Positions 1 to 64,000 of a stretch of 64,000 nt of DNA are shown piece after piece; position 1 is the stretch's first letter, and each line of letters starts with the position of its first letter. Position numbers and translations under genes: made by a program. The notes beneath the pieces are model-generated. The model made no database searches and was not told the DNA's origin. It saw nothing but the letters and a program-made list of their open reading frames with translations. The stretch is taken from the NCBI RefSeq assembly GCF_000152985.1, contig NZ_CH672395.1, positions 3,817,823-3,881,822 of the forward strand, given 5' to 3'. The DNA comes from Leeuwenhoekiella blandensis MED217 (GTDB taxonomy: Bacteria; Bacteroidota; Bacteroidia; Flavobacteriales; Flavobacteriaceae).

Positions 1-2370
1 CTGGAAGCTGCCGTTTGCCAATTCTTCTTTGGTCGAAATTACTTTAGGATGTCTCAACAAACTTTTTGGCGTAAAAACGATAAGCGGTTTTCTAAAATTG
101 GTCTTTAATTGACGACGCAATAAATGGTAGAAATTGGCAGGTGTAGTACAATCTGCAACATACATATTATCTACTGCACAAAGCTGTAAATAACGCTCCA
201 TACGCGCCGAAGAGTGCTCTGCTCCCTGACCTTCATACCCATGTGGCAATAACATTACCAGACCGTTTTGAAGCTTCCATTTATCTTCTGCTGCCGAAAT
301 ATACTGATCCAGCATAATCTGCGCTCCGTTGCTGAAATCTCCAAACTGTGCTTCCCAAATAGGAAGTGTTTTAGGACTCGCCATCGCATAACCATAGTCA
401 AACCCAACAACACCATACTCTGATAACAGCGAGTTGAAGATGTACATATGTCCTTGCTCTCCTTTAAGATTGTTGAGCAACACGATCTCTTCTTCACTCT
501 CTTCAACTTTGGTCACTGCGTGACGGTGTGAGAACGTACCACGCTCTACATCCTGACCGGTCATACGCACATCAAAACCTTCTTTAAGCAAAGAACCATA
601 CGCCAATAATTCGGCAAGACCCCAATCGATCTTATTATCATCAAAGTACATCGCGCGACGCCCTTCAATGATCTTGTTTATTTTTCTTAAGAACTTTTTC
701 CCTTCCGGAAGTTTAGTGATCGCTTCAGCGATTTCAGTTAAGGCATCCAGATCAAAAGTCGTATCTACCGGCTGCATCATCGCATCTTCGGTAGCAGGTT
801 CAAAACCTTCCCATTCATCCTGCATAATTGCAGTAATACGAGTAGTTTCTTCCTCTCTAGACTTTTCTAATTTTTCTTCAAGCTTCTCTTTATATTCGTT
901 CTCCAGTTGCTTTACATAACTGTCGTCGATCACGCCTTCTTCGATAAGCTTTTTAGCATAAATATCTCTCGCGTTATCGTGTTTTGCGATCGCTTTATAC
1001 AATTTAGGCTGTGTAAAACGCGGCTCGTCACCTTCGTTATGACCATATTTACGATATCCTAAAAGATCGATAAATACATCACGACCAAAAGTCATTCTAA
1101 AATCTAAAGCAAATAAAGCTGCGTGCACAACCGCCTCGGCATCATCTGCATTCACGTGCAATACCGGAGACAATGTCGTTTTAGCCACATCGGTACAGTA
1201 GGTTGAAGAACGCGCGTCGAGATAATTGGTCGTAAACCCGATTTGGTTATTGATCACAATATGAATGGTACCCTTGGTAGTATAGCCATCTAATTGTGCC
1301 ATCTGGATCACCTCGTACACCACGCCTTGACCGGCGATCGCCGCATCTCCATGTACCACGATAGGAAGCACCTCCTGCGGATTGTCAAAGTAATGACGAT
1401 CTTGTTTTGCACGCGAGATCCCTTCTACCACGGCACCTACAGTTTCTAAGTGAGACGGGTTAGGTGCGATGTTGATATTGATCTCTTTTCCGCTGTCTGT
1501 AAGTCGGCTTGAGGTCCATCCCAAGTGATATTTAACGTCTCCATCAAACACCTCCTGATCGTAATCTTTACCATCAAACTCACTAAAGATATCTTTAGCA
1601 TTTTTTCCAAAGATATTGGTCAGTGTATTCAGACGGCCACGGTGTGCCATTCCCATCACAAAATCTTTCACGCCTCGGTCTGCAGCCGCCTCAATTATAG
1701 CGTCTACCGCCGGAATAAAACTTTCTCCACCTTCGAGCGAGAAACGTTTTTGACCAACGTACTTGGTGTGTAAAAAGGTTTCAAAAGAAACTGCTTCGTT
1801 TAATTTTCTAAGGATTTTCTTCTTTTCGTCTCCAGAAAAGTTAGGGTGATTATCATTGATATTCAGTTTATCTTGAATCCACTGAATTTCTTCAGGCTTT
1901 CTGATAAACATATATTCAACACCAATCGAATCACAGTAGATTTTCTCAAGGTGGGTAATGATATCCCGCAACGTGTTGGAGCCTATTCCTAGAATTTCAC
2001 CTGCGGTAAATGTCGTATCAAGGTCTTTTTCACTAAGACCAAAGTTCTCTAAAGCCAGGGTAGGCTCATATTTTCTACGTTCACGTACCGGGTTAGTTTT
2101 TGTAAATAAATGACCTCGTGTACGGTAACCATCAATAAGTTTAACAACCTGAAATTCTTTCTGTAAGTTTTCAGGCACGGCAGCATTGGTATTTCCGCCG
2201 GTTATTACAGTAGCATCAGGCTCAATCCCTAGCTCTTCTAAACCAAAATCAAAACCTTGAAAAAAAGCTCTCCAACTGGGTTCTACGCTATCAGGATGCT
2301 GTAAGTATTTATCGTAAAGTTCTGCGAAGTATGCAGTGTTTGCTGCATTGAGAAATGAAAATCTATCCAT
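1..2370 (-). CDS. sucA: 2-oxoglutarate dehydrogenase E1 component (partial, 3' end beyond window)
   Basis: Thiamine-diphosphate E1 subunit of the 2-oxoglutarate dehydrogenase complex (TCA cycle, cytoplasm), which decarboxylates 2-oxoglutarate and passes the succinyl group to E2. The frame is open from the ATG at 2370 to the window edge, giving 790 residues; the family is usually about 900-940, so roughly the last 130 are missing. Seen in the translation: the E1-type N-terminus (MDRFSFLNAANTAYFAELYD), the active-site region MGMAHRGRLN, a ThDP-binding stretch running from GDAAIAGQG to NNQIGF, and the transketolase-like pyrimidine domain near the edge (GYEGQGAEHSSAR). A good promoter lies 42 bases upstream of the start. 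The E2 gene would be expected just beyond coordinate 1, which cannot be seen here. Confidence 0.97.
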   Translation of the reverse strand, partial: MDRFSFLNAANTAYFAELYDKYLQHPDSVEPSWRAFFQGFDFGLEELGIEPDATVITGGNTNAAVPENLQKEFQVVKLIDGYRTRGHLFTKTNPVRERRKYEPTLALENFGLSEKDLDTTFTAGEILGIGSNTLRDIITHLEKIYCDSIGVEYMFIRKPEEIQWIQDKLNINDNHPNFSGDEKKKILRKLNEAVSFETFLHTKYVGQKRFSLEGGESFIPAVDAIIEAAADRGVKDFVMGMAHRGRLNTLTNIFGKNAKDIFSEFDGKDYDQEVFDGDVKYHLGWTSSRLTDSGKEININIAPNPSHLETVGAVVEGISRAKQDRHYFDNPQEVLPIVVHGDAAIAGQGVVYEVIQMAQLDGYTTKGTIHIVINNQIGFTTNYLDARSSTYCTDVAKTTLSPVLHVNADDAEAVVHAALFALDFRMTFGRDVFIDLLGYRKYGHNEGDEPRFTQPKLYKAIAKHDNARDIYAKKLIEEGVIDDSYVKQLENEYKEKLEEKLEKSREEETTRITAIMQDEWEGFEPATEDAMMQPVDTTFDLDALTEIAEAITKLPEGKKFLRKINKIIEGRRAMYFDDNKIDWGLAELLAYGSLLKEGFDVRMTGQDVERGTFSHRHAVTKVEESEEEIVLLNNLKGEQGHMYIFNSLLSEYGVVGFDYGYAMASPKTLPIWEAQFGDFSNGAQIMLDQYISAAEDKWKLQNGLVMLLPHGYEGQGAEHSSARMERYLQLCAVDNMYVADCTTPANFYHLLRRQLKTNFRKPLIVFTPKSLLRHPKVISTKEELANGSFQ

Positions 2371-2411
2371 TTTATAAGTTAAATCTGTCGATTTTTTAAG
2401 CAATAATTTGT

Positions 2412-2439
2412 CAAAAATACAATAATTACTGCGCACCAA
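2412..2439 (-). promoter_or_regulatory. sucA promoter (Bacteroidota-type)
   Basis: On the minus strand a TTG (-33) at 2439-2437 is followed after 17 bases by TATTTTTG, a full match to the TAnnTTTG -7 consensus, at 2419-2412. This predicts a leader of about 35 bases before the sucA ATG at 2370. It is the cleanest two-part promoter in the window. Confidence 0.75.
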
Positions 2440-2536
2440 CTGTGTGCATTCACAATTTTATGGTTATCATTAACATTTTAAAATACGTATTTAACACCTT
2501 GCTAACAAAGTAAGTGCAATCCTAAACCATCTTATT

Positions 2537-3052
2537 ATGAAATCGATTGTTTCCACACTCATCCTCACCGTAATTTTTACGTGTTTTACAGCTCAAAGTC
2601 ATGCGCAATTTCGTTCGAGTTCCTTTTGGGACCGTGTGAGTTTTGGAGGCGGTCTCGGACTCAATTTTGGTGATGATTATTTTGCTGCAAATATCGCTCC
2701 CAGTGCGGTTTACAATTTCAACCCGTATTTTGCATTAGGCCCCGGGCTGAGTTATTCTTATGTGAAAAATGGAAGTTTAAGGTCTTCGGTAGCCGGAGGA
2801 AGTATTATCGCTCTTGCAAACCCATTACCTATCATTCAACTTTCGGCGGAGTTTGAGGAGCTGTACGTATCTCAACGCGCCGATTGGGATGGTGGCACAG
2901 TCACAAATGATTTTTGGAATTCTGCTTTATTTCTTGGAGCCGGTTATCGCAGTGGCCCTGTAACTATTGGCGCGCGCTACAATGTGCTCTTTAATGACAA
3001 CGATTCGATTTACACAAGCGCCATTATGCCTTTTGTCAGGTTCTATTTTTAA
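2537..3052 (+). CDS. small outer-membrane beta-barrel protein
   Basis: 171 residues with a signal peptide (about residues 1-23, ending SHAQ) and then alternating short strands rich in aromatic residues and glycine (FGGGLGLNFGDDYF, YFALGPGLSYSY, LFLGAGYRSGPVTIGARYNV), closing with an aromatic C-terminal residue (PFVRFYF). This is the pattern of an 8- to 10-strand outer-membrane barrel. Homologues next to sucA in flavobacteria are often labelled alpha-ketoglutarate decarboxylase. Nothing in the sequence supports an enzyme, and I think the label is inherited from the neighbour. It diverges from sucA, and its 3' end overlaps the convergent small gene by 17 bases. The ligand, if any, is unknown. 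Confidence 0.8.
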   Translation: MKSIVSTLILTVIFTCFTAQSHAQFRSSSFWDRVSFGGGLGLNFGDDYFAANIAPSAVYNFNPYFALGPGLSYSYVKNGSLRSSVAGGSIIALANPLPIIQLSAEFEELYVSQRADWDGGTVTNDFWNSALFLGAGYRSGPVTIGARYNVLFNDNDSIYTSAIMPFVRFYF

Positions 3053-3374
3053 ACTGCACCTTTTTAAATTCGCGCTCCAAAATAAGTACGCTTACGCGTT
3101 GCACAAATTCGTGTACTTCACTATCAGGCAAGGCTTTGATCTTAGCTTCAGAAACATCAATCGCGTACAACAAGGTAAGGTAGTTTTCAAAATCAGAGAG
3201 CACCAGTTCGTACAAAGCAGCTTCCAGATCTCTCAGAAATTTCTCTGACGAACTCACTTGATCAAATGTGCTGTCTAAGCCGGCACGCTTAAAGTCTTTA
3301 TTAAGCTGTGACACCAGAAATGCATACAATTTCTGCTCGCGTGCCGCTTCTAAAACTTGCGTGCCATTTGTCAT
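3036..3374 (-). CDS. conserved hypothetical protein, helical, 112 aa
   Basis: Predicted soluble, mostly helical, acidic protein with no signal peptide, membrane segment or motif I recognise (starts MTNGTQVLEAAREQKLYAFL). It begins 7 bases after the stop of the polyprenyl synthase gene on the same strand, so the two are very likely co-transcribed. The 3' end overlaps the convergent barrel-protein gene by 17 bases. Flavobacterial genomes commonly keep a small gene at this place, but its function is not known to me. Confidence 0.75.
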   Translation of the reverse strand: MTNGTQVLEAAREQKLYAFLVSQLNKDFKRAGLDSTFDQVSSSEKFLRDLEAALYELVLSDFENYLTLLYAIDVSEAKIKALPDSEVHEFVQRVSVLILEREFKKVQFKNRT

Positions 3375-3381
3375 AATTGAG

Positions 3382-4356
3382 TTATACTTTTCTACGCATT
3401 AAGGCTTGCGCAAACTCCTTCAAAATTGTTTTGTTCTCTTCTTTTACATCAAGACAATCTAAATGCTCCAATGCAGTATTTGTATATTTCTCGATCTCCT
3501 GCTGGGTAGCTTCGGCCGCACCGGAATCGATAAAAAGCTGCTTTACCGTTTCTATTTTTTCTGAAGGATCTTGCGGATTGATACTGAATAAATGCTGAAG
3601 CTGTTTGCTATGTACCTCATCTAAACGTTCAAGCGCCGTAAGATATAAGAAGGTTTTTTTGTTTTCAATAATATCACCTCCTACTTGCTTTCCAAAGGTT
3701 TTAGGATCACCAAAAGCATCTAAATAATCATCCTGAAGCTGAAACGCGATTCCTAAATCACGCCCGTATTCATAAATACGGTTTGCATTTTCAGCAGAAG
3801 CATTGGCCACAATAGCACCCATCTTTAAAGCAGCACCTACCAAAACGGCAGTTTTGTATTCGATCATTTTAAGATATTCGGGGATCGTGACATCATCACG
3901 GGTTTCAAAATCTACATCGTACTGCTGCCCTTCACACACCTCGATCGCAGTTTTACTGAAGAGTTTTGCCAGCGCTCTAAACGTCTCTCCTTCATAATTC
4001 TCAAAAAGCTGATAGGCACGTATGAGCATAGCATCACCAGAAAGTATCCCGGTGTTTACATCCCATTTCTCGTGTACGGTTTCCTCACCGCGGCGCAATG
4101 GGGCATCGTCCATAATATCGTCATGCACCAGCGAAAAATTATGAAATACTTCTACGGCCAGCGCCGCATCTAAAGCCTTTTGATGATCTGATTCAAAAAT
4201 ATCGGTTGCCATTAGGGTCAATACCGGTCGCAACCGCTTGCCTCCCAATTGCAAAATATAATGAATAGGCTCATAGAGATTTGCAGGCTCTTTTATAGCG
4301 AGCTTGTCATTTAAATAAGCAACAAAAACTTCAGTGTATTGATCAATGCGCAGCAT
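3382..4356 (-). CDS. polyprenyl (farnesyl/geranylgeranyl) diphosphate synthase
   Basis: 324-residue trans-prenyltransferase of the isoprenoid pathway, which condenses isopentenyl diphosphate with allylic diphosphates. Visible signatures are GGKRLRP at 38-44, the first aspartate-rich motif DDIMDD at 79-84, and the second, DDYLD, at 209-213. Phe74, five residues before the first motif, is the position that limits chain length, so a C15-C20 product is more likely than a long quinone side chain. That is inference from family knowledge. The gene diverges from the TetR/efflux operon. A near-match -7 element (TATTTTAG) lies upstream. Dxs, encoded at 18.9-20.7 kb, supplies the same pathway. Confidence 0.93.
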   Translation of the reverse strand: MLRIDQYTEVFVAYLNDKLAIKEPANLYEPIHYILQLGGKRLRPVLTLMATDIFESDHQKALDAALAVEVFHNFSLVHDDIMDDAPLRRGEETVHEKWDVNTGILSGDAMLIRAYQLFENYEGETFRALAKLFSKTAIEVCEGQQYDVDFETRDDVTIPEYLKMIEYKTAVLVGAALKMGAIVANASAENANRIYEYGRDLGIAFQLQDDYLDAFGDPKTFGKQVGGDIIENKKTFLYLTALERLDEVHSKQLQHLFSINPQDPSEKIETVKQLFIDSGAAEATQQEIEKYTNTALEHLDCLDVKEENKTILKEFAQALMRRKV

Positions 4357-4469
4357 ACTTCAAAATTTTCGGCTAAAATAAGACACTATTTCTGAACATA
4401 AGGCTCCAAGCATCAGAAGCTGAGCTCAGGATCGCATGTTATGTCAATATTAAATATGCTAAAAACTTA

Positions 4470-4497
4470 GGAAACTTTTTTCGTTTTTAAAGTTTCC
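4470..4497. promoter_or_regulatory. inverted repeat, probable TetR operator
   Basis: Perfect 9-bp inverted repeat: GGAAACTTT at 4470-4478 and AAAGTTTCC at 4489-4497, separated by 10 bases. It ends 4 bases before the -7 box (4502-4509) of the TetR gene, where a bound repressor would block RNA polymerase. TetR-family dimers bind such palindromes and usually control their own operon. The assignment to this regulator is inferred from position. Confidence 0.6.
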
Positions 4498-4501
4498 GTC
4501 C

Positions 4502-4509
4502 TATATTTG
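4502..4509 (+). promoter_or_regulatory. -7 box of the efflux operon
   Basis: TATATTTG matches TAnnTTTG exactly and ends 9 bases before the ATG at 4519. Because it overlaps a possible upstream TTG start at 4507, it decides in favour of the ATG at 4519. No clear -33 TTG is visible, fitting a regulated promoter. Confidence 0.6.
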
Positions 4510-4518
4510 CCGCGCTTT

Positions 4519-5124
4519 ATGAAAACCGAAATATTAAATAACGCCACTCAACTTTTTTTAAATCAAGGATTTAAAAGCGTTACTATGGATGATATCGCCA
4601 CGCATATGGGGATATCAAAAAAGACCATTTATGCCAATTATGCGCATAAAACCGAATTGGTAGAAGCGGTAGGCCATCATTTATTGAACAACGTGCAATG
4701 CGCTGTTAAAGACATGGTTGATGAACATATGAACCCTATCGAAGAGCTTTATGAGATCAAAAAGTATGTGATTCAACATTTACAGGGAGAGAAAACCTCA
4801 TCCATTCAACAAATGATGAAATACTACCCAAAGATCTTTACCAAGCTGCGCGCATCGCAAAACGAGTTTATGCGCGGCTGTATGGAAAAAAATATTTCCC
4901 GCGGTATAGAACTCGGCCTTTTTAGAGACAATCTCGATGTTGAATTTGTTTCTAGAATGTATCAAATTGGCATCACCAACATTAAAGATGAAACCATTTT
5001 TCCTTCAGATAAGTTTCCGCAGATCGCCCTGTATGAGACCTATTTAGAGTATCACTTACGTGGGATTGTCACTCCGGAAGGAAGAAAAATTCTCAATCAA
5101 ATAATTCATTCAAATCAAGACTAA
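4519..5124 (+). CDS. TetR/AcrR-family transcriptional regulator
   Basis: 201-residue regulator with an N-terminal TetR helix-turn-helix (SVTMDDIATHMGISKKTIYA, about residues 19-38) and a helical ligand-binding C-terminal domain without sequence signature. It is the first gene of a tight operon with TolC-like, membrane-fusion and RND proteins; its stop overlaps the next start by one base (TAATG). The expected role is repression of the efflux operon, relieved by a transported compound. An inverted repeat at 4470-4497 is the probable operator. The ATG at 4519 is chosen over a TTG at 4507 because the -7 box covers the latter. Confidence 0.92.
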   Translation: MKTEILNNATQLFLNQGFKSVTMDDIATHMGISKKTIYANYAHKTELVEAVGHHLLNNVQCAVKDMVDEHMNPIEELYEIKKYVIQHLQGEKTSSIQQMMKYYPKIFTKLRASQNEFMRGCMEKNISRGIELGLFRDNLDVEFVSRMYQIGITNIKDETIFPSDKFPQIALYETYLEYHLRGIVTPEGRKILNQIIHSNQD

Positions 5125-6503
5125 TGCGAAAAACAATTTTCCTCTTAATATGCGTTTTAGGCTCTCTAAACACAAGCAAAGCCCAAGACAGTACAGAGGT
5201 ACAATCTTATGCACTAAGCCTTCAGGAAGCCATAACTTATGGTCTCGAGAATAGCTATGATGCAAAAAACGCGTACACCGATGTAGAGATCGCCCTTAAA
5301 CAAAAATGGGAGATCATTGCACAGGGACTTCCTCAGATTTCAGGCGAGGTGACGTACCAAAATCAGTTTATTCAACCTACCTCCTTTATTCCGGCGGTGG
5401 TTTTTGACCCCAGCGCAGACCCCGGTGATTTTATCCCGGTGCAGTTTAGCCAGAAGCAAAATGCTTCGGCCGTAGCGACCTGGAATCAGTTGATCTTTGA
5501 CGGCTCGTATATCGTAGGCGTACAATCGGCAAAAACCTTGCTTCAGATTTCTGAGAACGCCAAGGTTAAAACCGATCTTGAAGTAAAACAAGCAATCATT
5601 GAGGCCTATGGCAATGTATTGCTTGCTCAGGAAAGTGTTGCCATTCTTCAGAAAAACATAGAAACCGTAAACAAAAATCTAAACGACACCCAGAAGATTT
5701 TTGAAAACGGACTAGGAGAAGAAGAAGATGTAGAACAACTTCAAATCACTGCTTTAAATCTTGAAAGCCAACTCAACAGCACCGTGCGTCAATTGGCGAT
5801 TGCATACGATATGCTCAAATTAACCTTAGGCATCCCGATTGACAGTAAACTGGTGGTGACAGATGCGCTTGAAGATTTGACGATGCAATATTATGATCTC
5901 AATTTGCTTGCAAGAGATATCAACCCTGAGAAGAATATAGATTATCGCATTGCCGAAGATCAAGCCAACCTTGCCGAAACCGAAGTAAAACTTGAAAAAA
6001 GTAAAGCCTTACCAACCTTAAGCGCCTATGTGAATTATGGAGCAGCAGGAGCGAGTAACTCCTTCACCTTCTTAAGTGATGAGCAACGTTATTTTGAGCA
6101 ATCTATCTTAGGCGTTTCCTTGAGCGTGCCCATTTTCAGCAGTGGGATGCGCGCAGCGCGAACTGCTCAAAAAGAGCTGGCTTACAAACAGAGTCTCGAA
6201 GATCTTGAGCGCGCCCGCAATCAGGTAAAGCTAGAGATCGCTTCTGCACGTAATGATTATCAATTTGCGCTTGACAACTTTGCCACGCAAGAAAAAAACC
6301 TCGACCTGGCAGAGCGTATTGAAAATAAAAACTCCATCAAATTTTTTGAAGGTATCGCCAGCAGTTTTGAGTTGAGTGAAGCACAAACACAACTTTACCA
6401 GGCACAACAAGATTATTTACAAGCTATGTATGAAGTGATTGCCAACAAAGCAGCACTTGAAAAAGTGCTTGACACTTCAGTTTATAAACCAAAAGAAGAC
6501 TAA
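5124..6503 (+). CDS. TolC-family outer-membrane efflux channel
   Basis: 459 residues with a signal peptide ending at SKAQ (about residue 21) followed by the two-fold coiled-coil/strand repeat of the TolC family: long Gln- and Glu-rich helices (LEVKQAIIEAYGNVLLAQES; LFDLERARNQ-type segments) and a strand region ending LSVPIFSSG. It forms the outer-membrane duct of a tripartite pump with the two downstream products. Translation is probably coupled to the TetR gene by a one-base overlap. The substrate is unknown. Confidence 0.93.
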   Translation: MRKTIFLLICVLGSLNTSKAQDSTEVQSYALSLQEAITYGLENSYDAKNAYTDVEIALKQKWEIIAQGLPQISGEVTYQNQFIQPTSFIPAVVFDPSADPGDFIPVQFSQKQNASAVATWNQLIFDGSYIVGVQSAKTLLQISENAKVKTDLEVKQAIIEAYGNVLLAQESVAILQKNIETVNKNLNDTQKIFENGLGEEEDVEQLQITALNLESQLNSTVRQLAIAYDMLKLTLGIPIDSKLVVTDALEDLTMQYYDLNLLARDINPEKNIDYRIAEDQANLAETEVKLEKSKALPTLSAYVNYGAAGASNSFTFLSDEQRYFEQSILGVSLSVPIFSSGMRAARTAQKELAYKQSLEDLERARNQVKLEIASARNDYQFALDNFATQEKNLDLAERIENKNSIKFFEGIASSFELSEAQTQLYQAQQDYLQAMYEVIANKAALEKVLDTSVYKPKED

Positions 6504-6528
6504 CATCCAGACATATCCTACACGCATT

Positions 6529-7704
6529 ATGAAAAATATAATAACCCTAATAGCCGCAGCATTCCTAATCATTTCCTGCGGAAACAAAGAAGAATCTGTT
6601 GAGAGCGTCATTGAAAGTGGTGATCTAACCGCGATTCGCGCAAAGAAGACCGAACTGGTAAATGCTCAAAACGAACTTAAGACCGAGATCGATTCGCTTA
6701 ACGCTGCTATAGATAAATTAGACGTTAAGAAAAAGGCAGCCTTAGTTACTGCTGAAACTTTACAAGACACCTTGTTCAAACATTATTTTGAAGTACAAGG
6801 AAATGTAAACACAGACCAAAACATTGTGCTGTATGCAGAATATACCGGCGTACTGACTCAGCTTTATGTCAAAGAAGGGCAGCGCGTTGCAAAAGGACAA
6901 CGTCTTGCTAAAATTGATGATGGTGGTTTAGGAAGTGAACTTGCCCGCCAGGAAGCGCAAACGGCTTTAGCAAAAACAACTTATGAGCGTCAAAAACGCC
7001 TTTGGGATCAAAAAATTGGTTCAGAGATCAATTATCTGGAAGCAAAGACCAACTACGAAGCGATGCAGGCTGCAACAGATCAGTTGCGTTCTCGTGTGGG
7101 AAAAACGGTGATCACTGCGCCGTTCTCAGGAATTGTAGACAATACCTTAGCAGATCAAGGACAAGTGGTAAATGCAGGACAAACCGGAGTGTTACGTCTG
7201 GTAAACCTGAGCGATATGTATGTAGAAGCTTCTATTCCTGAAGCCTTTTTAGGTAAAGTTTCTGAAGGTACCGATGTTAAAATTAGACTGGCTTCAATAG
7301 GCAAAACCTACGACGGAAAGATCAGACAAGTAGGCAACTTCGTAAGTCCTGACAGCAGAACCTTTGATGTAAAAATTTCGATACCAAACCCAGACAACAC
7401 CATCAAGCCCAACTTGATCGCTACGGTTATGGTTAATGATTATACTTCAGAAAACGCCATTGTCGTACCTGAAAATGTGGTTCAGCAGAATGCGTTGGGC
7501 AACAGCATCACCTATGTTTATGAAGAACAAGCTGACGGGACCGCAATTGCAAAACAAGTACAAATAAAAGAAGGTTACAGCGATGATCAGCGTATAGAGA
7601 TCACTTCTGGACTTAGTGCCGGAGACCGACTGATCATTGAAGGAGCGCGCTCTCTTAGAGACGGTCAAGCTGTAGAATTAAAAGAATCTTCAAACAACCA
7701 ATAA
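6529..7704 (+). CDS. RND efflux membrane-fusion (periplasmic adaptor) lipoprotein
   Basis: 391-residue HlyD/AcrA-type adaptor. The start at 6529 gives a lipoprotein signal with lipobox LIISC (Cys about residue 19). A longer reading from 6439 would overlap the TolC gene and bury the signal, so it is rejected. A coiled-coil stretch precedes the lipoyl/barrel-sandwich halves (VLYAEYTGVLTQLYVKEGQR and VITAPFSGIVDNTLADQGQV); beta-barrel and membrane-proximal domains follow. It links the inner-membrane RND pump to the TolC channel. It lies 25 bases after the TolC gene and its stop is one base from the RND start. Confidence 0.93.
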   Translation: MKNIITLIAAAFLIISCGNKEESVESVIESGDLTAIRAKKTELVNAQNELKTEIDSLNAAIDKLDVKKKAALVTAETLQDTLFKHYFEVQGNVNTDQNIVLYAEYTGVLTQLYVKEGQRVAKGQRLAKIDDGGLGSELARQEAQTALAKTTYERQKRLWDQKIGSEINYLEAKTNYEAMQAATDQLRSRVGKTVITAPFSGIVDNTLADQGQVVNAGQTGVLRLVNLSDMYVEASIPEAFLGKVSEGTDVKIRLASIGKTYDGKIRQVGNFVSPDSRTFDVKISIPNPDNTIKPNLIATVMVNDYTSENAIVVPENVVQQNALGNSITYVYEEQADGTAIAKQVQIKEGYSDDQRIEITSGLSAGDRLIIEGARSLRDGQAVELKESSNNQ

Positions 7705-7705
7705 G

Positions 7706-10700
7706 ATGGCCAAAAACACTTATAAAGAATTTAGCATATCGTCTTGGGCAATAGACAATAAGATGACGGTGTATGTGATCACCGCGATCATCTTACTCAG
7801 CGGTCTGTTTGCCTACTACAGTATGCCGCGTGAAGCATTCCCAGAGATCATAGAAACCAAGATCTATGTGAGCTCTGTAAATCCCGGGAATGCTGCAGAA
7901 GACGTAGAAAAATTTATTACCGAGCCGCTCGAAGAAGAATTCAACGACATCGCCGGGATCAAAGAGATCACTTCTACCACGCTTCAGGACTACAGTATTA
8001 TCATTGTAGAATTTGAAGAGGATATCGATGTGAACGTTGCAAAAACCAAGGTTAAAGATAAAGTTGACTTGGTAAAGGCAGAAACAACCTGGCCTACGCT
8101 AGACAACGGTGCCAAGGTAGAACCCAACATTTTTGATCTTAACATTTCTGAAGAGCAGCCTATCTTAAACATCAACCTTACCGGAGATTTTCAGGTACAG
8201 CAGTTGAAAGATTATGCCGAGCATCTTCAGGATAAGATCGAATTGCTTCCGCAGATCAAAGAAGCGACCATTCGTGGTGCTGAAGAACAAGAGGTAGAAG
8301 TCGCTGTCGACATTTATAAGATGACTGCTTCTAAAGTGAGTTTTGACAACATCATCAACGCGATACGCTCAGAGAACAACACGATCTCTGCAGGTAACGT
8401 GATCACCGATGGTTTGCGTAAAAACATCCGAGTTTTAGGAGAAATTCAAGACCCTAAAGAGCTAAATAATATAGTAGTAAAACGCGATGGCGGAAACATT
8501 TTTCTTAAAGACATCGCAACAGTACGCTTTAAAGAAAAAGATCCTACCACTTTTGCCCGCGAATACGGTCAACCGGTGGTGATGCTTGACGTTAAAAAAC
8601 GGGCAGGTAAAAATATGATCGAAGCGGTAGAGTCGATCAAAAAGATCGTTGCCGAAGAAGAAGCCAATTACTATCCAGAGTCGTTACACATCAGCCTTAC
8701 CAATGACCAGTCGATCAAAACGGCAAATCAGGTAGACGACTTGGTAAATAACATCATATTTGGTGTTATTCTGGTGGTTGTGGTTTTGATGTTCTTCTTA
8801 GGATTTAGAAATGCACTATTTGTAGGTTTTGCGATTCCGCTTTCAATGTTTATGTCGCTTACCATTTTATCTAGTTTAGGTTTCACCCTGAATACGATGG
8901 TACTTTTTGGTCTTGTAATGGGACTGGGAATGCTGGTAGATAATGGTATCGTGGTGGTTGAAAACGTATACTCCTTGATGGATCAAGGAATGCCGCGCAT
9001 CAAAGCTGCAAAGCAAGGTCTGGGTGAAATCGCCTGGCCTATTATCGCTTCTACAGCGACCACACTTGCTGCCTTTTTCCCCTTAGGATTGTGGCCGGGA
9101 ACCATTGGTAAGTTTATGATCTATTTCCCGATCACACTTTCGGTGGTATTGAGTTCGTCTTTATTTGTGGCGCTCATCATCAACTCGATGTTGACCTCAC
9201 GCTTTATGAAGACCGAAGAGGAAGATATGAGCAAAAAGAGCCTTATACGCAACAGCCTTATCCTCTCAATTATTGGGGTAATAATGCTCATTGTAGGTTT
9301 TGTGATAGATTCCGGAGGTTTTAGAGGTATTGGTAACTTGCTGTTATTGCTCGCGATTATGCTTTGGGCCTATAAATATTTCTTAGCAGGAGCCGTGCGT
9401 TATTTCCAGTTTGAATCACTTCGAAAATTAGAGAACACCTACGAGCGTTTCTTAAAGTACGCGCTGCGCGGAAAAAAAGCGTATGCCTTTTTCTTCGGGA
9501 CCGTAATTATGCTGTTCTTATCCTTTGTTCTGGTAGGTATTGCACAGCCTAACGTGCTGTTTTTCCCGGAAAACCAGCCCAATCAGATCATTACTTATAT
9601 AGAATATCCTGAAGGGACGGCGATCGAAAAAACCAATCAGCTTACTAAGCAAATCGAGCAACGCATCTTTGACGCGATCAAGAAATATGAAGATGCAGAC
9701 GGATATAACTTTATGGTAGAGAGTGCCATCTCTCAGGTAGGTCAAGGTGCCGGAAACCCACAAACCGATGGTGGCCAGAGTAATGAAATGCCGCATAAAG
9801 GAAAGGTCACCTTATCTATGCGCGATTTTAAACTGCGCCGTGGCGTAAAAAGTAGCACCGTACTTTCTGAAGTGCGTGAGGCTGTTAAAGGCTTTCCGGG
9901 AGCTTCGGTAATTGTTGAGAAAGATGCTGCCGGTCCTCCGGTAGGTTATCCTATCAATATCGAGATCAGTGGTGAAGATTATGAAGAAATGCTTCTTGCC
10001 GCAGAGAATATGCGTACCTATATCGAAGGCTTAGGCATTGGCGGTATTGAAGAACTCAAACTTGACGTCAACAAATCTAAAGCAGAACTTGGTGTTACGG
10101 TAAGCCGTGAAAAAGCAGGTCAGTTAGGTATTTCTACTGTAGCTGTTGGGCAGACCTTGAGACGTTCGGTTTATGGTGAAGAAGCTTCTACTTACAAAGA
10201 AGGCGATGATGACTATGAGATCAATGTGCGTTTTAATGAAGATTACCGTTATGACGAGAATGCATTATTCAATCAACCGGTAACCTTTAGAAACAATCAA
10301 GGTCAGATCATCCAAGTGCCTATTTCGGCTTTGGTAGATAAAAAATCTTCTTCCGCTTTTAGCGCAATAAAACGTAAAGACCTTAAACGGGTAATCACAC
10401 TGTATTCAAACGTGCTTACCGAGCAAGGTTTTAACGCCACAGAAATTGTAGGGCAATTGAAGAACGAACTTGCAGGCTACGATTTGCCTAGCGGAATTTC
10501 ATATAGTTTTACCGGTGAACAAGAAGAACAAGCAGACAATATGAGCTTCCTGTTGATGGCATTAGGTATTGCGATGGGTTCTATCCTACTTATTCTGGTA
10601 GCACAATTCAACTCGCTTTCTAAGCCGGTGATCATTCTTATGGCGGTAGTCTTAAGTTTGGTAGGTGTGTTCTTAGGTTTGATCATCTTCCAGATGGACT

Positions 10701-11215
10701 TTGTGATCCTGATGACGATGATGGGTATTATTTCGCTTGCGGGTATTGTGGTAAACAATGCGATCGTTCTTATCGATTACACGCAGATCCTGATCGATCG
10801 TAAGAAAGAAGAATTAGGTGTTGAAGACGATGACTATCTTACTAAAGAAGAATACTTTAAACTTACCGTTGCCGGTGGTAAATCGCGCTTAAGACCGGTA
10901 TTGCTTACGGCGATCACTACGGTTCTTGGTTTGATTCCGTTAGCAGTAGGACTTAATATTGACTTCTTTGGATTGTTTACAGATTATGATCCTGCGATTT
11001 ACATTGGTGGGGATAACGTGATCTTCTGGGGACCGCTGGCGTGGACGGTGATCTTCGGGTTGGTATTTGCTACCTTCCTTACCTTAGTGATCGTACCGGT
11101 GATGTTTTACTTAACCAACCGTGCTAAAGTAAAATTTGCCGATAAACGCAAAGCACGTGAAGAGCAAAAGAAACAAGCTAAACTAGCCGCAGCTTCTGAA
11201 ACTTCAGAAAGCTAG
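7706..11215 (+). CDS. RND efflux transporter permease (HAE1-like)
   Basis: 1169-residue inner-membrane proton/drug antiporter, the motor of the tripartite pump. TM2-TM6 are visible around residues 345-500, with the proton-relay Asp in LGMLVDNGIVVVENV (TM4); TM8-TM12 are near the C-terminus (SLAGIVVNNAIVLIDY). The protein is longer than the usual 1030-1050 residues. An extra hydrophobic hairpin of about 60 residues follows TM6 (SLILSIIGVIMLIVGFVID and LLLLLAIMLWAYKYF), and another insertion precedes TM12. The N-terminus is cytoplasmic without a cleaved signal. The downstream hairpin at 11242-11269 ends the operon. Confidence 0.95.
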   Translation: MAKNTYKEFSISSWAIDNKMTVYVITAIILLSGLFAYYSMPREAFPEIIETKIYVSSVNPGNAAEDVEKFITEPLEEEFNDIAGIKEITSTTLQDYSIIIVEFEEDIDVNVAKTKVKDKVDLVKAETTWPTLDNGAKVEPNIFDLNISEEQPILNINLTGDFQVQQLKDYAEHLQDKIELLPQIKEATIRGAEEQEVEVAVDIYKMTASKVSFDNIINAIRSENNTISAGNVITDGLRKNIRVLGEIQDPKELNNIVVKRDGGNIFLKDIATVRFKEKDPTTFAREYGQPVVMLDVKKRAGKNMIEAVESIKKIVAEEEANYYPESLHISLTNDQSIKTANQVDDLVNNIIFGVILVVVVLMFFLGFRNALFVGFAIPLSMFMSLTILSSLGFTLNTMVLFGLVMGLGMLVDNGIVVVENVYSLMDQGMPRIKAAKQGLGEIAWPIIASTATTLAAFFPLGLWPGTIGKFMIYFPITLSVVLSSSLFVALIINSMLTSRFMKTEEEDMSKKSLIRNSLILSIIGVIMLIVGFVIDSGGFRGIGNLLLLLAIMLWAYKYFLAGAVRYFQFESLRKLENTYERFLKYALRGKKAYAFFFGTVIMLFLSFVLVGIAQPNVLFFPENQPNQIITYIEYPEGTAIEKTNQLTKQIEQRIFDAIKKYEDADGYNFMVESAISQVGQGAGNPQTDGGQSNEMPHKGKVTLSMRDFKLRRGVKSSTVLSEVREAVKGFPGASVIVEKDAAGPPVGYPINIEISGEDYEEMLLAAENMRTYIEGLGIGGIEELKLDVNKSKAELGVTVSREKAGQLGISTVAVGQTLRRSVYGEEASTYKEGDDDYEINVRFNEDYRYDENALFNQPVTFRNNQGQIIQVPISALVDKKSSSAFSAIKRKDLKRVITLYSNVLTEQGFNATEIVGQLKNELAGYDLPSGISYSFTGEQEEQADNMSFLLMALGIAMGSILLILVAQFNSLSKPVIILMAVVLSLVGVFLGLIIFQMDFVILMTMMGIISLAGIVVNNAIVLIDYTQILIDRKKEELGVEDDDYLTKEEYFKLTVAGGKSRLRPVLLTAITTVLGLIPLAVGLNIDFFGLFTDYDPAIYIGGDNVIFWGPLAWTVIFGLVFATFLTLVIVPVMFYLTNRAKVKFADKRKAREEQKKQAKLAAASETSES

Positions 11216-11241
11216 AAAAGCTTTTCATTTTAATTAGACTT

Positions 11242-11269
11242 AAAAGCAGAAGGACAACCTTCTGCTTTT
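11242..11269 (+). terminator. rho-independent terminator of the efflux operon
   Basis: Perfect 12-bp stem (AAAAGCAGAAGG / CCTTCTGCTTTT) with an ACAA loop, followed by a T-rich run, 26 bases after the RND stop codon. Confidence 0.9.
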
Positions 11270-11310
11270 TTGTTTTTCTAGGGTTGAATCCCATAAAAAC
11301 GGAAAGCTTT

Positions 11311-11370
11311 ACGCCTAAGTAAACTACCTCTTGGCAAGCCTCGGAGTATTTAACCCTTTGGCGGTGCCAA
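11311..11370. repeat. dispersed intergenic repeat, copy A
   Basis: Contains a block whose right half (CCTTTGGCGGTGCCAA at 11355-11370) recurs exactly at 62728-62743. Its left half (AAA-TACCTC--GGC-A pattern) aligns with 62650-62670. The second copy carries about 45 extra bases between the halves. No gene is apparent in this 225-base gap. Confidence 0.55.
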
Positions 11371-11414
11371 TAAAATAACCTCAAAACAATAGGTGGTGAC
11401 TTGCTTTAACTTCT

Positions 11415-11422
11415 TAAATTTG
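11415..11422 (+). promoter_or_regulatory. aspS -7 box
   Basis: TAAATTTG matches TAnnTTTG and lies 18 bases before the aspS ATG. A TTG at 11401 is too close to be a standard -33 element. Confidence 0.55.
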
Positions 11423-11440
11423 CACCTCAAATAATCAAGC

Positions 11441-13189
11441 ATGTACAGAACGCATAATAACGGAGCTTTACGCGCCGAACATATAAACGAAACGGTTACT
11501 CTTGCCGGCTGGGTTCAAAAATCCAGAGACAAAGGTTTTATGATCTGGGTAGATCTACGCGATCGCTACGGCATCACCCAACTTATTTTTGACGAAGAAC
11601 GCACCCCTAAAGCGGTGATGGATCTTGCCAAAACTATGGGGCGTGAGTTTGTGATTCAGGTTACCGGAAAGGTAATCGAGCGTGAATCTAAAAACCCAAA
11701 AATGCCTACCGGGGATGTAGAGCTTTTGGTTGAAAAATTAGAGATCTTGAACGAGGCCAAAACGCCTCCGTTTACTATTGAAGATGCAACCGATGGCGGT
11801 GAAGATCTCCGTATGAAATACCGTTATCTGGACATCAGAAGAAATCCGGTGAAGGAGAAACTCATCTTTAGACATAAAGTGAGTATTGCCGTGCGCAACT
11901 ATTTATCGGAGCAAGGTTTTATTGAAGTGGAAACGCCCTATTTGATCAAATCTACTCCGGAAGGTGCCCGTGATTTTGTGGTGCCTAGCCGAATGAACGA
12001 AGGTCAATTTTACGCGCTTCCACAATCGCCACAAACGTTTAAGCAATTGCTTATGGTGGGCGGTATGGATAAGTATTTTCAGATTGTAAAGTGTTTTAGA
12101 GATGAAGATCTACGTGCAGACCGCCAGCCGGAATTCACACAGATCGACTGCGAGATGGCTTTTGTAGAACAAGAAGACATTCTGAACATTTTTGAAGGCT
12201 TGACCAAGCATCTTTTAAAAGAAGTGGTAGGTTTTGAGATCGAAAGTTTCCCAAGAATGACCTATGACGAGGCGATGGCAAAATACGGTAACGACAAGCC
12301 AGACATTCGCTTTGGGATGGAGTTTGGCGAACTCAACGCAGTAGCGCAGCACAAGGACTTTAAAGTATTCAATAGTGCTGAGTTGGTTGTAGGTATCGCG
12401 GTTCCGGGAGGAGCGAGTTATACCCGAAAAGAGATCGATAAGCTTATCGATTGGGTGAAGCGACCACAAGTTGGTGCTTTAGGAATGGTGTATGTAAAAT
12501 GCAATGAAGATGGAAGTTTTAAATCTTCAGTAGATAAATTTTACGATCAGGAAGATCTTGCTAAATGGGCAGAAGCTACCGGCGCACAACCCGGAGATCT
12601 GATCTGTGTACTTTCTGGAGAAACATCAAAAACCCGCGCGCAATTGAGCGCGCTGCGTATGGAATTGGCCACACAATTAGGCTTGCGCAAGTCAGACGAA
12701 TTTGCGCCGCTTTGGGTAGTTGACTTCCCGCTTTTAGAATGGGATGAAGAAACCGAGCGTTACCACGCGATGCACCACCCGTTTACTTCTCCTAAACCCG
12801 GACAAATGGAATTGCTAGACACCAAGCCCGGCGAAGTAAAAGCAAATGCTTACGACCTTGTATTGAACGGAAACGAAATAGGCGGTGGTTCTATACGTAT
12901 TCACGATAAAGAGATACAATCTAAGATGTTTGATTATCTAGGCTTTACCAAAGAAGAAGCACAGGCACAGTTTGGCTTCCTGATGGATGCGTTTCAATAC
13001 GGTGCGCCACCACACGGTGGTTTGGCCTTTGGTCTAGACCGTTTGGTAGCGATTTTAGGCGGACAAGAAACGATAAGAGACTTTATTGCATTCCCTAAAA
13101 ACAATGCCGGCCGTGATGTAATGATCGATGCGCCTGCAACAATTGATGCAGCACAATTAGAAGAATTGAATTTGAAAGTTACTTTATAA
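11441..13189 (+). CDS. aspS: aspartyl-tRNA synthetase
   Basis: 582 residues, the full length of a bacterial class II AspRS that charges tRNA-Asp in the cytoplasm. It has the N-terminal OB-fold anticodon domain ([20 protein letters not shown]), class II motif 1 around [11 protein letters not shown], motif 2 ([18 protein letters not shown]), the bacterial GAD insertion domain (about 285-420) and motif 3 ([14 protein letters not shown]). It is a single-gene unit between two terminators, with a -7 box 18 bases upstream. The gene looks intact and has no unusual features. Confidence 0.98.
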
Positions 13190-13211
13190 GTCTCAGTCTT
13201 TATAAATTAAG

Positions 13212-13238
13212 AAAGCAGCCCGATGTGGCTGTTTTTTT
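13212..13238 (+). terminator. aspS terminator
   Basis: CAGCC / GGCTG stem (13216-13220 with 13227-13231), extended by G-U and A-U pairs, then a run of seven T. It begins about 25 bases after the stop. Confidence 0.65.
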
Positions 13239-13293
13239 ATGGCTCCTACCGAAAGGCTTACTTTTAAGTAGTTTATTCCACAGGTATGAAAAC

Positions 13294-13328
13294 AAAAAAA
13301 GGTCCGGACAATGTCCAGACCTTTTTTT
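13294..13328 (-). terminator. terminator of the TonB receptor/lipoprotein operon
   Basis: Long hairpin AAAAAAAGGTCcGGACA / TGTCCaGACCTTTTTTT with A-runs and T-runs on opposite sides, so it can act in both directions. It lies 20 bases after the stop of the minus-strand lipoprotein gene and also backs up aspS. Confidence 0.85.
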
Positions 13329-13348
13329 ATCGCTAATTCAAAATAAAC

Positions 13349-14566
13349 TTATTCAACAGTCCAGCCTGCTTTCCAAGTATCATAATCTGTACCGGTAGCA
13401 TCACCTTCATTCATAATGAAGTCACTTTCGTCAAATTCGTAACCTGTATCGTTCTTCATTTTTAAAGTAACATCATCAAAGTTTACAGTGTCTACAAATA
13501 ACAATCCGTCTAAAACACCTTGACCTGTTGGGCTGTCTCCAGAATCACCATCAAGATCAAAACCTTCTTCGTATCCTTGAATAATTACGTTGTTGAACTC
13601 CCCTTGAGTACCCGCTCTTAAACGTACAGCTTCAGTACCTTCAGTATTTCCTTGTCCTACGATCAATACGTTGTTAAGGGTTGGAGCAGAGAAATAAACA
13701 GGGTTAGAGTTGTTACCTATATCGGTGTTAAATCCGTCAGCTTCAATAGCTTTATCGTGAGACACACCTTGTTTGATGTATACGTTGGTTAAAGTTCCTG
13801 AGTATCCTTCTGTCCAGTCTACAGAATCATCCTGAGCATTTACTACAGAAAGGTAACTAGCATTTACAGTACCTCCAAAAAACTCGATACCATCATCTTT
13901 ACCTTCAAATGCTTGAATGTGATCTACAGTAGTACCATTACCTACACCGTAGAAAGAGAAACCGTTGTTTTCAGATTGTCCATCTGCTGCTCCACCTGAA
14001 TACTCTACACGTACATAACGAATAACACCTGAGAAGTCAGATACATCGCTACCACCGTAAGGAAGACCACCAATTTCTGAAGTTGAAGTTGCAGAACCTC
14101 CGGTTGTAGAGTTGATAGGTGCACGTCCTAATAAGATAAGACCACCCCAGTCTCCAGCTGCAGGAGAAGAAGCTGCAGAAGTAAGTACGATTGGGTTTGT
14201 AGAAGTACCCTGAGCATCAATTACCGCATCCTGAGAAATTGCGATGTAAACATTAGCACCACTAGCAGCTCTGATAGTCATACCTGCAGGGATCGTAAGT
14301 TTTGTGTTAGGAGCCATTACTAAAGGTCCTGTCAATGTATATGTATTGTTGCTATCTAATACTAAATCACTTGTCATAGTACCTTGTAGATCAATAGCCT
14401 CTCCTGTTGGTTCTTCAGGCTCATTGGTTCCACCATTATTAGTCACGCTGTTGTCAACACTGTTATCAGTATTGTTAATTACAATTTCTGCAGTATCATC
14501 AGCTTCACAAGAGGCAAATAAAAGTGCCGCCGCAGTCAAGCCAGTAAGTAAATAATTTGTCTTCAT
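13349..14566 (-). CDS. surface lipoprotein, right-handed beta-helix-like
   Basis: 405 residues. Lipobox LLFASC puts the acylated Cys at about residue 20. A low-complexity Asn/Thr/Glu linker follows (about 30-55), then repeated short strands typical of parallel beta-helix proteins (TLTIPAGMTIRA, PIVLTSAAS, DWGGLILLGRAPIN, VRYVRVEYSGG, DDGIEFFGGTVN, DDSVDWTEGYSG). It is encoded 38 bases after a TonB-dependent receptor, so the pair probably works as receptor plus surface lid or binding protein, as in SusC/SusD systems, although it is not a SusD homologue. The substrate is unknown. A bidirectional terminator follows. Confidence 0.75.
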   Translation of the reverse strand: MKTNYLLTGLTAAALLFASCEADDTAEIVINNTDNSVDNSVTNNGGTNEPEEPTGEAIDLQGTMTSDLVLDSNNTYTLTGPLVMAPNTKLTIPAGMTIRAASGANVYIAISQDAVIDAQGTSTNPIVLTSAASSPAAGDWGGLILLGRAPINSTTGGSATSTSEIGGLPYGGSDVSDFSGVIRYVRVEYSGGAADGQSENNGFSFYGVGNGTTVDHIQAFEGKDDGIEFFGGTVNASYLSVVNAQDDSVDWTEGYSGTLTNVYIKQGVSHDKAIEADGFNTDIGNNSNPVYFSAPTLNNVLIVGQGNTEGTEAVRLRAGTQGEFNNVIIQGYEEGFDLDGDSGDSPTGQGVLDGLLFVDTVNFDDVTLKMKNDTGYEFDESDFIMNEGDATGTDYDTWKAGWTVE

Positions 14567-14604
14567 TGCATTTAAAGTATTTAATTAATTTTCTATCGTT
14601 TTTA

Positions 14605-17391
14605 TTAAAATTTATATTTTACGTTTAATCCTACGTTAATCCCTCTACGGTAGATAGAGGTGGTATAGTCTCCAAAAGAAGTACCTTCACGCACATACTC
14701 AATATCTGGATCAAGCAAGTTCTTTGCACTGGCGTTGATCTCCCAGTTATCTCCAAACTCGTTTCTCCAAACAAAGTCAAGCGTACCGTATCCTTTCTCG
14801 ACTATATTTCCTAATTGACCAGATCCTAAAGCATCGATACGGTCTGCGAAATAAGAATAGATCAAGTTGGCTACAGGTTTATAATTTTCAAAAGAGGTCG
14901 GGCTATAGTTGATGTCTGCATTGATCAAGAACGGTGAAGCACCTTGCAACTCATCATCACGATCTAATGTAGAAGAGAACAGCCCGTTTGAACTTCTTAA
15001 GTCTTGTTGCGTATGCATATAAGTCCCGTTAATTCCCGCAGAAACTACGGCGTTCTCATCTGCATCGGTTACCAAGTTTTTACGTACTTCTAATTCAACT
15101 CCGTAAACATTAGCTTTCTCACCGGTTCTAAAATAACGTCGGGTACCGGTTGCGTCATTTGCGATCACAAGGTTAACAGGGTTTCTGATCTCCTTTGCAA
15201 AACCTGCGATCGATAGCAATTCAGATTTACCAAAGAACCACTCGTATTTAAGATCAATGTTATAAACGTCTGAGAATGATGGATCATTTAAAAGGTCTGG
15301 GTTACCTCCTACACGCTTGGTTACATCTTCGTAAACAAACGGCGCTACCTCTTTGAATTCTGGGAAAGAAACCGTTTTTGCAAAAGAGAATCTCAAGTTA
15401 GAATCGTCATTAAGCGCATAGCGTACGTTTAAACTTGGTAAGTAAAAGTTCTCGTAGCTTTCTGCATAGCCGCTCGCATCCGGAGGAAGGTTAATCACAT
15501 CATAAGTGATCGACTGGTTAAAAGATTCTACTCTAAACCCGGGAACAAACAACCAGTTCCCTGTGGTGATCTCTGCATTGATGTATCCTGCGTGAATATC
15601 AAGATTACCGGTATATCGGTTCTCATCAAGACCTGGATAGTTACGGTTATCAATACCTAGCTCAGGAGCAATCGCTCTAAAAACGAACGTATCATAAACC
15701 GTCCCTAGGTTAGGTACATTAAAAATACTATCAAGATTGTTTATATCTTCAACCGGAGTGTTTGGCGCGATAAGGTCATATCCATAACGGATGTTCTTAA
15801 AGAAACGCTCCTTAGTTCTTCCGTTGTATCCAAAATTCAATTTGAAATTATCAGAAACGGTGTATTCCAGATTTAAACGGCTGTTAAGCTCTTCATCTTC
15901 GATATTCTGAAAATAACGCTGATTGTCAAAGTTGGTGTTGTTATAAAAAGAGGGATTCGTAGAAGGATCGTTATCTAAAGCTAAATTGTAATTCTCTAAA
16001 GCAAAACGCTTACGGTCTGGCTGATTAGAAAACACTTTATTATATCCTACACCCCAAGTCAATTCAAACTCCTCATCAAAAGTATGTAAGCCAGACAATT
16101 GATTTACAAAGATCATATCCTGATTAAACTGAATGTTCTTAGTAAAAAAGCCGCTGTCTGTATTTAAGATCGCATCACGGTTTCTACCATTACCATCAAT
16201 ACCAAAATTCCCAACCTCATCAGAAGAGCTGTTAAGGAATAAAGAGTTGAAGGTGATCTTATGTCCAGAATTTAAGCTGTAGATCGCGTTAAGCATCGCT
16301 GTAGTTGTTGTTGAATATTCAAACTCTTCAACATCGTCGTATACTTGCTTTTCTACCGTAGTAAAATCTGCTGCAGATCCTCTGCGATACTCATAATCGT
16401 TAGCAAAAGAAGCCGTAGCAAAAAGGCTTAATCTACCGCCTTCTCCCATTTCAAAAGACTTTCCGCCAGAAATAGATCCGTTTACATTAATAGGTGTTCC
16501 TCCATCTACAGGATCTACAGGATGCGATAAGATCACCGCAAACGGGTTGTTGTCATATCTATTATAAAAACCGAAATATCCGGTACCTTCACTACGGGTA
16601 AAATCCTGACCGATCGCTCTGGTATTGATACTAGAACCCAATTGAATATCTAAGAAGAATTTCCCCTTATAATCTTTAGAGATCACATCGATATTACTCG
16701 CTGCGAAATCTCCGTAAAACTTAGTAGAATAAGCTTTACTTACCGCTACATTCTGAATAATGTCTGAAGGAAAAAGGTCAAGATCCATGTTCTTTTTCTC
16801 AATATCATTTGAAGGAAGCGTCAATCCATTATAGGTGGTATTCAAATAACGGTCACCAAGACCACGCACATATACATTACCTGCTCCGCCTGACTGTTTT
16901 GAAACTCCAGAAATCTTAGCGATCGCTGCTGCTGCATCACTTACCCCTTTTCGGGCAAGTTCATCTGCTCCAATGCTCTGCTGGATACTTACTGCTTTCT
17001 TTTGTTCTAATAATAAGGCTACTTCAGATTCGCGAGAAACGGTAGTTGTGATCACCACCTCATCGAGTGCGGCTGCTGTAGCTCCTAATCCTGCGTTTAT
17101 CGTGGTTACTTTATCTGCCTCAACAACAACATTGGGGACTTCTACAGTTTCATAACCCACAAAGCTAAAAACCAAGGTATACGTCCCGGCTTCTACATTT
17201 GAGATCTCATAAAGACCATCAAAATCTGTAGTCGTTCCTTTGCTCGTATTCTTGATCTGAACCGTTGCAAAAGGTAAAGGTTCATTATTAACTTCTTTAT
17301 CACTTAACACTCCAACAATACTACCGGTTCCTTGTGCCCAAGTAGCTGCTGAAAATATAATACCTATTAAAAACAGATAAAATTGTCTCAT
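14605..17391 (-). CDS. TonB-dependent outer-membrane receptor
   Basis: 928 residues: signal peptide ending ATWAQ; an N-terminal carboxypeptidase-regulatory-like domain (about 22-100, GSIVGVLSDKEVNNEPLPFA); a plug domain with the usual SIQQSIGADELARKGVSDAA and NVYVRGLGDRYLNTTYNGLT stretches (about 135-235); and a 22-strand barrel ending in Phe (GLNVKYKF). It imports a substrate using TonB energy. It lacks the extra features of SusC. The gene heads a two-gene operon with the beta-helix lipoprotein. Upstream lies an unusual array of GTTA direct repeats (17444-17503) suggesting control by an OmpR/PhoB-type regulator, possibly nutrient starvation; that last point is inference. Confidence 0.92.
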   Translation of the reverse strand: MRQFYLFLIGIIFSAATWAQGTGSIVGVLSDKEVNNEPLPFATVQIKNTSKGTTTDFDGLYEISNVEAGTYTLVFSFVGYETVEVPNVVVEADKVTTINAGLGATAAALDEVVITTTVSRESEVALLLEQKKAVSIQQSIGADELARKGVSDAAAAIAKISGVSKQSGGAGNVYVRGLGDRYLNTTYNGLTLPSNDIEKKNMDLDLFPSDIIQNVAVSKAYSTKFYGDFAASNIDVISKDYKGKFFLDIQLGSSINTRAIGQDFTRSEGTGYFGFYNRYDNNPFAVILSHPVDPVDGGTPINVNGSISGGKSFEMGEGGRLSLFATASFANDYEYRRGSAADFTTVEKQVYDDVEEFEYSTTTTAMLNAIYSLNSGHKITFNSLFLNSSSDEVGNFGIDGNGRNRDAILNTDSGFFTKNIQFNQDMIFVNQLSGLHTFDEEFELTWGVGYNKVFSNQPDRKRFALENYNLALDNDPSTNPSFYNNTNFDNQRYFQNIEDEELNSRLNLEYTVSDNFKLNFGYNGRTKERFFKNIRYGYDLIAPNTPVEDINNLDSIFNVPNLGTVYDTFVFRAIAPELGIDNRNYPGLDENRYTGNLDIHAGYINAEITTGNWLFVPGFRVESFNQSITYDVINLPPDASGYAESYENFYLPSLNVRYALNDDSNLRFSFAKTVSFPEFKEVAPFVYEDVTKRVGGNPDLLNDPSFSDVYNIDLKYEWFFGKSELLSIAGFAKEIRNPVNLVIANDATGTRRYFRTGEKANVYGVELEVRKNLVTDADENAVVSAGINGTYMHTQQDLRSSNGLFSSTLDRDDELQGASPFLINADINYSPTSFENYKPVANLIYSYFADRIDALGSGQLGNIVEKGYGTLDFVWRNEFGDNWEINASAKNLLDPDIEYVREGTSFGDYTTSIYRRGINVGLNVKYKF

Positions 17392-17414
17392 TTGCTTGCA
17401 TTTATTTTACGCTG

Positions 17415-17422
17415 CAAATATG
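17415..17422 (-). promoter_or_regulatory. -7-like box of the TonB receptor operon
   Basis: On the minus strand CATATTTG, one mismatch from TAnnTTTG, 23 bases before the ATG. No -33 TTG follows at the right distance. The GTTA array occupies that region, as expected for an activator-dependent promoter. Confidence 0.4.
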
Positions 17423-17443
17423 TTGCGAAAGAACTGCTAGCCG

Positions 17444-17503
17444 GTTAATCCAATGTTATGAATTCGTAACCCAAGGGTTACTTCATGGTTACCTTAATGT
17501 TAA
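17444..17503. promoter_or_regulatory. phased GTTA direct-repeat array (candidate OmpR/PhoB-type site)
   Basis: GTTA occurs at 17444, 17455, 17478, 17489 and 17500, that is, in 11-bp steps with one 23-bp gap. Two 15-mers GTTA-N4-AATGTTA lie 45 bp apart (17444-17458 and 17489-17503). Between them is a 16-bp palindrome, GTAACCCAAGGGTTAC (17467-17482). The spacing of 11 bp is that of winged-helix regulators binding head-to-tail. It sits from about -35 to -95 relative to the minus-strand TonB receptor promoter. Confidence 0.5.
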
Positions 17504-17576
17504 CAGATTTTTGAGTCAGCTGGGTTTCATTAGATTAAAATTTGGCAAAGATGTATCTTGCCAAAAATTGCACGTC

Positions 17577-18911
17577 ATGATGAATTGGGAGCATTTACTA
17601 TCCTTAAAAAGACAAGGCGATACCGCCAAAAGACTACGTATAGAACAGGACGACACGCGCCTGGGTTTTGAAGTTGATTATGACCGTATTATCTTTTCGG
17701 CGCCTTTTAGAAGCTTGCAAGACAAGACCCAAGTCATCCCACTTTCTAAAACCGATTTTGTTCACACGCGCTTAACACACAGTCTCGAAGTCTCAGTTGT
17801 GGGACGCTCGTTAGGACGTATGGTGGGCAAAAAACTGTTAGAAAAATACCCGCACCTCGAACAAGTCTATGGTTACAAATTCAATGATTTTGGTGCCATT
17901 GTAGCTGCGGCAGCGCTGGCACACGACATTGGGAATCCGCCTTTTGGACACAGCGGCGAGAAAGCCATAGGCGAATTCTTTAAAAACGGCTACGGAAAAC
18001 GCTATAAAGACAGCCTCACGGCGAAAGAGTATCAAGACCTCATCAAGTTTGAAGGTAATGCCAATGGTTTTAAGGTGCTTTCTCAAAGCAAACCGGGAGC
18101 GCAGGGCGGCTTGCGTTTATCCTATGCTACTTTAGGCGCTTTTATGAAGTATCCTAAAGAATCGCTTCCGCACAAACCTTCTGATCATATTGCCGATAAA
18201 AAATATGGCTTCTTTCAGTCTGAACGAGCGCTCTTTGAAGATGTCGCTCAAGAACTGGGACTTTTAAAGCGCAGCACTACAGATGATGTAAGTTGGTCAA
18301 GGCATCCGCTTGCCTATCTCGTTGAAGCTGCAGACGATATTTGCTACACCATCATCGATTTTGAAGACGGTATAAACCTGGGGCTCATCCCTGAAGAATA
18401 TGCCTTAGAATATATGGTAAAGCTCGTAGGGCAAACCATAGACCGCAATAAATACAATGCGCTTCAAGAGACTTCAGACCGCGTGAGTTACTTGCGCGCA
18501 CTGGCGATAGGCACGCTTATTAATGAGAGTGTGGATACTTTTATGAAATACGAAGAAGAGATCCTTGCAGGTACTTTTGACCAATCGCTTATCGACAAAA
18601 GCAACTATCAGGCGCAAATAACAGACATCATTAACTTAAGCATTGAACGTATTTACAACAGCCGCGAAGTGATCGAAAAAGAGATCGCCGGCTATGAGAT
18701 TCTGTCTACCTTATTAGAAGCGCGTTGTCGTGCTTTAGACAATAACGACACGCATTACAATCAATTGATTCAGCAATTGCTAGCGCCCAATGATCATTCT
18801 GAAAAGAGCTTGTATGAAAACCTCATCCAGATCTGCGCTGAAGTCTCTACCATGACCGATGGTAAAGCCTTACGTAATTATAAAAAGATTAAAGGCCTCG
18901 ATGTTAAATAA
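17577..18911 (+). CDS. dgt: dGTP triphosphohydrolase (dGTPase, HD superfamily)
   Basis: 444 residues. It hydrolyses dGTP (perhaps other dNTPs) to the nucleoside and triphosphate, controlling precursor pools. Seen: FSAPFRSLQDKTQV near the N-terminus, the first HD-domain histidine region HTRLTHSLEV (about 63-72), the metal-binding HD pair in ALAHDIGNPPFGHSGEKA (about 115-132) and the later EAADDICYTIIDFEDGI helix. The ATG at 17577 is chosen because it directly precedes the conserved MNWEHLLS start; in-frame TTG-type codons further upstream add a non-homologous tail. The last 8 bases overlap the convergent dxs gene. Confidence 0.9.
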   Translation: MMNWEHLLSLKRQGDTAKRLRIEQDDTRLGFEVDYDRIIFSAPFRSLQDKTQVIPLSKTDFVHTRLTHSLEVSVVGRSLGRMVGKKLLEKYPHLEQVYGYKFNDFGAIVAAAALAHDIGNPPFGHSGEKAIGEFFKNGYGKRYKDSLTAKEYQDLIKFEGNANGFKVLSQSKPGAQGGLRLSYATLGAFMKYPKESLPHKPSDHIADKKYGFFQSERALFEDVAQELGLLKRSTTDDVSWSRHPLAYLVEAADDICYTIIDFEDGINLGLIPEEYALEYMVKLVGQTIDRNKYNALQETSDRVSYLRALAIGTLINESVDTFMKYEEEILAGTFDQSLIDKSNYQAQITDIINLSIERIYNSREVIEKEIAGYEILSTLLEARCRALDNNDTHYNQLIQQLLAPNDHSEKSLYENLIQICAEVSTMTDGKALRNYKKIKGLDVK

Positions 18912-20676
18912 GCGTTAAGTATGACGCTAATTGTGCTTTCAAGCTTTCAAAATCCAGACCCACCGAAGTCTTCAGTTCTTCGGTGGTTCCTTGTTCGATA
19001 AAGCGATCGGGAATTCCCAGAAGTTCGAGTTTGCCTGTGTAGCTTTGACGTATCGCTTCTTCAGCGATTGCGCTACCAAAACCACCGGAAACGACACCAT
19101 CTTCAAGGGTAATTATTGTAGAATAGTTACTGAAAACTTCTTGCAGCGCTTCAAGATCCAGCGGCTTGACAAAACCAAAATAATACACTGCAATTGCTTC
19201 GGGATAAACTTCAGCAAGCTGTAACGCCGTTTCCGTCAAGCTACCGGTTACCAAAACCGCGATTTTATCTCCTTCGGTTAACTTTTCAGCTTTACCGATT
19301 TGTAGCTCTTGAAACGAAGTTTTCCAGTCGATCGTAGTACCCCGACCGCGCGGATAGCGAATCGCAATAGGTTGTTCTAAACCAAGTTGTGCGGTATACA
19401 TAATATTCCGCAGACTTTCCTCATTCCGCGGAGCGAAAAGGATAAGATTAGGAATGCAGCGTAAGTAGGCCAGATCAAAAACCCCGTGGTGCGTGGCCCC
19501 ATCGGCACCTACCAATCCGGCGCGATCTACACAAAAAATAACCGGAAGCTTTTGCAAAGCCACATCGTGAATCAATTGGTCGTACGCCCGCTGTAAAAAG
19601 GTAGAATAGATCGCACAAAAAGCGACTCCGCCTGCGGCTGCGATACCGGCAGCAAGGGTGACGGCGTGCTGCTCGGCGATCCCCACGTCAAAAGCCCGCT
19701 CCGGGAACTCCTGCATCATATACTTTAACGAACTCCCGGTAGGCATTGCCGGCGTGATGCCCACGATCTTCTCGTTCTTTTTAGTCAACTCTACTAAAGT
19801 CAGCCCAAATACATCCTGATATTTTGGAGGTTGGGGAGTGGTACTTTTAGGATTGAGTTCTCCGGTTGCCGCATCAAACTTCCCCGGTGCGTGATAGAGT
19901 ACCTGCTCCTTTTCGGCTTGCTTTAGTCCTTTACCTTTGGTGGTGATCACGTGTAAAAACTTAGGGCCTTTGATCTTTTTCAGCGTTTTAATGATCTCCA
20001 GAAGCTTGTCGATATCGTGCCCGTCAACCGGACCAAAATACTTAAAGTTTAAGGCCTCAAAAATATTCTCCTGCCGCTGACTCCCGGTCTTTACATTGGT
20101 CAGGTAATTTTTCAAGGCGCCCACACTCGGGTCGATTCCTATCGCATTGTCATTCAGGATCACGAGTAAATTGGCATCACTATCACCGGCGTGATTCAAA
20201 GCTTCAAAGGCCATCCCGCTTGCAATAGACGCATCGCCGATGACCGCGATATGCTGGCGCCGGGTGTTTCCTTGAATCTTTGCTGCGATCGCCATACCCA
20301 AAGCCGCAGAGATCGACGTGCTCGAGTGCCCGGTCCCAAAAGCATCATAAACACTTTCTTCCCGCTTAGGGAATCCGCTCAATCCTCCTAACTGGCGGTT
20401 GGTCTCAAAAATGTCCCGTCTTCCGGTAATGATCTTGTGACCATACGCCTGATGTCCCACATCCCAGATGAGTTGATCATCGGGAGTATTGAATGCATAA
20501 TGCAGGGCCAGCGTGAGTTCTACCACACCCAGGCTTGCTCCCAAATGCCCTTCTTTGGTAGCGACAATAGCAATGATAAAACGGCGCAATTCTGCAGCAA
20601 GCGTATTCAGTTCTGCTACCTGAAGTTTACGTAAATCCTGAGGGTCATTAATGGTTTCTAAAAGCGGGTAACTCAT
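18904..20676 (-). CDS. dxs: 1-deoxy-D-xylulose-5-phosphate synthase
   Basis: 590-residue ThDP enzyme condensing pyruvate and glyceraldehyde 3-phosphate, the first step of the MEP isoprenoid pathway. It has the DXS N-terminal active-site region (GHLGASLGVVELTLALHYAF, about 41-60), the ThDP motif from GDASIASGMAFEA to LNDN, the pyrimidine-binding domain with the catalytic Glu region DVGIAEQHAVTLAAG, and a transketolase C-terminal domain. At 590 it is slightly shorter than the E. coli enzyme (620), as is common in flavobacteria. The -7 box TACCTTTG ends only 4 bases before the ATG. Confidence 0.97.
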   Translation of the reverse strand: MSYPLLETINDPQDLRKLQVAELNTLAAELRRFIIAIVATKEGHLGASLGVVELTLALHYAFNTPDDQLIWDVGHQAYGHKIITGRRDIFETNRQLGGLSGFPKREESVYDAFGTGHSSTSISAALGMAIAAKIQGNTRRQHIAVIGDASIASGMAFEALNHAGDSDANLLVILNDNAIGIDPSVGALKNYLTNVKTGSQRQENIFEALNFKYFGPVDGHDIDKLLEIIKTLKKIKGPKFLHVITTKGKGLKQAEKEQVLYHAPGKFDAATGELNPKSTTPQPPKYQDVFGLTLVELTKKNEKIVGITPAMPTGSSLKYMMQEFPERAFDVGIAEQHAVTLAAGIAAAGGVAFCAIYSTFLQRAYDQLIHDVALQKLPVIFCVDRAGLVGADGATHHGVFDLAYLRCIPNLILFAPRNEESLRNIMYTAQLGLEQPIAIRYPRGRGTTIDWKTSFQELQIGKAEKLTEGDKIAVLVTGSLTETALQLAEVYPEAIAVYYFGFVKPLDLEALQEVFSNYSTIITLEDGVVSGGFGSAIAEEAIRQSYTGKLELLGIPDRFIEQGTTEELKTSVGLDFESLKAQLASYLTLI

Positions 20677-20680
20677 AAAA

Positions 20681-20688
20681 CAAAGGTA
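20681..20688 (-). promoter_or_regulatory. dxs -7 box, nearly leaderless
   Basis: Minus-strand TACCTTTG (perfect TAnnTTTG) ends at 20681; the ATG begins at 20676, so transcription would start at or next to the start codon. Confidence 0.6.
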
Positions 20689-20772
20689 GCCGAACTTCCA
20701 GAAATAATTAGTTGGTCTTTTAAAAATGATACTGCAAAAAACTTTTTATCTTCAAGCTTTAAAACCAACCGC

Positions 20773-21228
20773 ATGGCGCTTATCGAACCTTTTGACGATC
20801 ACTATTTTATGAAAAAAGCCTTGCAGGAAGCCGAGACTGCTTTTGAGCTCGGTGAGATTCCCGTAGGCGCCGTTGTTACGGTAAACAACAGGATCATCGC
20901 ACGGGCACATAATTTAACCGAACGTTTACACGATGTGACCGCCCACGCCGAAATGCAAGCCATTACTGCCGCAGCCAATTTTTTAGGCGGAAAATACCTA
21001 ACCGATTCCACGCTGTATGTTACGCTTGAGCCTTGCCAGATGTGTGCTGGCGCCTTGTATTGGAGCCAAATCAGTCGAATCGTTTTTGGGGCGGCAGATA
21101 CTACCCGCGGCTATCAAAAAATGGGAACGCAACTGCACCCTAAAACGCAGGTAACTTCAGGCATTATGGAAACTGAAGCTGCTCAATTACTGAAGCGCTT
21201 TTTTATCGAGCGCCGCAACCTCAACTAA
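20773..21228 (+). CDS. tadA: tRNA-specific adenosine deaminase
   Basis: 151-residue zinc deaminase that converts adenosine-34 of tRNA-Arg(ACG) to inosine. The catalytic signatures are present: HAEMQAI (His and proton-shuttling Glu, about 57-63) and PCQMCAGAL (the two zinc cysteines, about 86-94). Length and the N-terminal FMKKALQEAETAFELGEIPV segment fit TadA rather than cytosine or dCMP deaminases. It is followed after 17 bases by the DUF294 gene on the same strand. Confidence 0.93.
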   Translation: MALIEPFDDHYFMKKALQEAETAFELGEIPVGAVVTVNNRIIARAHNLTERLHDVTAHAEMQAITAAANFLGGKYLTDSTLYVTLEPCQMCAGALYWSQISRIVFGAADTTRGYQKMGTQLHPKTQVTSGIMETEAAQLLKRFFIERRNLN

Positions 21229-21245
21229 CGCTAAACACTAAACCT

Positions 21246-23150
21246 TTGAAAAATACCATTGCAGAACGTGTAGCCGACTTTTTAAAACGCTATCCTCCTT
21301 TTCAGTTTTTGGCCGCCGACAGCCTATTGCAAATCGCCGCACAGGTTCAAGTGCTTTATTTTGAAAAAGACAAGGCCATCTTTAAAGAAAAAGATACCAA
21401 CCACAGCATGTTTTATGTGGTTAAAGATGGTGCCGTACGCGTTTTTAGAACGGTAGACAATCAACCCAAGATCGCCGATATCTGTGATGAAGGAGACATT
21501 TTTGGTTTACGCCCGCTTATTACGAAGGAAGATTATGAACTTTCAGCTTCTGCCAATGAAGAGTCTATTATTTACGGGATTCCTATCGATCTGTTTTTAC
21601 CCATCGCATTAGCGCATAAAGAGGTGAGTAATTTTCTTATTGCCAGTTTTGCATCTAATGTAAGCGATCCCTACTCGCTAGAAGAAAGCGGCAAGCTGTT
21701 TACCGAATATTCTGTAGAGCGCAACAGTGAGATTTTTGACCTGCAAAAAGCACGGTATTCTAAAAATATACTCACCTGCTCCCCCGATACGACGATCAAG
21801 GTGGCTGCAAAAAAGATGAGTCACCGCGATGTAGGTTCTATTGTGGTAACGCACGAAGAAAAACCGGTGGGAATCATTACCAATCGGGATCTGCGTGACC
21901 GCATTGCGACAGGTGATTTTGACATTTCAGATTCGGTGGATAAGATTATGAGCAAGCCGGTGAAGTGTTTTCAGAAAGATCCCACGGTGGCGCAAGCCCA
22001 ACTGATTATGCTGAAAAACGAGGTCAATCACTTGTGCATAACCGAAGACGGTACGCCAGACACCAAGCTTCTCGGACTCATCACTGAGCACGATATTGTG
22101 GTTTCGTTTGCAAACAACCCGGTGGTCTTACTGAAAGAAGTAAAACTCGCCAAACGTACTAAACGCCTGCGCGATGTGCGACTTAAGGTTTCGCGATTAC
22201 TCAAAAAGTATTTAGATCAAAACCTTCCGGTATCTCAGATCCTCAACATTCTTAACGAGATCAACTATGCCATCGCCGTACGCGCTTTGGAGCTTTCGCT
22301 CTTAAAAATGGAAACACCGCCGCCGTGTAAATTTGCCTGGCTGGCTTTGGGAAGTCAGGGACGTAAAGAACAATTGTTGTTCACCGATCAAGATAACGCC
22401 ATTGTTTTTGACAACGTGCCTGAAGAAGAATATGAAGCGACCCAAGCCTATTTTATAAAGCTGGCGCGCATCACCACGCGTGCGATGCATAAAGTAGGTT
22501 ATGCCTACTGCCCTGCCGATATGATGGCGAGCAATCACCGCTGGTGCCAGTCGCTTTCTGAATGGAAAAAACAATACCACATCTGGATCACCGATCCTTC
22601 CCCGGAAACCCAGCTGCTCTCTGCGATCTTCTTTGACTACAGTTATGTTTTTGGCGATACACAATTGGTGACCAAACTTTCAGACAGTATTCTAGACACC
22701 TTAGATGCCAACCCGATGTTTTACCGGGTGATGGCCAAAGATGCTATTAGGAGTCCGTCGCCTTTAGGGTTCTTTAGACAGTTTCTTGTAGAAGAAGGTG
22801 GTGACCATAAAGATTTCTTTGATATCAAAGCACGGGCTTTAATGCCGCTTATTGACGCAGCCCGGGTACTGAGTCTTAATCATAAGCTGCGCAACATCAA
22901 CAATACCGCAGGCCGTTTTGAACGCCTTGCCGAACTGGAACAGAACAACAAAGAGATCTATGAGAACTGCTCGTATGCCTTTAAAGCCTTACTGAAATTC
23001 AGAACCAAGCAGGGAATTTTACACGATGACTCCGGAAGGTTTATTGAACTGGCAACTTTAAGCAAAGCAGAAAAGCTGAAGCTGAAGCGTTGCTTCAAAT
23101 CGATTCACGATATTCAAGAATTGCTCACCCTTCGATACAACCTCAAATAG
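21246..23150 (+). CDS. cNMP-binding / CBS / DUF294 nucleotidyltransferase-like protein
   Basis: 634 residues with four parts in order: a cyclic-nucleotide-binding fold (about 15-130), a pair of CBS domains (about 170-295; CSPDTTIKVAAKKMSHRDVG and VGIITNRDLRDRI), a DUF294 putative nucleotidyltransferase domain with GSQGRKEQLLFTDQDNAIVF (about 360-380, resembling the GlnD/GlnE GS-x-R-E-D-x-D site) and a helical C-terminal substrate-binding-like domain (about 480-630). It probably senses adenine nucleotides and transfers or removes a nucleotide on an unknown target. The start is TTG at 21246. The DnaQ-like exonuclease gene follows after 2 bases; this pairing is widespread in bacteria, often near acetate transport genes, which are absent here. 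Confidence 0.88.
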   Translation: MKNTIAERVADFLKRYPPFQFLAADSLLQIAAQVQVLYFEKDKAIFKEKDTNHSMFYVVKDGAVRVFRTVDNQPKIADICDEGDIFGLRPLITKEDYELSASANEESIIYGIPIDLFLPIALAHKEVSNFLIASFASNVSDPYSLEESGKLFTEYSVERNSEIFDLQKARYSKNILTCSPDTTIKVAAKKMSHRDVGSIVVTHEEKPVGIITNRDLRDRIATGDFDISDSVDKIMSKPVKCFQKDPTVAQAQLIMLKNEVNHLCITEDGTPDTKLLGLITEHDIVVSFANNPVVLLKEVKLAKRTKRLRDVRLKVSRLLKKYLDQNLPVSQILNILNEINYAIAVRALELSLLKMETPPPCKFAWLALGSQGRKEQLLFTDQDNAIVFDNVPEEEYEATQAYFIKLARITTRAMHKVGYAYCPADMMASNHRWCQSLSEWKKQYHIWITDPSPETQLLSAIFFDYSYVFGDTQLVTKLSDSILDTLDANPMFYRVMAKDAIRSPSPLGFFRQFLVEEGGDHKDFFDIKARALMPLIDAARVLSLNHKLRNINNTAGRFERLAELEQNNKEIYENCSYAFKALLKFRTKQGILHDDSGRFIELATLSKAEKLKLKRCFKSIHDIQELLTLRYNLK

Positions 23151-23152
23151 CT

Positions 23153-23818
23153 ATGCACATTCCATTTTTCAGTAAAACGCCTGAGCCGCCAGAATTCTAC
23201 AAGCAGTATGCTGCGCAATTCGCAAGCAAAAGCCTTCCCGAACTTGAGGAGGCGCGTTTTGTGGTTTTTGATACTGAAACTACAGGAACCAACGCGCGTG
23301 AAGATCGTATGCTAAGCATCGGCGCTTTAGAACTTAAGGGAAACAAAATAAGCTTGTCAAGCAGTTTTGAACTTTACGTGAAGCAAGAGGTGTTTAATGA
23401 AGAGGCCGTGGCCATTCACGGTATTTTAAGGGAGAACCGCAAGTATAAAAAAGTAAGTGAAGAAGAAGCCGTAAAAGCCTTTTTAGAATTTATAGGAGAC
23501 GCTATTCTGGTTGGGCATCACGTAGGCTTTGACATTGGTATCATCAATTATGCGCTCAAACGCCTGGGTGCTCCTAAACTGAAAAATAAATTTACAGACA
23601 CCGGAGTATTGTACAAACGCACGGTACATCTGGTCAATATCACAGATCCCAATAAGGTCTACACGCTGGATGATCTTTGCGAAGAATTGAATATAGCCAA
23701 GACCGACCGACATAAAGCCATGGGCGATGCGTATATCACTGCGCTGGCATTTCTAAAGGTTATGTCTAAACTAAAGACCAATAAGAAGTTAAAGCTGAAA
23801 CAGATCCTGCTCAATTAA
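23153..23818 (+). CDS. DnaQ-like 3'-5' exonuclease (DEDDh)
   Basis: 221 residues. The DEDDh exonuclease motifs are visible: DTETTGT (ExoI, about 42-48), a conserved H-x-GFD stretch in VGHHVGFDIGIINYAL (ExoII), and HKAMGDAYITALAF (ExoIII with catalytic His and Asp). The start at 23153 lies 2 bases after the upstream stop; a longer start inside the DUF294 gene is not needed. It is not the polymerase III epsilon subunit by length or context, and more resembles the stand-alone PolC-type exonucleases that accompany DUF294 proteins. Its last 8 bases overlap the convergent gene. Confidence 0.88.
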   Translation: MHIPFFSKTPEPPEFYKQYAAQFASKSLPELEEARFVVFDTETTGTNAREDRMLSIGALELKGNKISLSSSFELYVKQEVFNEEAVAIHGILRENRKYKKVSEEEAVKAFLEFIGDAILVGHHVGFDIGIINYALKRLGAPKLKNKFTDTGVLYKRTVHLVNITDPNKVYTLDDLCEELNIAKTDRHKAMGDAYITALAFLKVMSKLKTNKKLKLKQILLN

Positions 23819-24395
23819 AGTTCCCTGCATTCTTCAGCTGATGCGCTAATCGGTCTACATCATCAAAATATTTATAGTCAAACAACTCCGACTCGTTAAG
23901 CATTTTAATGATCTTTTTGGTGTACGGAACTTCAGCATCGGTGATCAATTCCTGCAAGTGCGATTCAAAGGTGCTGTAGAGCAACTGCAATAAGCGTGTC
24001 TTGATCATCGCATCTTTATAATACTGCATAAACTTCTTGCAACAGGATAAAAACAACTGTGGGTGAGAGATCAAACTATCTACAACCGTGTTGAAATAAT
24101 CGAGTACTTCAGGTCCGTGCATTGCTGCCACAAAATGCCGCTCGGTAACGATATCGTTTGCGGGTTTAAACAACCAAAGGTTGCTCTTTATGAATTCGGT
24201 ATAATCTTGCGTACTGCTATAGTACACATCCAGTCCCAGACCGGTACTTATGACAAAAACATCATGTCCGATAGCATTGATCAAGAAACGGTTGAATTGG
24301 CGCTCGGCCTGTGGATACAGTACCGGCTTGCGCTTAAAACCAACGTTTCTAAATCGTACCGAATGTAAGTTCTGTACTACTTTAGGGTGTAGCAT
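23811..24395 (-). CDS. conserved hypothetical protein, 194 aa
   Basis: Soluble protein, no signal peptide, with an N-terminal mixed region (NRFLINAIGHDVFVISTGLG) and a helical C-terminal half (FNTVVDSLISHPQLFLSC... ). I do not recognise a family. Its start overlaps the end of the ankyrin gene by 14 bases on the same strand, so it is probably the third gene of a katA-ankyrin-unknown cluster. A role linked to catalase or oxidative stress is possible from context only. Confidence 0.65.
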   Translation of the reverse strand: MLHPKVVQNLHSVRFRNVGFKRKPVLYPQAERQFNRFLINAIGHDVFVISTGLGLDVYYSSTQDYTEFIKSNLWLFKPANDIVTERHFVAAMHGPEVLDYFNTVVDSLISHPQLFLSCCKKFMQYYKDAMIKTRLLQLLYSTFESHLQELITDAEVPYTKKIIKMLNESELFDYKYFDDVDRLAHQLKNAGNFN

Positions 24396-24861
24396 GCTTT
24401 AGAAGGTTTTCTATTTGATCAAGACCTTGCATACGCGCATGGTCTTCGGCTTTTAGATCTCTTGAATCTCTAAGATCAGGATTGGCACCACGCTCCAGCA
24501 ACAGCTCTACGAGCTCTTTTTGGTTAAAGGTTGCTGCATAGATCAATGCAGTAGCCCCGTTAAAATTCTGCACATTCACATCGGCGCCCTCGTCGATCAA
24601 CAGCTTAGCTACTTCTACATAACCTTTAAAGCACACGCCCATCAAAGCCGTATTGCCCGAAGCATCTTTTGCATTAAGATCTGCCCCGGCAGCAATGATC
24701 GTTTTACTGATTCCCAAATGCCCGTAATAGGTCGCCAGCAATAAAGGCGTAGAACCACGCTGGTCTTTTTCATTAAGCAGTTCGGGGTGCTCTGCCAGTA
24801 AACTGGCTACGGTTTGCTCGTCTTCAGAGCGAATGGCATTAAATAGAGATTCTGATTTCAT
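24382..24861 (-). CDS. ankyrin-repeat protein (catalase-associated)
   Basis: 159 residues built almost wholly of ankyrin repeats: at least three good copies with the GSTPLLLATYYGHLGISKTI, GNTALMGVCFKGYVEVAKLL and GATALIYAATFNQKELVELL helices between about 35 and 135. No signal peptide, so it is cytoplasmic. It lies directly downstream of the catalase gene. In Pseudomonas and Campylobacter, ankyrin proteins encoded next to catalase are needed for full catalase activity, in the latter by haem delivery. The same role is likely here by context. A terminator-like hairpin stands between the two genes, so expression may come from read-through. Confidence 0.88.
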   Translation of the reverse strand: MKSESLFNAIRSEDEQTVASLLAEHPELLNEKDQRGSTPLLLATYYGHLGISKTIIAAGADLNAKDASGNTALMGVCFKGYVEVAKLLIDEGADVNVQNFNGATALIYAATFNQKELVELLLERGANPDLRDSRDLKAEDHARMQGLDQIENLLKHATP

Positions 24862-24893
24862 CTAGTTAAAATACTATATTTTTTCAAAAAAAA

Positions 24894-24924
24894 GCGAGGC
24901 AGCCTAAATTTTAATCTGCCTCGC
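24894..24924 (-). terminator. katA terminator or read-through attenuator
   Basis: 9-bp stem GCGAGGCAG (24894-24902) / CTGCCTCGC (24916-24924) with a 13-base AT loop, followed on the minus strand by a run of eight T. It stands 19 bases after the katA stop and about 30 bases before the ankyrin start. Confidence 0.85.
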
Positions 24925-24943
24925 ATTATCAATTTTCAATTAC

Positions 24944-26437
24944 TTAAACTTCCTCCGGAAGCACGTTAGAGTTGGGATCAACGCCGGTTTTATTAGCTTC
25001 AATAGCATCTTCTACACCTTTTCCATACGCAGGATCTGCCTTGTAAAAATGTGCTAATTGACGCTGTACGATCTCTTCTGAAACACCATCAAGTGCCGTA
25101 GCGATCGTTACAAACATACGCTCTTTCTCATCCTGTGGCATCAAACGAAACAGATCTCCCGGTTGCTTATAAATACCGTAAGTATCGTTCTCTTCATAGC
25201 GTTTTACGTCACCACTGATGCGCATAGGCGGTTCTTCAACTTCTGGAACTTCAACTGCACCGCCTTTGGAGTTCGGTTCATAATAAGCATCAGGATTACC
25301 AAAGTCGTTAGTAAAGAAACGCATCGGCCCGTCTTTGTGATAATGATTCACCATCGCGTTTTTAGGCGCGTTGGCCGGTAATGCTTCATAGTGCGTTCCC
25401 AAACGATAGCGGTGTGCATCGGCATAAGAGAAAATACGCGCTTGCAATACCTTGTCTGGTGAAAAACCAATTCCCGGCACTACATTAGATGGAGAGTAGG
25501 CTGCATTCTCAATATACTGAAAGTAATTCTCCGGATTCTCGTTCAGCTCTAGTTCGCCGACTTCGATCAACGGATAATCATCATGCGACCATACTTTGGT
25601 CAGGTCAAACGGATTGAACGGCAGATTTTCTGCTTCGGCCTCCGGCATCACCTGAATTTTCAATGTCCATTTAGGGTAGTTTCCTTCGTCAATGGCTTTA
25701 TACAGCTCTTCCTGATATTTTTCCCGAGTTTGCCCGATAATGTCCGCAGCTTCGTCGTTAGTATAATTCTTAATTCCTTGTTGGGTTTTGAAGTGAAATT
25801 TCACCCAAAAACGTTCTCCGTCCTTATTCCAAAGACTGAAGGTATGCGATCCATAACCATTCATGTGCATTGGCGTCATTGGGATCCCGCGGTCAGACAT
25901 CAAGATGGTAACCTGATGTAAACTTTCCGGAGAAAGCGACCAGTAGTCCCACATCGCTTCCGGAGAACGCAGGTTGGTTTTAGGATGACGCTTTTGTGTA
26001 TGTATAAAGTCGGGGAATTTATACCCATCACGAATAAAGAACACCGGGGTATTGTTTCCTACCATATCCCAGTTTCCATCTTCGGTATAAAATTTTAAAG
26101 AGAATCCGCGCACGTCACGCTCGGTATCTGCAGCGCCGCGCTCCCCGGCCACGGTAGAAAAACGAGACAACACCGGTGTTTGCTTGCCTACCTCAGAGAA
26201 CAATTTGGCACAGGTATATTTGGTGATATCATGCGTTACCGTAAACGTACCTTTGGCGCCCCAACCGTTGGCATGCACCGTACGCTCAGGAACGCGCTCG
26301 CGATTTTGATGCGCCAATTTTTCAAATAATTTATAGTCCTGCATTACTACAGGTCCGCGCTCACCGGCCGTTTGCGACTTTTGATTGTTTGCAACCGGAG
26401 CTCCGGCTGTGGTGGTCATTTTCTTTTTCTCTGCCAT
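24944..26437 (-). CDS. katA: haem catalase (small-subunit, monofunctional)
   Basis: 497-residue catalase that dismutates hydrogen peroxide. The essential residues are visible: distal His in [12 protein letters not shown] (about residue 56), Asn in [18 protein letters not shown] (about 129), and the haem-ligand Tyr in [17 protein letters not shown] (about 337-340). A charged, Thr/Lys-rich N-terminal tail precedes the domain and there is no signal peptide, so it is cytoplasmic. A perfect -7 box lies 32 bases upstream. The ankyrin gene follows. No peroxide-responsive operator could be recognised by eye. Confidence 0.97.
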
Positions 26438-26468
26438 GATATCACTATTTTTTTGGTAATTTTCCTCT

Positions 26469-26476
26469 CAAAGGTA
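26469..26476 (-). promoter_or_regulatory. katA -7 box
   Basis: Minus-strand TACCTTTG, an exact TAnnTTTG, ends 31 bases before the katA ATG. There is no clear -33 TTG, consistent with activator control. Confidence 0.55.
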
Positions 26477-26591
26477 TCTAATGAGAATCCTGATTTTGTT
26501 AGAAAAGGATTAAAAGATCGCATCAAAGCATTATCAAAAGCTATTTAACTTTTGTTTACCATAATTTTTAACAATAATATTAACAACCTTA

Positions 26592-27755
26592 ATGAAAAAG
26601 CACTACCCCTTCGTCCTCTTTGTTTCTTGCTTCCTTATTCTAGTACTCCCTAAGCTTACAGCACAGGAGGTTTATTTTCCCGAATATCAAGCCGAATGGA
26701 AAACCACAACCGAAACTTCCGGGAAGTTCACCAAAGCTTCGCTACAGGCTGCTGTTGATTTTGCCTTGGAACATGAATACACCGGCTCTCGTGATCTGCG
26801 CCAGGCGATCCTTAAAGGATTTGAGCGCGAACCCTTTCACCACATCGCCGGACCTACCAAAAAACGGGGCGGACCTGCAGGAATGATCTTAAAGAATGGC
26901 TATCTCGTGACCAGCTGGGGCGATACGCAACGGGTAGATATGACCTTTAGTGTGACCAAAAGTTTTCTTTCTACCACTGCCGGACTCGCAGTAGACGCCG
27001 GGATCATCACCGATGTTAATGATCCTGTTGGAAATTACATCTGGGACGGAACCTTTGACGGTGCACACAACAGCCAGGTGACCTGGAAGCATCTGCTGGA
27101 ACAAAACTCCGATTGGAGCGGCGAACTCTGGGGCGGAAAGGACTGGGCAGACCGCCCGCCACGTGAGGGCGGACTTGACGATTGGAAAAACCGCGAACTG
27201 CGTACCCCCGGAACCTTTTTTGAATACAACGACGTGCGCGTAAATGTATTGGCTTATGCTTTGACGCATACATGGCGTAAACCGCTTCCGCAGGTATTGA
27301 AAGAACACATTATGGATCCTATAGGCGCTTCTACCTCGTGGCGCTGGTTTGGTTACGACAATGCCTGGAGTACCATAGACGGACTCCAAATGCAAAGCGT
27401 GACCGGCGGCGGACATTCCGGTGGTGGGATGTTCATTAGTGCAGAAGATATGGCGCGCTTTGGTCTTTTATTTCTTAATGACGGTGTCTGGGACGGAAAG
27501 CGCCTGCTTTCTGAATCCTGGGTACAAGCCGTGCAACAACCTTCTACGCCTAACCCCAATTACGGCTATATGTGGTGGTTGAATCAACAAGGTGCACGTC
27601 ACTGGGAAAACCTCCCCGAGCATTTATACTATGCTGCCGGTTTTGGCGGAAACTTCATCGTCATCGACCAGGAAAATGATCTGGTCATCGTACTCCGCTG
27701 GCTAGAACCTAGTCAGATCGAAGCCTTTTTAGAGTTGGTCTATGGGGTGGAGTGA
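26592..27755 (+). CDS. exported serine hydrolase (class C beta-lactamase fold)
   Basis: 387 residues with a signal peptide ending at LTAQ (about 25). The active-site SxxK is S120-V-T-K123 (TFSVTKSFLS); the Tyr motif is in FEYNDVRVN, and the third motif is HSGGG, in place of KTG. These fit the serine beta-lactamase/esterase/DD-peptidase superfamily rather than a true beta-lactamase. It acts in the periplasm or on the surface, probably on an ester or peptide. It is a single-gene unit diverging from katA. No terminator follows; repeats begin immediately after the stop. Confidence 0.87.
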   Translation: MKKHYPFVLFVSCFLILVLPKLTAQEVYFPEYQAEWKTTTETSGKFTKASLQAAVDFALEHEYTGSRDLRQAILKGFEREPFHHIAGPTKKRGGPAGMILKNGYLVTSWGDTQRVDMTFSVTKSFLSTTAGLAVDAGIITDVNDPVGNYIWDGTFDGAHNSQVTWKHLLEQNSDWSGELWGGKDWADRPPREGGLDDWKNRELRTPGTFFEYNDVRVNVLAYALTHTWRKPLPQVLKEHIMDPIGASTSWRWFGYDNAWSTIDGLQMQSVTGGGHSGGGMFISAEDMARFGLLFLNDGVWDGKRLLSESWVQAVQQPSTPNPNYGYMWWLNQQGARHWENLPEHLYYAAGFGGNFIVIDQENDLVIVLRWLEPSQIEAFLELVYGVE

Positions 27756-27807
27756 GACTTGAGATTTTAGACTTGAGATAAGAGATAATAAAATAGAGAG
27801 AAAAGAA
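27756..27807. repeat. S element (GACTTGA-type repeat), copy 1
   Basis: Short form of a repeat that recurs at 29656, 31509 and 33268. It contains the words GACTTGAGATTTTAGA and AGAGATAATA and ends AGAGAGAAAAGAA. It begins at the stop codon of the serine hydrolase gene. No coding potential. Confidence 0.7.
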
Positions 27808-27864
27808 ATACGCAGCACGCTGTCCTTTCGAGCGCATACTAAAATTCGGCAGTAGCAGTCTTCA

Positions 27865-27906
27865 GTTTGCGGTTTGCGGTTTGTGGTTTGTGGTTTGTGG
27901 TTTGCA
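27865..27906. repeat. 7-bp tandem repeat, six copies
   Basis: Six consecutive units GTTTGCG, GTTTGCG, GTTTGTG, GTTTGTG, GTTTGTG, GTTTGCA. This is a small minisatellite. The 27756-28077 gap has no gene: it holds the S element, this tract and the structured R element. Confidence 0.8.
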
Positions 27907-27919
27907 GTATTAATTACTC

Positions 27920-28070
27920 ATACCCGAAGGGTTTAGTTCCCTTTTGGTCAGTATAGCAAGCGTATCCCGCTAAAAATTTCTGAAGCCTTGGAAGAAATTT
28001 AGGGATGCGCTTGCGGTTTTTGCGATAGCAAAAAACACCTATCCAAAAGACGTCGTTTCTTTTAATTTAA
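27920..28070. repeat. R element, diverged copy R1 (structured intergenic repeat)
   Basis: Same architecture as R2-R4. Stem I is 13 bp (GCAAGCGTATCCC at 27956-27968 with GGGATGCGCTTGC at 28002-28014). Inside it, AAATTTCT / AGAAATTT close a conserved GAAGCCTTGG loop. Stem II is TTTTTGC-GATA-GCAAAAA (28017-28034). Stem III is AAAAGA / TCTTTT. The stem sequences differ from the other copies but pairing is kept. It ends 8 bases from the stop of the minus-strand gene at 28078 and lacks the strong distal hairpin of the other copies. Confidence 0.75.
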
Positions 28071-28077
28071 TGAATAC

Positions 28078-28542
28078 TTATTCTCTTTTAAAAATCCATC
28101 GTATAGGATCTTTAGTTTTAGGTTCAAAAGAGGTGCAGGTTGCGCCCTGACAAAATCCTAAAATCCACCCCGAAGGTAACGGAATAAAATAGCCAAAACC
28201 TGGTTCTTTATACATTAATTCTCTGTAAGAATTCTGAACCATCCCTATTGAATCTCCTATGCTATAGCCTTCAGGAGTTTCAAATACTGAATCCCGCGTA
28301 CCTCTATAGATCGTATCCCCTTGCTGATCTTGAACTATATTAAAAGTTATACCATCCAAGATTACAGCCGTTGAGGGCTTTAAGGATCCGCTACTCGTCA
28401 TCACGAAACGTGATGCTTTTGCGCCACTTTGAGCAAACTCAGATTCCATCAAAGCATCTTGAGAAACATTATCCTTTGGAGCAGACTCTTGATTACAAGA
28501 GGTTAGTACTAGTAAAACCAAAGCTAAGCTAGTGTTTTTCAT
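28078..28542 (-). CDS. hypothetical lipoprotein, 154 aa
   Basis: Lipobox LVLTSC puts the lipidated Cys at about residue 16. The rest is a small soluble domain I do not recognise, with a run of short strands (GSLKPSTAVILDGITFNIVQ, GDTIYRGTRDSVFETPEG) and an unusual C-x5-C pair near the end (FCQGATCTSF). It starts 9 bases after the stop of the upstream 332-residue gene, so the two form an operon. An R element follows its stop. The gene is part of an island of small minus-strand genes, mostly lipoproteins. Confidence 0.72.
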   Translation of the reverse strand: MKNTSLALVLLVLTSCNQESAPKDNVSQDALMESEFAQSGAKASRFVMTSSGSLKPSTAVILDGITFNIVQDQQGDTIYRGTRDSVFETPEGYSIGDSIGMVQNSYRELMYKEPGFGYFIPLPSGWILGFCQGATCTSFEPKTKDPIRWIFKRE

Positions 28543-28551
28543 AAGTACAGA

Positions 28552-29550
28552 TCAATATCGAATGGCACTAAAAAAAGTATCAACTAGTACTTTTTTTGAA
28601 TCTTGATCACAAATCACAAACACTTCATTAGGCTTCTCTTTATACAGAAACTGTATTGCATAGACCACATCGCCTACAGCTATATTTTTACTAAGGCTCA
28701 CCTGAGCGGTAAGTCGTTGGTTGCGCAACTGCGCTAAGAGGATGCGTTGTTGCGCTTCAAGAGGTAATTCTTCTAATGCTTTTTTTTCGGTGACAAACAC
28801 CTGAATATAATCCTCCGACAACGGACCTAAGGCATAGGTCTCAAAATTCTTCTGCGCCCTACCCTTTATGTAGTTAGGTGAACCATCAGACGAATATCCT
28901 TTTTGCTCAGTAAACTCTTCTTTTTGCATACTGCTGTGATACGTAAGTTCTAAAGTATCAATATTAAAATCTTGATCTACTAATTTTACAACAGCATCCT
29001 TGAAGGCTGGAGTATACCACTCCGGTTTAGGGTCTATATTTAGAATAGGGTCATAGGTATACTCGGGCAAAAGCGTCATACGCACTTTTGCTTTTTCGCC
29101 ATTTGCAGAAGACCTAGAGGACTTCCTCATATTCATACCTAAGCTTTGATTGCTGGTAAAATAGTTACGGTACCTGTTCAAGGCAGCACGATCTTCAATC
29201 ACTTCTTTAAAGGAATAGCCTTTCAGTTTAAAGTCAGCGGCATTAACTATTGGTGCTGTGTCCCAGTTCTGAAAGAGATTCTTAAAATTGGTTTCAAAAT
29301 CACGTATGGAATCCCCTTTTTCATAAATAGTACGTTCGGGTGGTGAAATACGCTCCGGTGTACTGGGAGTTGTTGGATAATATTGAGCCTGATCCTTTCT
29401 CGAGTGTTCTTCATGCTTACAAGAAGCACAACACAATACTGCACAAACCAAAAGCACAACTGCGTGTATTATAGGGCGCACCCTAAAAGACCACCAACCA
29501 AAATTTGACCGGCAACTCGTTAAACTCCCTGATTTGATTAGGTTTAGCAT
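28552..29550 (-). CDS. hypothetical lipoprotein, 332 aa
   Basis: No family recognised. The chosen ATG at 29550 is set by a perfect -7 box (TAAGTTTG, 29563-29556) just upstream. Earlier in-frame ATGs at 29604 and 29685 lie above that box, and the last falls inside repeat DNA. The product has a long signal region with a hydrophobic core and lipobox-like CASC (Cys about 45), a Pro/Thr-rich linker, then a soluble domain of about 260 residues with mixed helices and strands (DTLELTYHSSMQKEEF, SKNIAVGDVVYAIQFLYKEK). It is the first gene of a two-gene unit with the 154-residue lipoprotein. Confidence 0.68.
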   Translation of the reverse strand: MLNLIKSGSLTSCRSNFGWWSFRVRPIIHAVVLLVCAVLCCASCKHEEHSRKDQAQYYPTTPSTPERISPPERTIYEKGDSIRDFETNFKNLFQNWDTAPIVNAADFKLKGYSFKEVIEDRAALNRYRNYFTSNQSLGMNMRKSSRSSANGEKAKVRMTLLPEYTYDPILNIDPKPEWYTPAFKDAVVKLVDQDFNIDTLELTYHSSMQKEEFTEQKGYSSDGSPNYIKGRAQKNFETYALGPLSEDYIQVFVTEKKALEELPLEAQQRILLAQLRNQRLTAQVSLSKNIAVGDVVYAIQFLYKEKPNEVFVICDQDSKKVLVDTFFSAIRY

Positions 29551-29555
29551 CTTTA

Positions 29556-29563
29556 CAAACTTA
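29556..29563 (-). promoter_or_regulatory. -7 box deciding the start of the 332-aa lipoprotein gene
   Basis: Minus-strand TAAGTTTG ends 5 bases before the ATG at 29550, the same near-leaderless layout as dxs and the DUF3109 gene. Confidence 0.5.
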
Positions 29564-29655
29564 ATCAAAAAAGAATGAAGTCGCTTTATTAATCTGATAA
29601 TCATTTCTTTGGCCTCAGATTCTCGATTCAGAATTGCTGAAGGAAGCTTGTGATT

Positions 29656-29749
29656 AAGTCGGCAGTAGCAGGTTACAGTGAGCAAGGGTTGTTTTTAGAC
29701 TTGAGACTTGAGATTTTAGACAAGAGATAATAGAACAGAGAGAAAAGAA
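29656..29749. repeat. S element, copy 2
   Basis: Begins AAGTCGGCAGTAGCAG, then GAGCAAGGGTTG, two GACTTGA units, GATTTTAGACAAGAGATAAT and AGAGAGAAAAGA. Homology to the other copies continues more loosely to about 29860 (CGCGCTGCCTGTCCCAAT, GATTGTATCGCGTG). The 29686-30341 gap contains no convincing gene. Confidence 0.75.
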
Positions 29750-29955
29750 GCGTTTTAAATACGAAATACCTAGCACCCTGTCACGGTTATCGCGCTGCCT
29801 GTCCCAATATATATAGGAAATTGTACTACCGTTGCCGCGCGATTGTATCGCGTGCTCAAGCATAATTTTAAAATTCCCTTTTGTAACTCAATAGTAACGC
29901 CCTTAGAAGGAGGGGTTGCGGATGGATGTTTTCAGAAGAAACCTCAACATCCCTC

Positions 29956-29981
29956 TAAATCTCCCTTCAAAGGGAGATTTA
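29956..29981. repeat. palindromic intergenic hairpin
   Basis: 12-bp arms TAAATCTCCCTT and AAGGGAGATTTA separated by two bases, a near-perfect palindrome without a T-run. It lies inside the repeat-filled gap and is not close to a gene end. Confidence 0.6.
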
Positions 29982-30014
29982 AGATGATAGACAAGAGAAC
30001 AATGACAAATTCCC

Positions 30015-30070
30015 CATACCCGAAGGGTTAAACGAATCTAATATTCCCTCGGTTCAGAATAGCTGTAGGA
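30015..30070. repeat. truncated variant of the R element (5' part)
   Basis: CATACCCGAAGGGTTAAACG, then TTCCCTCGGTTCAGAATAGCTG. The same block opens the long variant at 33449. It is cut off at a GTCGGCAGTAGCAG word, the start of the S-type repeat. Confidence 0.6.
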
Positions 30071-30136
30071 AGCTTTGGAGTAAGTCGGCAGTAGCAGTTT
30101 ACAGTATTCAGTTTTCTGTTTGCGGTATTGAATATT

Positions 30137-30314
30137 CATACCCCAAGGGTTTCCGCTTCTTTTTCTTCAGTATAGCGAGAAGGCTCCGTTAAGAATTTCT
30201 GAAGCCTTGGAAGAAATTTAGGAGCCTTCTTGCGGTTTGCCTGATAAGGCAAAATACCTAAGAAAAAGGCTCTTTTCTTTTGTTACTTTTCTTTGGAGAG
30301 GCAAAGAAAAGTAA
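30137..30314. repeat. R element, copy R2
   Basis: Stem I: GCGAGAAGGCTCC (30175-30187) with GGAGCCTTCTTGC (30221-30233), 13 bp with one G-U pair. Conserved inner loop GAAGCCTTGG. Stem II: TTTGCCT-GATA-AGGCAAA (30236-30253). Distal hairpin: TTACTTTTCTTTG (30283-30295) with CAAAGAAAAGTAA (30302-30314), perfect 13 bp. It ends 27 bases from the stop of the minus-strand FKBP-like gene, so in that transcript the distal hairpin comes first and could act as a terminator. Confidence 0.85.
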
Positions 30315-30341
30315 GGAACAAGAATTGAAAAAAATAATCTT

Positions 30342-31181
30342 CTATTCATCTACTAAAGCTTCTAATTCTGCTAATCTATTTTGCCAGTAGGCCTCATTTT
30401 CAGCATCGGTGTTTGCAGCATAGGTTTGTGCTTCAGCCAAGGCTTCCTCTAGTTTCCCTTGCATTTGTAGGGCATACACCTGTACCCTTTGTAACATGAA
30501 TAAAGTATTGGGGTCTGAAGTTTCGGCTTCCATGTAGTCGGCTACTTGCAGTATTTCGGTGGCTAGAGAATCTTGTACCAGCTCCGTCAGCAGTCCCATA
30601 TAGATCAGGTCAACATCGGTATGAAAAGAACCCTGCGCTGCCTTATCGCGTTCCTCCTCATAAAAACGCAATGCGTCATCCACCTTTTGGGTCTTTATGA
30701 TTTGCACCAGCGTATCGGTGATGTCTTCCTTTTTTGGAGTTACTTTCTTCACCACATAAGGATCATACACTAAGGTAGAGCCTCCCGGGAGTCCGTTGTG
30801 ATCTTCTTTTCCGTAAGCGATAGAATCGGGCAACACGGCCACCACCTCATCGCCTTCAACGAGATAGGAGTTCAATTCGGTAAAGCCTTTGATCATCGTT
30901 TCTTTCTCCTGAATGAATTTAAAAACCGAATCATGCATCGTGCTGGTCGTCCATAATAACGAGTCGAGCTCTTTGATGTACAAATCGGTATAACTCACTA
31001 CCATAGAACCCATTTCTATTTTCTGGCCGTTACCTTTTTTAAGATACAGGTACTTCAACCCGCTGGAAGTGGTAATGGTATCTCCCAGAGCGGTAGCATC
31101 GTCTGCTGTAGTTGGTTTTTCTTTACAGGAAGCAAGAAGTATAAAAATACTGAGTAGTGTAAATCGAAGCGTGTATTTCAT
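30342..31181 (-). CDS. FKBP-like lipoprotein, paralogue 1
   Basis: 279 residues from the ATG at 31181, the start shared with the second copy; a longer reading from 31241 crosses the promoter. Lipobox LLASC (Cys about 19). Residues about 35-140 resemble an FKBP-type peptidyl-prolyl isomerase domain (SSGLKYLYLKKGNGQKIEMG, KGFTELNSYLVEGDEVVAVL, DSIAYGKEDHNGLPGGSTLV), with several usual active-site aromatics missing, so activity is doubtful. A helical, TPR-like C-terminal part (about 155-279) follows. It is nearly identical to the gene at 32223-33068, a recent tandem duplication. Likely a periplasmic chaperone or adaptor. Confidence 0.82.
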   Translation of the reverse strand: MKYTLRFTLLSIFILLASCKEKPTTADDATALGDTITTSSGLKYLYLKKGNGQKIEMGSMVVSYTDLYIKELDSLLWTTSTMHDSVFKFIQEKETMIKGFTELNSYLVEGDEVVAVLPDSIAYGKEDHNGLPGGSTLVYDPYVVKKVTPKKEDITDTLVQIIKTQKVDDALRFYEEERDKAAQGSFHTDVDLIYMGLLTELVQDSLATEILQVADYMEAETSDPNTLFMLQRVQVYALQMQGKLEEALAEAQTYAANTDAENEAYWQNRLAELEALVDE

Positions 31182-31201
31182 GGTTGTTGGTTTAGGTGTT
31201 C

Positions 31202-31228
31202 TAAAGATACTTCTTTTCAGGCACCAAA
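31202..31228 (-). promoter_or_regulatory. promoter of FKBP-like paralogue 1
   Basis: Minus strand: TTTTGG near 31228 (-33-like TTG), 15 bases, then TATCTTTA (one mismatch to TAnnTTTG) at 31209-31202, 21 bases before the ATG. The same arrangement is conserved in front of paralogue 2. Confidence 0.5.
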
Positions 31229-31306
31229 AAAATATAATCAACTGTTTTTCAGTATTTTAATATATAAACTTTATTATACCCATAGCTATAACGATTGATC
31301 CTAAAG

Positions 31307-31432
31307 AACCACCCCTGCCCAGCTACGCGGGCTTTCCCCTCATCCCCAACCCTTCTCCTCCCGAAGCTTCGGGAGAGAAGGGAGTCAGCAACTTGTGCGA
31401 CCTCTCCTAAAGTCGAGGTGACTGAATGTATT
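31307..31432. repeat. E element (GC-rich hairpin repeat), copy 1
   Basis: Starts ACCACCCCTGCCCAGC, contains the hairpin CTCCCGAAGCTTCGGGAG, and runs to ATGTATT, directly adjoining an R-type sequence. It is almost identical to 31850-31975, and a shortened copy lies at 33193-33243. It ends the duplicated block upstream of the FKBP-like gene. Confidence 0.75.
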
Positions 31433-31503
31433 CATACCCGCAGGGTTTTCACTTCTTTTTCTTCAGTATAGCGAGAAGGCTGCGTTAAGAATTTTTGAAG
31501 CCA
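31433..31503. repeat. truncated R element
   Basis: Carries the 5' half only: CATACCCGCAGGGTTTT, TTCTTCAGTATAGCGAGAAG and the GTTAAGAATTTTTGAAGCC inner part. It is then interrupted by an S element at 31509. Stem I lost its partner. Confidence 0.7.
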
Positions 31504-31508
31504 TGAAA

Positions 31509-31700
31509 AAGTCGGCAGTAGCAGGTTACAGTGAGCAAGGGTTGTTTTTAGACTTGAGACTTGAGATTTTAGACAAGAGATTTTAGACAAGAGATAATAG
31601 AACAGAGAGAAAAGACAGTTTAAAATACGAAAGTAGAAATACAAAATATGTAGCAGCTTGTCACCGTTCCCACGCTGCCTGTCCCAATGCATATAGGGAA
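31509..31700. repeat. S element, copy 3
   Basis: GTCGGCAGTAGCAGG, GAGCAAGGGTTG, two GACTTGA units, then GATTTTAGACAAGA twice in tandem, AGAGATAATAG, AGAGAGAAAAGACAGTTT, and a tail shared with copy 4 (ATATGTAGCAGCTTGTCACC). The 31182-32222 gap consists of E, truncated R, S, a hairpin, E and R3; no gene is seen. Confidence 0.75.
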
Positions 31701-31767
31701 TTGTATCGCGTGCAGTTCACATTGTCGTTTAGTACTGATAATATAAGCTATTTACACTATCTCAGCT

Positions 31768-31788
31768 CCCCTCCTTGTTGAGGAGGGG
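31768..31788. repeat. CCCCTCCT hairpin repeat
   Basis: Perfect 8-bp arms CCCCTCCT and AGGAGGGG with loop TGTTG. The same arms with a different loop recur at 33223-33243. This is a GC-rich palindrome of the dispersed type common between flavobacterial genes. Confidence 0.65.
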
Positions 31789-31849
31789 TGGCAGAGCAAG
31801 CACAAAGTGCGCAGCAGCTGACGGGGTGGTGCTTATACAAATTTACTGA

Positions 31850-31975
31850 AACCACCCCTGCCCAGCTACGCGGGCTTTCCCCTCATCCCCAACCCTTCTC
31901 CTCCTGAAGCTTCGGGAGAGAAGGGAGTTAGCAACTTGTGCGACCTCTCCTAAAGTCGAGGTGAATGAATGTATT
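31850..31975. repeat. E element, copy 2
   Basis: Near-identical to 31307-31432; the hairpin arm reads CTCCTGAAG instead of CTCCCGAAG, a G-U change that preserves pairing with CTTCGGGAG. It directly precedes R3, as copy 1 precedes the truncated R. Confidence 0.75.
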
Positions 31976-32153
31976 CATACCCGCAGGGTTTCTGCTTCTT
32001 TTTCTTCAGTATAGCGAGAAGGCTCCGTTAAGAATTTTTGAAGCCTTGGAGAAAATTTAGGAGCCTTCTTGCGGTTTGCCTGATAAGGCAAAATACCTAA
32101 GAAAAAGGGTCTTTTCTTTTGTTACTTTTCTTTGGACAAGCAAAGAAAAGTAA
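31976..32153. repeat. R element, copy R3
   Basis: Stem I: GCGAGAAGGCTCC (32014-32026) with GGAGCCTTCTTGC (32060-32072). Stem II: TTTGCCT-GATA-AGGCAAA (32075-32092). Distal hairpin: TTACTTTTCTTTG (32122-32134) / CAAAGAAAAGTAA (32141-32153), loop GACAAG. It ends 69 bases from the stop of FKBP-like paralogue 2. Confidence 0.85.
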
Positions 32154-32222
32154 GAAACATTGTTAATAAATAAAATTTCTCAATCCAGGAATTCAAAGCC
32201 GATAAAAACATTTAAACCAGCC

Positions 32223-33068
32223 TTACTCCCCTTCAGCTACTAAAGCTTGTAATTCCGCTAATCTATTTTGCCAGTAGGCCTCGTTTTCAGTATCGGTGTT
32301 TGCAGCGTAGGTTTGTGCTTCAGCCAAGGCTTCCTCTAGTTTCCCTTGCATTTGTAGGGCATACACCTGTACCCTTTGTAACATGAATAAAGTATTGGGG
32401 TCTGAAGTTTCGGCTTCCATGTAGTCGGCTACCTGCAGTATTTCGGTGGCTAGAGAATCTTGTGCCAGCTCCGTCAGCAGTCCCATATAGATCAGGTCAA
32501 CATCGGTATGAAAAGAACCCTGCGCCGCCTTATCGCGTTCCTCTTTATAAAAACGCAATGCGTCATCCACCTTTTGGGTTTTTATGATTTGCACCAGCGT
32601 ATCGGTAATATCTTCCTTTTTTGGAGTTACTTTCTTCACCACATAAGGGTCATACACTAAGGTAGAGCCTCCCGGGAGTCCGTTGTGATCTTCTTTTCCA
32701 TATGCGATAGAGTCAGGCAACACGGCCACCACCTCATCGCCTTCTACAAGATAGGAATTCAATTCGGTAAAGCCTTTGATCATCGTTTCTTTCTCCTGAA
32801 TGAATTTAAAAACCGAATCATGCATCGTGCTGGTCGTCCATAGTAATGAGTCGAGCTCTTTGATGTATAAATCGGTGTAACTCACTACCATAGAACCCAT
32901 TTCTATTTTCTGGCCGTTGCCCTTTTTAAGATACAGGTACTTCAACCCGCTGGCAGTGGTAATGGTATCTCCCAAAGCGATAGCATCGTCTGCTGTAATT
33001 GGTTTTTCTTTACAAGAAGCAAAAAGTATAAAAATACTGAGTAGTGTAAATCGAAGTGTATATTTCAT
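32223..33068 (-). CDS. FKBP-like lipoprotein, paralogue 2
   Basis: 281 residues, the same layout as paralogue 1 (lipobox FASC, degenerate FKBP domain, helical C-terminal part). I count roughly ten residue differences over the whole length, among them an E-to-K change in ALRFYKEERDK and the different C-terminus EALVDE versus QALVAEGE. Promoter, flanking R element and part of the E element are duplicated with it. The two copies are in the same orientation, 1.89 kb apart. Recent duplication or gene conversion is the simplest reading. Confidence 0.82.
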   Translation of the reverse strand: MKYTLRFTLLSIFILFASCKEKPITADDAIALGDTITTASGLKYLYLKKGNGQKIEMGSMVVSYTDLYIKELDSLLWTTSTMHDSVFKFIQEKETMIKGFTELNSYLVEGDEVVAVLPDSIAYGKEDHNGLPGGSTLVYDPYVVKKVTPKKEDITDTLVQIIKTQKVDDALRFYKEERDKAAQGSFHTDVDLIYMGLLTELAQDSLATEILQVADYMEAETSDPNTLFMLQRVQVYALQMQGKLEEALAEAQTYAANTDTENEAYWQNRLAELQALVAEGE

Positions 33069-33088
33069 GGTTGTTGGTTTAGGTGTTC

Positions 33089-33114
33089 TAAAGATACTTC
33101 TTTTCAGGCACCAA
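33089..33114 (-). promoter_or_regulatory. promoter of FKBP-like paralogue 2
   Basis: TATCTTTA at 33096-33089 and a TTG at 33114-33112 on the minus strand, duplicating the arrangement in front of paralogue 1. Confidence 0.5.
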
Positions 33115-33192
33115 CAAAATATAATTCACTGTTTTTCAGTATTTTAAATCAAAATCTTTATTGTACCCATAGCTATAACGATTGAGACTAAA

Positions 33193-33243
33193 GAACCACC
33201 CCTGCCCAGCTACGCGGGCTTTCCCCTCCTTCAAAAGGAGGGG
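33193..33243. repeat. E element remnant with CCCCTCCT hairpin
   Basis: ACCACCCCTGCCCAGC and GCGGGCTTTCCCCT match the first part of the E copies; it is then replaced by a hairpin, CCCCTCCT (33223-33230) / AGGAGGGG (33236-33243). Confidence 0.65.
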
Positions 33244-33267
33244 AGCTTTGGTGAGAAAAGTTTTTTG

Positions 33268-33440
33268 AAGTCGGCAGTAGCAGTTTACAGTGAGCAAGGG
33301 TTGTTTTTAGACTTGAGACTTGAGACTTGAGATTTTAGACAAGAGATAATAGAACAGAGAGAAAAGACAGTTTAAAATACGAAAGTAGAAATACAAAATA
33401 TGTAGCAGCTTGTCACCGTTCCCGCGCGATTGTATCGCGT
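33268..33440. repeat. S element, copy 4
   Basis: AAGTCGGCAGTAGCAG, GAGCAAGGGTTG, three GACTTGA units (two in copies 2 and 3), GATTTTAGACAAGAGATAAT, AGAGAGAAAAGACAGTTT and the ATATGTAGCAGCTTGTCACC tail. Unit number differs between copies, as in slipped-strand tandem repeats. Confidence 0.75.
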
Positions 33441-33448
33441 GTTCCTGC

Positions 33449-33694
33449 ATAACCCGAAGGGTTAAACGAAATCATAATTCCCTCGGTTCAGAATAGCTGC
33501 AAGGGCAGAGCGTTAAGGAAAGGTCTAGTAGACCTTTTTAGCGAATGAGCCAGGTGGCGCGTTGGCTTTGGTATGGATTACTTTACTTCAAGTAAGAACT
33601 ACTCTTAGAAAAACGTAAGTAGCGACGCGGAGCTGACAAGGCGGTTTTTGCCTGATAAGGCAAGAAATTCCTAAGAAAAAGGGTCTTTTCTTTT
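33449..33694. repeat. R element, long variant
   Basis: Opens like the piece at 30015 (CCCGAAGGGTTAAACG, GGTTCAGAATAGCTG) and ends like R2-R4 (GCGGTTTTTGCCTGATAAGG, CCTAAGAAAAAGGGTC at 33669-33684). The Stem I region is replaced by about 130 bases holding another hairpin, AAAGGTC-TAGTA-GACCTTT (around 33515-33535). It suggests that R elements exchange their central part. Confidence 0.6.
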
Positions 33695-33869
33695 CTGCAT
33701 CCGACGACCGCAGGGAGAGGAATGCACCTGTTGTGCTATGTAATAATATTAGTCGAATTAGTAATAGCAAATCGACGCTAGGAGATTCACGAGCTCCCGT
33801 GAACTTAAAATCACGCGAGTAAAGAAAATGAACAGAACATCAATTGAAAAGATAAACTTCAATTTATAC

Positions 33870-34065
33870 CCCTGTTCTTTTGCCTTGATGCCAAAGAACC
33901 AAAAAATCAAGGCTTATTTTTAGATCCTTGAAAACTACGCAAACGCCTTTGCCTGCGGATAGCAAACCGCTGCGCTAGGCTATCCTCCACTGCCCACCGC
34001 TGCGGCGCCTGCTTGTTTTACTACAGATCTAAAAAGTAGGCCGGTGCTGATGTCAAAATAGAATT
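33870..34065. repeat. complex palindromic repeat element
   Basis: Contains nested inverted repeats: CCTTGAT (33883-33889) / ATCAAGG (33906-33912); TTTTTAGATC (33917-33926) / GATCTAAAAA (34026-34035), enclosing about 100 bases; and inside these GGATAGC / GCTATCC around a GC-rich core. The core is more GC-rich than its surroundings. No frame of convincing length. The 33069-34338 gap is otherwise made of E, S and R repeats. Confidence 0.65.
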
Positions 34066-34099
34066 TAGATTTTAGAAGTGAGACAAAAAACAAATTACC

Positions 34100-34280
34100 C
34101 ATACCCGCAGGGTTTCTGCTTCTTTTTCTTCAGTATAGTAAGAAGGCTCCGTTAAGAATTTCTGAAGCCTTGGAAGAAATTTAGGAGCCTTCTTGCGGTT
34201 TTCGTCCATAAGGCGAAAAATACCTAAGAAAAAGGGTCTTTTCTTTTGTTACTTTTCTTTGGACAAGCAAAGAAAAGTAA
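34100..34280. repeat. R element, copy R4
   Basis: Stem I: GTAAGAAGGCTCC (34138-34150) with GGAGCCTTCTTGC (34184-34196); the C-to-T change at position 2 gives a U-G pair. Stem II differs: TTTTCG (34199-34204) / CGAAAA (34214-34219) with an inner CC/GG and ATAA loop. Distal hairpin TTACTTTTCTTTG (34249-34261) / CAAAGAAAAGTAA (34268-34280). It ends 59 bases from the stop of the minus-strand lipoprotein gene at 34339. Confidence 0.85.
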
Positions 34281-34338
34281 GGGACATGATTAATTAATAA
34301 AATTACTCAATCCGCAACGCTACCCTATTCTCCAATCC

Positions 34339-34704
34339 CTACCTGCGTTGTCTTAACTTTTGAATTGACCTATCAAGCAACATAGGATTCACATAACCAA
34401 AAAAGCTTATCGTACTATCTTGTTTGTGCACCAAAACTATAAAGCGATCACCGGTTTTAAGCGTTGTGTGTATGTTGCGCTCATAGCCCACTAAAGGTGT
34501 CTCTTGATCTAGGAAGTATTCATAGTTTAGCACCCGATTTCTTGACAATGAAAAATCCAACAGATTGCTAAGCACCCTACCTTCTACTTCATAGAATTCC
34601 TCAGGTTCAAAATCAGCATACGACAAGCCTTTGTTATTCGTAGAAGATCTACACCCCATCACCAACACACTAACGAGCATTAAAAGTGCAACTATACTTT
34701 TCAT
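34339..34704 (-). CDS. hypothetical lipoprotein, 121 aa
   Basis: Signal with lipobox LVMGC (Cys about 18) followed by a small strand-rich domain (LKTGDRFIVLVHKQDSTISF). No family recognised. The start overlaps the end of the upstream 163-residue gene by 35 bases, so translation may be coupled. R4 follows the stop, the same arrangement as for the FKBP-like lipoproteins. Confidence 0.65.
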   Translation of the reverse strand: MKSIVALLMLVSVLVMGCRSSTNNKGLSYADFEPEEFYEVEGRVLSNLLDFSLSRNRVLNYEYFLDQETPLVGYERNIHTTLKTGDRFIVLVHKQDSTISFFGYVNPMLLDRSIQKLRQRR

Positions 34705-35161
34705 AACACAGCGTTTTATTAAAAAACAATCGAAGACTACTTTCCATTTTATTTAAATATGCTCGTGCATCCCGCAAATTCAGTGCATTATCATCTGCTG
34801 CACGACTGCTTCGTGTTCTAGGAAATACCGGTTCATCCAAACGATCAAGAGCAACTAAGAGCTGAAAAAGTACAGTGTCACAGTTTGCAGCCACTTCGCT
34901 ACGCAACCAACGCCTAAATACCGGTATAAGCTGCCTGTTGTTGCTTTTTGATAATGCCCAATACACACCAACCCGTTCCTCATCATTTGTATACACGCCA
35001 GCATCCACACCCTTGATGAGCAGCTGTTCTAATTTGGCAGGCTGGTAGTCCTTAAGTTTAGAGAATGCGATGAGGTCGTTTTCATAATCACCGTGCCTAA
35101 CACCATTATGGCGTTCAAAGATAAATGCAGCTTCTAAAACTTGATCGTTATTCAAAAACAT
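34670..35161 (-). CDS. hypothetical protein, 163 aa
   Basis: Soluble, helical, no signal peptide (MFLNNDQVLEAAFIFERHNG start). Helix pairs such as QPAKLEQLLIKGVDAGVY and NRQLIPVFRRWLRSEVAANC recall HEAT-like or immunity-type scaffolds, but no family is recognised. The C-terminal tail overlaps the lipoprotein gene below by 35 bases. Probably the middle gene of a three-gene unit starting at 35437. Confidence 0.6.
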   Translation of the reverse strand: MFLNNDQVLEAAFIFERHNGVRHGDYENDLIAFSKLKDYQPAKLEQLLIKGVDAGVYTNDEERVGVYWALSKSNNRQLIPVFRRWLRSEVAANCDTVLFQLLVALDRLDEPVFPRTRSSRAADDNALNLRDARAYLNKMESSLRLFFNKTLCYEKYSCTFNAR

Positions 35162-35203
35162 ACCCTTCTTTAGTACTCCTTCCTCTTTTAAGACACACTT
35201 AAA

Positions 35204-35437
35204 TTAAGCAAACTCCCCAATGGGTAGTCTTCCTGTTAATACCCGATAGCCCAAATACGTATTGAGCAAACCGAGGCCTATGTTTAAAAAGAGCACCCAA
35301 TCGGGATACCTAAAAGCAAAAAGAAGATCGGTATAGTGGTACTGGTAATACAGCCAACCCATCCTAAAAACCCAAACCTCCGACAACAGCATTTGAACAA
35401 AACATAGGATAAGTTGTACTTTTCTTTGGAGTAGCAT
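35204..35437 (-). CDS. hypothetical small membrane protein, 77 aa
   Basis: Two hydrophobic segments (about 7-27 and 44-64: WVLFLNIGLGLLNTYLGYRV), Trp/Tyr-rich, short cytoplasmic ends. No recognised family. It stands 42 bases before the 163-residue gene on the same strand. Coding status rests on length, hydrophobic pattern and spacing only. Confidence 0.5.
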   Translation of the reverse strand: MLLQRKVQLILCFVQMLLSEVWVFRMGWLYYQYHYTDLLFAFRYPDWVLFLNIGLGLLNTYLGYRVLTGRLPIGEFA

Positions 35438-35514
35438 GGGTATATTATGAAGTTAAGATCTGTTATTTTAAAAAGCTAGCACCAAATGCTGTGATAAATA
35501 AGCTAATAAAACAA

Positions 35515-35535
35515 GCTCTTGCAATCGCAAAGAGC
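35515..35535 (-). terminator. possible terminator of the AT-rich cassette
   Basis: On the minus strand a stem GCTCTTTGC / GCAAGAGC with one bulge and a short loop, then TTGTTTTATT. It lies about 80 bases after the stop at 35617. Confidence 0.35.
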
Positions 35536-35616
35536 GGCCTGCCCTATGACCCAAATTATGCAACAAAATTGAACTAAATGCTCTTGGATTTTAACTCAAT
35601 TCCTCATTGTATGCAG

Positions 35617-36666
35617 TTATTTTATCCAAATTGATAGGTCTAAAGTCTCTCCAGTTTTTCTTCTAAAATTTGCATGAGCAATTGATATTCCAACTCCACT
35701 TAATTCAAATTTTTTCAATGAAGAATTGTTCCATAAATCAAATAAACTTTCCATTTTAGGGTCTATTGAAATGATATATTTTCTTATCTCATTATTATTC
35801 ATTGTAGTTTTATTAAAGAAGGCCTTTAATTTGTTTTTATCCTGCTGATTAATATTTCTATTTGTCATTTGCTCTTCTAATACTGTATCACTTAAAGTAT
35901 TCATTTGGAATTTACTTCTGTCATGAAGGCAAGGCATTATAAAAGTCTTTGAATTTTCAAAATCTCCAACTTCATTTTCAAAATCTTCTAAAGAGAATCC
36001 TTTTGAAAACATAGCTTTATATTGCCTTTTAAAACTTTCTTCAAGTTGACCATAATCACCAACTCTTATATGACCACAACCTAAATATTCTAAATGATTA
36101 AAAGTGGTTCTTTCATTTCTTAAATCATCTGCAAATGGGATAATATGTTTCTTTATGTATATTGTAAATGATTCGAGGTTTCTAATTCGTTGGTTAACTG
36201 TTTGAGCAAGTAAAAAATTAAGTGTTAAAAGGTCAAAGTGCTCAACTGTAAGTTTTGGTGCTACCAATAGCGATTCATCGAGAACCAATTGAAGCATATT
36301 TCTTTCTTGAGTTTTTGCTCTATCTACCAAAATATCAACAAGTAAATTGCCAAGTTCTTCATCACCACTTTTTGCATATTCTTTTTGGGTTTGAAATAAG
36401 GCGTCTTGCATTGCAGGATTTTTGAATTCTTCTAATGATTCTGGGCTTTTTTCGTTCAGTTCTTTTACTATCTTTTCTGTTATTTCTTCCGCTCTTTCTG
36501 CTGCAATTTGTGCAGCCTCACTTTTTAGCCTTATAAAATTAGAGTTGAATACATCTAAGGCTATCTCTTTGGCATCTTTGTATGTTATACCGTTGTAAAC
36601 ATTAACGTTTTCTGCTTGAATATTGGATGAGCCGTCTCCTCCTTCTTGTTTTTTATCTTTCATCAT
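35617..36666 (-). CDS. LPO_1073/Vpar_1526-like protein
   Basis: 349 residues, soluble. It opens with a Gly/Ser/Asn/Gln-rich stretch (QEGGDGSSNIQAENVNV, about 7-23), then a helical part (YKDAKEIALDVFNSNFIRLK, AAERAEEITEKIVKELNEKS, EELGNLLVDILVDRAKTQER) and a C-terminal mixed domain. The succession matches my memory of the LPO_1073/Vpar_1526 family, whose function is not established. It overlaps the upstream membrane-protein gene by 14 bases, and both carry the same short motif at adjoining ends. The DNA is strongly AT-rich (17 G or C in the 60 bases from 36001), unlike its neighbours, suggesting horizontal transfer. A defence or signalling role is only a guess. Confidence 0.7.
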   Translation of the reverse strand: MMKDKKQEGGDGSSNIQAENVNVYNGITYKDAKEIALDVFNSNFIRLKSEAAQIAAERAEEITEKIVKELNEKSPESLEEFKNPAMQDALFQTQKEYAKSGDEELGNLLVDILVDRAKTQERNMLQLVLDESLLVAPKLTVEHFDLLTLNFLLAQTVNQRIRNLESFTIYIKKHIIPFADDLRNERTTFNHLEYLGCGHIRVGDYGQLEESFKRQYKAMFSKGFSLEDFENEVGDFENSKTFIMPCLHDRSKFQMNTLSDTVLEEQMTNRNINQQDKNKLKAFFNKTTMNNNEIRKYIISIDPKMESLFDLWNNSSLKKFELSGVGISIAHANFRRKTGETLDLSIWIK

Positions 36667-37111
36667 AATTGGTAATGTTAATGTCTCCCTTCGATTGATA
36701 GTTTTTAGAATTTTTACCTCCTTTTTGAATCATTTTAGTATTCGAAAAAATTGGCGAACCATTTCTTTCAAAAAAGTCTAAAATTAAAAGGACAACACAT
36801 AGAACAATTAGACTAATATTTAAAATTGACGAAGTTGTACCTATACTCGCTTCAATATCATTAATAGAATTTTCGGTAAAAAAATTTGATACAAATTTCA
36901 ATGACATTGAATTAAGAGTTATCAAAAGAGAAAACACGGACCAAAAAGCTTTCATGTATCGTCTTATCGGATTTAAACTTAATGTGATTAAACCACTAAT
37001 AACTGCTACAATTAATGAAACTTTCCAATATCCCAATAATAACCAAGATATTATAAAAGCTATTGTTGCTATTCCTAGAGAAATTAATATCCAACTATTC
37101 TTTTTACTCAT
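36653..37111 (-). CDS. four-TM membrane protein with C-terminal motif, partner of 35617-36666
   Basis: 152 residues. Hydrophobic segments at about 7-27, 29-48, 53-75 and 95-114, then a cytoplasmic tail holding QKGGKNSKNYQSKGDINI (about 129-146). The tail motif lines up with residues 7-23 of the downstream protein (shared Q-x-GG-x2-S-x-N-x-Q and a later hydrophobic-N-hydrophobic). The genes overlap by 14 bases and are both AT-rich. No family is recognised for the membrane part. Order and motif sharing suggest that the two products interact through these segments. Confidence 0.7.
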   Translation of the reverse strand: MSKKNSWILISLGIATIAFIISWLLLGYWKVSLIVAVISGLITLSLNPIRRYMKAFWSVFSLLITLNSMSLKFVSNFFTENSINDIEASIGTTSSILNISLIVLCVVLLILDFFERNGSPIFSNTKMIQKGGKNSKNYQSKGDINITNYDER

Positions 37112-37305
37112 TTTTTTTTAATTGCATACTACTTATAACATCAACATTAAACGTATTTATATCTTCCAAAAACTCACGGTATATCAACATAATAACAGTT
37201 CTGTATAAATCTACCCCAAAATCCCCACACTATTTTACGCAATTCCATAATTATCAATAATCAACCTGCAATTAGGGGGTATTTCCCCTCGGGGATGCTT
37301 CGGGC

Positions 37306-37390
37306 TTTATCCATTGTTTGACCATAGTTTATCCGTTGTTTTACCATTAAACCCCAGTGTTTATGGGCAAACTATGGTTAATTAACGGAT
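37306..37390. repeat. direct repeats and interleaved inverted repeats
   Basis: Two adjacent 22-bp direct repeats (TTTATCCaTTGTTTgACCAT type; 37306-37327 and 37328-37349) overlap two inverted-repeat pairs: ACCATAGTTT (37321-37330) with AAACTATGGT (37369-37378), and ATCCGTT (37331-37337) with AACGGAT (37384-37390). The pairs cross, so as RNA they would form a pseudoknot. The 37112-37509 gap has no gene; it marks the junction of AT-rich and GC-rich blocks. Confidence 0.7.
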
Positions 37391-37509
37391 AATCTATGCA
37401 TTATCCCCCTGTCAAACCCGTTTAACGCCCCTGCCACAGGTGTCAAAAAGCTGTTAAACCCAAAGGCCTTTTTTTACATACTTGTTACCTTTAAACCAAA
37501 CATCCTATT

Positions 37510-38019
37510 ATGAGCAACAGCCTTGAAGCCTGGTTAGAAAAAGACAGCCTCACCTCTAATGTAAGCCGCGGTTTGATCTCCGGTGTCCTGGGCGGTATTG
37601 CCGGTACGCTGGTAAAGACCGCGATCGAGAAAGTACTTCCGGTACGCAAGCCCAATACCCGTTCGGCACAAGTGAAGATGATAGACGACCTCTCGATGAA
37701 GATCACCGGGGAGCGCATCAGCGAGAGCAACCACGAGCTGGCAGAGCAGTTGGTCAATGTACCTTTTGGCGCCAGTCTGGGAGCAACCTACGGCTATGCC
37801 AAACGCGATAAGCTGGATACCAATGTGTTTGAAGGCGCGGCCTATGGTGCGACCACCTGGGTGGGGACGCACGAAACCTCGTTGCCGCTTTTAGGGCTTA
37901 AAGACAATCCTACCGAGATCCCTGCAAAAATTCAGATCAACGAACTCCTGGCACACGTGGCTTTTGGGGTTACGACCGAGCTGGTACGTGGCTATGTAGC
38001 CAAAAAATTACGCGAATAA
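37510..38019 (+). CDS. DUF1440/YagU-like membrane-associated protein
   Basis: 169 residues. Gly-rich N-terminal helix (GLISGVLGGIAGTLVKTAIE, about 21-40), the VLPVRKPNTRS motif after it, then VPFGASLGATYGYA, GAAYGATTWVGTHETSLPLL and a C-terminal HVAFGVTTELVRGY. This succession resembles the DUF1440/YagU family of inner-membrane proteins, some linked to acid resistance. The function is not firmly known. The DNA is clearly more GC-rich than the cassette on its left. A weak hairpin follows the stop. Confidence 0.6.
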   Translation: MSNSLEAWLEKDSLTSNVSRGLISGVLGGIAGTLVKTAIEKVLPVRKPNTRSAQVKMIDDLSMKITGERISESNHELAEQLVNVPFGASLGATYGYAKRDKLDTNVFEGAAYGATTWVGTHETSLPLLGLKDNPTEIPAKIQINELLAHVAFGVTTELVRGYVAKKLRE

Positions 38020-38039
38020 GCGCTCCAAGACAACACCCG

Positions 38040-38060
38040 GCTTCTGTTTGAAGCTCTTTT
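38040..38060 (+). terminator. weak terminator-like hairpin
   Basis: GCTTC-TGTTT-GAAGC followed by TCTTTT, about 20 bases after the DUF1440-like stop. The stem is only 5 bp. Confidence 0.35.
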
Positions 38061-38170
38061 ATACCTTAGGGCGATCTGCAGCGCATGCAAGCTCGATCAT
38101 CGCGTAACCGCCGCGCTTTGGGTAAAAAGCCGCACCTTTACCGTGCGGGAGACCGGCTTCCCGTACCAAA

Positions 38171-40348
38171 TTGTTTACCGTGAACCTCAGGCAGTACCAT
38201 ACCCAAACGACCCGGTTTTTTAACAGTACCGATTTTGCTAAGGCTGTACTCATCACCTTTGGGGTGGTGACGCCTATGCTTGCGGGGTATCTTCTGGGCG
38301 CGCTCAACATCGGGCTGGCACTGGGCACCGGCGTATTGTTCGTTTCGCCCAGTACCGTATCGGGTAGTCTTAAAAACAAACGCATCGGGATCTTGCTTTC
38401 GGCAGCTCTGGGCGGGGTCATCAGTCTGCTGGGGGCCTACATTCCAGATACGCTTTGGGTGCAATTGCCCTATCTGGGCATCACTGTATTTTTACTGTCC
38501 ATGCTTTCGGTCTATGGGTTTCGGGCTTCGCTGATCGGCTTTGCGGGCTTGTTTGCCGTAGTGCTCAGCTTTGCCAATCTTTCGGCATCCGGGCTCTTAC
38601 CTTACGAACGCAGTGGCCTTATCGTTTTGGGCGGCATCTGGTATTTGCTGCTGACTATGCTCTACGACCTGCTGGCGCCGAAGAAGCAGATCGAAGAACT
38701 CTTTGAGACCGCGCTCAACCTGAGTGCCGATTATATCGCCGCCCGCCGCGAATTTCTACAACAAACGACCGACCGGGATACGGGGCTGACAAAGCTGTTC
38801 AGTATTCAAAGCGAATTCAACGAGCATCTGGAAAAACTGCGCGAGATCTTGTTGCAGGCGCGTCACGCTTCGGGCACCTCAAGTTATTACCGCAAGCGCT
38901 TTCTGGTACTTGCCGAACTGGTAGACCTTTCAGAACTTTCGTTAACGAGCCCCGTACCGCCCGGAACCATGCACGAAGTCTTGCAGCGTTATCCCGAGCA
39001 GCTGGAGGCGTTTATTCAGCTGAATATGGCGCAAAGCGAAAGCCTGAAACGCATTGTCACCACCAACCTGCAAAAGCATGACCTCGACCTTAATACGCTC
39101 GACCGCCGCTTGCAAAGCGCCAAAAGCAAATTGCAACTGCTGAAGCAGGAAACCAGCCCTTCAGACCGTATGGTGCTGCACAACCTGTATGAACTGCAGG
39201 AAAAACAGGCGCAGCGTATTTTGAGTATCGCTGCCCTGCTCGACCGCAAGCAAAGCATCAAAGACACCAATACCGATTCGCCTAAGGAGCTGGAAGGTTT
39301 TATCACCAAGCAGGATTACAGCAGCCGGCTCCTGCTGGAGCATCTTAACCCGGATTCACCCATCTTCAGGCACGCGTTGCGCCTTGCCGTGACCGCGGTT
39401 GCCGGGATCGCACTTGGCAATCTATTTTCGGTACAAAACCCGTACTGGATCTTGCTCACCATCGTGGTGATTATGCGACCGGGCTACGGCCTTACCAAAG
39501 AGCGTTCTAAACAGCGTATTCTGGGGACCTTGATAGGTGCCCTAGTAGCGGGTGGGATCGTATACTTTTTTGAGAATGACAAGATGCTTTTTAGGGTGCT
39601 GGCGATTTTCAGTTTTATCGGGGCACAAGCCTCCCTGCAAAAGAACTACCGCACCGGTGCCTTATTCATTACCCTGAGTATCATTTTTGCCTATGCCCTG
39701 CTGCGTCCCGATGTGCTGGCGGTGATCCAATTCCGCGTCATCGATACCGCCGTAGGTGCAGCCCTGGCCGCCCTCGCCAATGCGGTGCTCTGGCCTACCC
39801 GCGAAGCCAAAACCCTCAAACAGAATTTAGCCGACAGCCTGCGGGCACACCGCAATTACCTCGAGGCGATCGAGCGGCATTATGATACCAAAGAGGAGCT
39901 GGCGCTCGCCTATAAGCTGGCGCGAAAGAAAGCCTTTATCGCCACCGCCGGACTCAACAGCGGGGTGCAGCGCTTGTTGCAGGAGCCTAAAGGCAACGAC
40001 AAGCTTACCGGAAAGCTGTACGAACTCGCCGTACTCAATCACGCGTTTTTAGGAGCGCTGGCCTCTATAGGTGCTTATTTGCGCACGCATAACGTGACCC
40101 GCCGTAGCGAAGCCTTTCATCAGGTGACCGCGCCTATTTTTAAGAATATTGACAATGCCTTGTTGTTGCTAGAAGCGCAAACCCCACAAACTATTTTGGA
40201 GGAAACCGAGATCCTTCCTTTTGAAACCCAAACGGCTGAAGAACCCGATGAAGCCTTGCTGGAAACCCATATTTTAAGCGAGCAACTCACCTCCCTCAAA
40301 CGCCTGAGCGAGCAATTCAACAAGCAGTTGAAAAGTCTGCATACATAA
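38171..40348 (+). CDS. FUSC/YccS-family membrane transporter-like protein
   Basis: 725 residues of the FUSC (fusaric acid resistance-like) superfamily. An N-terminal membrane domain (about 20-165: LITFGVVTPMLAGYLLGALN and following segments), a long helical cytoplasmic region (about 170-395), a second membrane domain (about 398-540: AVAGIALGNLFSV, WILLTIVVIMRPGYGLTK with the conserved RPG, then further segments) and a helical tail. It probably exports small aromatic or similar compounds; the substrate is unknown. No ATG is available: an in-frame stop at 38123 leaves only TTG 38171 or GTG 38180. The gene is GC-rich (33 of 60 bases G or C in the line from 39301). Confidence 0.85.
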   Translation: MFTVNLRQYHTQTTRFFNSTDFAKAVLITFGVVTPMLAGYLLGALNIGLALGTGVLFVSPSTVSGSLKNKRIGILLSAALGGVISLLGAYIPDTLWVQLPYLGITVFLLSMLSVYGFRASLIGFAGLFAVVLSFANLSASGLLPYERSGLIVLGGIWYLLLTMLYDLLAPKKQIEELFETALNLSADYIAARREFLQQTTDRDTGLTKLFSIQSEFNEHLEKLREILLQARHASGTSSYYRKRFLVLAELVDLSELSLTSPVPPGTMHEVLQRYPEQLEAFIQLNMAQSESLKRIVTTNLQKHDLDLNTLDRRLQSAKSKLQLLKQETSPSDRMVLHNLYELQEKQAQRILSIAALLDRKQSIKDTNTDSPKELEGFITKQDYSSRLLLEHLNPDSPIFRHALRLAVTAVAGIALGNLFSVQNPYWILLTIVVIMRPGYGLTKERSKQRILGTLIGALVAGGIVYFFENDKMLFRVLAIFSFIGAQASLQKNYRTGALFITLSIIFAYALLRPDVLAVIQFRVIDTAVGAALAALANAVLWPTREAKTLKQNLADSLRAHRNYLEAIERHYDTKEELALAYKLARKKAFIATAGLNSGVQRLLQEPKGNDKLTGKLYELAVLNHAFLGALASIGAYLRTHNVTRRSEAFHQVTAPIFKNIDNALLLLEAQTPQTILEETEILPFETQTAEEPDEALLETHILSEQLTSLKRLSEQFNKQLKSLHT

Positions 40349-40384
40349 CCGAAGAAGACTTAACTTTAGCTAAACACCTCGTGT

Positions 40385-40885
40385 ATGTCTGATCTAAAAC
40401 TGAGTTCGAGTTCGTCTAAAGGCGATTTTAAAGTGCTTGAGGGTACGCGTGTGGTCTGCGAGGTGGTGTATAAAAACTGGTTTTCGAGCAAAGCCACCAC
40501 AAACCTGAATCAGGCGGTGCTTGAGATCCAACCCAAGAACATCTGGACGAGTAAAGTAGACTTATTTAAAAACGACCGCAATGTGGGCGACATCACCTTC
40601 AATCTTAAAGGGCAAATGGTGATTCGTTACATCAACCCCGATCGTACCGAAGTGAATTATATTCTGAAAAACACCTCCGGTCTAAAGCTGAAGTTTGAGG
40701 TTTTTAATGCGGAAAAAGCACTGCAGTTTAAACTGGTATGCACCAGCAAATGGCATCAATTGCGTTACCATTACGACGTGGAACTTGCGGAATTTGACGG
40801 GCAAACCGAGCTGCACGAACTCCTCGTCTATTGCGGGTATGCGGCCAACCTCTACCTGTCGATTATCAGCGCTGCGGCGCTTTAA
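40385..40885 (+). CDS. conserved hypothetical protein, 166 aa
   Basis: Soluble strand-rich protein with no signal peptide (MSDLKLSSSSSKGDFKVLEG), several alternating segments (GDITFNLKGQMVIRYINPD, LKLKFEVFNAEKALQFKLVC) that recall a scramblase/tubby-like barrel, and a hydrophobic C-terminal end (about 146-166, ending in IISAAAL). I am not certain of any family. It lies 36 bases after the FUSC gene on the same strand; the last 4 bases overlap the convergent aminotransferase gene. Confidence 0.62.
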   Translation: MSDLKLSSSSSKGDFKVLEGTRVVCEVVYKNWFSSKATTNLNQAVLEIQPKNIWTSKVDLFKNDRNVGDITFNLKGQMVIRYINPDRTEVNYILKNTSGLKLKFEVFNAEKALQFKLVCTSKWHQLRYHYDVELAEFDGQTELHELLVYCGYAANLYLSIISAAAL

Positions 40886-42021
40886 AGGCTATTGAGAATT
40901 GCTGCGGCTTGCAGTAGGGTATCTTCATTTTTGGCAAAGCAAAAACGCAAGAGTTGATCATCGCGATTATCCTTATTGAACACCGATACCGGTATGCTCG
41001 CCAAGCCTTTTTCTTGGGTAAGGTATTCGGCAAAGGCAACATCGTTCAGGTCACTGATCGCGCTATAGTCTAGCATTTGAAAATAGGTACCTTCTGAAGG
41101 CTTAAATTGAAAGCGCGAATCTTTGATCGCGTTTAAGAACACATCCCTTTTCTGCTGATAAAAACTACCCAGATCTAAATAATGTTTGGGTTCCTTTAAA
41201 TATTCGGCGAGGGCGACTTGGGTAGGATGATGCACACAAAACACGGTGTTTTGATGCACTTTGTTGAACTCCGCCATCAGCGCCTTAGGCGCAAGACAGT
41301 AGCCCATTTTCCACCCGGTGGTGTGAAAGGTTTTTCCAAAAGAAGCCGTCACCAGCGCACGTTCTTTCAAACCGGGGTAAGACGCCACACTGCGGTGTTG
41401 CTGCGCATCAAAAATAATATGCTCATACACCTCATCGCTCAGGATCAGGATATCGGTATCTTTTACCAATTCCTCCAGGCGTTTGAGGTCGGCATCCTTC
41501 AGTACCATTCCGCTGGGATTATGCGGATTGTTGAGAATAAGCATCCTCGTTTTGGGCGTGATGGCTGCGGCTACCGCATCCCAGTCTACCTTGGTATAGG
41601 GTGCGTCGAGTTGTACCGGTACGGGAATTCCGCCTTGCAATTCGATCGTAGGCTCATAAGTATCATACGCCGGCTTCAAGACGATGACTTCGTCCTCCCG
41701 ATGTACAAAAGCCGTGATCGCCACAAATAAAGCTTCCGAAGCGCCTACGGTAACACAGATCTCCTGCTCGGGATCGTAAGCAGCACCGCGCAAGTCCTGT
41801 ACCAGTGCGGCAATGTTTTCGCGTAGCGGAAGATGCCCCGCCAGCGGCGCATATTGGTTGGCCCCGTTGCGCATGGCTTGCGTCACCAGATCGATCAGCT
41901 TAGGATCGGTATTGAAATCAGGAAAGCCCTGCGACAAGTTGATGGCGTTGTACTGTGCCGCCATTTTGCTCATCACAGCAAAAATAGAGAGTTTGTTTTG
42001 AGGCAGTTTACTTCGCATCAC
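40882..42021 (-). CDS. methionine aminotransferase-like PLP enzyme (class I/II)
   Basis: 379 residues of the aspartate-aminotransferase fold. The PLP lysine lies in TASFGKTFHTTGWKMGY (about 234). Other fold-type I markers are NLSQGFPDF near the N-terminus, NNPHNPSGMVL and LSDEVYEHIIFD. The SFGKTFHTTGWK context and length match YbdL-type methionine/kynurenine aminotransferases, which return 2-oxo-4-methylthiobutyrate to methionine. Specificity within class I/II cannot be settled from sequence alone. The start overlaps the end of the upstream DUF3109 gene by 14 bases, so the two form an operon. Confidence 0.88.
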   Translation of the reverse strand: MMRSKLPQNKLSIFAVMSKMAAQYNAINLSQGFPDFNTDPKLIDLVTQAMRNGANQYAPLAGHLPLRENIAALVQDLRGAAYDPEQEICVTVGASEALFVAITAFVHREDEVIVLKPAYDTYEPTIELQGGIPVPVQLDAPYTKVDWDAVAAAITPKTRMLILNNPHNPSGMVLKDADLKRLEELVKDTDILILSDEVYEHIIFDAQQHRSVASYPGLKERALVTASFGKTFHTTGWKMGYCLAPKALMAEFNKVHQNTVFCVHHPTQVALAEYLKEPKHYLDLGSFYQQKRDVFLNAIKDSRFQFKPSEGTYFQMLDYSAISDLNDVAFAEYLTQEKGLASIPVSVFNKDNRDDQLLRFCFAKNEDTLLQAAAILNSL

Positions 42022-42589
42022 CCTTTTTATAAAGCTCAGCTACATCTTCCAGTTCCTGATACCACTGCTCCCCGAATTTACGAATGAGGGCATCCTTTGT
42101 AAACTTGTACACGGGCACCTGCAGTTCTTTCCCGAGGCTGCAGGCATCATCACAAATAGGCCAGCGCTCGTAGTTCACCGCGGTAAACTTGGAGTACTTC
42201 TGCAAGCGCACAGGATATAAGTGACACGAGATGGGTTTTCTAAAAGCTACCTCACCCGCATTGTACGCATCCTCGATTCCACAAGAAGCCACCCCGTCTT
42301 TAGTAAAGGTCACATACGCACACTCGGCACCATTCACCAAAGGTGTTTCCAGTTGGTCCAGATCGGTCTTGATATGTGTGCCTTGCGCTTCGATCGCGGC
42401 GATACCTTCAGGGCGTAAAAAAGGCTTTACTTTAGGATAAATTTCCTTTAAGATCTCAACTTCCTGAGGTTCTACCGGCGCTCCTGCCTCTCCGGCGATA
42501 CAACATTCTCCTTTACAAGCAGACAAATTACACACAAAATCTTTGTTGATAACGTCTTCTGAAACTATGGTTTGGTCTATTTGAAACAT
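42008..42589 (-). CDS. DUF3109 family cysteine-rich protein
   Basis: 193 residues. The start at 42589 (MFQIDQTIVSED) is chosen because the -7 box TATCTTTG lies at 42601-42594; more upstream ATGs would not be transcribed. Cysteines cluster in CNLSACKGECCIAG near the N-terminus, with further ones in AECAYVTF, SCGIED, SCHLYPVR and ICDDACSLG, the pattern of DUF3109, probably a zinc- or iron-sulphur-binding cytoplasmic protein. The biochemical function is unknown. It is translationally linked to the aminotransferase gene by a 14-base overlap. Confidence 0.85.
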   Translation of the reverse strand: MFQIDQTIVSEDVINKDFVCNLSACKGECCIAGEAGAPVEPQEVEILKEIYPKVKPFLRPEGIAAIEAQGTHIKTDLDQLETPLVNGAECAYVTFTKDGVASCGIEDAYNAGEVAFRKPISCHLYPVRLQKYSKFTAVNYERWPICDDACSLGKELQVPVYKFTKDALIRKFGEQWYQELEDVAELYKKGDAK

Positions 42590-42593
42590 AGCG

Positions 42594-42601
42594 CAAAGAT
42601 A
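42594..42601 (-). promoter_or_regulatory. -7 box of the DUF3109/aminotransferase operon
   Basis: Minus-strand TATCTTTG, exact match, ends 4 bases before the ATG at 42589. It predicts a leaderless or almost leaderless mRNA and fixes the start codon. Confidence 0.65.
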
Positions 42602-42760
42602 CATGTTCTGCCGCTGAGCACCGAGTATTTCTGTGTTCATGTTTCTTGGGAATCTTTTACCATTTACGAGGTTTTTGGCTGTGTTTTGGCAGGGTTTTCT
42701 GCAGATTATCTAATCGTTAAATTTTGGGGTTTTATTGCTTATAAATCAAAGAAATAGACG

Positions 42761-42768
42761 TAGTTTTG
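42761..42768 (+). promoter_or_regulatory. marC-like gene -7 box
   Basis: TAGTTTTG matches TAnnTTTG, with a TTG at 42735-42737 (23 bases upstream) as possible -33. The leader to the ATG at 42794 would be about 22 bases. Confidence 0.55.
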
Positions 42769-42793
42769 CGCCCTCTTAAAAAAAAGCATAGTT

Positions 42794-43366
42794 ATGGCAT
42801 TTGATATTAAGGAAATCGTAACGGCAACAATGATCTTATTTGCGATTATAGACATCATCGGCAACATCCCCATCATCATTGGGCTGCGCGAAAAGGTAGG
42901 GCATATTCAAAGCGAAAAAGCCTCGATCGTAGCAGCGCTTTTAATGGTGGTATTTCTCTTTATAGGTAAAGAGATCCTGAACCTCATCGGTATCGACGTC
43001 AACTCGTTTGCGGTGGCCGGTTCGTTCATACTTTTTTTCCTCGCTTTAGAAATGATCCTGGGCATCTCCTTATACAAAGATGACGCGCCTGAGACGGCCA
43101 GTGTGGTACCGCTAGCCTTCCCGCTCATCGCAGGAGCAGGGACCATGACCTCATTGTTGTCGCTGCGTGCAGAATATGCTGTGGAGAACATTATCGTAGC
43201 GATCTTCATCAATATCGTGATCGTCTATGCGGTATTGAAGGCTTCGGGTAAAATCGGAAAAATCCTAGGAAAACAGGGAATTAACATCATACGCAAAATC
43301 TTTGGCGTAATTTTGTTGGCCATGGCAGTAAAGCTGTTTACTACAAATATTCAAGGACTCTTTTAA
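42794..43366 (+). CDS. MarC-family integral membrane protein
   Basis: 190 residues with six hydrophobic segments, beginning VTATMILFAIIDIIGNIPII and including the MarC-type VPLAFPLIAGAGTMTSLLSL motif (about 101-120). The family was once linked to multiple antibiotic resistance, but that link was withdrawn; transport of amino acids or other small molecules has been suggested for relatives. The small two-TM protein gene follows after 9 bases, most likely in the same transcript. Confidence 0.9.
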   Translation: MAFDIKEIVTATMILFAIIDIIGNIPIIIGLREKVGHIQSEKASIVAALLMVVFLFIGKEILNLIGIDVNSFAVAGSFILFFLALEMILGISLYKDDAPETASVVPLAFPLIAGAGTMTSLLSLRAEYAVENIIVAIFINIVIVYAVLKASGKIGKILGKQGINIIRKIFGVILLAMAVKLFTTNIQGLF

Positions 43367-43375
43367 AACCCACTC

Positions 43376-43600
43376 ATGAAAGTTGCATTGTATATCATAC
43401 TCGCCCTTGCCGGCGCCCTTTTTATCTTTAACCTCACGCAAGTAGATTATAGTGCACCCTTGACCGGTGACAGTACGGTAGCGGTTATTTCGGTAGTGGC
43501 ATGTTTGTGTGCGATCCTTTTGGTGCTCATCTTAATGATCTCCAGAAAAATTGCTGAAAAGAGTAAAGGGAAGCAAAAGCAAACCAAGCGCCAGCTTTAA
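43376..43600 (+). CDS. small two-TM membrane protein, 74 aa
   Basis: Two hydrophobic helices (about 2-20 and 35-55: VAVISVVACLCAILLVLILM) and a basic tail rich in Lys and Gln (KSKGKQKQTKRQ). No family name known to me; similar small proteins often accompany marC in flavobacteria (from memory). It starts 9 bases after the marC stop. Confidence 0.72.
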   Translation: MKVALYIILALAGALFIFNLTQVDYSAPLTGDSTVAVISVVACLCAILLVLILMISRKIAEKSKGKQKQTKRQL

Positions 43601-43626
43601 GCAGCCTTGGTCAGGTTCACCTGCTA

Positions 43627-43920
43627 TTAGAGTAATTTGATCAGGCTGGGATTGTAAAACTCATAAACGATCCCGGCAATAAAGGTAAGGATCGCCAGTA
43701 CCAAAAAGATCTTGTGCAGCTTTTGAAAGATCAAGGTGCGTTTTAGTTTTTTGCGCAGCTGACGGTCTTTGATCTGGTCCATCTGCTCTTTGATCTCGGT
43801 ATCCTTGAGGTAGAACGGACTTACCGATATGCCGTTAGAGATCAACAGCCCGGCAGAATTGTCTAGCAGACGAAATACTGCGGCAATGCAAAAAACAAAT
43901 ATGGAAGCTATTATTACCAT
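43627..43920 (-). CDS. small two-TM membrane protein, 97 aa
   Basis: N-terminal hydrophobic helix (ASIFVFCIAAVFRLL), a central charged helical segment (KEQMDQIKDRQLRKKLKRTL) and a second TM helix (IFLVLAILTFIAGIVYEFY). No recognised family. It starts 2 bases after the ctpA stop, so it is the last gene of a comEB-ctpA-small protein operon. Confidence 0.68.
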   Translation of the reverse strand: MVIIASIFVFCIAAVFRLLDNSAGLLISNGISVSPFYLKDTEIKEQMDQIKDRQLRKKLKRTLIFQKLHKIFLVLAILTFIAGIVYEFYNPSLIKLL

Positions 43921-43922
43921 AA

Positions 43923-45512
43923 CTATTCTTCTCGGCTCAAGGCTTTAATTTTTATGATGGCGGGGTCTTCTTCGTTGACCAACTTTTCAAAGATGGTATT
44001 CCCAAAAAGCTGTTGCGCCATGACGGCCTTAAGATAACGCTTTAAATCGGCTTTATAATCGCGTATTCTAATTTTTAGATTACGTGCATTCAGATAGGCT
44101 ACAAAGTCGTTCATCTGTGCATCACTAATGCTTACCTCTTCCTGAAATTGCTCGTATGACAGGCTGTTGAAATACGGCCTGCGCTGCTCGATGATCTCAA
44201 AGATAAAACGGCTCATATAACCTGCACGCAAGGCATAGGTAATGGCTTCCTTCTCATAATTGGTATCCTTAGGGATAAACACATCAGGAATGATCCCACC
44301 GCCGCCGTAAACTACGTTTCCGCCCGGCGTTACATAACGCAGACTGTCGGCTACTGCGATACTGTCGGCACTTTGCATTTCTCCGTTTTTATAACGTGAC
44401 AGGTAATCTTCATAATAGGCTTTGTTACCTGCATCATAAGGGCGTTGTATGCTTCTACCCGTAGGCGTATAATAGCGCGCAATGGTCAAGCGCACCGCGC
44501 TCCCATCACCCAGTTGCATCTCGCGTTGTACCAGACCTTTCCCAAACGAACGGCGTCCTACGATCACCCCACGGTCATTATCCTGAATAGCACCGGCTAC
44601 GATCTCACTGGCAGAAGCCGAATTCTCATTGATCAACACATACAGCTTTCCGGTTTCAAAGTTGCCTTCATCGGTAGCATAGGCGTTCTCGATCTTTCCG
44701 GTTTTGTTTTTGGTGAAGAGGATGAGTTGGTCTTCTTTCAAAAACTGATCGGCGATCTGCTCTGCTGCCGAAATATAACCGCCGGGATTGCCGCGCAGGT
44801 CAAGTACCAACTGGCGTGCGCCCTTCCGTTTTAAAGACAATAAAGCCTTTTCAAATTCTTCAGGCGTACTTTCGGCAAAGCGGTTGATCTTGATATAGCC
44901 CAGCGTATCGGTCGCCATATACGACGCATCTACACTTTTAAGTGGCACCACCGAGCGGGTGACTTTAAAGTCGAGCAAGCCGTCTACCCCGGGACGTTTT
45001 ACCTTAAGAGCTACTTTGGTATTGATCTGGCCTTTGAGTTGGTTGGTGATCGAGTCGTCAAGCACATCGGCACCGGTAAGCGACTGGTCGTCTGCTGCCA
45101 CGATGCGGTCGCCCCCGCGTATTCCCGCCTTTTCACTTGGTCCGCCGGGAATGGCCTGAATGACCGCAATGGTGTCGTTAAAGTTGTAAAAACTGATCCC
45201 GATACCTACAAAATCACCCTTCATACTCTCACTCACTTCCTGCAATTCACTAGGTGGGATATACACCGAATGCGGATCGAGATTCTCAAGGATTCCGTTT
45301 ACGGTCACCTCGACAATACTATCGGTATTGATGGGATCTACATACTCATAATCGATGTAATCGATAAGGCGGTTGAGCTTTTCCTTTTTGGCATTGCCTC
45401 CCAACAGGTTGGTGGGGTTGCTGCTGTAGTTGAGGGTACTCCCAATAAAAATACCCAGGGCTACTGCCACACAGAAAAAGATAGGAAGGTATTTTTTTTG
45501 GTAACCGGCCAT
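43923..45512 (-). CDS. ctpA: C-terminal processing protease (S41 family, CtpA/Prc-like)
   Basis: 529 residues. An N-terminal membrane anchor or signal (YLPIFFCVAVALGIFIGSTL), a PDZ domain (about 90-170: GDFVGIGISFYNFNDT, IRGGDRIVAADDQSL) and a peptidase S41 core. The catalytic Ser lies in ENSASASEIVAGAI and the Lys in RRSFGKGLVQ, both intact. Acts in the periplasm on C-termini of exported proteins. The gene abuts the deaminase gene exactly (start at 45512, upstream stop ends at 45513) and is followed by the small membrane protein gene. Confidence 0.92.
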   Translation of the reverse strand: MAGYQKKYLPIFFCVAVALGIFIGSTLNYSSNPTNLLGGNAKKEKLNRLIDYIDYEYVDPINTDSIVEVTVNGILENLDPHSVYIPPSELQEVSESMKGDFVGIGISFYNFNDTIAVIQAIPGGPSEKAGIRGGDRIVAADDQSLTGADVLDDSITNQLKGQINTKVALKVKRPGVDGLLDFKVTRSVVPLKSVDASYMATDTLGYIKINRFAESTPEEFEKALLSLKRKGARQLVLDLRGNPGGYISAAEQIADQFLKEDQLILFTKNKTGKIENAYATDEGNFETGKLYVLINENSASASEIVAGAIQDNDRGVIVGRRSFGKGLVQREMQLGDGSAVRLTIARYYTPTGRSIQRPYDAGNKAYYEDYLSRYKNGEMQSADSIAVADSLRYVTPGGNVVYGGGGIIPDVFIPKDTNYEKEAITYALRAGYMSRFIFEIIEQRRPYFNSLSYEQFQEEVSISDAQMNDFVAYLNARNLKIRIRDYKADLKRYLKAVMAQQLFGNTIFEKLVNEEDPAIIKIKALSREE

Positions 45513-45953
45513 TTATTCGTCTATAGTTTCTATACAATCTACGCTTACGCCGGCACGACGTAAAAAATCAATTCCGCTAGGGTCTTTATACGCTTTATTA
45601 AAAACCACACGTTTGATGCCGGCTTGATGTATCAATTTACTGCATTCGGTACACGGAGACAAGGTGATGTATAAAGTAGCACCTACACAGGATTGTGTAG
45701 AGGCCGCTACTTTTAAGATCGCGTTAGCCTCTGCGTGAAGCACATACCACTTGGTATAGCCTTCTTCGTCTTCACAGATATTTTCAAAACCTGTTGGCGT
45801 GCCGTTATAGCCGTCTGAAATGATCATCTTATCCTTAACGATCAATGCGCCAACTTGTTTTCTTTGACAATACGAAAGTTTTGCCCATTCCCGCGCCATG
45901 CGTAAATAAGCGATATCATAAACCCGCTGTTTATCTGATGAGATCTTAGACAT
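45513..45953 (-). CDS. dCMP deaminase (ComEB-like)
   Basis: 146-residue zinc deaminase. The motifs HAEANAILKVAAS (zinc His and catalytic Glu) and LSPCTECSK (zinc cysteines) are present, with the further RKQVGALIVKDKMIISDGYN segment of dCMP deaminases that make dUMP for dTMP synthesis. It heads an operon with ctpA. A 15-bp palindrome (TGTAGCT-G-AGCTACA, 45966-45980) lies in the region before the start, and a one-mismatch -7 box (TATCTTCG) at 46002-45995. Confidence 0.92.
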   Translation of the reverse strand: MSKISSDKQRVYDIAYLRMAREWAKLSYCQRKQVGALIVKDKMIISDGYNGTPTGFENICEDEEGYTKWYVLHAEANAILKVAASTQSCVGATLYITLSPCTECSKLIHQAGIKRVVFNKAYKDPSGIDFLRRAGVSVDCIETIDE

Positions 45954-45965
45954 ACTCTTGAATAC

Positions 45966-45980
45966 TGTAGCTGAGCTACA
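45966..45980. promoter_or_regulatory. 15-bp palindrome in the dCMP deaminase leader
   Basis: TGTAGCT / AGCTACA around a central G, 13 bases upstream of the start codon and downstream of a -7-like box. It could be an operator or a short RNA hairpin over the ribosome site; no regulator is known. Confidence 0.4.
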
Positions 45981-46039
45981 AGCTGTTAAGTTTGCGAAGA
46001 TAAAAAACTTGGCTCGCTTCTCATCCTATAAAACGTGCT

Positions 46040-46624
46040 TTACCACGGATAATTTTCTATAAGCATCGGAATTACCATACCAATAACCACTGCAGATATG
46101 AACATCATCCAGTCTCTGCGAGAGAACCTGAAAATGGTTTGGCAAATGAAGCCTATGATCAATACGATAAGCGTGATGATGATCTGCGCTGCTTCAATAC
46201 CCAAAGCAAATTCTGCCAGCGGCAAGAGCTTGTTAGACGTATGCGCGGTCAATTGCTCAAAAAAGCCGGAAAAGCCCAACCCGTGTATGAGGCCGAAGAA
46301 CAAGGCGGTGATCAACAGTACACCCAGTTTGTCTTTATTGGCTCCTCTCCCTGCGGTAAACACATTGTACAAAGCGGCGATAAAAATGGTCACCGGTATG
46401 AGCCACTCGACCAGTCCCCGGTTGATGCGCACCACCCCATATACCGCAAGCAGCAGCGAGGTCGTGTGTCCCAGGGTAAACAGGGTCACCATCAACAATA
46501 CCCGGCGCCAATCTTTAAAGACATAAGGAACCGAAAGTACAATGAGAAATAAAACGTGGTCGTAAGCAGTGTAATCTAAAACGTGATCTAAACCAATTTT
46601 GAAGTAGAACCAAAAATCTGACAT
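46040..46624 (-). CDS. HupE/UreJ-family membrane protein
   Basis: 194 residues, six or more TM helices. The family marker histidines are visible in GLDHVLFL-like DYTAYDHVLFLIVLSV, TLGHTTSLLLAVYG and GLIHGLGFSGFFEQL. HupE/UreJ proteins are putative nickel or cobalt permeases near hydrogenase and urease genes; neither is present here, so the metal role is uncertain. It is a single gene with an exact -7 box 21 bases upstream. Confidence 0.82.
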   Translation of the reverse strand: MSDFWFYFKIGLDHVLDYTAYDHVLFLIVLSVPYVFKDWRRVLLMVTLFTLGHTTSLLLAVYGVVRINRGLVEWLIPVTIFIAALYNVFTAGRGANKDKLGVLLITALFFGLIHGLGFSGFFEQLTAHTSNKLLPLAEFALGIEAAQIIITLIVLIIGFICQTIFRFSRRDWMMFISAVVIGMVIPMLIENYPW

Positions 46625-46645
46625 AAGGGGAACTTAGTATTTTCT

Positions 46646-46653
46646 CAAAACTA
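46646..46653 (-). promoter_or_regulatory. -7 box of the HupE/UreJ gene
   Basis: Minus-strand TAGTTTTG, exact TAnnTTTG, 21 bases before the ATG at 46624. A TTTG only 11 bases further up is too close for a standard -33. Confidence 0.5.
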
Positions 46654-46753
46654 CAATTATTTCCCAAAGTTGTACTGTTAAACGTTAAACTATGTCTAAA
46701 CAGAAATCGCAAAAATGCCGGCTTTTGTAATTTAAGCCTTAAAAGAATTGACT

Positions 46754-47200
46754 ATGCCTCGTATCGCCGCTGTTCTTGTTGCTTTTTTAATGCTTAGCCT
46801 GAGTGTAGGTTGTAAAACCGTACCCGCGTTGACCACTGCCAAAACTACACTTCCCAACGCCCCGCAGTACACCTATATCGATACCCGTGGCAACACCTAT
46901 AATTTGAGTACTAAAAAGCTGATCTACGATCCGGTTTCGGCAGATAATACGATTGACGGACTCGACGATGAGGGCCGGCATCTGGAACTGAATATCGAAC
47001 TCAACGATTATACTAAAATGGCTGCGGAATGCGAGCGTCAATTCAACACCACCCAAAAAGAACTACCGGCCAATTATTCCGGCTACGTGATCCCTACGCT
47101 TACCCGCAAAGACAGCATTGAAACCCGCAGTATCGACTTGAGCATAAAAGCGGTAGACGAACTCGACTATGTCATTAGACCCTTTCTAGGCGATGAATAG
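46754..47200 (+). CDS. hypothetical lipoprotein, 148 aa
   Basis: ATG at 46754 preferred over a TTG at 46748. Signal with lipobox LSVGC (Cys about 20), a Thr/Pro linker, then a small strand-rich domain (YTYIDTRGNTYNLSTKKLIY, HLELNIELNDYTKMAAEC). No recognised family. The last 8 bases overlap the BrkB-family gene, so they are likely co-translated. Confidence 0.7.
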   Translation: MPRIAAVLVAFLMLSLSVGCKTVPALTTAKTTLPNAPQYTYIDTRGNTYNLSTKKLIYDPVSADNTIDGLDDEGRHLELNIELNDYTKMAAECERQFNTTQKELPANYSGYVIPTLTRKDSIETRSIDLSIKAVDELDYVIRPFLGDE

Positions 47201-48197
47201 TCCTAAAAATCCCATACTTAAGCAAGGCTACAGGCTGTTTATCTTTTTGAAAAACACCTACCTCGCCTGGGACCGTAACGATCCCTTTGCCAAGAGCGCC
47301 ATTATTGCTTATTACACCTTATTCTCACTGCCTTCCCTGCTGATGATCGTCACCAGTATCGCCAGTGCTTTTGTTGGCCCGGAAGCCGTACAGGGACGTA
47401 TTCATGATGAGATCGCGCGTTTCATCTCGCCCGAAGTAGCCATTGCTATTGAACAAATGATAGGAAAGGTCACGGTAGAGAACGACAACTGGATCACGCT
47501 GATCATCAGCATTGCCGCACTGATCTATGGTGCGACAGGGGTTTTCTTTCAGATGAAGAAAACCATGAATACCATCTGGAACGTCACCGAAAAGAAATCA
47601 AACTTTAAGCGGATGCTCATCAACCGCGCCATTGCTTTTGGGATGGTGCTCGTGCTGGGCTTTATGCTGCTTGTGGCCTTTGTGATCACCGTACTACTGA
47701 ATTTACTAACCGATTACCTCTCTCAATTTGCGCCGTCGATCACCGTCGTCTTTGCCGATGCCTTGCGTTTTCTCATCTCGTTTCTCTTTATCGCCTCGCT
47801 GTTTGCTGCGATATTTAAAATACTCCCCGATGTCAAAATGGGGTACAAGACCACCGTCTTGGGCGCTAGCATTACCGCGATCCTGTTTCTTATAGGGGAA
47901 AGCATTTTGGGCTACTACTTTGCCAGCAGCAATCCCGCCTCAGTATATGGGGGCGCTGCTTCTATCGTATTGATCTTGCTTTGGGTGAATTACACCTGCC
48001 TGATCCTGTTCTTTGGTGCTGAGATCACCGTGCAGTATGCGATCGCTAAAAAACATAAGATCGTTCCCAACAGCCACGCCAAGCTTGCCCATACCGAAGA
48101 GATGGAAGCCTTACGCAAAAAACAAAAGCAAGTAGAAGCCGATAAAAAAAAAGCAATAAAATTAGCCACCAATCCTGAAGAGTCTAACACCCCTTAA
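47193..48197 (+). CDS. YihY/BrkB-family inner-membrane protein
   Basis: 334 residues with six TM helices and the family motifs: DPFAKSAIIAYYTLFSLPSL near the N-terminus, ALIYGATGVFFQMKKTMNTIWNV in the middle, and PASVYGGAASIVLILLWVNYTCLILFFGAE near the end; these are given as segment ends rather than exact borders. The Lys-rich tail is cytoplasmic. The family was confused with RNase BN in the past; it is not a nuclease and its function is open. The gene overlaps the lipoprotein gene upstream and, by 4 bases, the convergent phosphoesterase gene. Confidence 0.88.
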   Translation: MNSPKNPILKQGYRLFIFLKNTYLAWDRNDPFAKSAIIAYYTLFSLPSLLMIVTSIASAFVGPEAVQGRIHDEIARFISPEVAIAIEQMIGKVTVENDNWITLIISIAALIYGATGVFFQMKKTMNTIWNVTEKKSNFKRMLINRAIAFGMVLVLGFMLLVAFVITVLLNLLTDYLSQFAPSITVVFADALRFLISFLFIASLFAAIFKILPDVKMGYKTTVLGASITAILFLIGESILGYYFASSNPASVYGGAASIVLILLWVNYTCLILFFGAEITVQYAIAKKHKIVPNSHAKLAHTEEMEALRKKQKQVEADKKKAIKLATNPEESNTP

Positions 48198-49252
48198 TCG
48201 GCTTTACGCAGCAAACACACATAGACCGGAAAGTGGTCGCTATAACCGCCGGTATACTTTCCGTTAGCAAAACTTCTAAAGGGATAGCCTTTGTAGGGAC
48301 CTTCGGGCGTTTGTAAAAAGCGCTTATTAAAGATCCCGGCTTTATAGTATTGAAAGTGTTCATAATCCCGTTGCAGCCAAGCCGCAGAAAGCAAGAGCTG
48401 ATCAAAAAGATTCCAGCTGTCGCGATACGCGAGAGTGCCTTGTCCGCGTTTAGCCATCCGCTCCATAGGGTTGTAGATCTCTTGAAGCCCTACCTGCTCC
48501 GGGCGGGCTTTGGTCTTTAAGATCTTTTTGAGGCTTTTATCTTTAGGATCATCATTAAGATCGCCCATACTGATGATCTTGGCATACGGCTCTTCACTCA
48601 AAATAGAATCGATGATGCGTTTGTTAAGCGCTGCTGCTGCCATACGTCGCGGTCGCGTAAGTGCTTCTCCTCCACTGCGCGACGGCCAGTGATTGACCAG
48701 AATATGCATCCGTTCTCCGGCAAGATTTCCGCTTACTAAGAGTTGGTCGCGGGTATAGATCCGTCGGTTTTCACGCTCCGGATCGTAAAGTTTGAGTTCG
48801 TATACCTTACTGCTCACCACCTGAAAAAGCTTAGGATCGTACAACAGCCCCACATCGATCCCCCGCCGGTCTGGCGAGTCGTAATGCACGATCCCATAGT
48901 GGCTTTGTTTCAGTGGAGTTTGATTGACCAGATCTTCTAACACCTTGCGGTTCTCGATCTCTGCCACCCCCACAAGTGCCGGGGCGGTGGTTGCTTCCGG
49001 CGGACCGATTTGCGCGATCACCGAGGCCATTTTCAGCAGCTTATCGGCATAGATCTCCTGCGTCCAACGGTCCTTGCCTTCGGGCGTGCGGTCGTCATCA
49101 AAGGTGATGGGATCGTTTTCGGTATCAAACAGGTTTTCCAGATTGTAAAAGGCCACCGTAACCAATTGGTATTCTTGCTTTTGCATCGCAAAAATGCACA
49201 GCATCGGGTTAACTAGGAGCACCCACAACACCTTTAATCGAATATTTCGCAT
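48194..49252 (-). CDS. secreted endonuclease/exonuclease/phosphatase (EEP) family protein
   Basis: 352 residues. Signal peptide (about 1-22, VLWVLLVNPMLCIFA), then an EEP fold: FYNLENLFDTENDP with the metal-binding Asn/Glu, VGVAEIENRKVLEDL, NHWPSRSGGE with catalytic His, GDLNDDPKD, and the final SDHFPVYVCLL. Exported enzymes of this kind cleave nucleic acids or phosphodiesters. The gene diverges from a TonB receptor, with a 13-bp palindrome in between (TTCTAATTTAGAA, 49289-49301). Together with the DUF5689 lipoprotein this suggests scavenging of extracellular phosphorus or nucleic acid, an inference. A cytoplasmic paralogue lies at 60385-61332. Confidence 0.87.
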   Translation of the reverse strand: MRNIRLKVLWVLLVNPMLCIFAMQKQEYQLVTVAFYNLENLFDTENDPITFDDDRTPEGKDRWTQEIYADKLLKMASVIAQIGPPEATTAPALVGVAEIENRKVLEDLVNQTPLKQSHYGIVHYDSPDRRGIDVGLLYDPKLFQVVSSKVYELKLYDPERENRRIYTRDQLLVSGNLAGERMHILVNHWPSRSGGEALTRPRRMAAAALNKRIIDSILSEEPYAKIISMGDLNDDPKDKSLKKILKTKARPEQVGLQEIYNPMERMAKRGQGTLAYRDSWNLFDQLLLSAAWLQRDYEHFQYYKAGIFNKRFLQTPEGPYKGYPFRSFANGKYTGGYSDHFPVYVCLLRKAD

Positions 49253-49288
49253 AACACACCTAAAATCAGATCGTTAAGTTACATTAAA

Positions 49289-49301
49289 TTCTAATTTAGA
49301 A
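49289..49301. promoter_or_regulatory. palindrome between the secreted EEP enzyme and TonB receptor genes
   Basis: TTCTAA-T-TTAGAA, 6-bp arms, in the 87-base divergent region. It could serve both genes as an operator. A related TTCTAAA occurs nearer the receptor gene. Confidence 0.35.
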
Positions 49302-49339
49302 CATCCCTCCCCCGTAAAACTAGTTCTAAACCTGCTGCT

Positions 49340-52180
49340 ATGAAGAAGTTTACGCTCTTTATCTGGATGCTGGGGAGTGCCTCGCACCTGATCGCACAAC
49401 AGGTGAGCATCCGTGGGACGGTAAAAGATGTGTCTACGGCTGCCCCGCTTCCGCAGGTGGAGGTACGCATCCTCACCACGCCACTGCAAACCACTACCGA
49501 TGAGACCGGAAGCTTTACCTTATCTCCGGAACTCGCACCGGGCAGCTACCAGCTCGAACTGCGTAAATCGGGTTACCTCGAGCTACACCTTCCCATCACG
49601 ATCACGCCCAATACACCCATCGTTTTTGATTTTATCCCGATGGAAATCGATCTGGCAGAAGCCAATGAAAACCTAACGCGCATCAGCCTCTCTGATGTAC
49701 AACTGAACAGCGATGACGCACTACAGGATAATGTGATTTCGGGATTGCTCGGCGCCACCAATGATGTATTTAGCAATGCGGCAGCTTTTGATTTTAGCGC
49801 TACCTTTTTTAGACCGCGTGGGCTGGACAGCAAATACAGCCGGGTACTCATCAACGGAATCACCCTCAACAAACTCAACAGCGGGAGACCGCAGTGGAGC
49901 AATTGGGGCGGACTCAACGATGCGATGCGGAATCGGGAATTCAGTATGGGGTTTACGCCTTCGGCCTATAGCTTTGGCGCGCCTGCCGGAGCCTTGCATT
50001 TTAACATGCGCGCTACCGCCTACAGACCCGGGGGTCGCATTTCGTATGCAACAGCAAACCGCACCTACACCGGCAGGGTGATGGGCAGCTACAACACCGG
50101 GATGACCAAATCTAATTGGGCCTTTGCGGTTTTGGCTTCCCGACGTTTTGGGCAGGAAGGCGCTATCGCCGGGACCTTCTATGATGCCAACAGTCTGTTT
50201 ATCGCTGCTGAAAAACTGCTTTCGGAAACGCACAGCATCAATCTCGCACTGCTTTACACCCCCAACCGCCGCGGAAGAAGTACCGCACTCACCCAGGAAG
50301 TGATCGACCTGAAAGGAGCAGACTACAATCCCAACTGGGGCTACCAGAACGACACACCCCGTAACGCCCGCAACCGGGAGATCGAAGAACCCCTGGCAAT
50401 CGTATCGCACTATTGGAAGTGGAACGACCACAGCAGTCTCAATACCAATCTTGCCTACCAGTGGGGAACTACAAAAAATTCGCGCATCGACTATACCGGC
50501 AATACGCTGGTCATCAATCCCAATGGCCAGGAAAGTTTTATAGGCGGCGCCCGCAATCCCGCACCTAACTATTATCAAAAATTACCTAGTTATTTTCTCA
50601 GGTTTGAGAATCCCACGGCAGCCCAATACCAGCAAGCCTATCTCGCCGAACAGGCATTCATGGAAGATGGCCAACTCGACTGGCAGGCCCTGTACCGCGC
50701 CAATCAAACCGCCACGGCAAGCGGACTCAACAGCATTTATGCCGTGCAGAACGATGTCACTAAAGACCACCTGTTTAAAGCTTCAAGCCTGTTGAAAAGC
50801 CGATGGTCTGAGCAGTATGAGCTACAAGCAGGGGTTAGCTTCACCCACCTCAACAGTGAGAACTACGCAGAGCTAGACGATTTATTGGGTGGCGCGGCCT
50901 GGCTGGATATCGACAGCTTTGCGGAGGATGACAACACCACCGGTGGTGACCTCGCTCAGAGCGACCTTCAACACCGAAATCGCCTCGTGGGTATTGGTGA
51001 TGCCTACAAATACCGTTACGGCTTAGTGACCCGGGAAGCTGCTGCCTTTGCACAACTTGAAGCTACCCACAAACATCTGGATTGGTATTTAGGGTTGCAG
51101 ATACAAAACACAACCCATCGCCGCGAAGGCTATTATGAAAACGGATACTACCCCGGTGACGCTTCTTTGGGACGCAGCGCATCGGTAGATTTTACGACCT
51201 ATGGTGCCAAAGCCGGCCTTACCTACAAGCTCAACAGCAAGCATTTTCTGCAGGTCAATTCGGCAGTGCTTACCCAGCCCTTACCCACACAAACCCTGTT
51301 TACCAATGCCCGGCAAAACAACGCAAGCATCGCAAGTCCCGAAGCAGAGCGCATCCTCAATCTGGATGCCAGCTATATCTTTAGAGGTAATGCCTTCAAA
51401 GCGCGGCTCACGGGATATTATCTCAACTTCTCCAACGGAAGTGAAGTCTCCTATTTCTATACCCAATCGATGCAAACCCCTTTGATCGACCAAGGTAATG
51501 CGCTGGTACAAGAGGTCACAACCGGCATCGGTAGACAAAACCTGGGTATTGAATTGGGTGCTTCGTATCAGGTGCATCCTACGCTAACGTTTAAAGCGGC
51601 AGCAGCTGTAGGACAGTATCGGTATACCAGCGATCCACAGGTATATTACACAACCACTTTAGCCCCAGAGCCCATACGCTTTGGGGATGGTGCTGTACAA
51701 CTCACCAACTACCGGGTGGCGGGAGGTCCCGAGCAAGCCTATCAATTAGGCTTTGATTACAGAGATCCCGATTTCTGGTGGTTGGGCGCAAGCGTGAATC
51801 GGTTTTCAAACGCGTATGTAGATGTGAGTTATTTGAGGCGTTCGGGGGCTTTTGCAAGAGCCGGAGACGGACAGCCTTTAACTACCTATGACACCAATAC
51901 TGCACGTGAGCTGTTACAGCAAGAACAGTTACCGTCCTATTACCTGGTCAATCTGGTAGGCGGTAAATCCTGGCGGGTCAAGCAGTATACCTTTGGATTC
52001 TTCGGGCTGATCAACAACGCGCTCAACACCCGCTATAAAACCGGTGGTTTTGAAGATTCCCGCATCGGTGATTATCAAAAACTCACCGAAGAACGCTCCC
52101 GGCAAACTCCGCTTTTTGGAAACCGGTATTTTCTGGGATACGGCACCACCTTTTATCTCAATTGCTATGTACGCTTTTAA
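49340..52180 (+). CDS. TonB-dependent outer-membrane receptor
   Basis: 946 residues: signal peptide ending LIAQ (about 19), a carboxypeptidase-regulatory-like domain (about 21-105: VSIRGTVKDVSTAAPLPQVE), a plug (about 125-230: TFFRPRGLDSKYSRVLINGI), and a large barrel with many aromatic-alternating strands, ending in YLNCYVRF. TonB box and substrate not identified. It is followed after 36 bases, including a palindrome, by a DUF5689 lipoprotein, and diverges from a secreted EEP enzyme. These three genes probably form one uptake system, an inference from layout. Confidence 0.9.
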   Translation: MKKFTLFIWMLGSASHLIAQQVSIRGTVKDVSTAAPLPQVEVRILTTPLQTTTDETGSFTLSPELAPGSYQLELRKSGYLELHLPITITPNTPIVFDFIPMEIDLAEANENLTRISLSDVQLNSDDALQDNVISGLLGATNDVFSNAAAFDFSATFFRPRGLDSKYSRVLINGITLNKLNSGRPQWSNWGGLNDAMRNREFSMGFTPSAYSFGAPAGALHFNMRATAYRPGGRISYATANRTYTGRVMGSYNTGMTKSNWAFAVLASRRFGQEGAIAGTFYDANSLFIAAEKLLSETHSINLALLYTPNRRGRSTALTQEVIDLKGADYNPNWGYQNDTPRNARNREIEEPLAIVSHYWKWNDHSSLNTNLAYQWGTTKNSRIDYTGNTLVINPNGQESFIGGARNPAPNYYQKLPSYFLRFENPTAAQYQQAYLAEQAFMEDGQLDWQALYRANQTATASGLNSIYAVQNDVTKDHLFKASSLLKSRWSEQYELQAGVSFTHLNSENYAELDDLLGGAAWLDIDSFAEDDNTTGGDLAQSDLQHRNRLVGIGDAYKYRYGLVTREAAAFAQLEATHKHLDWYLGLQIQNTTHRREGYYENGYYPGDASLGRSASVDFTTYGAKAGLTYKLNSKHFLQVNSAVLTQPLPTQTLFTNARQNNASIASPEAERILNLDASYIFRGNAFKARLTGYYLNFSNGSEVSYFYTQSMQTPLIDQGNALVQEVTTGIGRQNLGIELGASYQVHPTLTFKAAAAVGQYRYTSDPQVYYTTTLAPEPIRFGDGAVQLTNYRVAGGPEQAYQLGFDYRDPDFWWLGASVNRFSNAYVDVSYLRRSGAFARAGDGQPLTTYDTNTARELLQQEQLPSYYLVNLVGGKSWRVKQYTFGFFGLINNALNTRYKTGGFEDSRIGDYQKLTEERSRQTPLFGNRYFLGYGTTFYLNCYVRF

Positions 52181-52187
52181 ACCGTTC

Positions 52188-52201
52188 GCTTTCGCGAAAG
52201 C
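52188..52201. repeat. GCTTTCGCGAAAGC palindrome
   Basis: Perfect 14-bp palindrome between the TonB receptor and DUF5689 genes, followed by A-rather than T-residues on the plus strand, so not a standard terminator for the receptor. This kind of palindrome recurs often between genes in flavobacteria (family-level knowledge). Confidence 0.6.
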
Positions 52202-52216
52202 AAAAAAATAAGTCTT

Positions 52217-53623
52217 ATGAATGCAAAACCTATACTTCTCGGTCTTTACGCATGTTGCCTCTGCGGATGTATCACTCAGGAATTTGAAGTTCCAGAAACC
52301 GAAGCGACTACCGTAACTCCCACCGGCACCGAAATAGCACTCAACGCCGTACTCAACAGCTTAAGACAAAGCAGCGAACCTGTGGTAAGCTTTGAAGCCA
52401 CAGACACCTATTTTACCGGTTATGTGATAAGCAGTGATGTGGCCGGTAACTTTTATCACGAACTCCTCTTGCAGGATGCACCAGAAAACCCAAGTAGTGG
52501 CATTACGCTGCAACTCAATGAAAATGCCTTGTACACTACCTATGAGCCGGGCAGAAAAGTCTATGTGTATGTAGACGGGCTAGCCATCACTACAGAAAAT
52601 GGCGTCATGCAACTGGGGATTAGAGACGGCAATGGCATCACCGATATTCCGGGCAGTCTTATCAACAGTCACGTTGTGCGGGACGCTGAAGTAGCCGAAC
52701 TGGTTCCGTTACCGCTTTCCATTTCGCAGTTTTCTGAAGCTTATGAGAACGTATTGATTCAGCTCGATCAGGCGCAGTTTAGTCAAAGCGAGGTTCTGGG
52801 TGCCTTTCCCAAAACCTTTGCCGGAGAAGTCACCGATGCGTTTGATGGCATTCGCCTTTTAGAAACCTGCGACCCCCGTGGCAGAACTTTGGTAAGCACC
52901 AGCACCTTTGCCAGTTTTAAGTCGGTTGCACTTCCGTCAGGAAAGGGAAGTATTAGCGGTATTCTGAGCAGAGACTTTTATGACGATTTCTACATCCTAC
53001 GCATCAACACCACTCAGGCGATCGACTTTTCAAGTGACGACCGCTGCGATCCCGAAGTATATGGATGCGGACAAGCAACAACCGAAGGGGAAACACTTCT
53101 CTTTACTGAAGATTTCAGTGAACAATCCCGCAACAATCCTATTGAAGGCAACGGCTGGACCAATTATATAGAATACGGGGTACAAGCTTGGGAAGCCTAC
53201 AACGCCAGCGGAACCAATTCCTCACAGGGCGTTTCTGCGCGTATCGATTCGTACCAGTCGGGAGACGCCTTGAGTGTGTGCTGGTTGATCACTCCGGCTA
53301 TTGATCTGGCCAACAATACACAGGTGCGACTGCGTTTTGAAACCAGCAGCAGCTTTGCAGATGGCAGTGACCTTGAGGTGCTTTTCAGTACCGATTGGGA
53401 TGGAGACCCAACGACCGTTACGCAAGCCCGGTGGCAGTTGTTGCGCGACGCCTTTGTGATACGCGATCAGGATTTCTTTGGCGATTGGTACAGCAGCGGA
53501 ATCGTGAACCTCTCCTGCACTCCTGCAGAAACAGGATATGTTGCCTTTAAATATACCGGCAGTACGCAGGAAGCCTTTGACGGCACTTACCAACTGGACA
53601 ACATCAGCATTACCGCCGACTAA
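52217..53623 (+). CDS. DUF5689 / choice-of-anchor-type lipoprotein
   Basis: 468 residues with a Cys-rich signal end (ACCLCGC; probable lipobox CLCGC, about Cys18). DUF5689 region about 40-270 (FTGYVISSDVAGNFYHELLL, VLIQLDQAQFS), then a choice-of-anchor J-like jelly-roll (about 290-468: EDFSEQSRNNPIEGNGWTNY, WLITPAIDL, DGTYQLDNISI). Such proteins are surface-exposed binding partners. It is the partner of the upstream TonB receptor. Confidence 0.8.
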   Translation: MNAKPILLGLYACCLCGCITQEFEVPETEATTVTPTGTEIALNAVLNSLRQSSEPVVSFEATDTYFTGYVISSDVAGNFYHELLLQDAPENPSSGITLQLNENALYTTYEPGRKVYVYVDGLAITTENGVMQLGIRDGNGITDIPGSLINSHVVRDAEVAELVPLPLSISQFSEAYENVLIQLDQAQFSQSEVLGAFPKTFAGEVTDAFDGIRLLETCDPRGRTLVSTSTFASFKSVALPSGKGSISGILSRDFYDDFYILRINTTQAIDFSSDDRCDPEVYGCGQATTEGETLLFTEDFSEQSRNNPIEGNGWTNYIEYGVQAWEAYNASGTNSSQGVSARIDSYQSGDALSVCWLITPAIDLANNTQVRLRFETSSSFADGSDLEVLFSTDWDGDPTTVTQARWQLLRDAFVIRDQDFFGDWYSSGIVNLSCTPAETGYVAFKYTGSTQEAFDGTYQLDNISITAD

Positions 53624-53664
53624 ATAATAAAATGTTATTTTTAGGAAACTAAAACCGACACCAC

Positions 53665-54324
53665 TTGATCAAAACTACCCTACTCAGTTTGCTATTGGTT
53701 TGTTTAATCGCCTGTAGCTCTAAAAATGAAAAAGCAACACCTCAAGCGCAGTTCACCGATGAGCAAGCCCAGTTGATTATGGCTGCAGATTCTGCCACGC
53801 CGATGCGTGTTTTTAAGATCACTAAAGAAAGTGACTCGCTTTTACTGCGCACGCCCAGTGAAGCAGTAACCGTAGACCCTAAAGACACGGTGCTGATGAA
53901 CCTCATCGATCGTATGTATACCACGGTGCGCGACAGCCTCTCGCTGGGTGCGGGTATTGCCGCTCCTCAGGTGGGTATCTTAAAACGCATCGCCTGGGTA
54001 CAGCGCTTTGACAAAGAAGGCTTCCCTTTTGAAGTGATCATCAATCCTGTGATCAAACAATACTCTAAGAAAAAACAAGATTGTCCTGAAGGTTGTTTGT
54101 CGATTCCCGGCAGACGCGACACCCTCTCTACACGAGCGTATGCCATTCTCGTGGAATACGATAAGCCCGACGCCTCGCACGAGATCGAAATGGTAGAAGA
54201 CTTTACAGCGGTGGTGTTTCAACATGAGATCGACCATTTGAATGGGATTCTCTATCTCGATCATTTAAAACAAGAGATCAAAGACGCCGAAGGCTTAATG
54301 ACCTTAGATACGCTCAGCAATTAA
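53665..54324 (+). CDS. peptide deformylase, predicted exported lipoprotein
   Basis: 219 residues. All three deformylase motifs are intact: GAGIAAPQVG (95-104), EGCLS with the metal Cys (142-146) and QHEIDH with the two metal His and catalytic Glu (186-191). Unlike normal deformylase, which is cytoplasmic and removes the formyl group from nascent proteins, this one begins with a lipoprotein signal (LLSLLLVCLIAC, Cys17). A start inside the domain would delete the fold's first helices. The start is TTG at 53665; no ATG lies close by. It lies 41 bases after the DUF5689 gene. An extracytoplasmic role for a deformylase is unexplained. Confidence 0.87.
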   Translation: MIKTTLLSLLLVCLIACSSKNEKATPQAQFTDEQAQLIMAADSATPMRVFKITKESDSLLLRTPSEAVTVDPKDTVLMNLIDRMYTTVRDSLSLGAGIAAPQVGILKRIAWVQRFDKEGFPFEVIINPVIKQYSKKKQDCPEGCLSIPGRRDTLSTRAYAILVEYDKPDASHEIEMVEDFTAVVFQHEIDHLNGILYLDHLKQEIKDAEGLMTLDTLSN

Positions 54325-54398
54325 AATACCGGGTATCAGGTATTTAAAACAATTCAAATTAATGCTAATATCACCTAAACTAATAAAACTTATAACTT

Positions 54399-54986
54399 AT
54401 GGAAACTCAGACGCGATTTAGTCCGTTAGAAGCGGCTCCGGGACTAATTTACCTTGGATCTAAAGCTAAAAAATACAAACAGGTTGTCTACGCCTCGCAA
54501 ATCTACGGTAGCTTTTTCTTAGTTAACGGAACCTTCAGTACCGAACCCAGTAGCGAAGAAGGATATCAAACAATAACAACAGTTGAATTTGAACTGGTCA
54601 ATTACAAAGGGCTTTTCAACATAGGACTTGAAGATGTAAGCTTTGACGAAGCTAAGAATTGCTTTCATTTACATCTTGAAGCCCTTTCAAATGCTACAAA
54701 AAAAACCGTGAAAAATATCAAAGTTGATTGTAGCAAAGATTTATACTTTATTCGTGAGTTAGCTGAAATTAAAGATGCATTCAAAAAAGGCGTTCACGAC
54801 GATGAGTTTTTCTACAGAGATGGTGCGTATACGGCCAGACGCATTCCACATCATACTTTAGAAATGGACCAAGCTGAAGATATCGTTAAATGTATTGAAG
54901 GCACTTCTTCTACTACAAGCTCTGAGAAAGCAGGCTTTGCTCCGGGAAAACGCTGCATGATGTCTGAATTGAAAATTTTGATTTAA
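54399..54986 (+). CDS. hypothetical protein linked to a two-component system, 195 aa
   Basis: Soluble, no signal peptide (METQTRFSPLEAAPGLIYLG start). Short strands in the first half (KQVVYASQIYGSFFLVNGTF), helical centre (FIRELAEIKDAFKKGVHDDE) and Ser/Thr-rich end. No family recognised. Its stop overlaps the histidine kinase start by one base (TAATG), and there is no room for a promoter between them, so it is co-transcribed with the kinase and regulator. It may be a sensor accessory or simply the first gene of the operon. Confidence 0.68.
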   Translation: METQTRFSPLEAAPGLIYLGSKAKKYKQVVYASQIYGSFFLVNGTFSTEPSSEEGYQTITTVEFELVNYKGLFNIGLEDVSFDEAKNCFHLHLEALSNATKKTVKNIKVDCSKDLYFIRELAEIKDAFKKGVHDDEFFYRDGAYTARRIPHHTLEMDQAEDIVKCIEGTSSTTSSEKAGFAPGKRCMMSELKILI

Positions 54987-56848
54987 TGCGTATAAGGCTG
55001 CCCGGACTTCTGTTGTTCTTTTGGTGTAGCCTGGCGTTAGGGCAGCACACCGACCTTTCCAAGTACGATGCGTATTTTCAAGCATTAAAAGCCTTGGAGC
55101 ATCAAGAAGCGCTATCGCATTTGGAGCGCATCGACGACACTCAATATACGCAGCCGCTTGAGGTTTTTGCCCAACTCACCTACGAAGGTTTTTTGGGCAA
55201 TTCTAAGCGCTATCAAGCGGATTGTGTCGTGCGCACCAGTGACGATCCCTTTTTAAATGCAGTGTACCTACTGAATACCGGGTATTATAAATTTTACTTT
55301 TTACAAGACCGTACGGCAGCCTATCCGCATTTTTATTCAGCACTAGAAAGTGCTAATGAAACAGCGTATGCTCCCTTGCAGCGTCGTGCCCTGCGTGCCA
55401 TCTTACAGTATTTTCATCATGAGATCGCGCGCAACAACAACAACTATGAGGTGTTTCTGGATCAATACCAGAAGTTGATCGCAGACATTCACGATCAGGT
55501 GTATTTTCAGATCTATGAGGTTATTTTCTATTCTTCAGAGATCGACATCAAATCGGTTTATCATACCAAAGCCGCCCTGCTTGAAGGCTTGATCGCCCAG
55601 CTGGAGCCCGACTGTAAGCTCCTGCCTAAACTCTATCTGGAAGTAGCCTTGTTTTATGAATTGCGCGAACAGTACGATCAGGCAGCACTGTATTATCAAA
55701 AGGTCTTTGACGAAGGAAAAGACCTCCCGTATTACAACGACAACAGGTTTTCTGCCATTACCAAATTGGCTTACATCCAACATCTCAAGGGCAACTCTGA
55801 ACAAGCGCTTGAAAAACTGAAAGAGATCACCTGCTGTTTCAATCCGCAAGATGCGTTAAAGAACACCTTTTTTGTAGAGTACTATACTTCTATGTTTTAT
55901 GAAGGTATGGGAGCAGACTCGCTGGCGCTGGCGCATTATAAAACCTATGTAGAAGCCGGGCACAATATCAACTTTAGAGACAACTCACTAGAGATCTCCC
56001 GACTTCAGGTAGAATTAAAAGCTGAAAAAAATGCTAACGCACTTCTTGAAGAAAGACAAGCTAAAAAACGCTTTCTGTTCATCGCCGGAGGTTTAAGTAT
56101 CCTCTTGATCATAGCAATTGTAATCGCCTATTTAATACTCAACAACAGTAAAAAAAGACGCAAACTGGCCGAGCAGGAAAGCGAGTTAGAAAAAGAACGC
56201 GTGGCCAATCTTTTAAAAGATCAGGAACTCGCCAGTATCGACGCAATGATCGCGGGACAAGAAAAGGAACGCACCCGTATTGCCGGAGAACTCCACGACG
56301 ATCTTGGCGCTTTGATGACCAATGTGCGTATGCATTTTGAATCTTTAAAAGCCTCTCAGGCCCCCGACCTGTTTGATAAAACCGACACCTTGCTGCAGGA
56401 AGCCTATCAAAAAGTACGCAGTATTGCCCACGCAAAAAACTCCGGAGTGATTGCCAACCAAGGCTTATTGAAAGCGGTTAAAGATCTGGCTCAAAAAGTA
56501 TCGCAGCTCAACGGGCTCGAAATACAAGTGGTACATCACGGCATGACCAACCGACTTGAAAACAGTCTCGAACTGAGTATTTTCAGGATCATTCAAGAGC
56601 TCATTACCAATATTATAAAACACGCACAGGCCAAAACAGCAACCATCCACTTGATCAATCACGGAGATTCGCTCAATATCATGGTTGAAGACGATGGTCT
56701 AGGATTTAATCCACAACACATAAGTGCGCGCAGCCAGGGAATGGGCATCAGCAGCATAGACAAACGTGTAAATCACCTTGACGGCAGCTTGACTATTGAG
56801 TCGGCACCCGGCGAAGGCGCCACCGTCATCATAGACATACCCATATGA
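54986..56848 (+). CDS. TPR-containing sensor histidine kinase (HisKA_3)
   Basis: 620 residues: an N-terminal signal (LLLFFWCSLALGQH), a periplasmic helical TPR-like sensor (about 25-345, EQYDQAALYYQKVFDEGKDL), a TM helix at about 361-387 (FIAGGLSILLIIAIVIAYLI), a coiled coil, the HisKA_3 phospho-acceptor in RIAGELHDDLGALMTNV (His about 437) and an HATPase_c domain (DDGLGFNP, GMGISSIDKRV). It phosphorylates the downstream LuxR-type regulator. The signal sensed is unknown. The 4-base overlap ATGA ties it to the regulator gene. Confidence 0.93.
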   Translation: MRIRLPGLLLFFWCSLALGQHTDLSKYDAYFQALKALEHQEALSHLERIDDTQYTQPLEVFAQLTYEGFLGNSKRYQADCVVRTSDDPFLNAVYLLNTGYYKFYFLQDRTAAYPHFYSALESANETAYAPLQRRALRAILQYFHHEIARNNNNYEVFLDQYQKLIADIHDQVYFQIYEVIFYSSEIDIKSVYHTKAALLEGLIAQLEPDCKLLPKLYLEVALFYELREQYDQAALYYQKVFDEGKDLPYYNDNRFSAITKLAYIQHLKGNSEQALEKLKEITCCFNPQDALKNTFFVEYYTSMFYEGMGADSLALAHYKTYVEAGHNINFRDNSLEISRLQVELKAEKNANALLEERQAKKRFLFIAGGLSILLIIAIVIAYLILNNSKKRRKLAEQESELEKERVANLLKDQELASIDAMIAGQEKERTRIAGELHDDLGALMTNVRMHFESLKASQAPDLFDKTDTLLQEAYQKVRSIAHAKNSGVIANQGLLKAVKDLAQKVSQLNGLEIQVVHHGMTNRLENSLELSIFRIIQELITNIIKHAQAKTATIHLINHGDSLNIMVEDDGLGFNPQHISARSQGMGISSIDKRVNHLDGSLTIESAPGEGATVIIDIPI

Positions 56849-57471
56849 TACGTATCGCAATAGGAGAAGATCATCAATCCTTAATCGACGGCATTGCGCT
56901 TTTGATCCAGGATATAGCACATATTCAACTGGTGTGCAGCGCTACCAACGGTTTAGAACTGGTAGAAGCCGTACGCAAACATCAACCGGATGTGATCATT
57001 ACAGACATAAGAATGCCCAAGATGGATGGGATTCAGGCTACCGAAATCATCAAGAAAGAGTTTCCTAAGATCGCCGTAATTGCCTTTACAATGTTTGACC
57101 AGCAAGATGCGGTACAGCAAATGCTTGATGCCGGAGCTTCGGGATACATTCTAAAAAACTCCAGTTTACAAACCTTAAAAAACGCCATAGAAACTGTAGC
57201 TGAGGGAACGCCTTTTTTTGATTCTCAAATTGATCTAAGGGCTTTTGAAGAAAATCACAGCGCAACCTCCAAAAGCGGTTTACTTACCAAGCGCCAACTC
57301 GAGATCCTTCGCCTTATCGCTCAGGGAAAAACCTCTCGGGAGATCGCAGACGAATTGTTTATCGGGGTGCATACCGTAGACACGCACCGTAAAAACATGA
57401 TGCGTATTCTCGAACTCAAAGGAAAAGGTGAACTGCTTCGGTATGCACTCGACCGAAAATATGATTTTTAA
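56845..57471 (+). CDS. NarL/LuxR-family response regulator
   Basis: 208 residues: receiver domain with phospho-acceptor Asp in DVIITDIRMPKMDG (about 53) and Lys in GYILKNSS (about 104), then a LuxR-type helix-turn-helix (LTKRQLEILRLIAQGKTSRE, then IGVHTVDTHRKNMMRILEL). It pairs with the histidine kinase upstream through a 4-base overlap. Targets are unknown; the surface-protein genes that follow are candidates by position only. Confidence 0.94.
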   Translation: MIRIAIGEDHQSLIDGIALLIQDIAHIQLVCSATNGLELVEAVRKHQPDVIITDIRMPKMDGIQATEIIKKEFPKIAVIAFTMFDQQDAVQQMLDAGASGYILKNSSLQTLKNAIETVAEGTPFFDSQIDLRAFEENHSATSKSGLLTKRQLEILRLIAQGKTSREIADELFIGVHTVDTHRKNMMRILELKGKGELLRYALDRKYDF

Positions 57472-57579
57472 AATCCCGGTCAAACGTAGCTGATGCTACT
57501 CAAGAATACCCCTTATCCGGTATTTAATTCGGTTTTTCATTTCGCTAGCTTTGAACCTATTAATCTTAAAACTAGTCCT

Positions 57580-58896
57580 TTGAAAAACATTACATTTCTT
57601 TTTTTAACTGCTTTCAGCAGTCTTTCGCTTACTGCACAAAACTATATTGGGCATCGCATAGACAACTATTCTGGTATACATGGCGTGATGTACAATCCGG
57701 CTTCGGTTTTTGACTCAAGGATGCGCGCAGATATCAACCTGATCTCTTTTGGCGTTTCCGCAGGAAACGATTATGCCGGTCTCAATCTAACGGAGTTAGG
57801 CTCTGGGGAAGAAGGTTTTGATTTTGAAGAAGAAGTGAATCAAAACCCAACCGATGCCAATAACTTCTATATCAATACTGATGTGATGGGACCTTCATTT
57901 ATGTTCAATCTTTCTCCTAAAAGCAGCATTGGCCTGATTACCCGTGTGCGTGGAATGTTCAACATCAACAACATTAGCGGGACACTATATGAGAACGTCA
58001 CCAATGATTTTGACACCGAGCAGGATTTTGATTTTGCTATTGAAAACTTAAGCGGAACCGCTCATATTTTTGCAGAAATAGGAGTCGCCTATGGAAGACA
58101 ATTGCTGAATAAAGAACAACACTTTTTAAAAGGTGGAGTCACCTTGAAATACCTCAACGGCGCCGGCGGACTCTTTATTCATAGTCCTAATTTAAATGGA
58201 AGCTATAATGCTGCTCAGGAAACACTCACTACAACAGGAAGCTTAAACTATGGCACCACTGTAGATTTTGACAACGAAGACATCAGCTTTGAAAGTCTGT
58301 CTTCGGGCTTTGGGGCCGATGTAGGTTTTATTTATGAATTCCGTCCTGAAACTCAGGATATGAGTTTGCGCAGTCAAAACAAATACAAACTGAAACTGGG
58401 TGTATCTATTACAGACTTAGGTGCTTTACGTTATGATGAGAGTACCATCAATCACTATGAAGTCACCGGAACGGTAAACACGCAAGAGTTTGAAGACGAA
58501 GATGTAGAAACCGTTTTAGATGAAAACTATACAGGCACCGAAACCCTGGAAACGGTAAAACTGAGCCTGCCTACCGCCTTGCACCTAATGGCCGATTATC
58601 ATTTGAAGAATAAATTTTACGTAAACCTACAAACTTCCTTATCGATGATCTCTAACACGCAAGAGCGCGCAAATCGTATTACCAATAGCCTCACGCTTTC
58701 TCCAAGAATCGAGACCAAGTGGTTTAGCGCCTATATGCCGCTAAGTATACGTCAATATGCCGGTTTTTCGTGGGGTGTAGGGCTACGTGCCGGGCCTTTT
58801 ACTCTAGGTTCTGCTTCTGCTTTAAGCAATTTGATGTCAAGCAATTCTAAAGCTGCAGACGTCTATTTAGGTTTAAAAATTCCAATATATCAATAA
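57580..58896 (+). CDS. DUF5723 family exported protein
   Basis: 438 residues from a TTG at 57580, which gives a clean signal peptide (KNITFLFLTAFSSLSLTAQ). A longer reading from 57493 would bury the signal and is rejected. The rest is a beta-rich outer-membrane type sequence starting NYIGHRIDNYSGIHGVMYNP, typical of DUF5723/PorV-like barrels, ending with AADVYLGLKIPIYQ. Likely outer-membrane located. Function unknown. The lipoprotein gene follows after 14 bases. Confidence 0.78.
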   Translation: MKNITFLFLTAFSSLSLTAQNYIGHRIDNYSGIHGVMYNPASVFDSRMRADINLISFGVSAGNDYAGLNLTELGSGEEGFDFEEEVNQNPTDANNFYINTDVMGPSFMFNLSPKSSIGLITRVRGMFNINNISGTLYENVTNDFDTEQDFDFAIENLSGTAHIFAEIGVAYGRQLLNKEQHFLKGGVTLKYLNGAGGLFIHSPNLNGSYNAAQETLTTTGSLNYGTTVDFDNEDISFESLSSGFGADVGFIYEFRPETQDMSLRSQNKYKLKLGVSITDLGALRYDESTINHYEVTGTVNTQEFEDEDVETVLDENYTGTETLETVKLSLPTALHLMADYHLKNKFYVNLQTSLSMISNTQERANRITNSLTLSPRIETKWFSAYMPLSIRQYAGFSWGVGLRAGPFTLGSASALSNLMSSNSKAADVYLGLKIPIYQ

Positions 58897-58910
58897 TTAA
58901 AATTAAATTC

Positions 58911-59984
58911 ATGAAAACAAGTACTCAAAAACTAGGCGTAATGCTAATGGTATTTGCGTTGATTTACAGCTTACAATCCTGTTCAACATCTGATGACTCC
59001 ACTGAGGAAGCATCTGTAGAAGAAACTCAGGAAGAACAAGCGAGCATACCTCTGGCTGATTTAGAGTCTGGCATCTCTATCCCAGATGCAGCATACATTG
59101 CTGGTGCTCCTCCCAGCCCAAACAGCTCTATTCTTTTTAAAATTAATACCGATGGCCAATCTGGGTATTTGAATACCGGCTATACAGTTCCTTTTACAGC
59201 AAATGATGACATCGCGGGAGCTTACTTAAGAATCCTTGAAAAAGATGGTGAGACTGCAGGTGGTTATTTTGACATACCCGCTTCTTCATTTGAAGAAAAG
59301 AGACCCTTAAGAACTAAGAAAGAAAATGAATTTGCTCAGCATAAATTACTTGAAGAGAATGACTATGAGATAAACGTAAAATTTTCAAACACAATTCCCG
59401 TAGGTACATTTTGCTATGAGATTTGTATTTATGACTCTGATAATAATATAAGTCAGCCAAGTACTGTATGCGTAACAGTACAAGAATGGGGTGGCCCTGA
59501 GAGCTTGACTGGCAGTTGGTTGTTTGACCGCTATGATCCTGCAAATCTTGATGAAGACCGTACCACAATCAATTGTAACACCGGAGGCTCTTTTGAAGCC
59601 GATTATCAATTAAATGAAAAAGAGGATTGGGTTTTAACTCTTGAGAGTAACGGAAACTACAATGAAGTTTACGATGATGTTTATAGAACCATAGACTACG
59701 ATGCATCAGCAGCTGACTGTGAAGCAGTCTATGGAGATACAGAAAGTTATAAGGAACAATATTTAGGAAAATGGACCTATAACGCTAGCCAAAAGACCAT
59801 CAGCATCGTAGACTTTGAGTATAAAAACCTATTGGATTCTTCTGAAAACGAGACCTTTGAAAACGGGATATTATATGTAGAAAATGCTTTGGTAGAAGTT
59901 ATCTCGGGAGAACTTGTACTAACGGAAACTTATATAGAAGATGGTAAAGAAGTAACCGTAAAAGGGATTTTTAAAAAGCAATAG
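58911..59984 (+). CDS. hypothetical lipoprotein with lipocalin-like C-terminal part
   Basis: 357 residues. Lipobox LQSC (Cys about 24), an acidic linker (about 28-50), an Ig-like or strand-rich middle part (about 60-190: INVKFSNTIPVGTFCYEICI with two Cys) and a C-terminal lipocalin-like region (LTGSWLFDRYDPANLDED, WVLTLESNGNYNEVYDDVYR, GKWTYNASQKTISIVD). It pairs with the DUF5723 gene. Function unknown. A strong terminator lies 28 bases after the stop. Confidence 0.75.
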   Translation: MKTSTQKLGVMLMVFALIYSLQSCSTSDDSTEEASVEETQEEQASIPLADLESGISIPDAAYIAGAPPSPNSSILFKINTDGQSGYLNTGYTVPFTANDDIAGAYLRILEKDGETAGGYFDIPASSFEEKRPLRTKKENEFAQHKLLEENDYEINVKFSNTIPVGTFCYEICIYDSDNNISQPSTVCVTVQEWGGPESLTGSWLFDRYDPANLDEDRTTINCNTGGSFEADYQLNEKEDWVLTLESNGNYNEVYDDVYRTIDYDASAADCEAVYGDTESYKEQYLGKWTYNASQKTISIVDFEYKNLLDSSENETFENGILYVENALVEVISGELVLTETYIEDGKEVTVKGIFKKQ

Positions 59985-60011
59985 AATTTATTTGAATTAG
60001 CCATTCTTATA

Positions 60012-60042
60012 AAAAACGCTTCAGTAGTTCTGAAGCGTTTTT
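60012..60042 (+). terminator. terminator of the DUF5723/lipoprotein unit
   Basis: AAAAACGCTTCAG / CTGAAGCGTTTTT, perfect 13-bp stem with loop TAGTT and a T-tract. Confidence 0.88.
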
Positions 60043-60073
60043 TATTTCTAACTTTACCTTCTAATTTTCTACT

Positions 60074-60388
60074 ATGGCTTTATCTAACAACGACATCTTT
60101 AAAAAATTACGTGTAGCGCTAAAACTGCGTGATGACGATATTGTAAAAATATGTGCGTTGGTAGATTTTGCAGTGACCAAGAGTGAATTGGGCGCTATTT
60201 TCAGAAATGAAAACCATCCTAAATATGTAGAATGCGGAGATCAATTTCTTCGGAATTTCCTCAACGGACTCGTCATACATATGCGCGGCCCTATGCCCGA
60301 AAAGAAAGCCGGTAAACCGGCCCTTAAAAAAGACGGGGATAAAAAGAAAAATACGAAGAAGAAAGGTTCTCCTAATAAAGCAGACTAA
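60074..60388 (+). CDS. DUF1456-like protein, single-repeat form
   Basis: 104 residues: one copy of the DUF1456 (YehS) repeat (about 4-72: NDIFKKLRVALKLRDDDIVK, NHPKYVECGDQFLRNFLNGL) followed by a Lys/Gly-rich basic tail (about 76-104). E. coli-type members have two repeats in about 155 residues; here the second is missing and replaced by the basic tail, which may bind nucleic acid (inference). The last 4 bases overlap the convergent EEP gene. Confidence 0.77.
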   Translation: MALSNNDIFKKLRVALKLRDDDIVKICALVDFAVTKSELGAIFRNENHPKYVECGDQFLRNFLNGLVIHMRGPMPEKKAGKPALKKDGDKKKNTKKKGSPNKAD

Positions 60389-61332
60389 TCTTCCAGTTTA
60401 AAAATCGTATATACCGGAAAGTGATCGCTTAAGCCGCCCAGATACTTGTCACCGGCATAGGTGCGTAATGGGTTGCCGCGGTATTTCCCTTCCTGCTCTT
60501 TTAAATACTCCGGATTATAGATCGCAGATTTCTCATACTCTAGCGGATTGTCATAGGCTTTCATCCAGTTGGGCGACAAAATGATCTGGTCAAACAAATA
60601 CCAGTCGCCGCGATGGTTTAAGGAGCCGGCATAACGCGTTAATAAAAAGACCATCGGGTTGTAAAAATCGGTGGATACCAGATGATCACGCACCGCGATA
60701 CTCTGCGGGTCGTCATTAAAATCTCCCATTATAAGGATTCGAGCTTCAGGATCGCGTGCCTGAATATCTTGAATGATTTCACGGTTACGCTCGGCCGCAG
60801 CAATACGTTTGGGTTCAGAAATTGCCACACCTTCTCCCCGTGAGGGCCAGTGATTGACCAAAACAAAAACAGGTACACCGGCGAGTTTTCCTTCTACATA
60901 AAGAATATCGCGCGTAAAATCGCGTACCCCTTGAGCCGTTTGAAGATGTAAAGAATAGCTCCTGCTTTCAAGCACTTCAAAGCGGTTTTTATCATATAGT
61001 AACGCCGTATCAATACCGCGCTCATCCGGTGAATTGTGATGTATAAAATCATAATTCATTGTATGTAATGCTTCGGTTTGTAGAAGATCGTTGAGTACTT
61101 TTTTATTTTCAACTTCGGCCACGCCAATAAGTGCAGGCGCTTGTCCCGTTTCGGCTTTGCCCACTTGAGCAATGGTTTTTGCGAGTCCGTTTAACTTTTG
61201 CGTGTACCGCTCGTGATTCCATTTGAGACCGCCGTGCGGCGTAAAATCAGCATCCAGAATATTGGGGTCCTTTAGGGTATCAAAAAGATTTTCAAGATTG
61301 TAAAAAGCAAGGGTAAGTTTGGTTGAGGGCAT
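60385..61332 (-). CDS. endonuclease/exonuclease/phosphatase (EEP) family protein, cytoplasmic paralogue
   Basis: 315 residues with the same motif series as the secreted enzyme at 48194 (FYNLENLFDTLKDP, VGVAEVENKKVLNDLL, VNHWPSRGEGV, GDFNDDPQ, SDHFPVYTIF) but starting directly at MPSTKLTLAFYNLENL with no signal peptide. The two are paralogues of clearly different cell location. The substrate may be a nucleic acid or a phosphoester; I cannot tell. It diverges from hflX. Confidence 0.87.
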   Translation of the reverse strand: MPSTKLTLAFYNLENLFDTLKDPNILDADFTPHGGLKWNHERYTQKLNGLAKTIAQVGKAETGQAPALIGVAEVENKKVLNDLLQTEALHTMNYDFIHHNSPDERGIDTALLYDKNRFEVLESRSYSLHLQTAQGVRDFTRDILYVEGKLAGVPVFVLVNHWPSRGEGVAISEPKRIAAAERNREIIQDIQARDPEARILIMGDFNDDPQSIAVRDHLVSTDFYNPMVFLLTRYAGSLNHRGDWYLFDQIILSPNWMKAYDNPLEYEKSAIYNPEYLKEQEGKYRGNPLRTYAGDKYLGGLSDHFPVYTIFKLED

Positions 61333-61386
61333 TTTGAAACATATTTTGTAAACAGCAATTTAAGAAAGCCTTAGCTTCTAAATCCG

Positions 61387-61394
61387 TATCTTTG
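61387..61394 (+). promoter_or_regulatory. hflX -7 box
   Basis: TATCTTTG, exact match, 16 bases before the ATG at 61411; no -33 TTG at normal distance. Confidence 0.6.
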
Positions 61395-61410
61395 CAGCTT
61401 ACTTTTATTT

Positions 61411-62631
61411 ATGATTGAAGAGACTAAAATAGAATATGAAAAAACCGTATTGATCGGTTTAATTACACAGTTTCAGGACGAGGATAAAGCGACGGAATAT
61501 CTTGACGAACTCGAGTTTCTCGCGTACACCGCAGGTGGTGAAGTGCTCAAACGCTTTACCCAAAAGATGGATACGCCCAATCCCAAAACCTTTATTGGTA
61601 GCGGGAAGATGGAAGAAGTGCGTGCGTATGTAGACCAGTATGAAATAGGTACTGCCATTTTTGATGATGAATTGAGCCCTGCGCAACAGAAGAATATTGA
61701 AAAGATCTTAAAGTGTAAGGTCATTGACCGAACCAACCTGATCCTTGATATTTTTGCACAACGCGCACAAACGAGTTATGCGCGTACTCAAGTAGAGCTG
61801 GCGCAATATGAATATTTACTACCACGCCTTGCCGGGATGTGGACGCACCTTGAGCGTCAACGAGGAGGTATCGGAATGCGCGGACCGGGTGAAACCGAAA
61901 TTGAAACCGACCGCCGTATTGTGCGTGATCGTATTTCGTTACTTAAAAAGAAACTTGAAAAGATCGACAAGCAACAAGCCATACAGCGAGGAAACCGCGG
62001 CGCTTTGGTACGTGTCGCTTTGGTAGGATACACCAATGTTGGGAAATCTACATTGATGAACACGATAAGTAAAAGTGAAGTTTTCGCAGAAAACAAGCTT
62101 TTTGCTACGTTGGATACTACCGTGAGAAAAGTGGTTATTCGCAACCTTCCGTTTTTATTGAGTGATACCGTAGGATTTATTAGAAAACTGCCTACGCAGC
62201 TGGTAGAATCGTTTAAAAGCACCTTAGACGAGGTGCGCGAAGCCGATCTATTACTACACGTTGTTGATATCTCGCACCCACAATTTGAAGATCACATCGC
62301 TTCGGTGAACCAAATTATGGATGAGATAGGGGGTTCAGACAAGCCGATGTTGATGGTCTTTAATAAAATAGATCAATACACGCATAAAACCATTGATGAA
62401 GATGATCTAGTTACCGAACGTACAGAAGAGCATTTTACTTTAGAAGAATGGGAACGTACCTGGATGTCCCGTGTAGACGGCGATGCCATTTTTATTTCGG
62501 CATTGAATAAAGATAATATGGAAGCGTTCCGCAAGAAGGTTTATGATCGCGTACGTGAAATTCACATTACGCGTTTTCCTTACAATAATTTCTTGTATCC
62601 TGAGTACGACGCTTACGGCGAAGAAGAATAG
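61411..62631 (+). CDS. hflX: ribosome-associated GTPase HflX
   Basis: 406 residues. N-terminal HflX domain (FIGSGKMEEVRAYVDQYEIG), helical linker containing GGIGMRGPGETEIETDRR (about 150-167), and the GTPase domain: G1 GYTNVGKST (about 207), G3 DTVGFIRKLP, G4 NKID, G5 region ISALN. HflX splits stalled ribosomes, mainly after heat stress. The C-terminus (PYNNFLYPEYDAYGEEE) is acidic. It is a single-gene unit ending in a bidirectional terminator. Confidence 0.95.
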   Translation: MIEETKIEYEKTVLIGLITQFQDEDKATEYLDELEFLAYTAGGEVLKRFTQKMDTPNPKTFIGSGKMEEVRAYVDQYEIGTAIFDDELSPAQQKNIEKILKCKVIDRTNLILDIFAQRAQTSYARTQVELAQYEYLLPRLAGMWTHLERQRGGIGMRGPGETEIETDRRIVRDRISLLKKKLEKIDKQQAIQRGNRGALVRVALVGYTNVGKSTLMNTISKSEVFAENKLFATLDTTVRKVVIRNLPFLLSDTVGFIRKLPTQLVESFKSTLDEVREADLLLHVVDISHPQFEDHIASVNQIMDEIGGSDKPMLMVFNKIDQYTHKTIDEDDLVTERTEEHFTLEEWERTWMSRVDGDAIFISALNKDNMEAFRKKVYDRVREIHITRFPYNNFLYPEYDAYGEEE

Positions 62632-62649
62632 CGCACTTTAGATTTTAAT

Positions 62650-62743
62650 AAATTACCTCAAGGCGAACTCGCGAGATATTGGTTGGAAAAGAATTTTCAA
62701 TTTCGAGAAAAATCTCAGCGTATTAAAGCCTTTGGCGGTGCCA
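62650..62743. repeat. dispersed intergenic repeat, copy B
   Basis: Left part (AAATTACCTCAAGGCGAACT) and right part (CCTTTGGCGGTGCCAA at 62728-62743) both have counterparts in copy A near 11.3 kb; about 45 extra bases lie between them here. In both cases the copy sits downstream of a plus-strand gene. Confidence 0.5.
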
Positions 62744-62745
62744 AC

Positions 62746-62778
62746 AAAAAACCCGATGCTTTCTGCATCGGGTTTTTT
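62746..62778. terminator. bidirectional terminator between hflX and the DUF3078 gene
   Basis: AAAAAACCCGATGC / GCATCGGGTTTTTT, 14-bp perfect stem with a 5-base loop, A-run and T-run on the two sides. It serves both converging genes. Confidence 0.9.
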
Positions 62779-62800
62779 GTTATTTAAACTTCCGCTTTGC

Positions 62801-63685
62801 TTAAAAGGTATACGTAAGTCCGGCACCCAATACTTCCCGTATTTGAAATGCTCCAACGGCATTATCGTCGTAAATAGCTTGAAAAATAAAGTTGGTTGAG
62901 ATAAAGTCATTCACTTTCATTACCAGATTTCCGGTGTAGTCAATATCTACATTCTGCGGATCTTCAAGGTAGTTACTGTATAAATTGAGGGTATTGCTCA
63001 AGGTCACGTTTTCCATCAAGGTGAATTTTGCAAAAGCATTTACAGAAGCACCCAATTCAAAACGCGAACTTTTACCGGCATCCACACCAAAATACTTTCC
63101 GTCAACATAATCGGCACCGCTAGTGAAGCTTGGATCTACAAAGATAAAACGTGCTGTTGCAGGCGCAATGTTTACTTTAAAATTGTCGTTTTTCTTCCAC
63201 AACATACCCGGACCAAATTGCAAATAGGCCGGCGAGAAAAAATGCGTTCTTTCAGTTCGTGTAGTATTTCCATCGGCATCTTCCCCATAGGTATATCCTT
63301 TTGCAAACTGCGTACGCATATTGGTAAAAAAGGAATAATACCAATTGCTTTCTTCAATTTGCTTCCCTAAGGTAGACGTAAACTCAAGTCGGTCGTTTGT
63401 TTTTCTGGTAAACTCCTGGTCTTTTACTTTGGTCAGACCAAAATCTCCAATGATCTTATTATCCCAGGTAAGATCGCCTTTGCGATAGTTAAAATCATAA
63501 TTAAGACTGATGTTTCCGCCGTAGTTGGAGGTCCCTCCGCCTTGCCATTCTGCGTTAAACGCAGCTTGATTGAATAATAGAGAAATGTTTCCTTCTTTGG
63601 TCCAACCCTCTTTAGGTTCGTCTTCCTGAGCCATTACTACGCCAGTGGTAAGTGCCAGCAAGAATAAAAGACTTCTTTTTTTCAT
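62801..63685 (-). CDS. DUF3078 outer-membrane beta-barrel protein
   Basis: 294 residues. Signal peptide (LLFLLALTTGVVMAQ, about 1-20), then GWTKEGNISLLFNQAAFNAE, WQGGGTSNYGGNISLNYDFN and further alternating strands, C-terminal aromatic (GLTYTF). This fits DUF3078, outer-membrane barrels of Bacteroidota with unknown cargo. A perfect -7 box lies 22 bases before the ATG. Confidence 0.88.
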   Translation of the reverse strand: MKKRSLLFLLALTTGVVMAQEDEPKEGWTKEGNISLLFNQAAFNAEWQGGGTSNYGGNISLNYDFNYRKGDLTWDNKIIGDFGLTKVKDQEFTRKTNDRLEFTSTLGKQIEESNWYYSFFTNMRTQFAKGYTYGEDADGNTTRTERTHFFSPAYLQFGPGMLWKKNDNFKVNIAPATARFIFVDPSFTSGADYVDGKYFGVDAGKSSRFELGASVNAFAKFTLMENVTLSNTLNLYSNYLEDPQNVDIDYTGNLVMKVNDFISTNFIFQAIYDDNAVGAFQIREVLGAGLTYTF

Positions 63686-63707
63686 TGTTTGGTTTTAAGT
63701 GTTGCAG

Positions 63708-63715
63708 CAAAGATA
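63708..63715 (-). promoter_or_regulatory. -7 box of the DUF3078 gene
   Basis: Minus-strand TATCTTTG, exact TAnnTTTG, 22 bases before the ATG at 63685. Confidence 0.6.
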
Positions 63716-63767
63716 CCGCACTCAAAAAAATAAACAGGATGCCTTTTTAATAAATCTGAAAACTCCC

Positions 63768-64000
63768 TTAATGCTTCTTTTTCTTGAATAAAGGTACAGA
63801 CGAGCACGCCTCGCCAAACATCAAACTTTTGACTTCCTTTTGCAGTTTTTGCGTAAGTAAAATATATGCGTTTTGAGGTACCGGTTTATCTGAACAACCT
63901 TTTACGATCACAAATTCATCTTTAAATTCTGAAAGATCCAGCTCTTGAATAATTTCAGCATAAAGAATACTTTCAAGATCGGTAAGTGAACCGATTACCA
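63768..64000 (-). CDS. DUF2480 family protein (partial, N-terminus beyond window)
   Basis: The frame enters from the right edge and gives the last 76 residues: LESILYAEIIQELDLSEF, then FVIVKGCSDKPVPQNAYILL and the C-terminal LMFGEACSSVPLFKKKK. The KGC-x-KPVP-x-NAY and MFGE-CS-VPL-KKK signatures are those of DUF2480, a cytoplasmic family of unknown function common in Bacteroidota. The stop is at 63768-63770; full length is usually about 170 residues, so more than half is missing. Confidence 0.85.
   Translation of the reverse strand, partial: VIGSLTDLESILYAEIIQELDLSEFKDEFVIVKGCSDKPVPQNAYILLTQKLQKEVKSLMFGEACSSVPLFKKKKH

What the first reader, a model, noticed from the sequence alone, without database searches (positions are those of the whole stretch)
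27920..34280. R element: a roughly 180-bp intergenic repeat whose stems covary between copies
Four full copies (27920, 30137, 31976, 34100), a long variant (33449) and truncated pieces (30015, 31433) share a fixed architecture. It is a 13-bp Stem I around a conserved inner hairpin (AATTTCT...AGAAATT with loop GAAGCCTTGG), then GCGG, Stem II with a GATA-type loop, Stem III and, in three copies, a perfect 13-bp distal hairpin. In R1 Stem I reads GCAAGCGTATCCC / GGGATGCGCTTGC, in R2-R3 GCGAGAAGGCTCC / GGAGCCTTCTTGC: about six pairs changed on both sides with pairing kept. Stem II also changes in compensating ways (TTTTTGC/GCAAAAA, TTTGCCT/AGGCAAA, TTTTCG/CGAAAA). This pattern is expected for selection on structure, RNA or single-stranded DNA, rather than on sequence. 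I do not know a described element with this shape.
Basis: seen in the sequence. Interest (0 to 1): 0.78.

Follow-up and report, generated by a model that had tools for sequence, protein, structure and literature searches.

The report
Mobile folded RNA repeat in flavobacteria
A roughly 170-200 base repeat that folds into a branched shape is scattered, up to dozens of copies per genome, through the gaps between genes of many marine flavobacteria; its sequence changes but its fold is kept, which points to an undescribed working RNA element rather than junk.

Summary
The repeat is a three-way junction (outer stem; Stem I capped by an invariant hairpin, loop GAAGCCTTGG; Stem II) followed by a distal hairpin. 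The window genome (Leeuwenhoekiella clade) has 31 blastn matches; relatives occur in at least 36 of 149 sampled family genomes (45 and 73 copies in two Kordia). Rfam has no match. On 79 non-redundant copies 93.9% of cells pair and 30 of 42 pairs change on both sides; a tree-aware null leaves 4-7 of these pairs significant and none of 7,218 others. G-U exceeds A-C (98:14), so one strand folds. In Kordia, Dokdonia, Mesonia and Haloflavibacter it lies inside short elements with inverted ends and 5-7 bp target duplications: a non-autonomous mobile element. Yet in K. jejudonensis the folded core has diverged 1.4% and the arms beside it 16-18%, and outside Leeuwenhoekiella it tends to lie behind a gene on the same strand (87:32). 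Best reading: a mobile structured-RNA module kept as a 3'-UTR/intercistronic element. Transcription, effect and mobilising enzyme are unshown; the position bias is absent in the window's genus.

The parts
27920..28054 (+). R1, type B: 5' hairpin (ACCC-GAA-GGGT) and three-way junction; no distal hairpin
   Evidence: CM hit 27936-28054, 109 bits; alignment; fold
30137..30316 (+). R2, type A: 5' hairpin, three-way junction, distal hairpin (within 30283-30314)
   Evidence: CM hit 30155-30273, 126 bits; folds; repeats
31976..32159 (+). R3, type A; copy of R2 by segmental duplication
   Evidence: CM hit 31994-32112, 125 bits; 95% to R2
34100..34283 (+). R4, type A, complete
   Evidence: CM hit 34118-34239, 131 bits
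31433..31508 (+). Truncated type A copy, cut after the apical loop where another repeat (GTCGGCAGTAGCAG...) begins
   Evidence: CM 30 bits, E 1e-4; blastn 89% over query 1-76
33449..33715 (+). Sibling type (long variant): same 5' hairpin, outer stem, AGAATAG, Stem II and tail, different inner domain of about 150 nt
   Evidence: Sequence; blastn 92% over 46 nt of the 3' half; CM 17 bits, E 0.13; relatives in L016-L018, L025-L030
30015..30079 (+). Truncated copy of the sibling type (5' hairpin and outer 5' strand only)
   Evidence: 90% to 33452-33499 over 48 nt (family D14)

Best explanation
The R element is a non-autonomous mobile element whose cargo is a structured RNA. Shown: a family of about 170-200 nt units (5' hairpin in most lineages read, three-way junction with an invariant apical hairpin, pyrimidine-rich tail, distal hairpin) whose stems covary across genera and among copies of one genome; one strand is the folding strand; in several genera the unit lies inside short elements with inverted ends and target duplications; in K. 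jejudonensis the folded core is conserved while the arms decay. Inferred: the unit is transcribed as the 3' UTR or intercistronic part of the upstream gene's mRNA, where the fold and its two conserved loops are recognised by an unknown RNA-binding factor or RNase and set the 3' end, decay or read-through of that mRNA, much as REP/BIME sequences can do in enterobacteria (recalled). Mobility spreads the unit; copies that fit a transcript are kept, which gives low-copy genomes with copies inside operons, and bursts (Kordia, Leeuwenhoekiella) elsewhere.
For: Structure: RNAalifold on an unfitted MAFFT alignment of 79 copies finds the junction, 25 of 38 pairs with both sides changed; 42-pair structure 93.9% paired, 454 double-change cells against 109 in shuffles and 63-142 when slid; 57 CM-found matches 38 of 42 pairs; 60 of 73 copies of the one K. 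aestuariivivens genome 27 of 42 pairs, 51 different Stem I arm pairs. Tree-aware null: 4-7 of 42 structure pairs and 0 of 7,218 others (A3), 21-24 of 42 and 0 of 7,339 (A4). Strand: G-U 98 against A-C 14 in the unfitted alignment. Mobility: inverted-end pairs in 5 of 6 genomes searched, candidate end pairs 157-443 bp apart, target duplications of 5-7 nt in 13 of 43 candidate pairs against about 1.3 expected; no element match by blastn in 4 of 13 genomes of the window's genus. Constraint: 23 uninterrupted copies among the 45 of K. jejudonensis: folded or conserved segments 53 changes in 3,772 sites (1.4%), 5' arm 16.4%, 3' arm 18.4%, Stem II loop 38%. Position: upstream gene on the same strand 24:6, 27:13, 36:13, pooled 87:32, p 4.7e-7 with copies taken as independent.
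Against: No transcript or protein evidence. The position bias is absent in the window's own genus: 5:9 in the window genome and 16:16 in named Leeuwenhoekiella records (my hand count's rows; all 88 sites give 53:35); three of the four window copies lie antisense to both neighbours. Downstream orientation is unbiased in Kordia and only leans to the same strand elsewhere (31:18). An orientation bias could come from insertion rather than function, and copies are not phylogenetically independent. The Kordia copies examined for position and for A5 were the best-scoring ones listed (30 of 45, 40 and 60 of 73), which favours well-paired copies. In two helices the strand asymmetry is weak or reversed (Stem II 4:2, the 4-bp extension 0:3). 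At the paaA/paaB gap only 2 of 30 loci scanned carry the element. No mobilising enzyme was found, and the window's copies show no clear inverted ends. Genes were called by a simple ORF rule.
Confidence: 0.5

Rival explanations
1. The fold acts as single-stranded DNA: the unit is the substrate of a HUH/Y1 transposase (REP-RAYT or IS200/IS605 kind) that recognises hairpins on one strand, so structure is kept for mobility only.
For: Strand asymmetry and, in genome G120, hairpin-flanked units in which I saw no inverted ends; Y1 family matches over the cut-off in 7 of 10 carrier genomes.
Against: No Y1 match in the window genome nor in 3 of 10 other carriers. The two RAYT-like genes whose flanks were read (L137, L138) have short palindromes of their own beside them, and none of the four Y1 loci scanned (L135-L138, about 1.5 kb either side at most) holds the R motif. 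Inverted ends with target duplications are not the IS200/IS605 mode (recalled). Selection for mobility alone does not predict conserved cores in copies whose arms have diverged 16-18%.
Confidence: 0.15
2. A selfish RNA: the transcript of the unit is needed in trans or as template for its own spread (RNA-mediated copying or homing), a bacterial analogue of a SINE; host position effects are secondary.
For: By eye, the same core sits in different outer frames (ends TAACGTGAGTTCGA in Kordia, Dokdonia and others; ATCCCGAATTTTG in Saprospiraceae; hairpins elsewhere) with a sharp core border; type A and type B cores between similar flanks of two species (L108, L127); mosaic 5'A/3'B copies (L080, L097).
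Against: Stem II loops inside the core vary freely while stems do not, unlike a freshly copied core; copies of one genome have different paired stems. No reverse transcriptase was searched for.
Confidence: 0.15
3. No selection: covariation is made by quasi-palindrome correction (template switching between hairpin arms during replication), which rewrites one arm from the other.
For: Could give double changes inside stems without function.
Against: Strand-symmetric correction predicts equal G-U and A-C remnants, observed 98:14; it does not explain invariant unpaired loops nor the outer stem, whose partner lies about 100 nt away and covaries in 12 of 13 pairs of that helix.
Confidence: 0.05
4. 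An ordinary MITE burst: the interior is passive and conservation only reflects youth.
For: Inverted ends, target duplications, too short for a transposase gene, variable copy number.
Against: Core 1.4% against arms 16-18% in the same copies, and free variation of the Stem II loop; covariation between and within genomes.
Confidence: 0.07

Closest known systems
Flavo-1 RNA (Rfam RF01705)
   Same: A predicted structured RNA dispersed through Flavobacteriaceae; a transcriptome paper reports hits indistinctly sense or antisense of transcribed regions and many outside them (PMC9723704, passages read).
   Different: Flavo-1 (76 model positions) matched only stretches beside R elements, not the element, in the six loci scanned; no match in the window.
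REP/BIME sequences with RAYT transposases
   Same: Short intergenic palindromic repeats, strand-specific folds, frequent 3'-UTR or intercistronic position (functions recalled).
   Different: R is a 170-200 nt three-way junction with invariant loops; carriers without Y1 matches exist; the RAYT-like genes read have other palindromes beside them.
MITE-like intergenic repeats of bacteria (Correia, RUP, BOX, ERIC; recalled)
   Same: Small, non-coding, interspersed; inverted ends and target duplications in several genera; modular like BOX.
   Different: A deeply covarying RNA-like core conserved beyond the arms.
Integron attC sites (recalled)
   Same: Structure conserved over sequence, one strand folds, sites can lie in rows of one orientation.
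   Different: attC is a single imperfect hairpin with AAC/GTT boxes; R is a three-way junction and its orientation to genes is mixed. No integrase was searched for.

Membership tests
MITE (non-autonomous DNA transposon) | Terminal inverted repeats | tested here: met
   AACGTGAGTTCGAYRTAA pairs in 5 of 6 genomes searched (two Kordia, an uncultured Dokdonia, Mesonia, Haloflavibacter); D. pacifica had one match, no more than its control; not seen in the window's own copies
MITE (non-autonomous DNA transposon) | Target-site duplication | tested here: met
   5-7 nt, TA-rich, in 13 of 43 candidate end pairs against about 1.3 expected; some of the 43 are second choices of an end for the same element
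MITE (non-autonomous DNA transposon) | Parent transposase with the same ends | tested here: inconclusive
   By eye no end pair at transposon-like distance among the matches listed for six genomes; the list was cut
MITE (non-autonomous DNA transposon) | Passive, neutrally evolving interior | tested here: not met
   Core 1.4% against arms 16-18% in 23 of 45 copies of K. jejudonensis
REP/RAYT | Y1 tyrosine transposase in the carrier genome | tested here: not met
   No match in the window genome and in 3 of 10 other carriers; present in 7 of 10
REP/RAYT | RAYT gene flanked by the repeat | tested here: not met
   No R motif in the four Y1 loci L135-L138
Flavo-1 RNA | Match to the Rfam model RF01705 | tested here: not met
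   No match on an R element in the window or in the six loci scanned; two matches beside R elements
Structured RNA family | Significant covariation above a phylogenetic null | tested here: met
   21-24 of 42 pairs, 0 of 7,339 others on A4; 4-7 of 42, 0 of 7,218 on A3; 2-6 of 42 and 3-5 of 8,214 others on A5; own implementation, not R-scape itself
Structured RNA family | The RNA is made in the cell | not testable with these tools
   No RNA-seq available
5' cis-regulatory leader / riboswitch | Fixed position before, and same strand as, a downstream gene | tested here: not met
   Downstream gene on the same strand 23:16 and 16:14 in the two Kordia, 31:18 in other family genomes

The most novel reading that the evidence does not exclude
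A mobile post-transcriptional regulon: dozens of dispersed copies, each individually under purifying selection, act as the common 3'-UTR binding platform of one still unknown RNA-binding factor, so that a transposon has wired tens of flavobacterial transcripts (in some genera phenylacetate, kynurenine, tryptophan and arsenosugar operons) to a shared control of mRNA ends or decay.
Probability: 0.2. Interest if true: 0.9.

Novelty: new variant of a known kind. Interest (0 to 1): 0.74.

Why it matters
It is an apparently undescribed RNA-like element found in about a quarter of sampled Flavobacteriaceae (36 of 149, a lower bound), with up to 73 copies in one genome and rich covariation inside a single genome. 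It joins mobility and post-insertion constraint in one object, so the old question whether bacterial intergenic repeats are junk or are adopted for mRNA control becomes testable copy by copy. Annotation and transcriptome work in marine flavobacteria will meet it without a name.

Tried and rejected
Rfam at the gathering threshold on the window, and relaxed on 27800-34320 and on six diverse loci: nothing on the element. RAYT/IS200 link: rejected as general partner. Viral contigs (0 exact matches of the 22-nt core), plasmids and phages (distant blastn of R2, no match). A neighbouring lipoprotein searched in viral contigs: no relative. A function tied to the phenylacetate operon: in four low-copy genomes (G068, G114, G119, G164) every copy that one search found lies in that operon (24 candidates scored per genome; gene names in L220-L223 by eye, PaaA, PaaB, PaaD and a PaaG-like protein named by NCBIfam in L201 and L205). 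But only 2 of the 30 paaA loci scanned (59 genomes have paaA) carry it at paaA/paaB; a third, G119, has one behind paaA but was not among the 30; 19 other gaps that the script could measure are 1-97 bp and 9 were not measured: recurrent insertion or transfer with the operon rather than an ancestral regulator. A kissing contact between the two conserved loops (CUUG with CAAG) was looked at by eye and dropped, because the second loop reads AAAG or CCAG in some genera. An empty site in a relative (G021) was too diverged to give a target duplication. The phylum search (5 of 395) scored only 9 candidates per genome and is a weak lower bound; the family figure (36 of 149) scored 24 per genome; single-genome counts scored 150 of several thousand first-look candidates, so weakly matching, decayed copies could have been missed. 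Literature: seven searches gave no description of this element in their listings; passages only were read of PMC2864571 and PMC9723704, no paper in full. ISfinder and subscription papers were not available.
Full report
What is there. The window carries four full R copies, one truncated R copy, one sibling element and a truncated piece of that sibling type between 27.9 and 34.3 kb. The covariance model scores the four at 109-131 bits. R2 and R3 are products of one segmental duplication that also copied the neighbouring gene, so the window holds three independent full copies. The window genome has 31 blastn matches to R2 (40 of 62 candidates scored). Its genus is that of Leeuwenhoekiella by inference: a L. 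parthenopeia stretch matches a same-genus genome (G017) at 100% over its whole length.

The structure. The folding strand reads: small 5' hairpin; outer stem; GTAT/ATAC extension; Stem I (13 bp) capped by an apical hairpin with loop GAAGCCTTGGA; GG; Stem II; pyrimidine-rich tail; distal hairpin. RNAalifold finds the junction on an unfitted MAFFT alignment of 79 copies. These are what remained of 137 sites (own and other genomes) after leaving out two off-type loci (L042, L049), near-duplicates (85 left) and six interrupted, chimeric or truncated copies (L080, L097, L112, L119 type B, L125, L132 minus), some ends being trimmed; dropping the two chimeras favours pairing slightly. Helices change wholesale between genera: outer stem CTTTTTCTT/AAGAAAAAG, CTTTTGG/CCAAAAG, CCAATCGG/CGATTGG, GTTGAAATG/CATTTCAAC; extension GTAT/ATAC, GCAT/ATGC, GTGT/ACAC, GAAT/ATTC.

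Statistics. The 42-pair structure has 93.9% paired cells, 30 pairs with both sides changed and a covariation score of 0.413 against 0.153 in shuffles and 0.064-0.118 when partners are slid. Fifty-seven model-found matches, mostly one or a few per genus, give 38 of 42 pairs and 0.781 against 0.192 (this alignment is fitted to the model and leans towards it). Because shuffles ignore relatedness, I wrote an R-scape-like test in which substitutions are re-placed along each branch of a FastTree tree. Structure pairs with E below 0.05: 4-7 of 42 (A3), 21-24 of 42 (A4), 2-6 of 42 (A5); other pairs: 0 of 7,218, 0 of 7,339 and 3-5 of 8,214, the last mostly neighbouring columns (two seeds).

One strand folds. 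In the unfitted alignment the stems counted hold 98 G-U against 14 A-C: Stem I 72:4, outer stem 22:5, Stem II 4:2, the 4-bp extension 0:3; the apical hairpin, counted apart, 40:2. Fitted alignments agree: 109:15 and 140:24. Quasi-palindrome correction is strand-symmetric and would not do this. RNA or strand-specific single-stranded DNA would.

Distribution. An exact 22-nt core pattern hits 104 stretches (115 sites) in genome contigs: mostly Leeuwenhoekiella and Kordia, also Dokdonia, Mesonia, Haloflavibacter, Salegentibacter, Zunongwangia, Ulvibacterium, Zeaxanthinibacter, Hanstruepera, a Flavobacterium, and a few Saprospiraceae, Chitinophagales and other MAGs. The model finds it in 36 of 149 sampled family genomes (lower bound). 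Copy numbers: K. aestuariivivens 73, K. jejudonensis 45, L. parthenopeia 30, L. marinoflava 24, L. palythoae 24, Mesonia sp. 22; 4 of 13 genomes of the window's genus show no element match by blastn. Viral contigs, plasmids and phages gave nothing.

Mobility. In two Kordia, an uncultured Dokdonia, Mesonia and Haloflavibacter (5 of 6 genomes searched; D. pacifica had one match, as its control) the unit lies inside elements bounded by TAACGTGAGTTCGAYRTAA and its reverse complement. Candidate end pairs are 157-443 bp apart, too short for a transposase gene, with TA-rich 5-7 nt target duplications in 13 of 43 candidate pairs against about 1.3 expected. Elements with the same ends but another interior also occur (L146, L156). 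No end pair at transposon-gene distance was among the listed matches, which were cut. Y1 transposases are missing from the window genome and from 3 of 10 other carriers, and none of four Y1 loci scanned holds R.

Constraint after insertion. This is the result that separates R from a plain MITE. In K. jejudonensis the 45 copies found score 66-113 bits, 11 of the 12 lowest being copies with an insertion; no gradual tail of decayed copies was reported above the E threshold of 0.01, though only 150 first-look candidates were scored. In the 23 uninterrupted copies (19 others were interrupted or failed the script's tail test and 3 were not located by it) nine folded or conserved segments have 53 changes in 3,772 sites, 1.4%, while the 5' arm differs at 16.4%, the 3' arm at 18.4% and the Stem II loop, inside the core, at 38%. 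An earlier run with 16 copies chosen by the exact motif agrees. The free Stem II loop speaks against recent copying of the whole core. In K. aestuariivivens the 60 copies fetched, the best-scoring of 73, have 51 different Stem I arm pairs with 94.9% of all cells paired; in 23 of them aligned with flanks the arms are hardly alignable by eye.

Position. With a simple ORF caller, the gene on the 5' side of the element is on the same strand in 24 of 30 K. jejudonensis copies (30 of 45 examined), 27 of 40 K. aestuariivivens copies (40 of 73) and 36 of 49 sites of other family genomes with 1-8 copies or a few from larger sets (52 sites, 3 at an edge; 5 secondary matches left out): 87:32 pooled, p 4.7e-7 with copies taken as independent. 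The downstream gene shows no clear preference in Kordia (16:14 and 23:16) and a lean to the same strand elsewhere (31:18). The bias is absent in Leeuwenhoekiella (16:16, and 5:9 in the window genome; hand count's rows; all 88 sites of that:35). A subfamily with outer stem GTTGAAATG or close to it sits between co-oriented genes in sense orientation at 13 of 14 sites (hand count; L232 is the exception): PaaA/PaaB, PaaD/PaaG-like, kynureninase/FAD monooxygenase, TrpF-like/TrpB, before arsenosugar ArsM (names from NCBIfam; contexts). In two genera that share the PaaA/PaaB position, flanks have diverged while Stem II changed in a compensating way (by eye).

Reading. A mobile element carries a structured RNA, and copies in Kordia and in low-copy genomes are kept as such. 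The place behind a co-oriented gene makes a 3'-UTR or intercistronic role the most likely one. Transcription, partner protein and effect are inference. The window's own copies, in a crowded repeat-rich region and mostly antisense to their neighbours, are probably among the least functional representatives of the family.

Known or new. The nearest named item is Flavo-1 (RF01705), which matched only beside R elements. R is not in Rfam as far as these searches show, and seven searches of the open-access library gave no description. I rate it a new variant of a known kind (interspersed structured repeats), with evidence, uncommon as far as I recall, that dispersed copies are individually constrained.

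Noticed in passing
33449-33715; L016-L018, L025-L030; L203:2050-2168, L194:1366-1490, L263:2432-2544: A sibling family shares outer stem, AGAATAG, Stem II and tail but has another inner domain (AGCTCCGA...CGCGGAG...), short and long forms; present in several genera.
   Followed up: partly
L008-L015, L034, L044, L110, L140, L149, L420, L437: Small palindromic repeats are nested at recurrent points of the element (TGTGCC...GGCACA; GTAGCCTGTCCTGAGCGATAGTCGAAGGA; GCATCCGACGACCGCAGGGAGAGGAATGCA; GATTCATGAAT...), often such that the fold stays possible: a second layer of hairpin-inserting elements.
   Followed up: no
L220, L221, L222, L223 (genomes G068, G114, G119, G164): The copies that one search found in these low-copy genomes all lie in the phenylacetate operon, at different gaps in different genera.
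   Followed up: partly
L219 (G076:C5, about 23057-26043): R elements in tandem at 361-391 bp spacing.
   Followed up: no
29828-29865 and 33415-33452: CGCGCGATTGTATCGCGTG palindromes resemble the palindromes beside RAYT-like genes in L137/L138 although the window genome has no Y1 match.
   Followed up: no
30342-31241 and 32223-33068: Duplicated lipoprotein-like gene pair (looks FKBP-like by eye; no NCBIfam hit at 1e-10 for the second copy), copied together with R2/R3.
   Followed up: no
L080, L097 (L. marinoflava): Chimeric copies with a type A 5' half and a type B 3' half, outer stem broken: recombination between types.
   Followed up: no
L200:331-414 and L198:1775-1922: Flavo-1 (RF01705) matches lie near R elements on the opposite strand; Flavo-1 looks like another interspersed repeat.
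   Followed up: no
L072, L126 (PAPH01000006): A MAG labelled Hyphomicrobiales carries Leeuwenhoekiella-like R elements: probably a misbinned contig.
   Followed up: no
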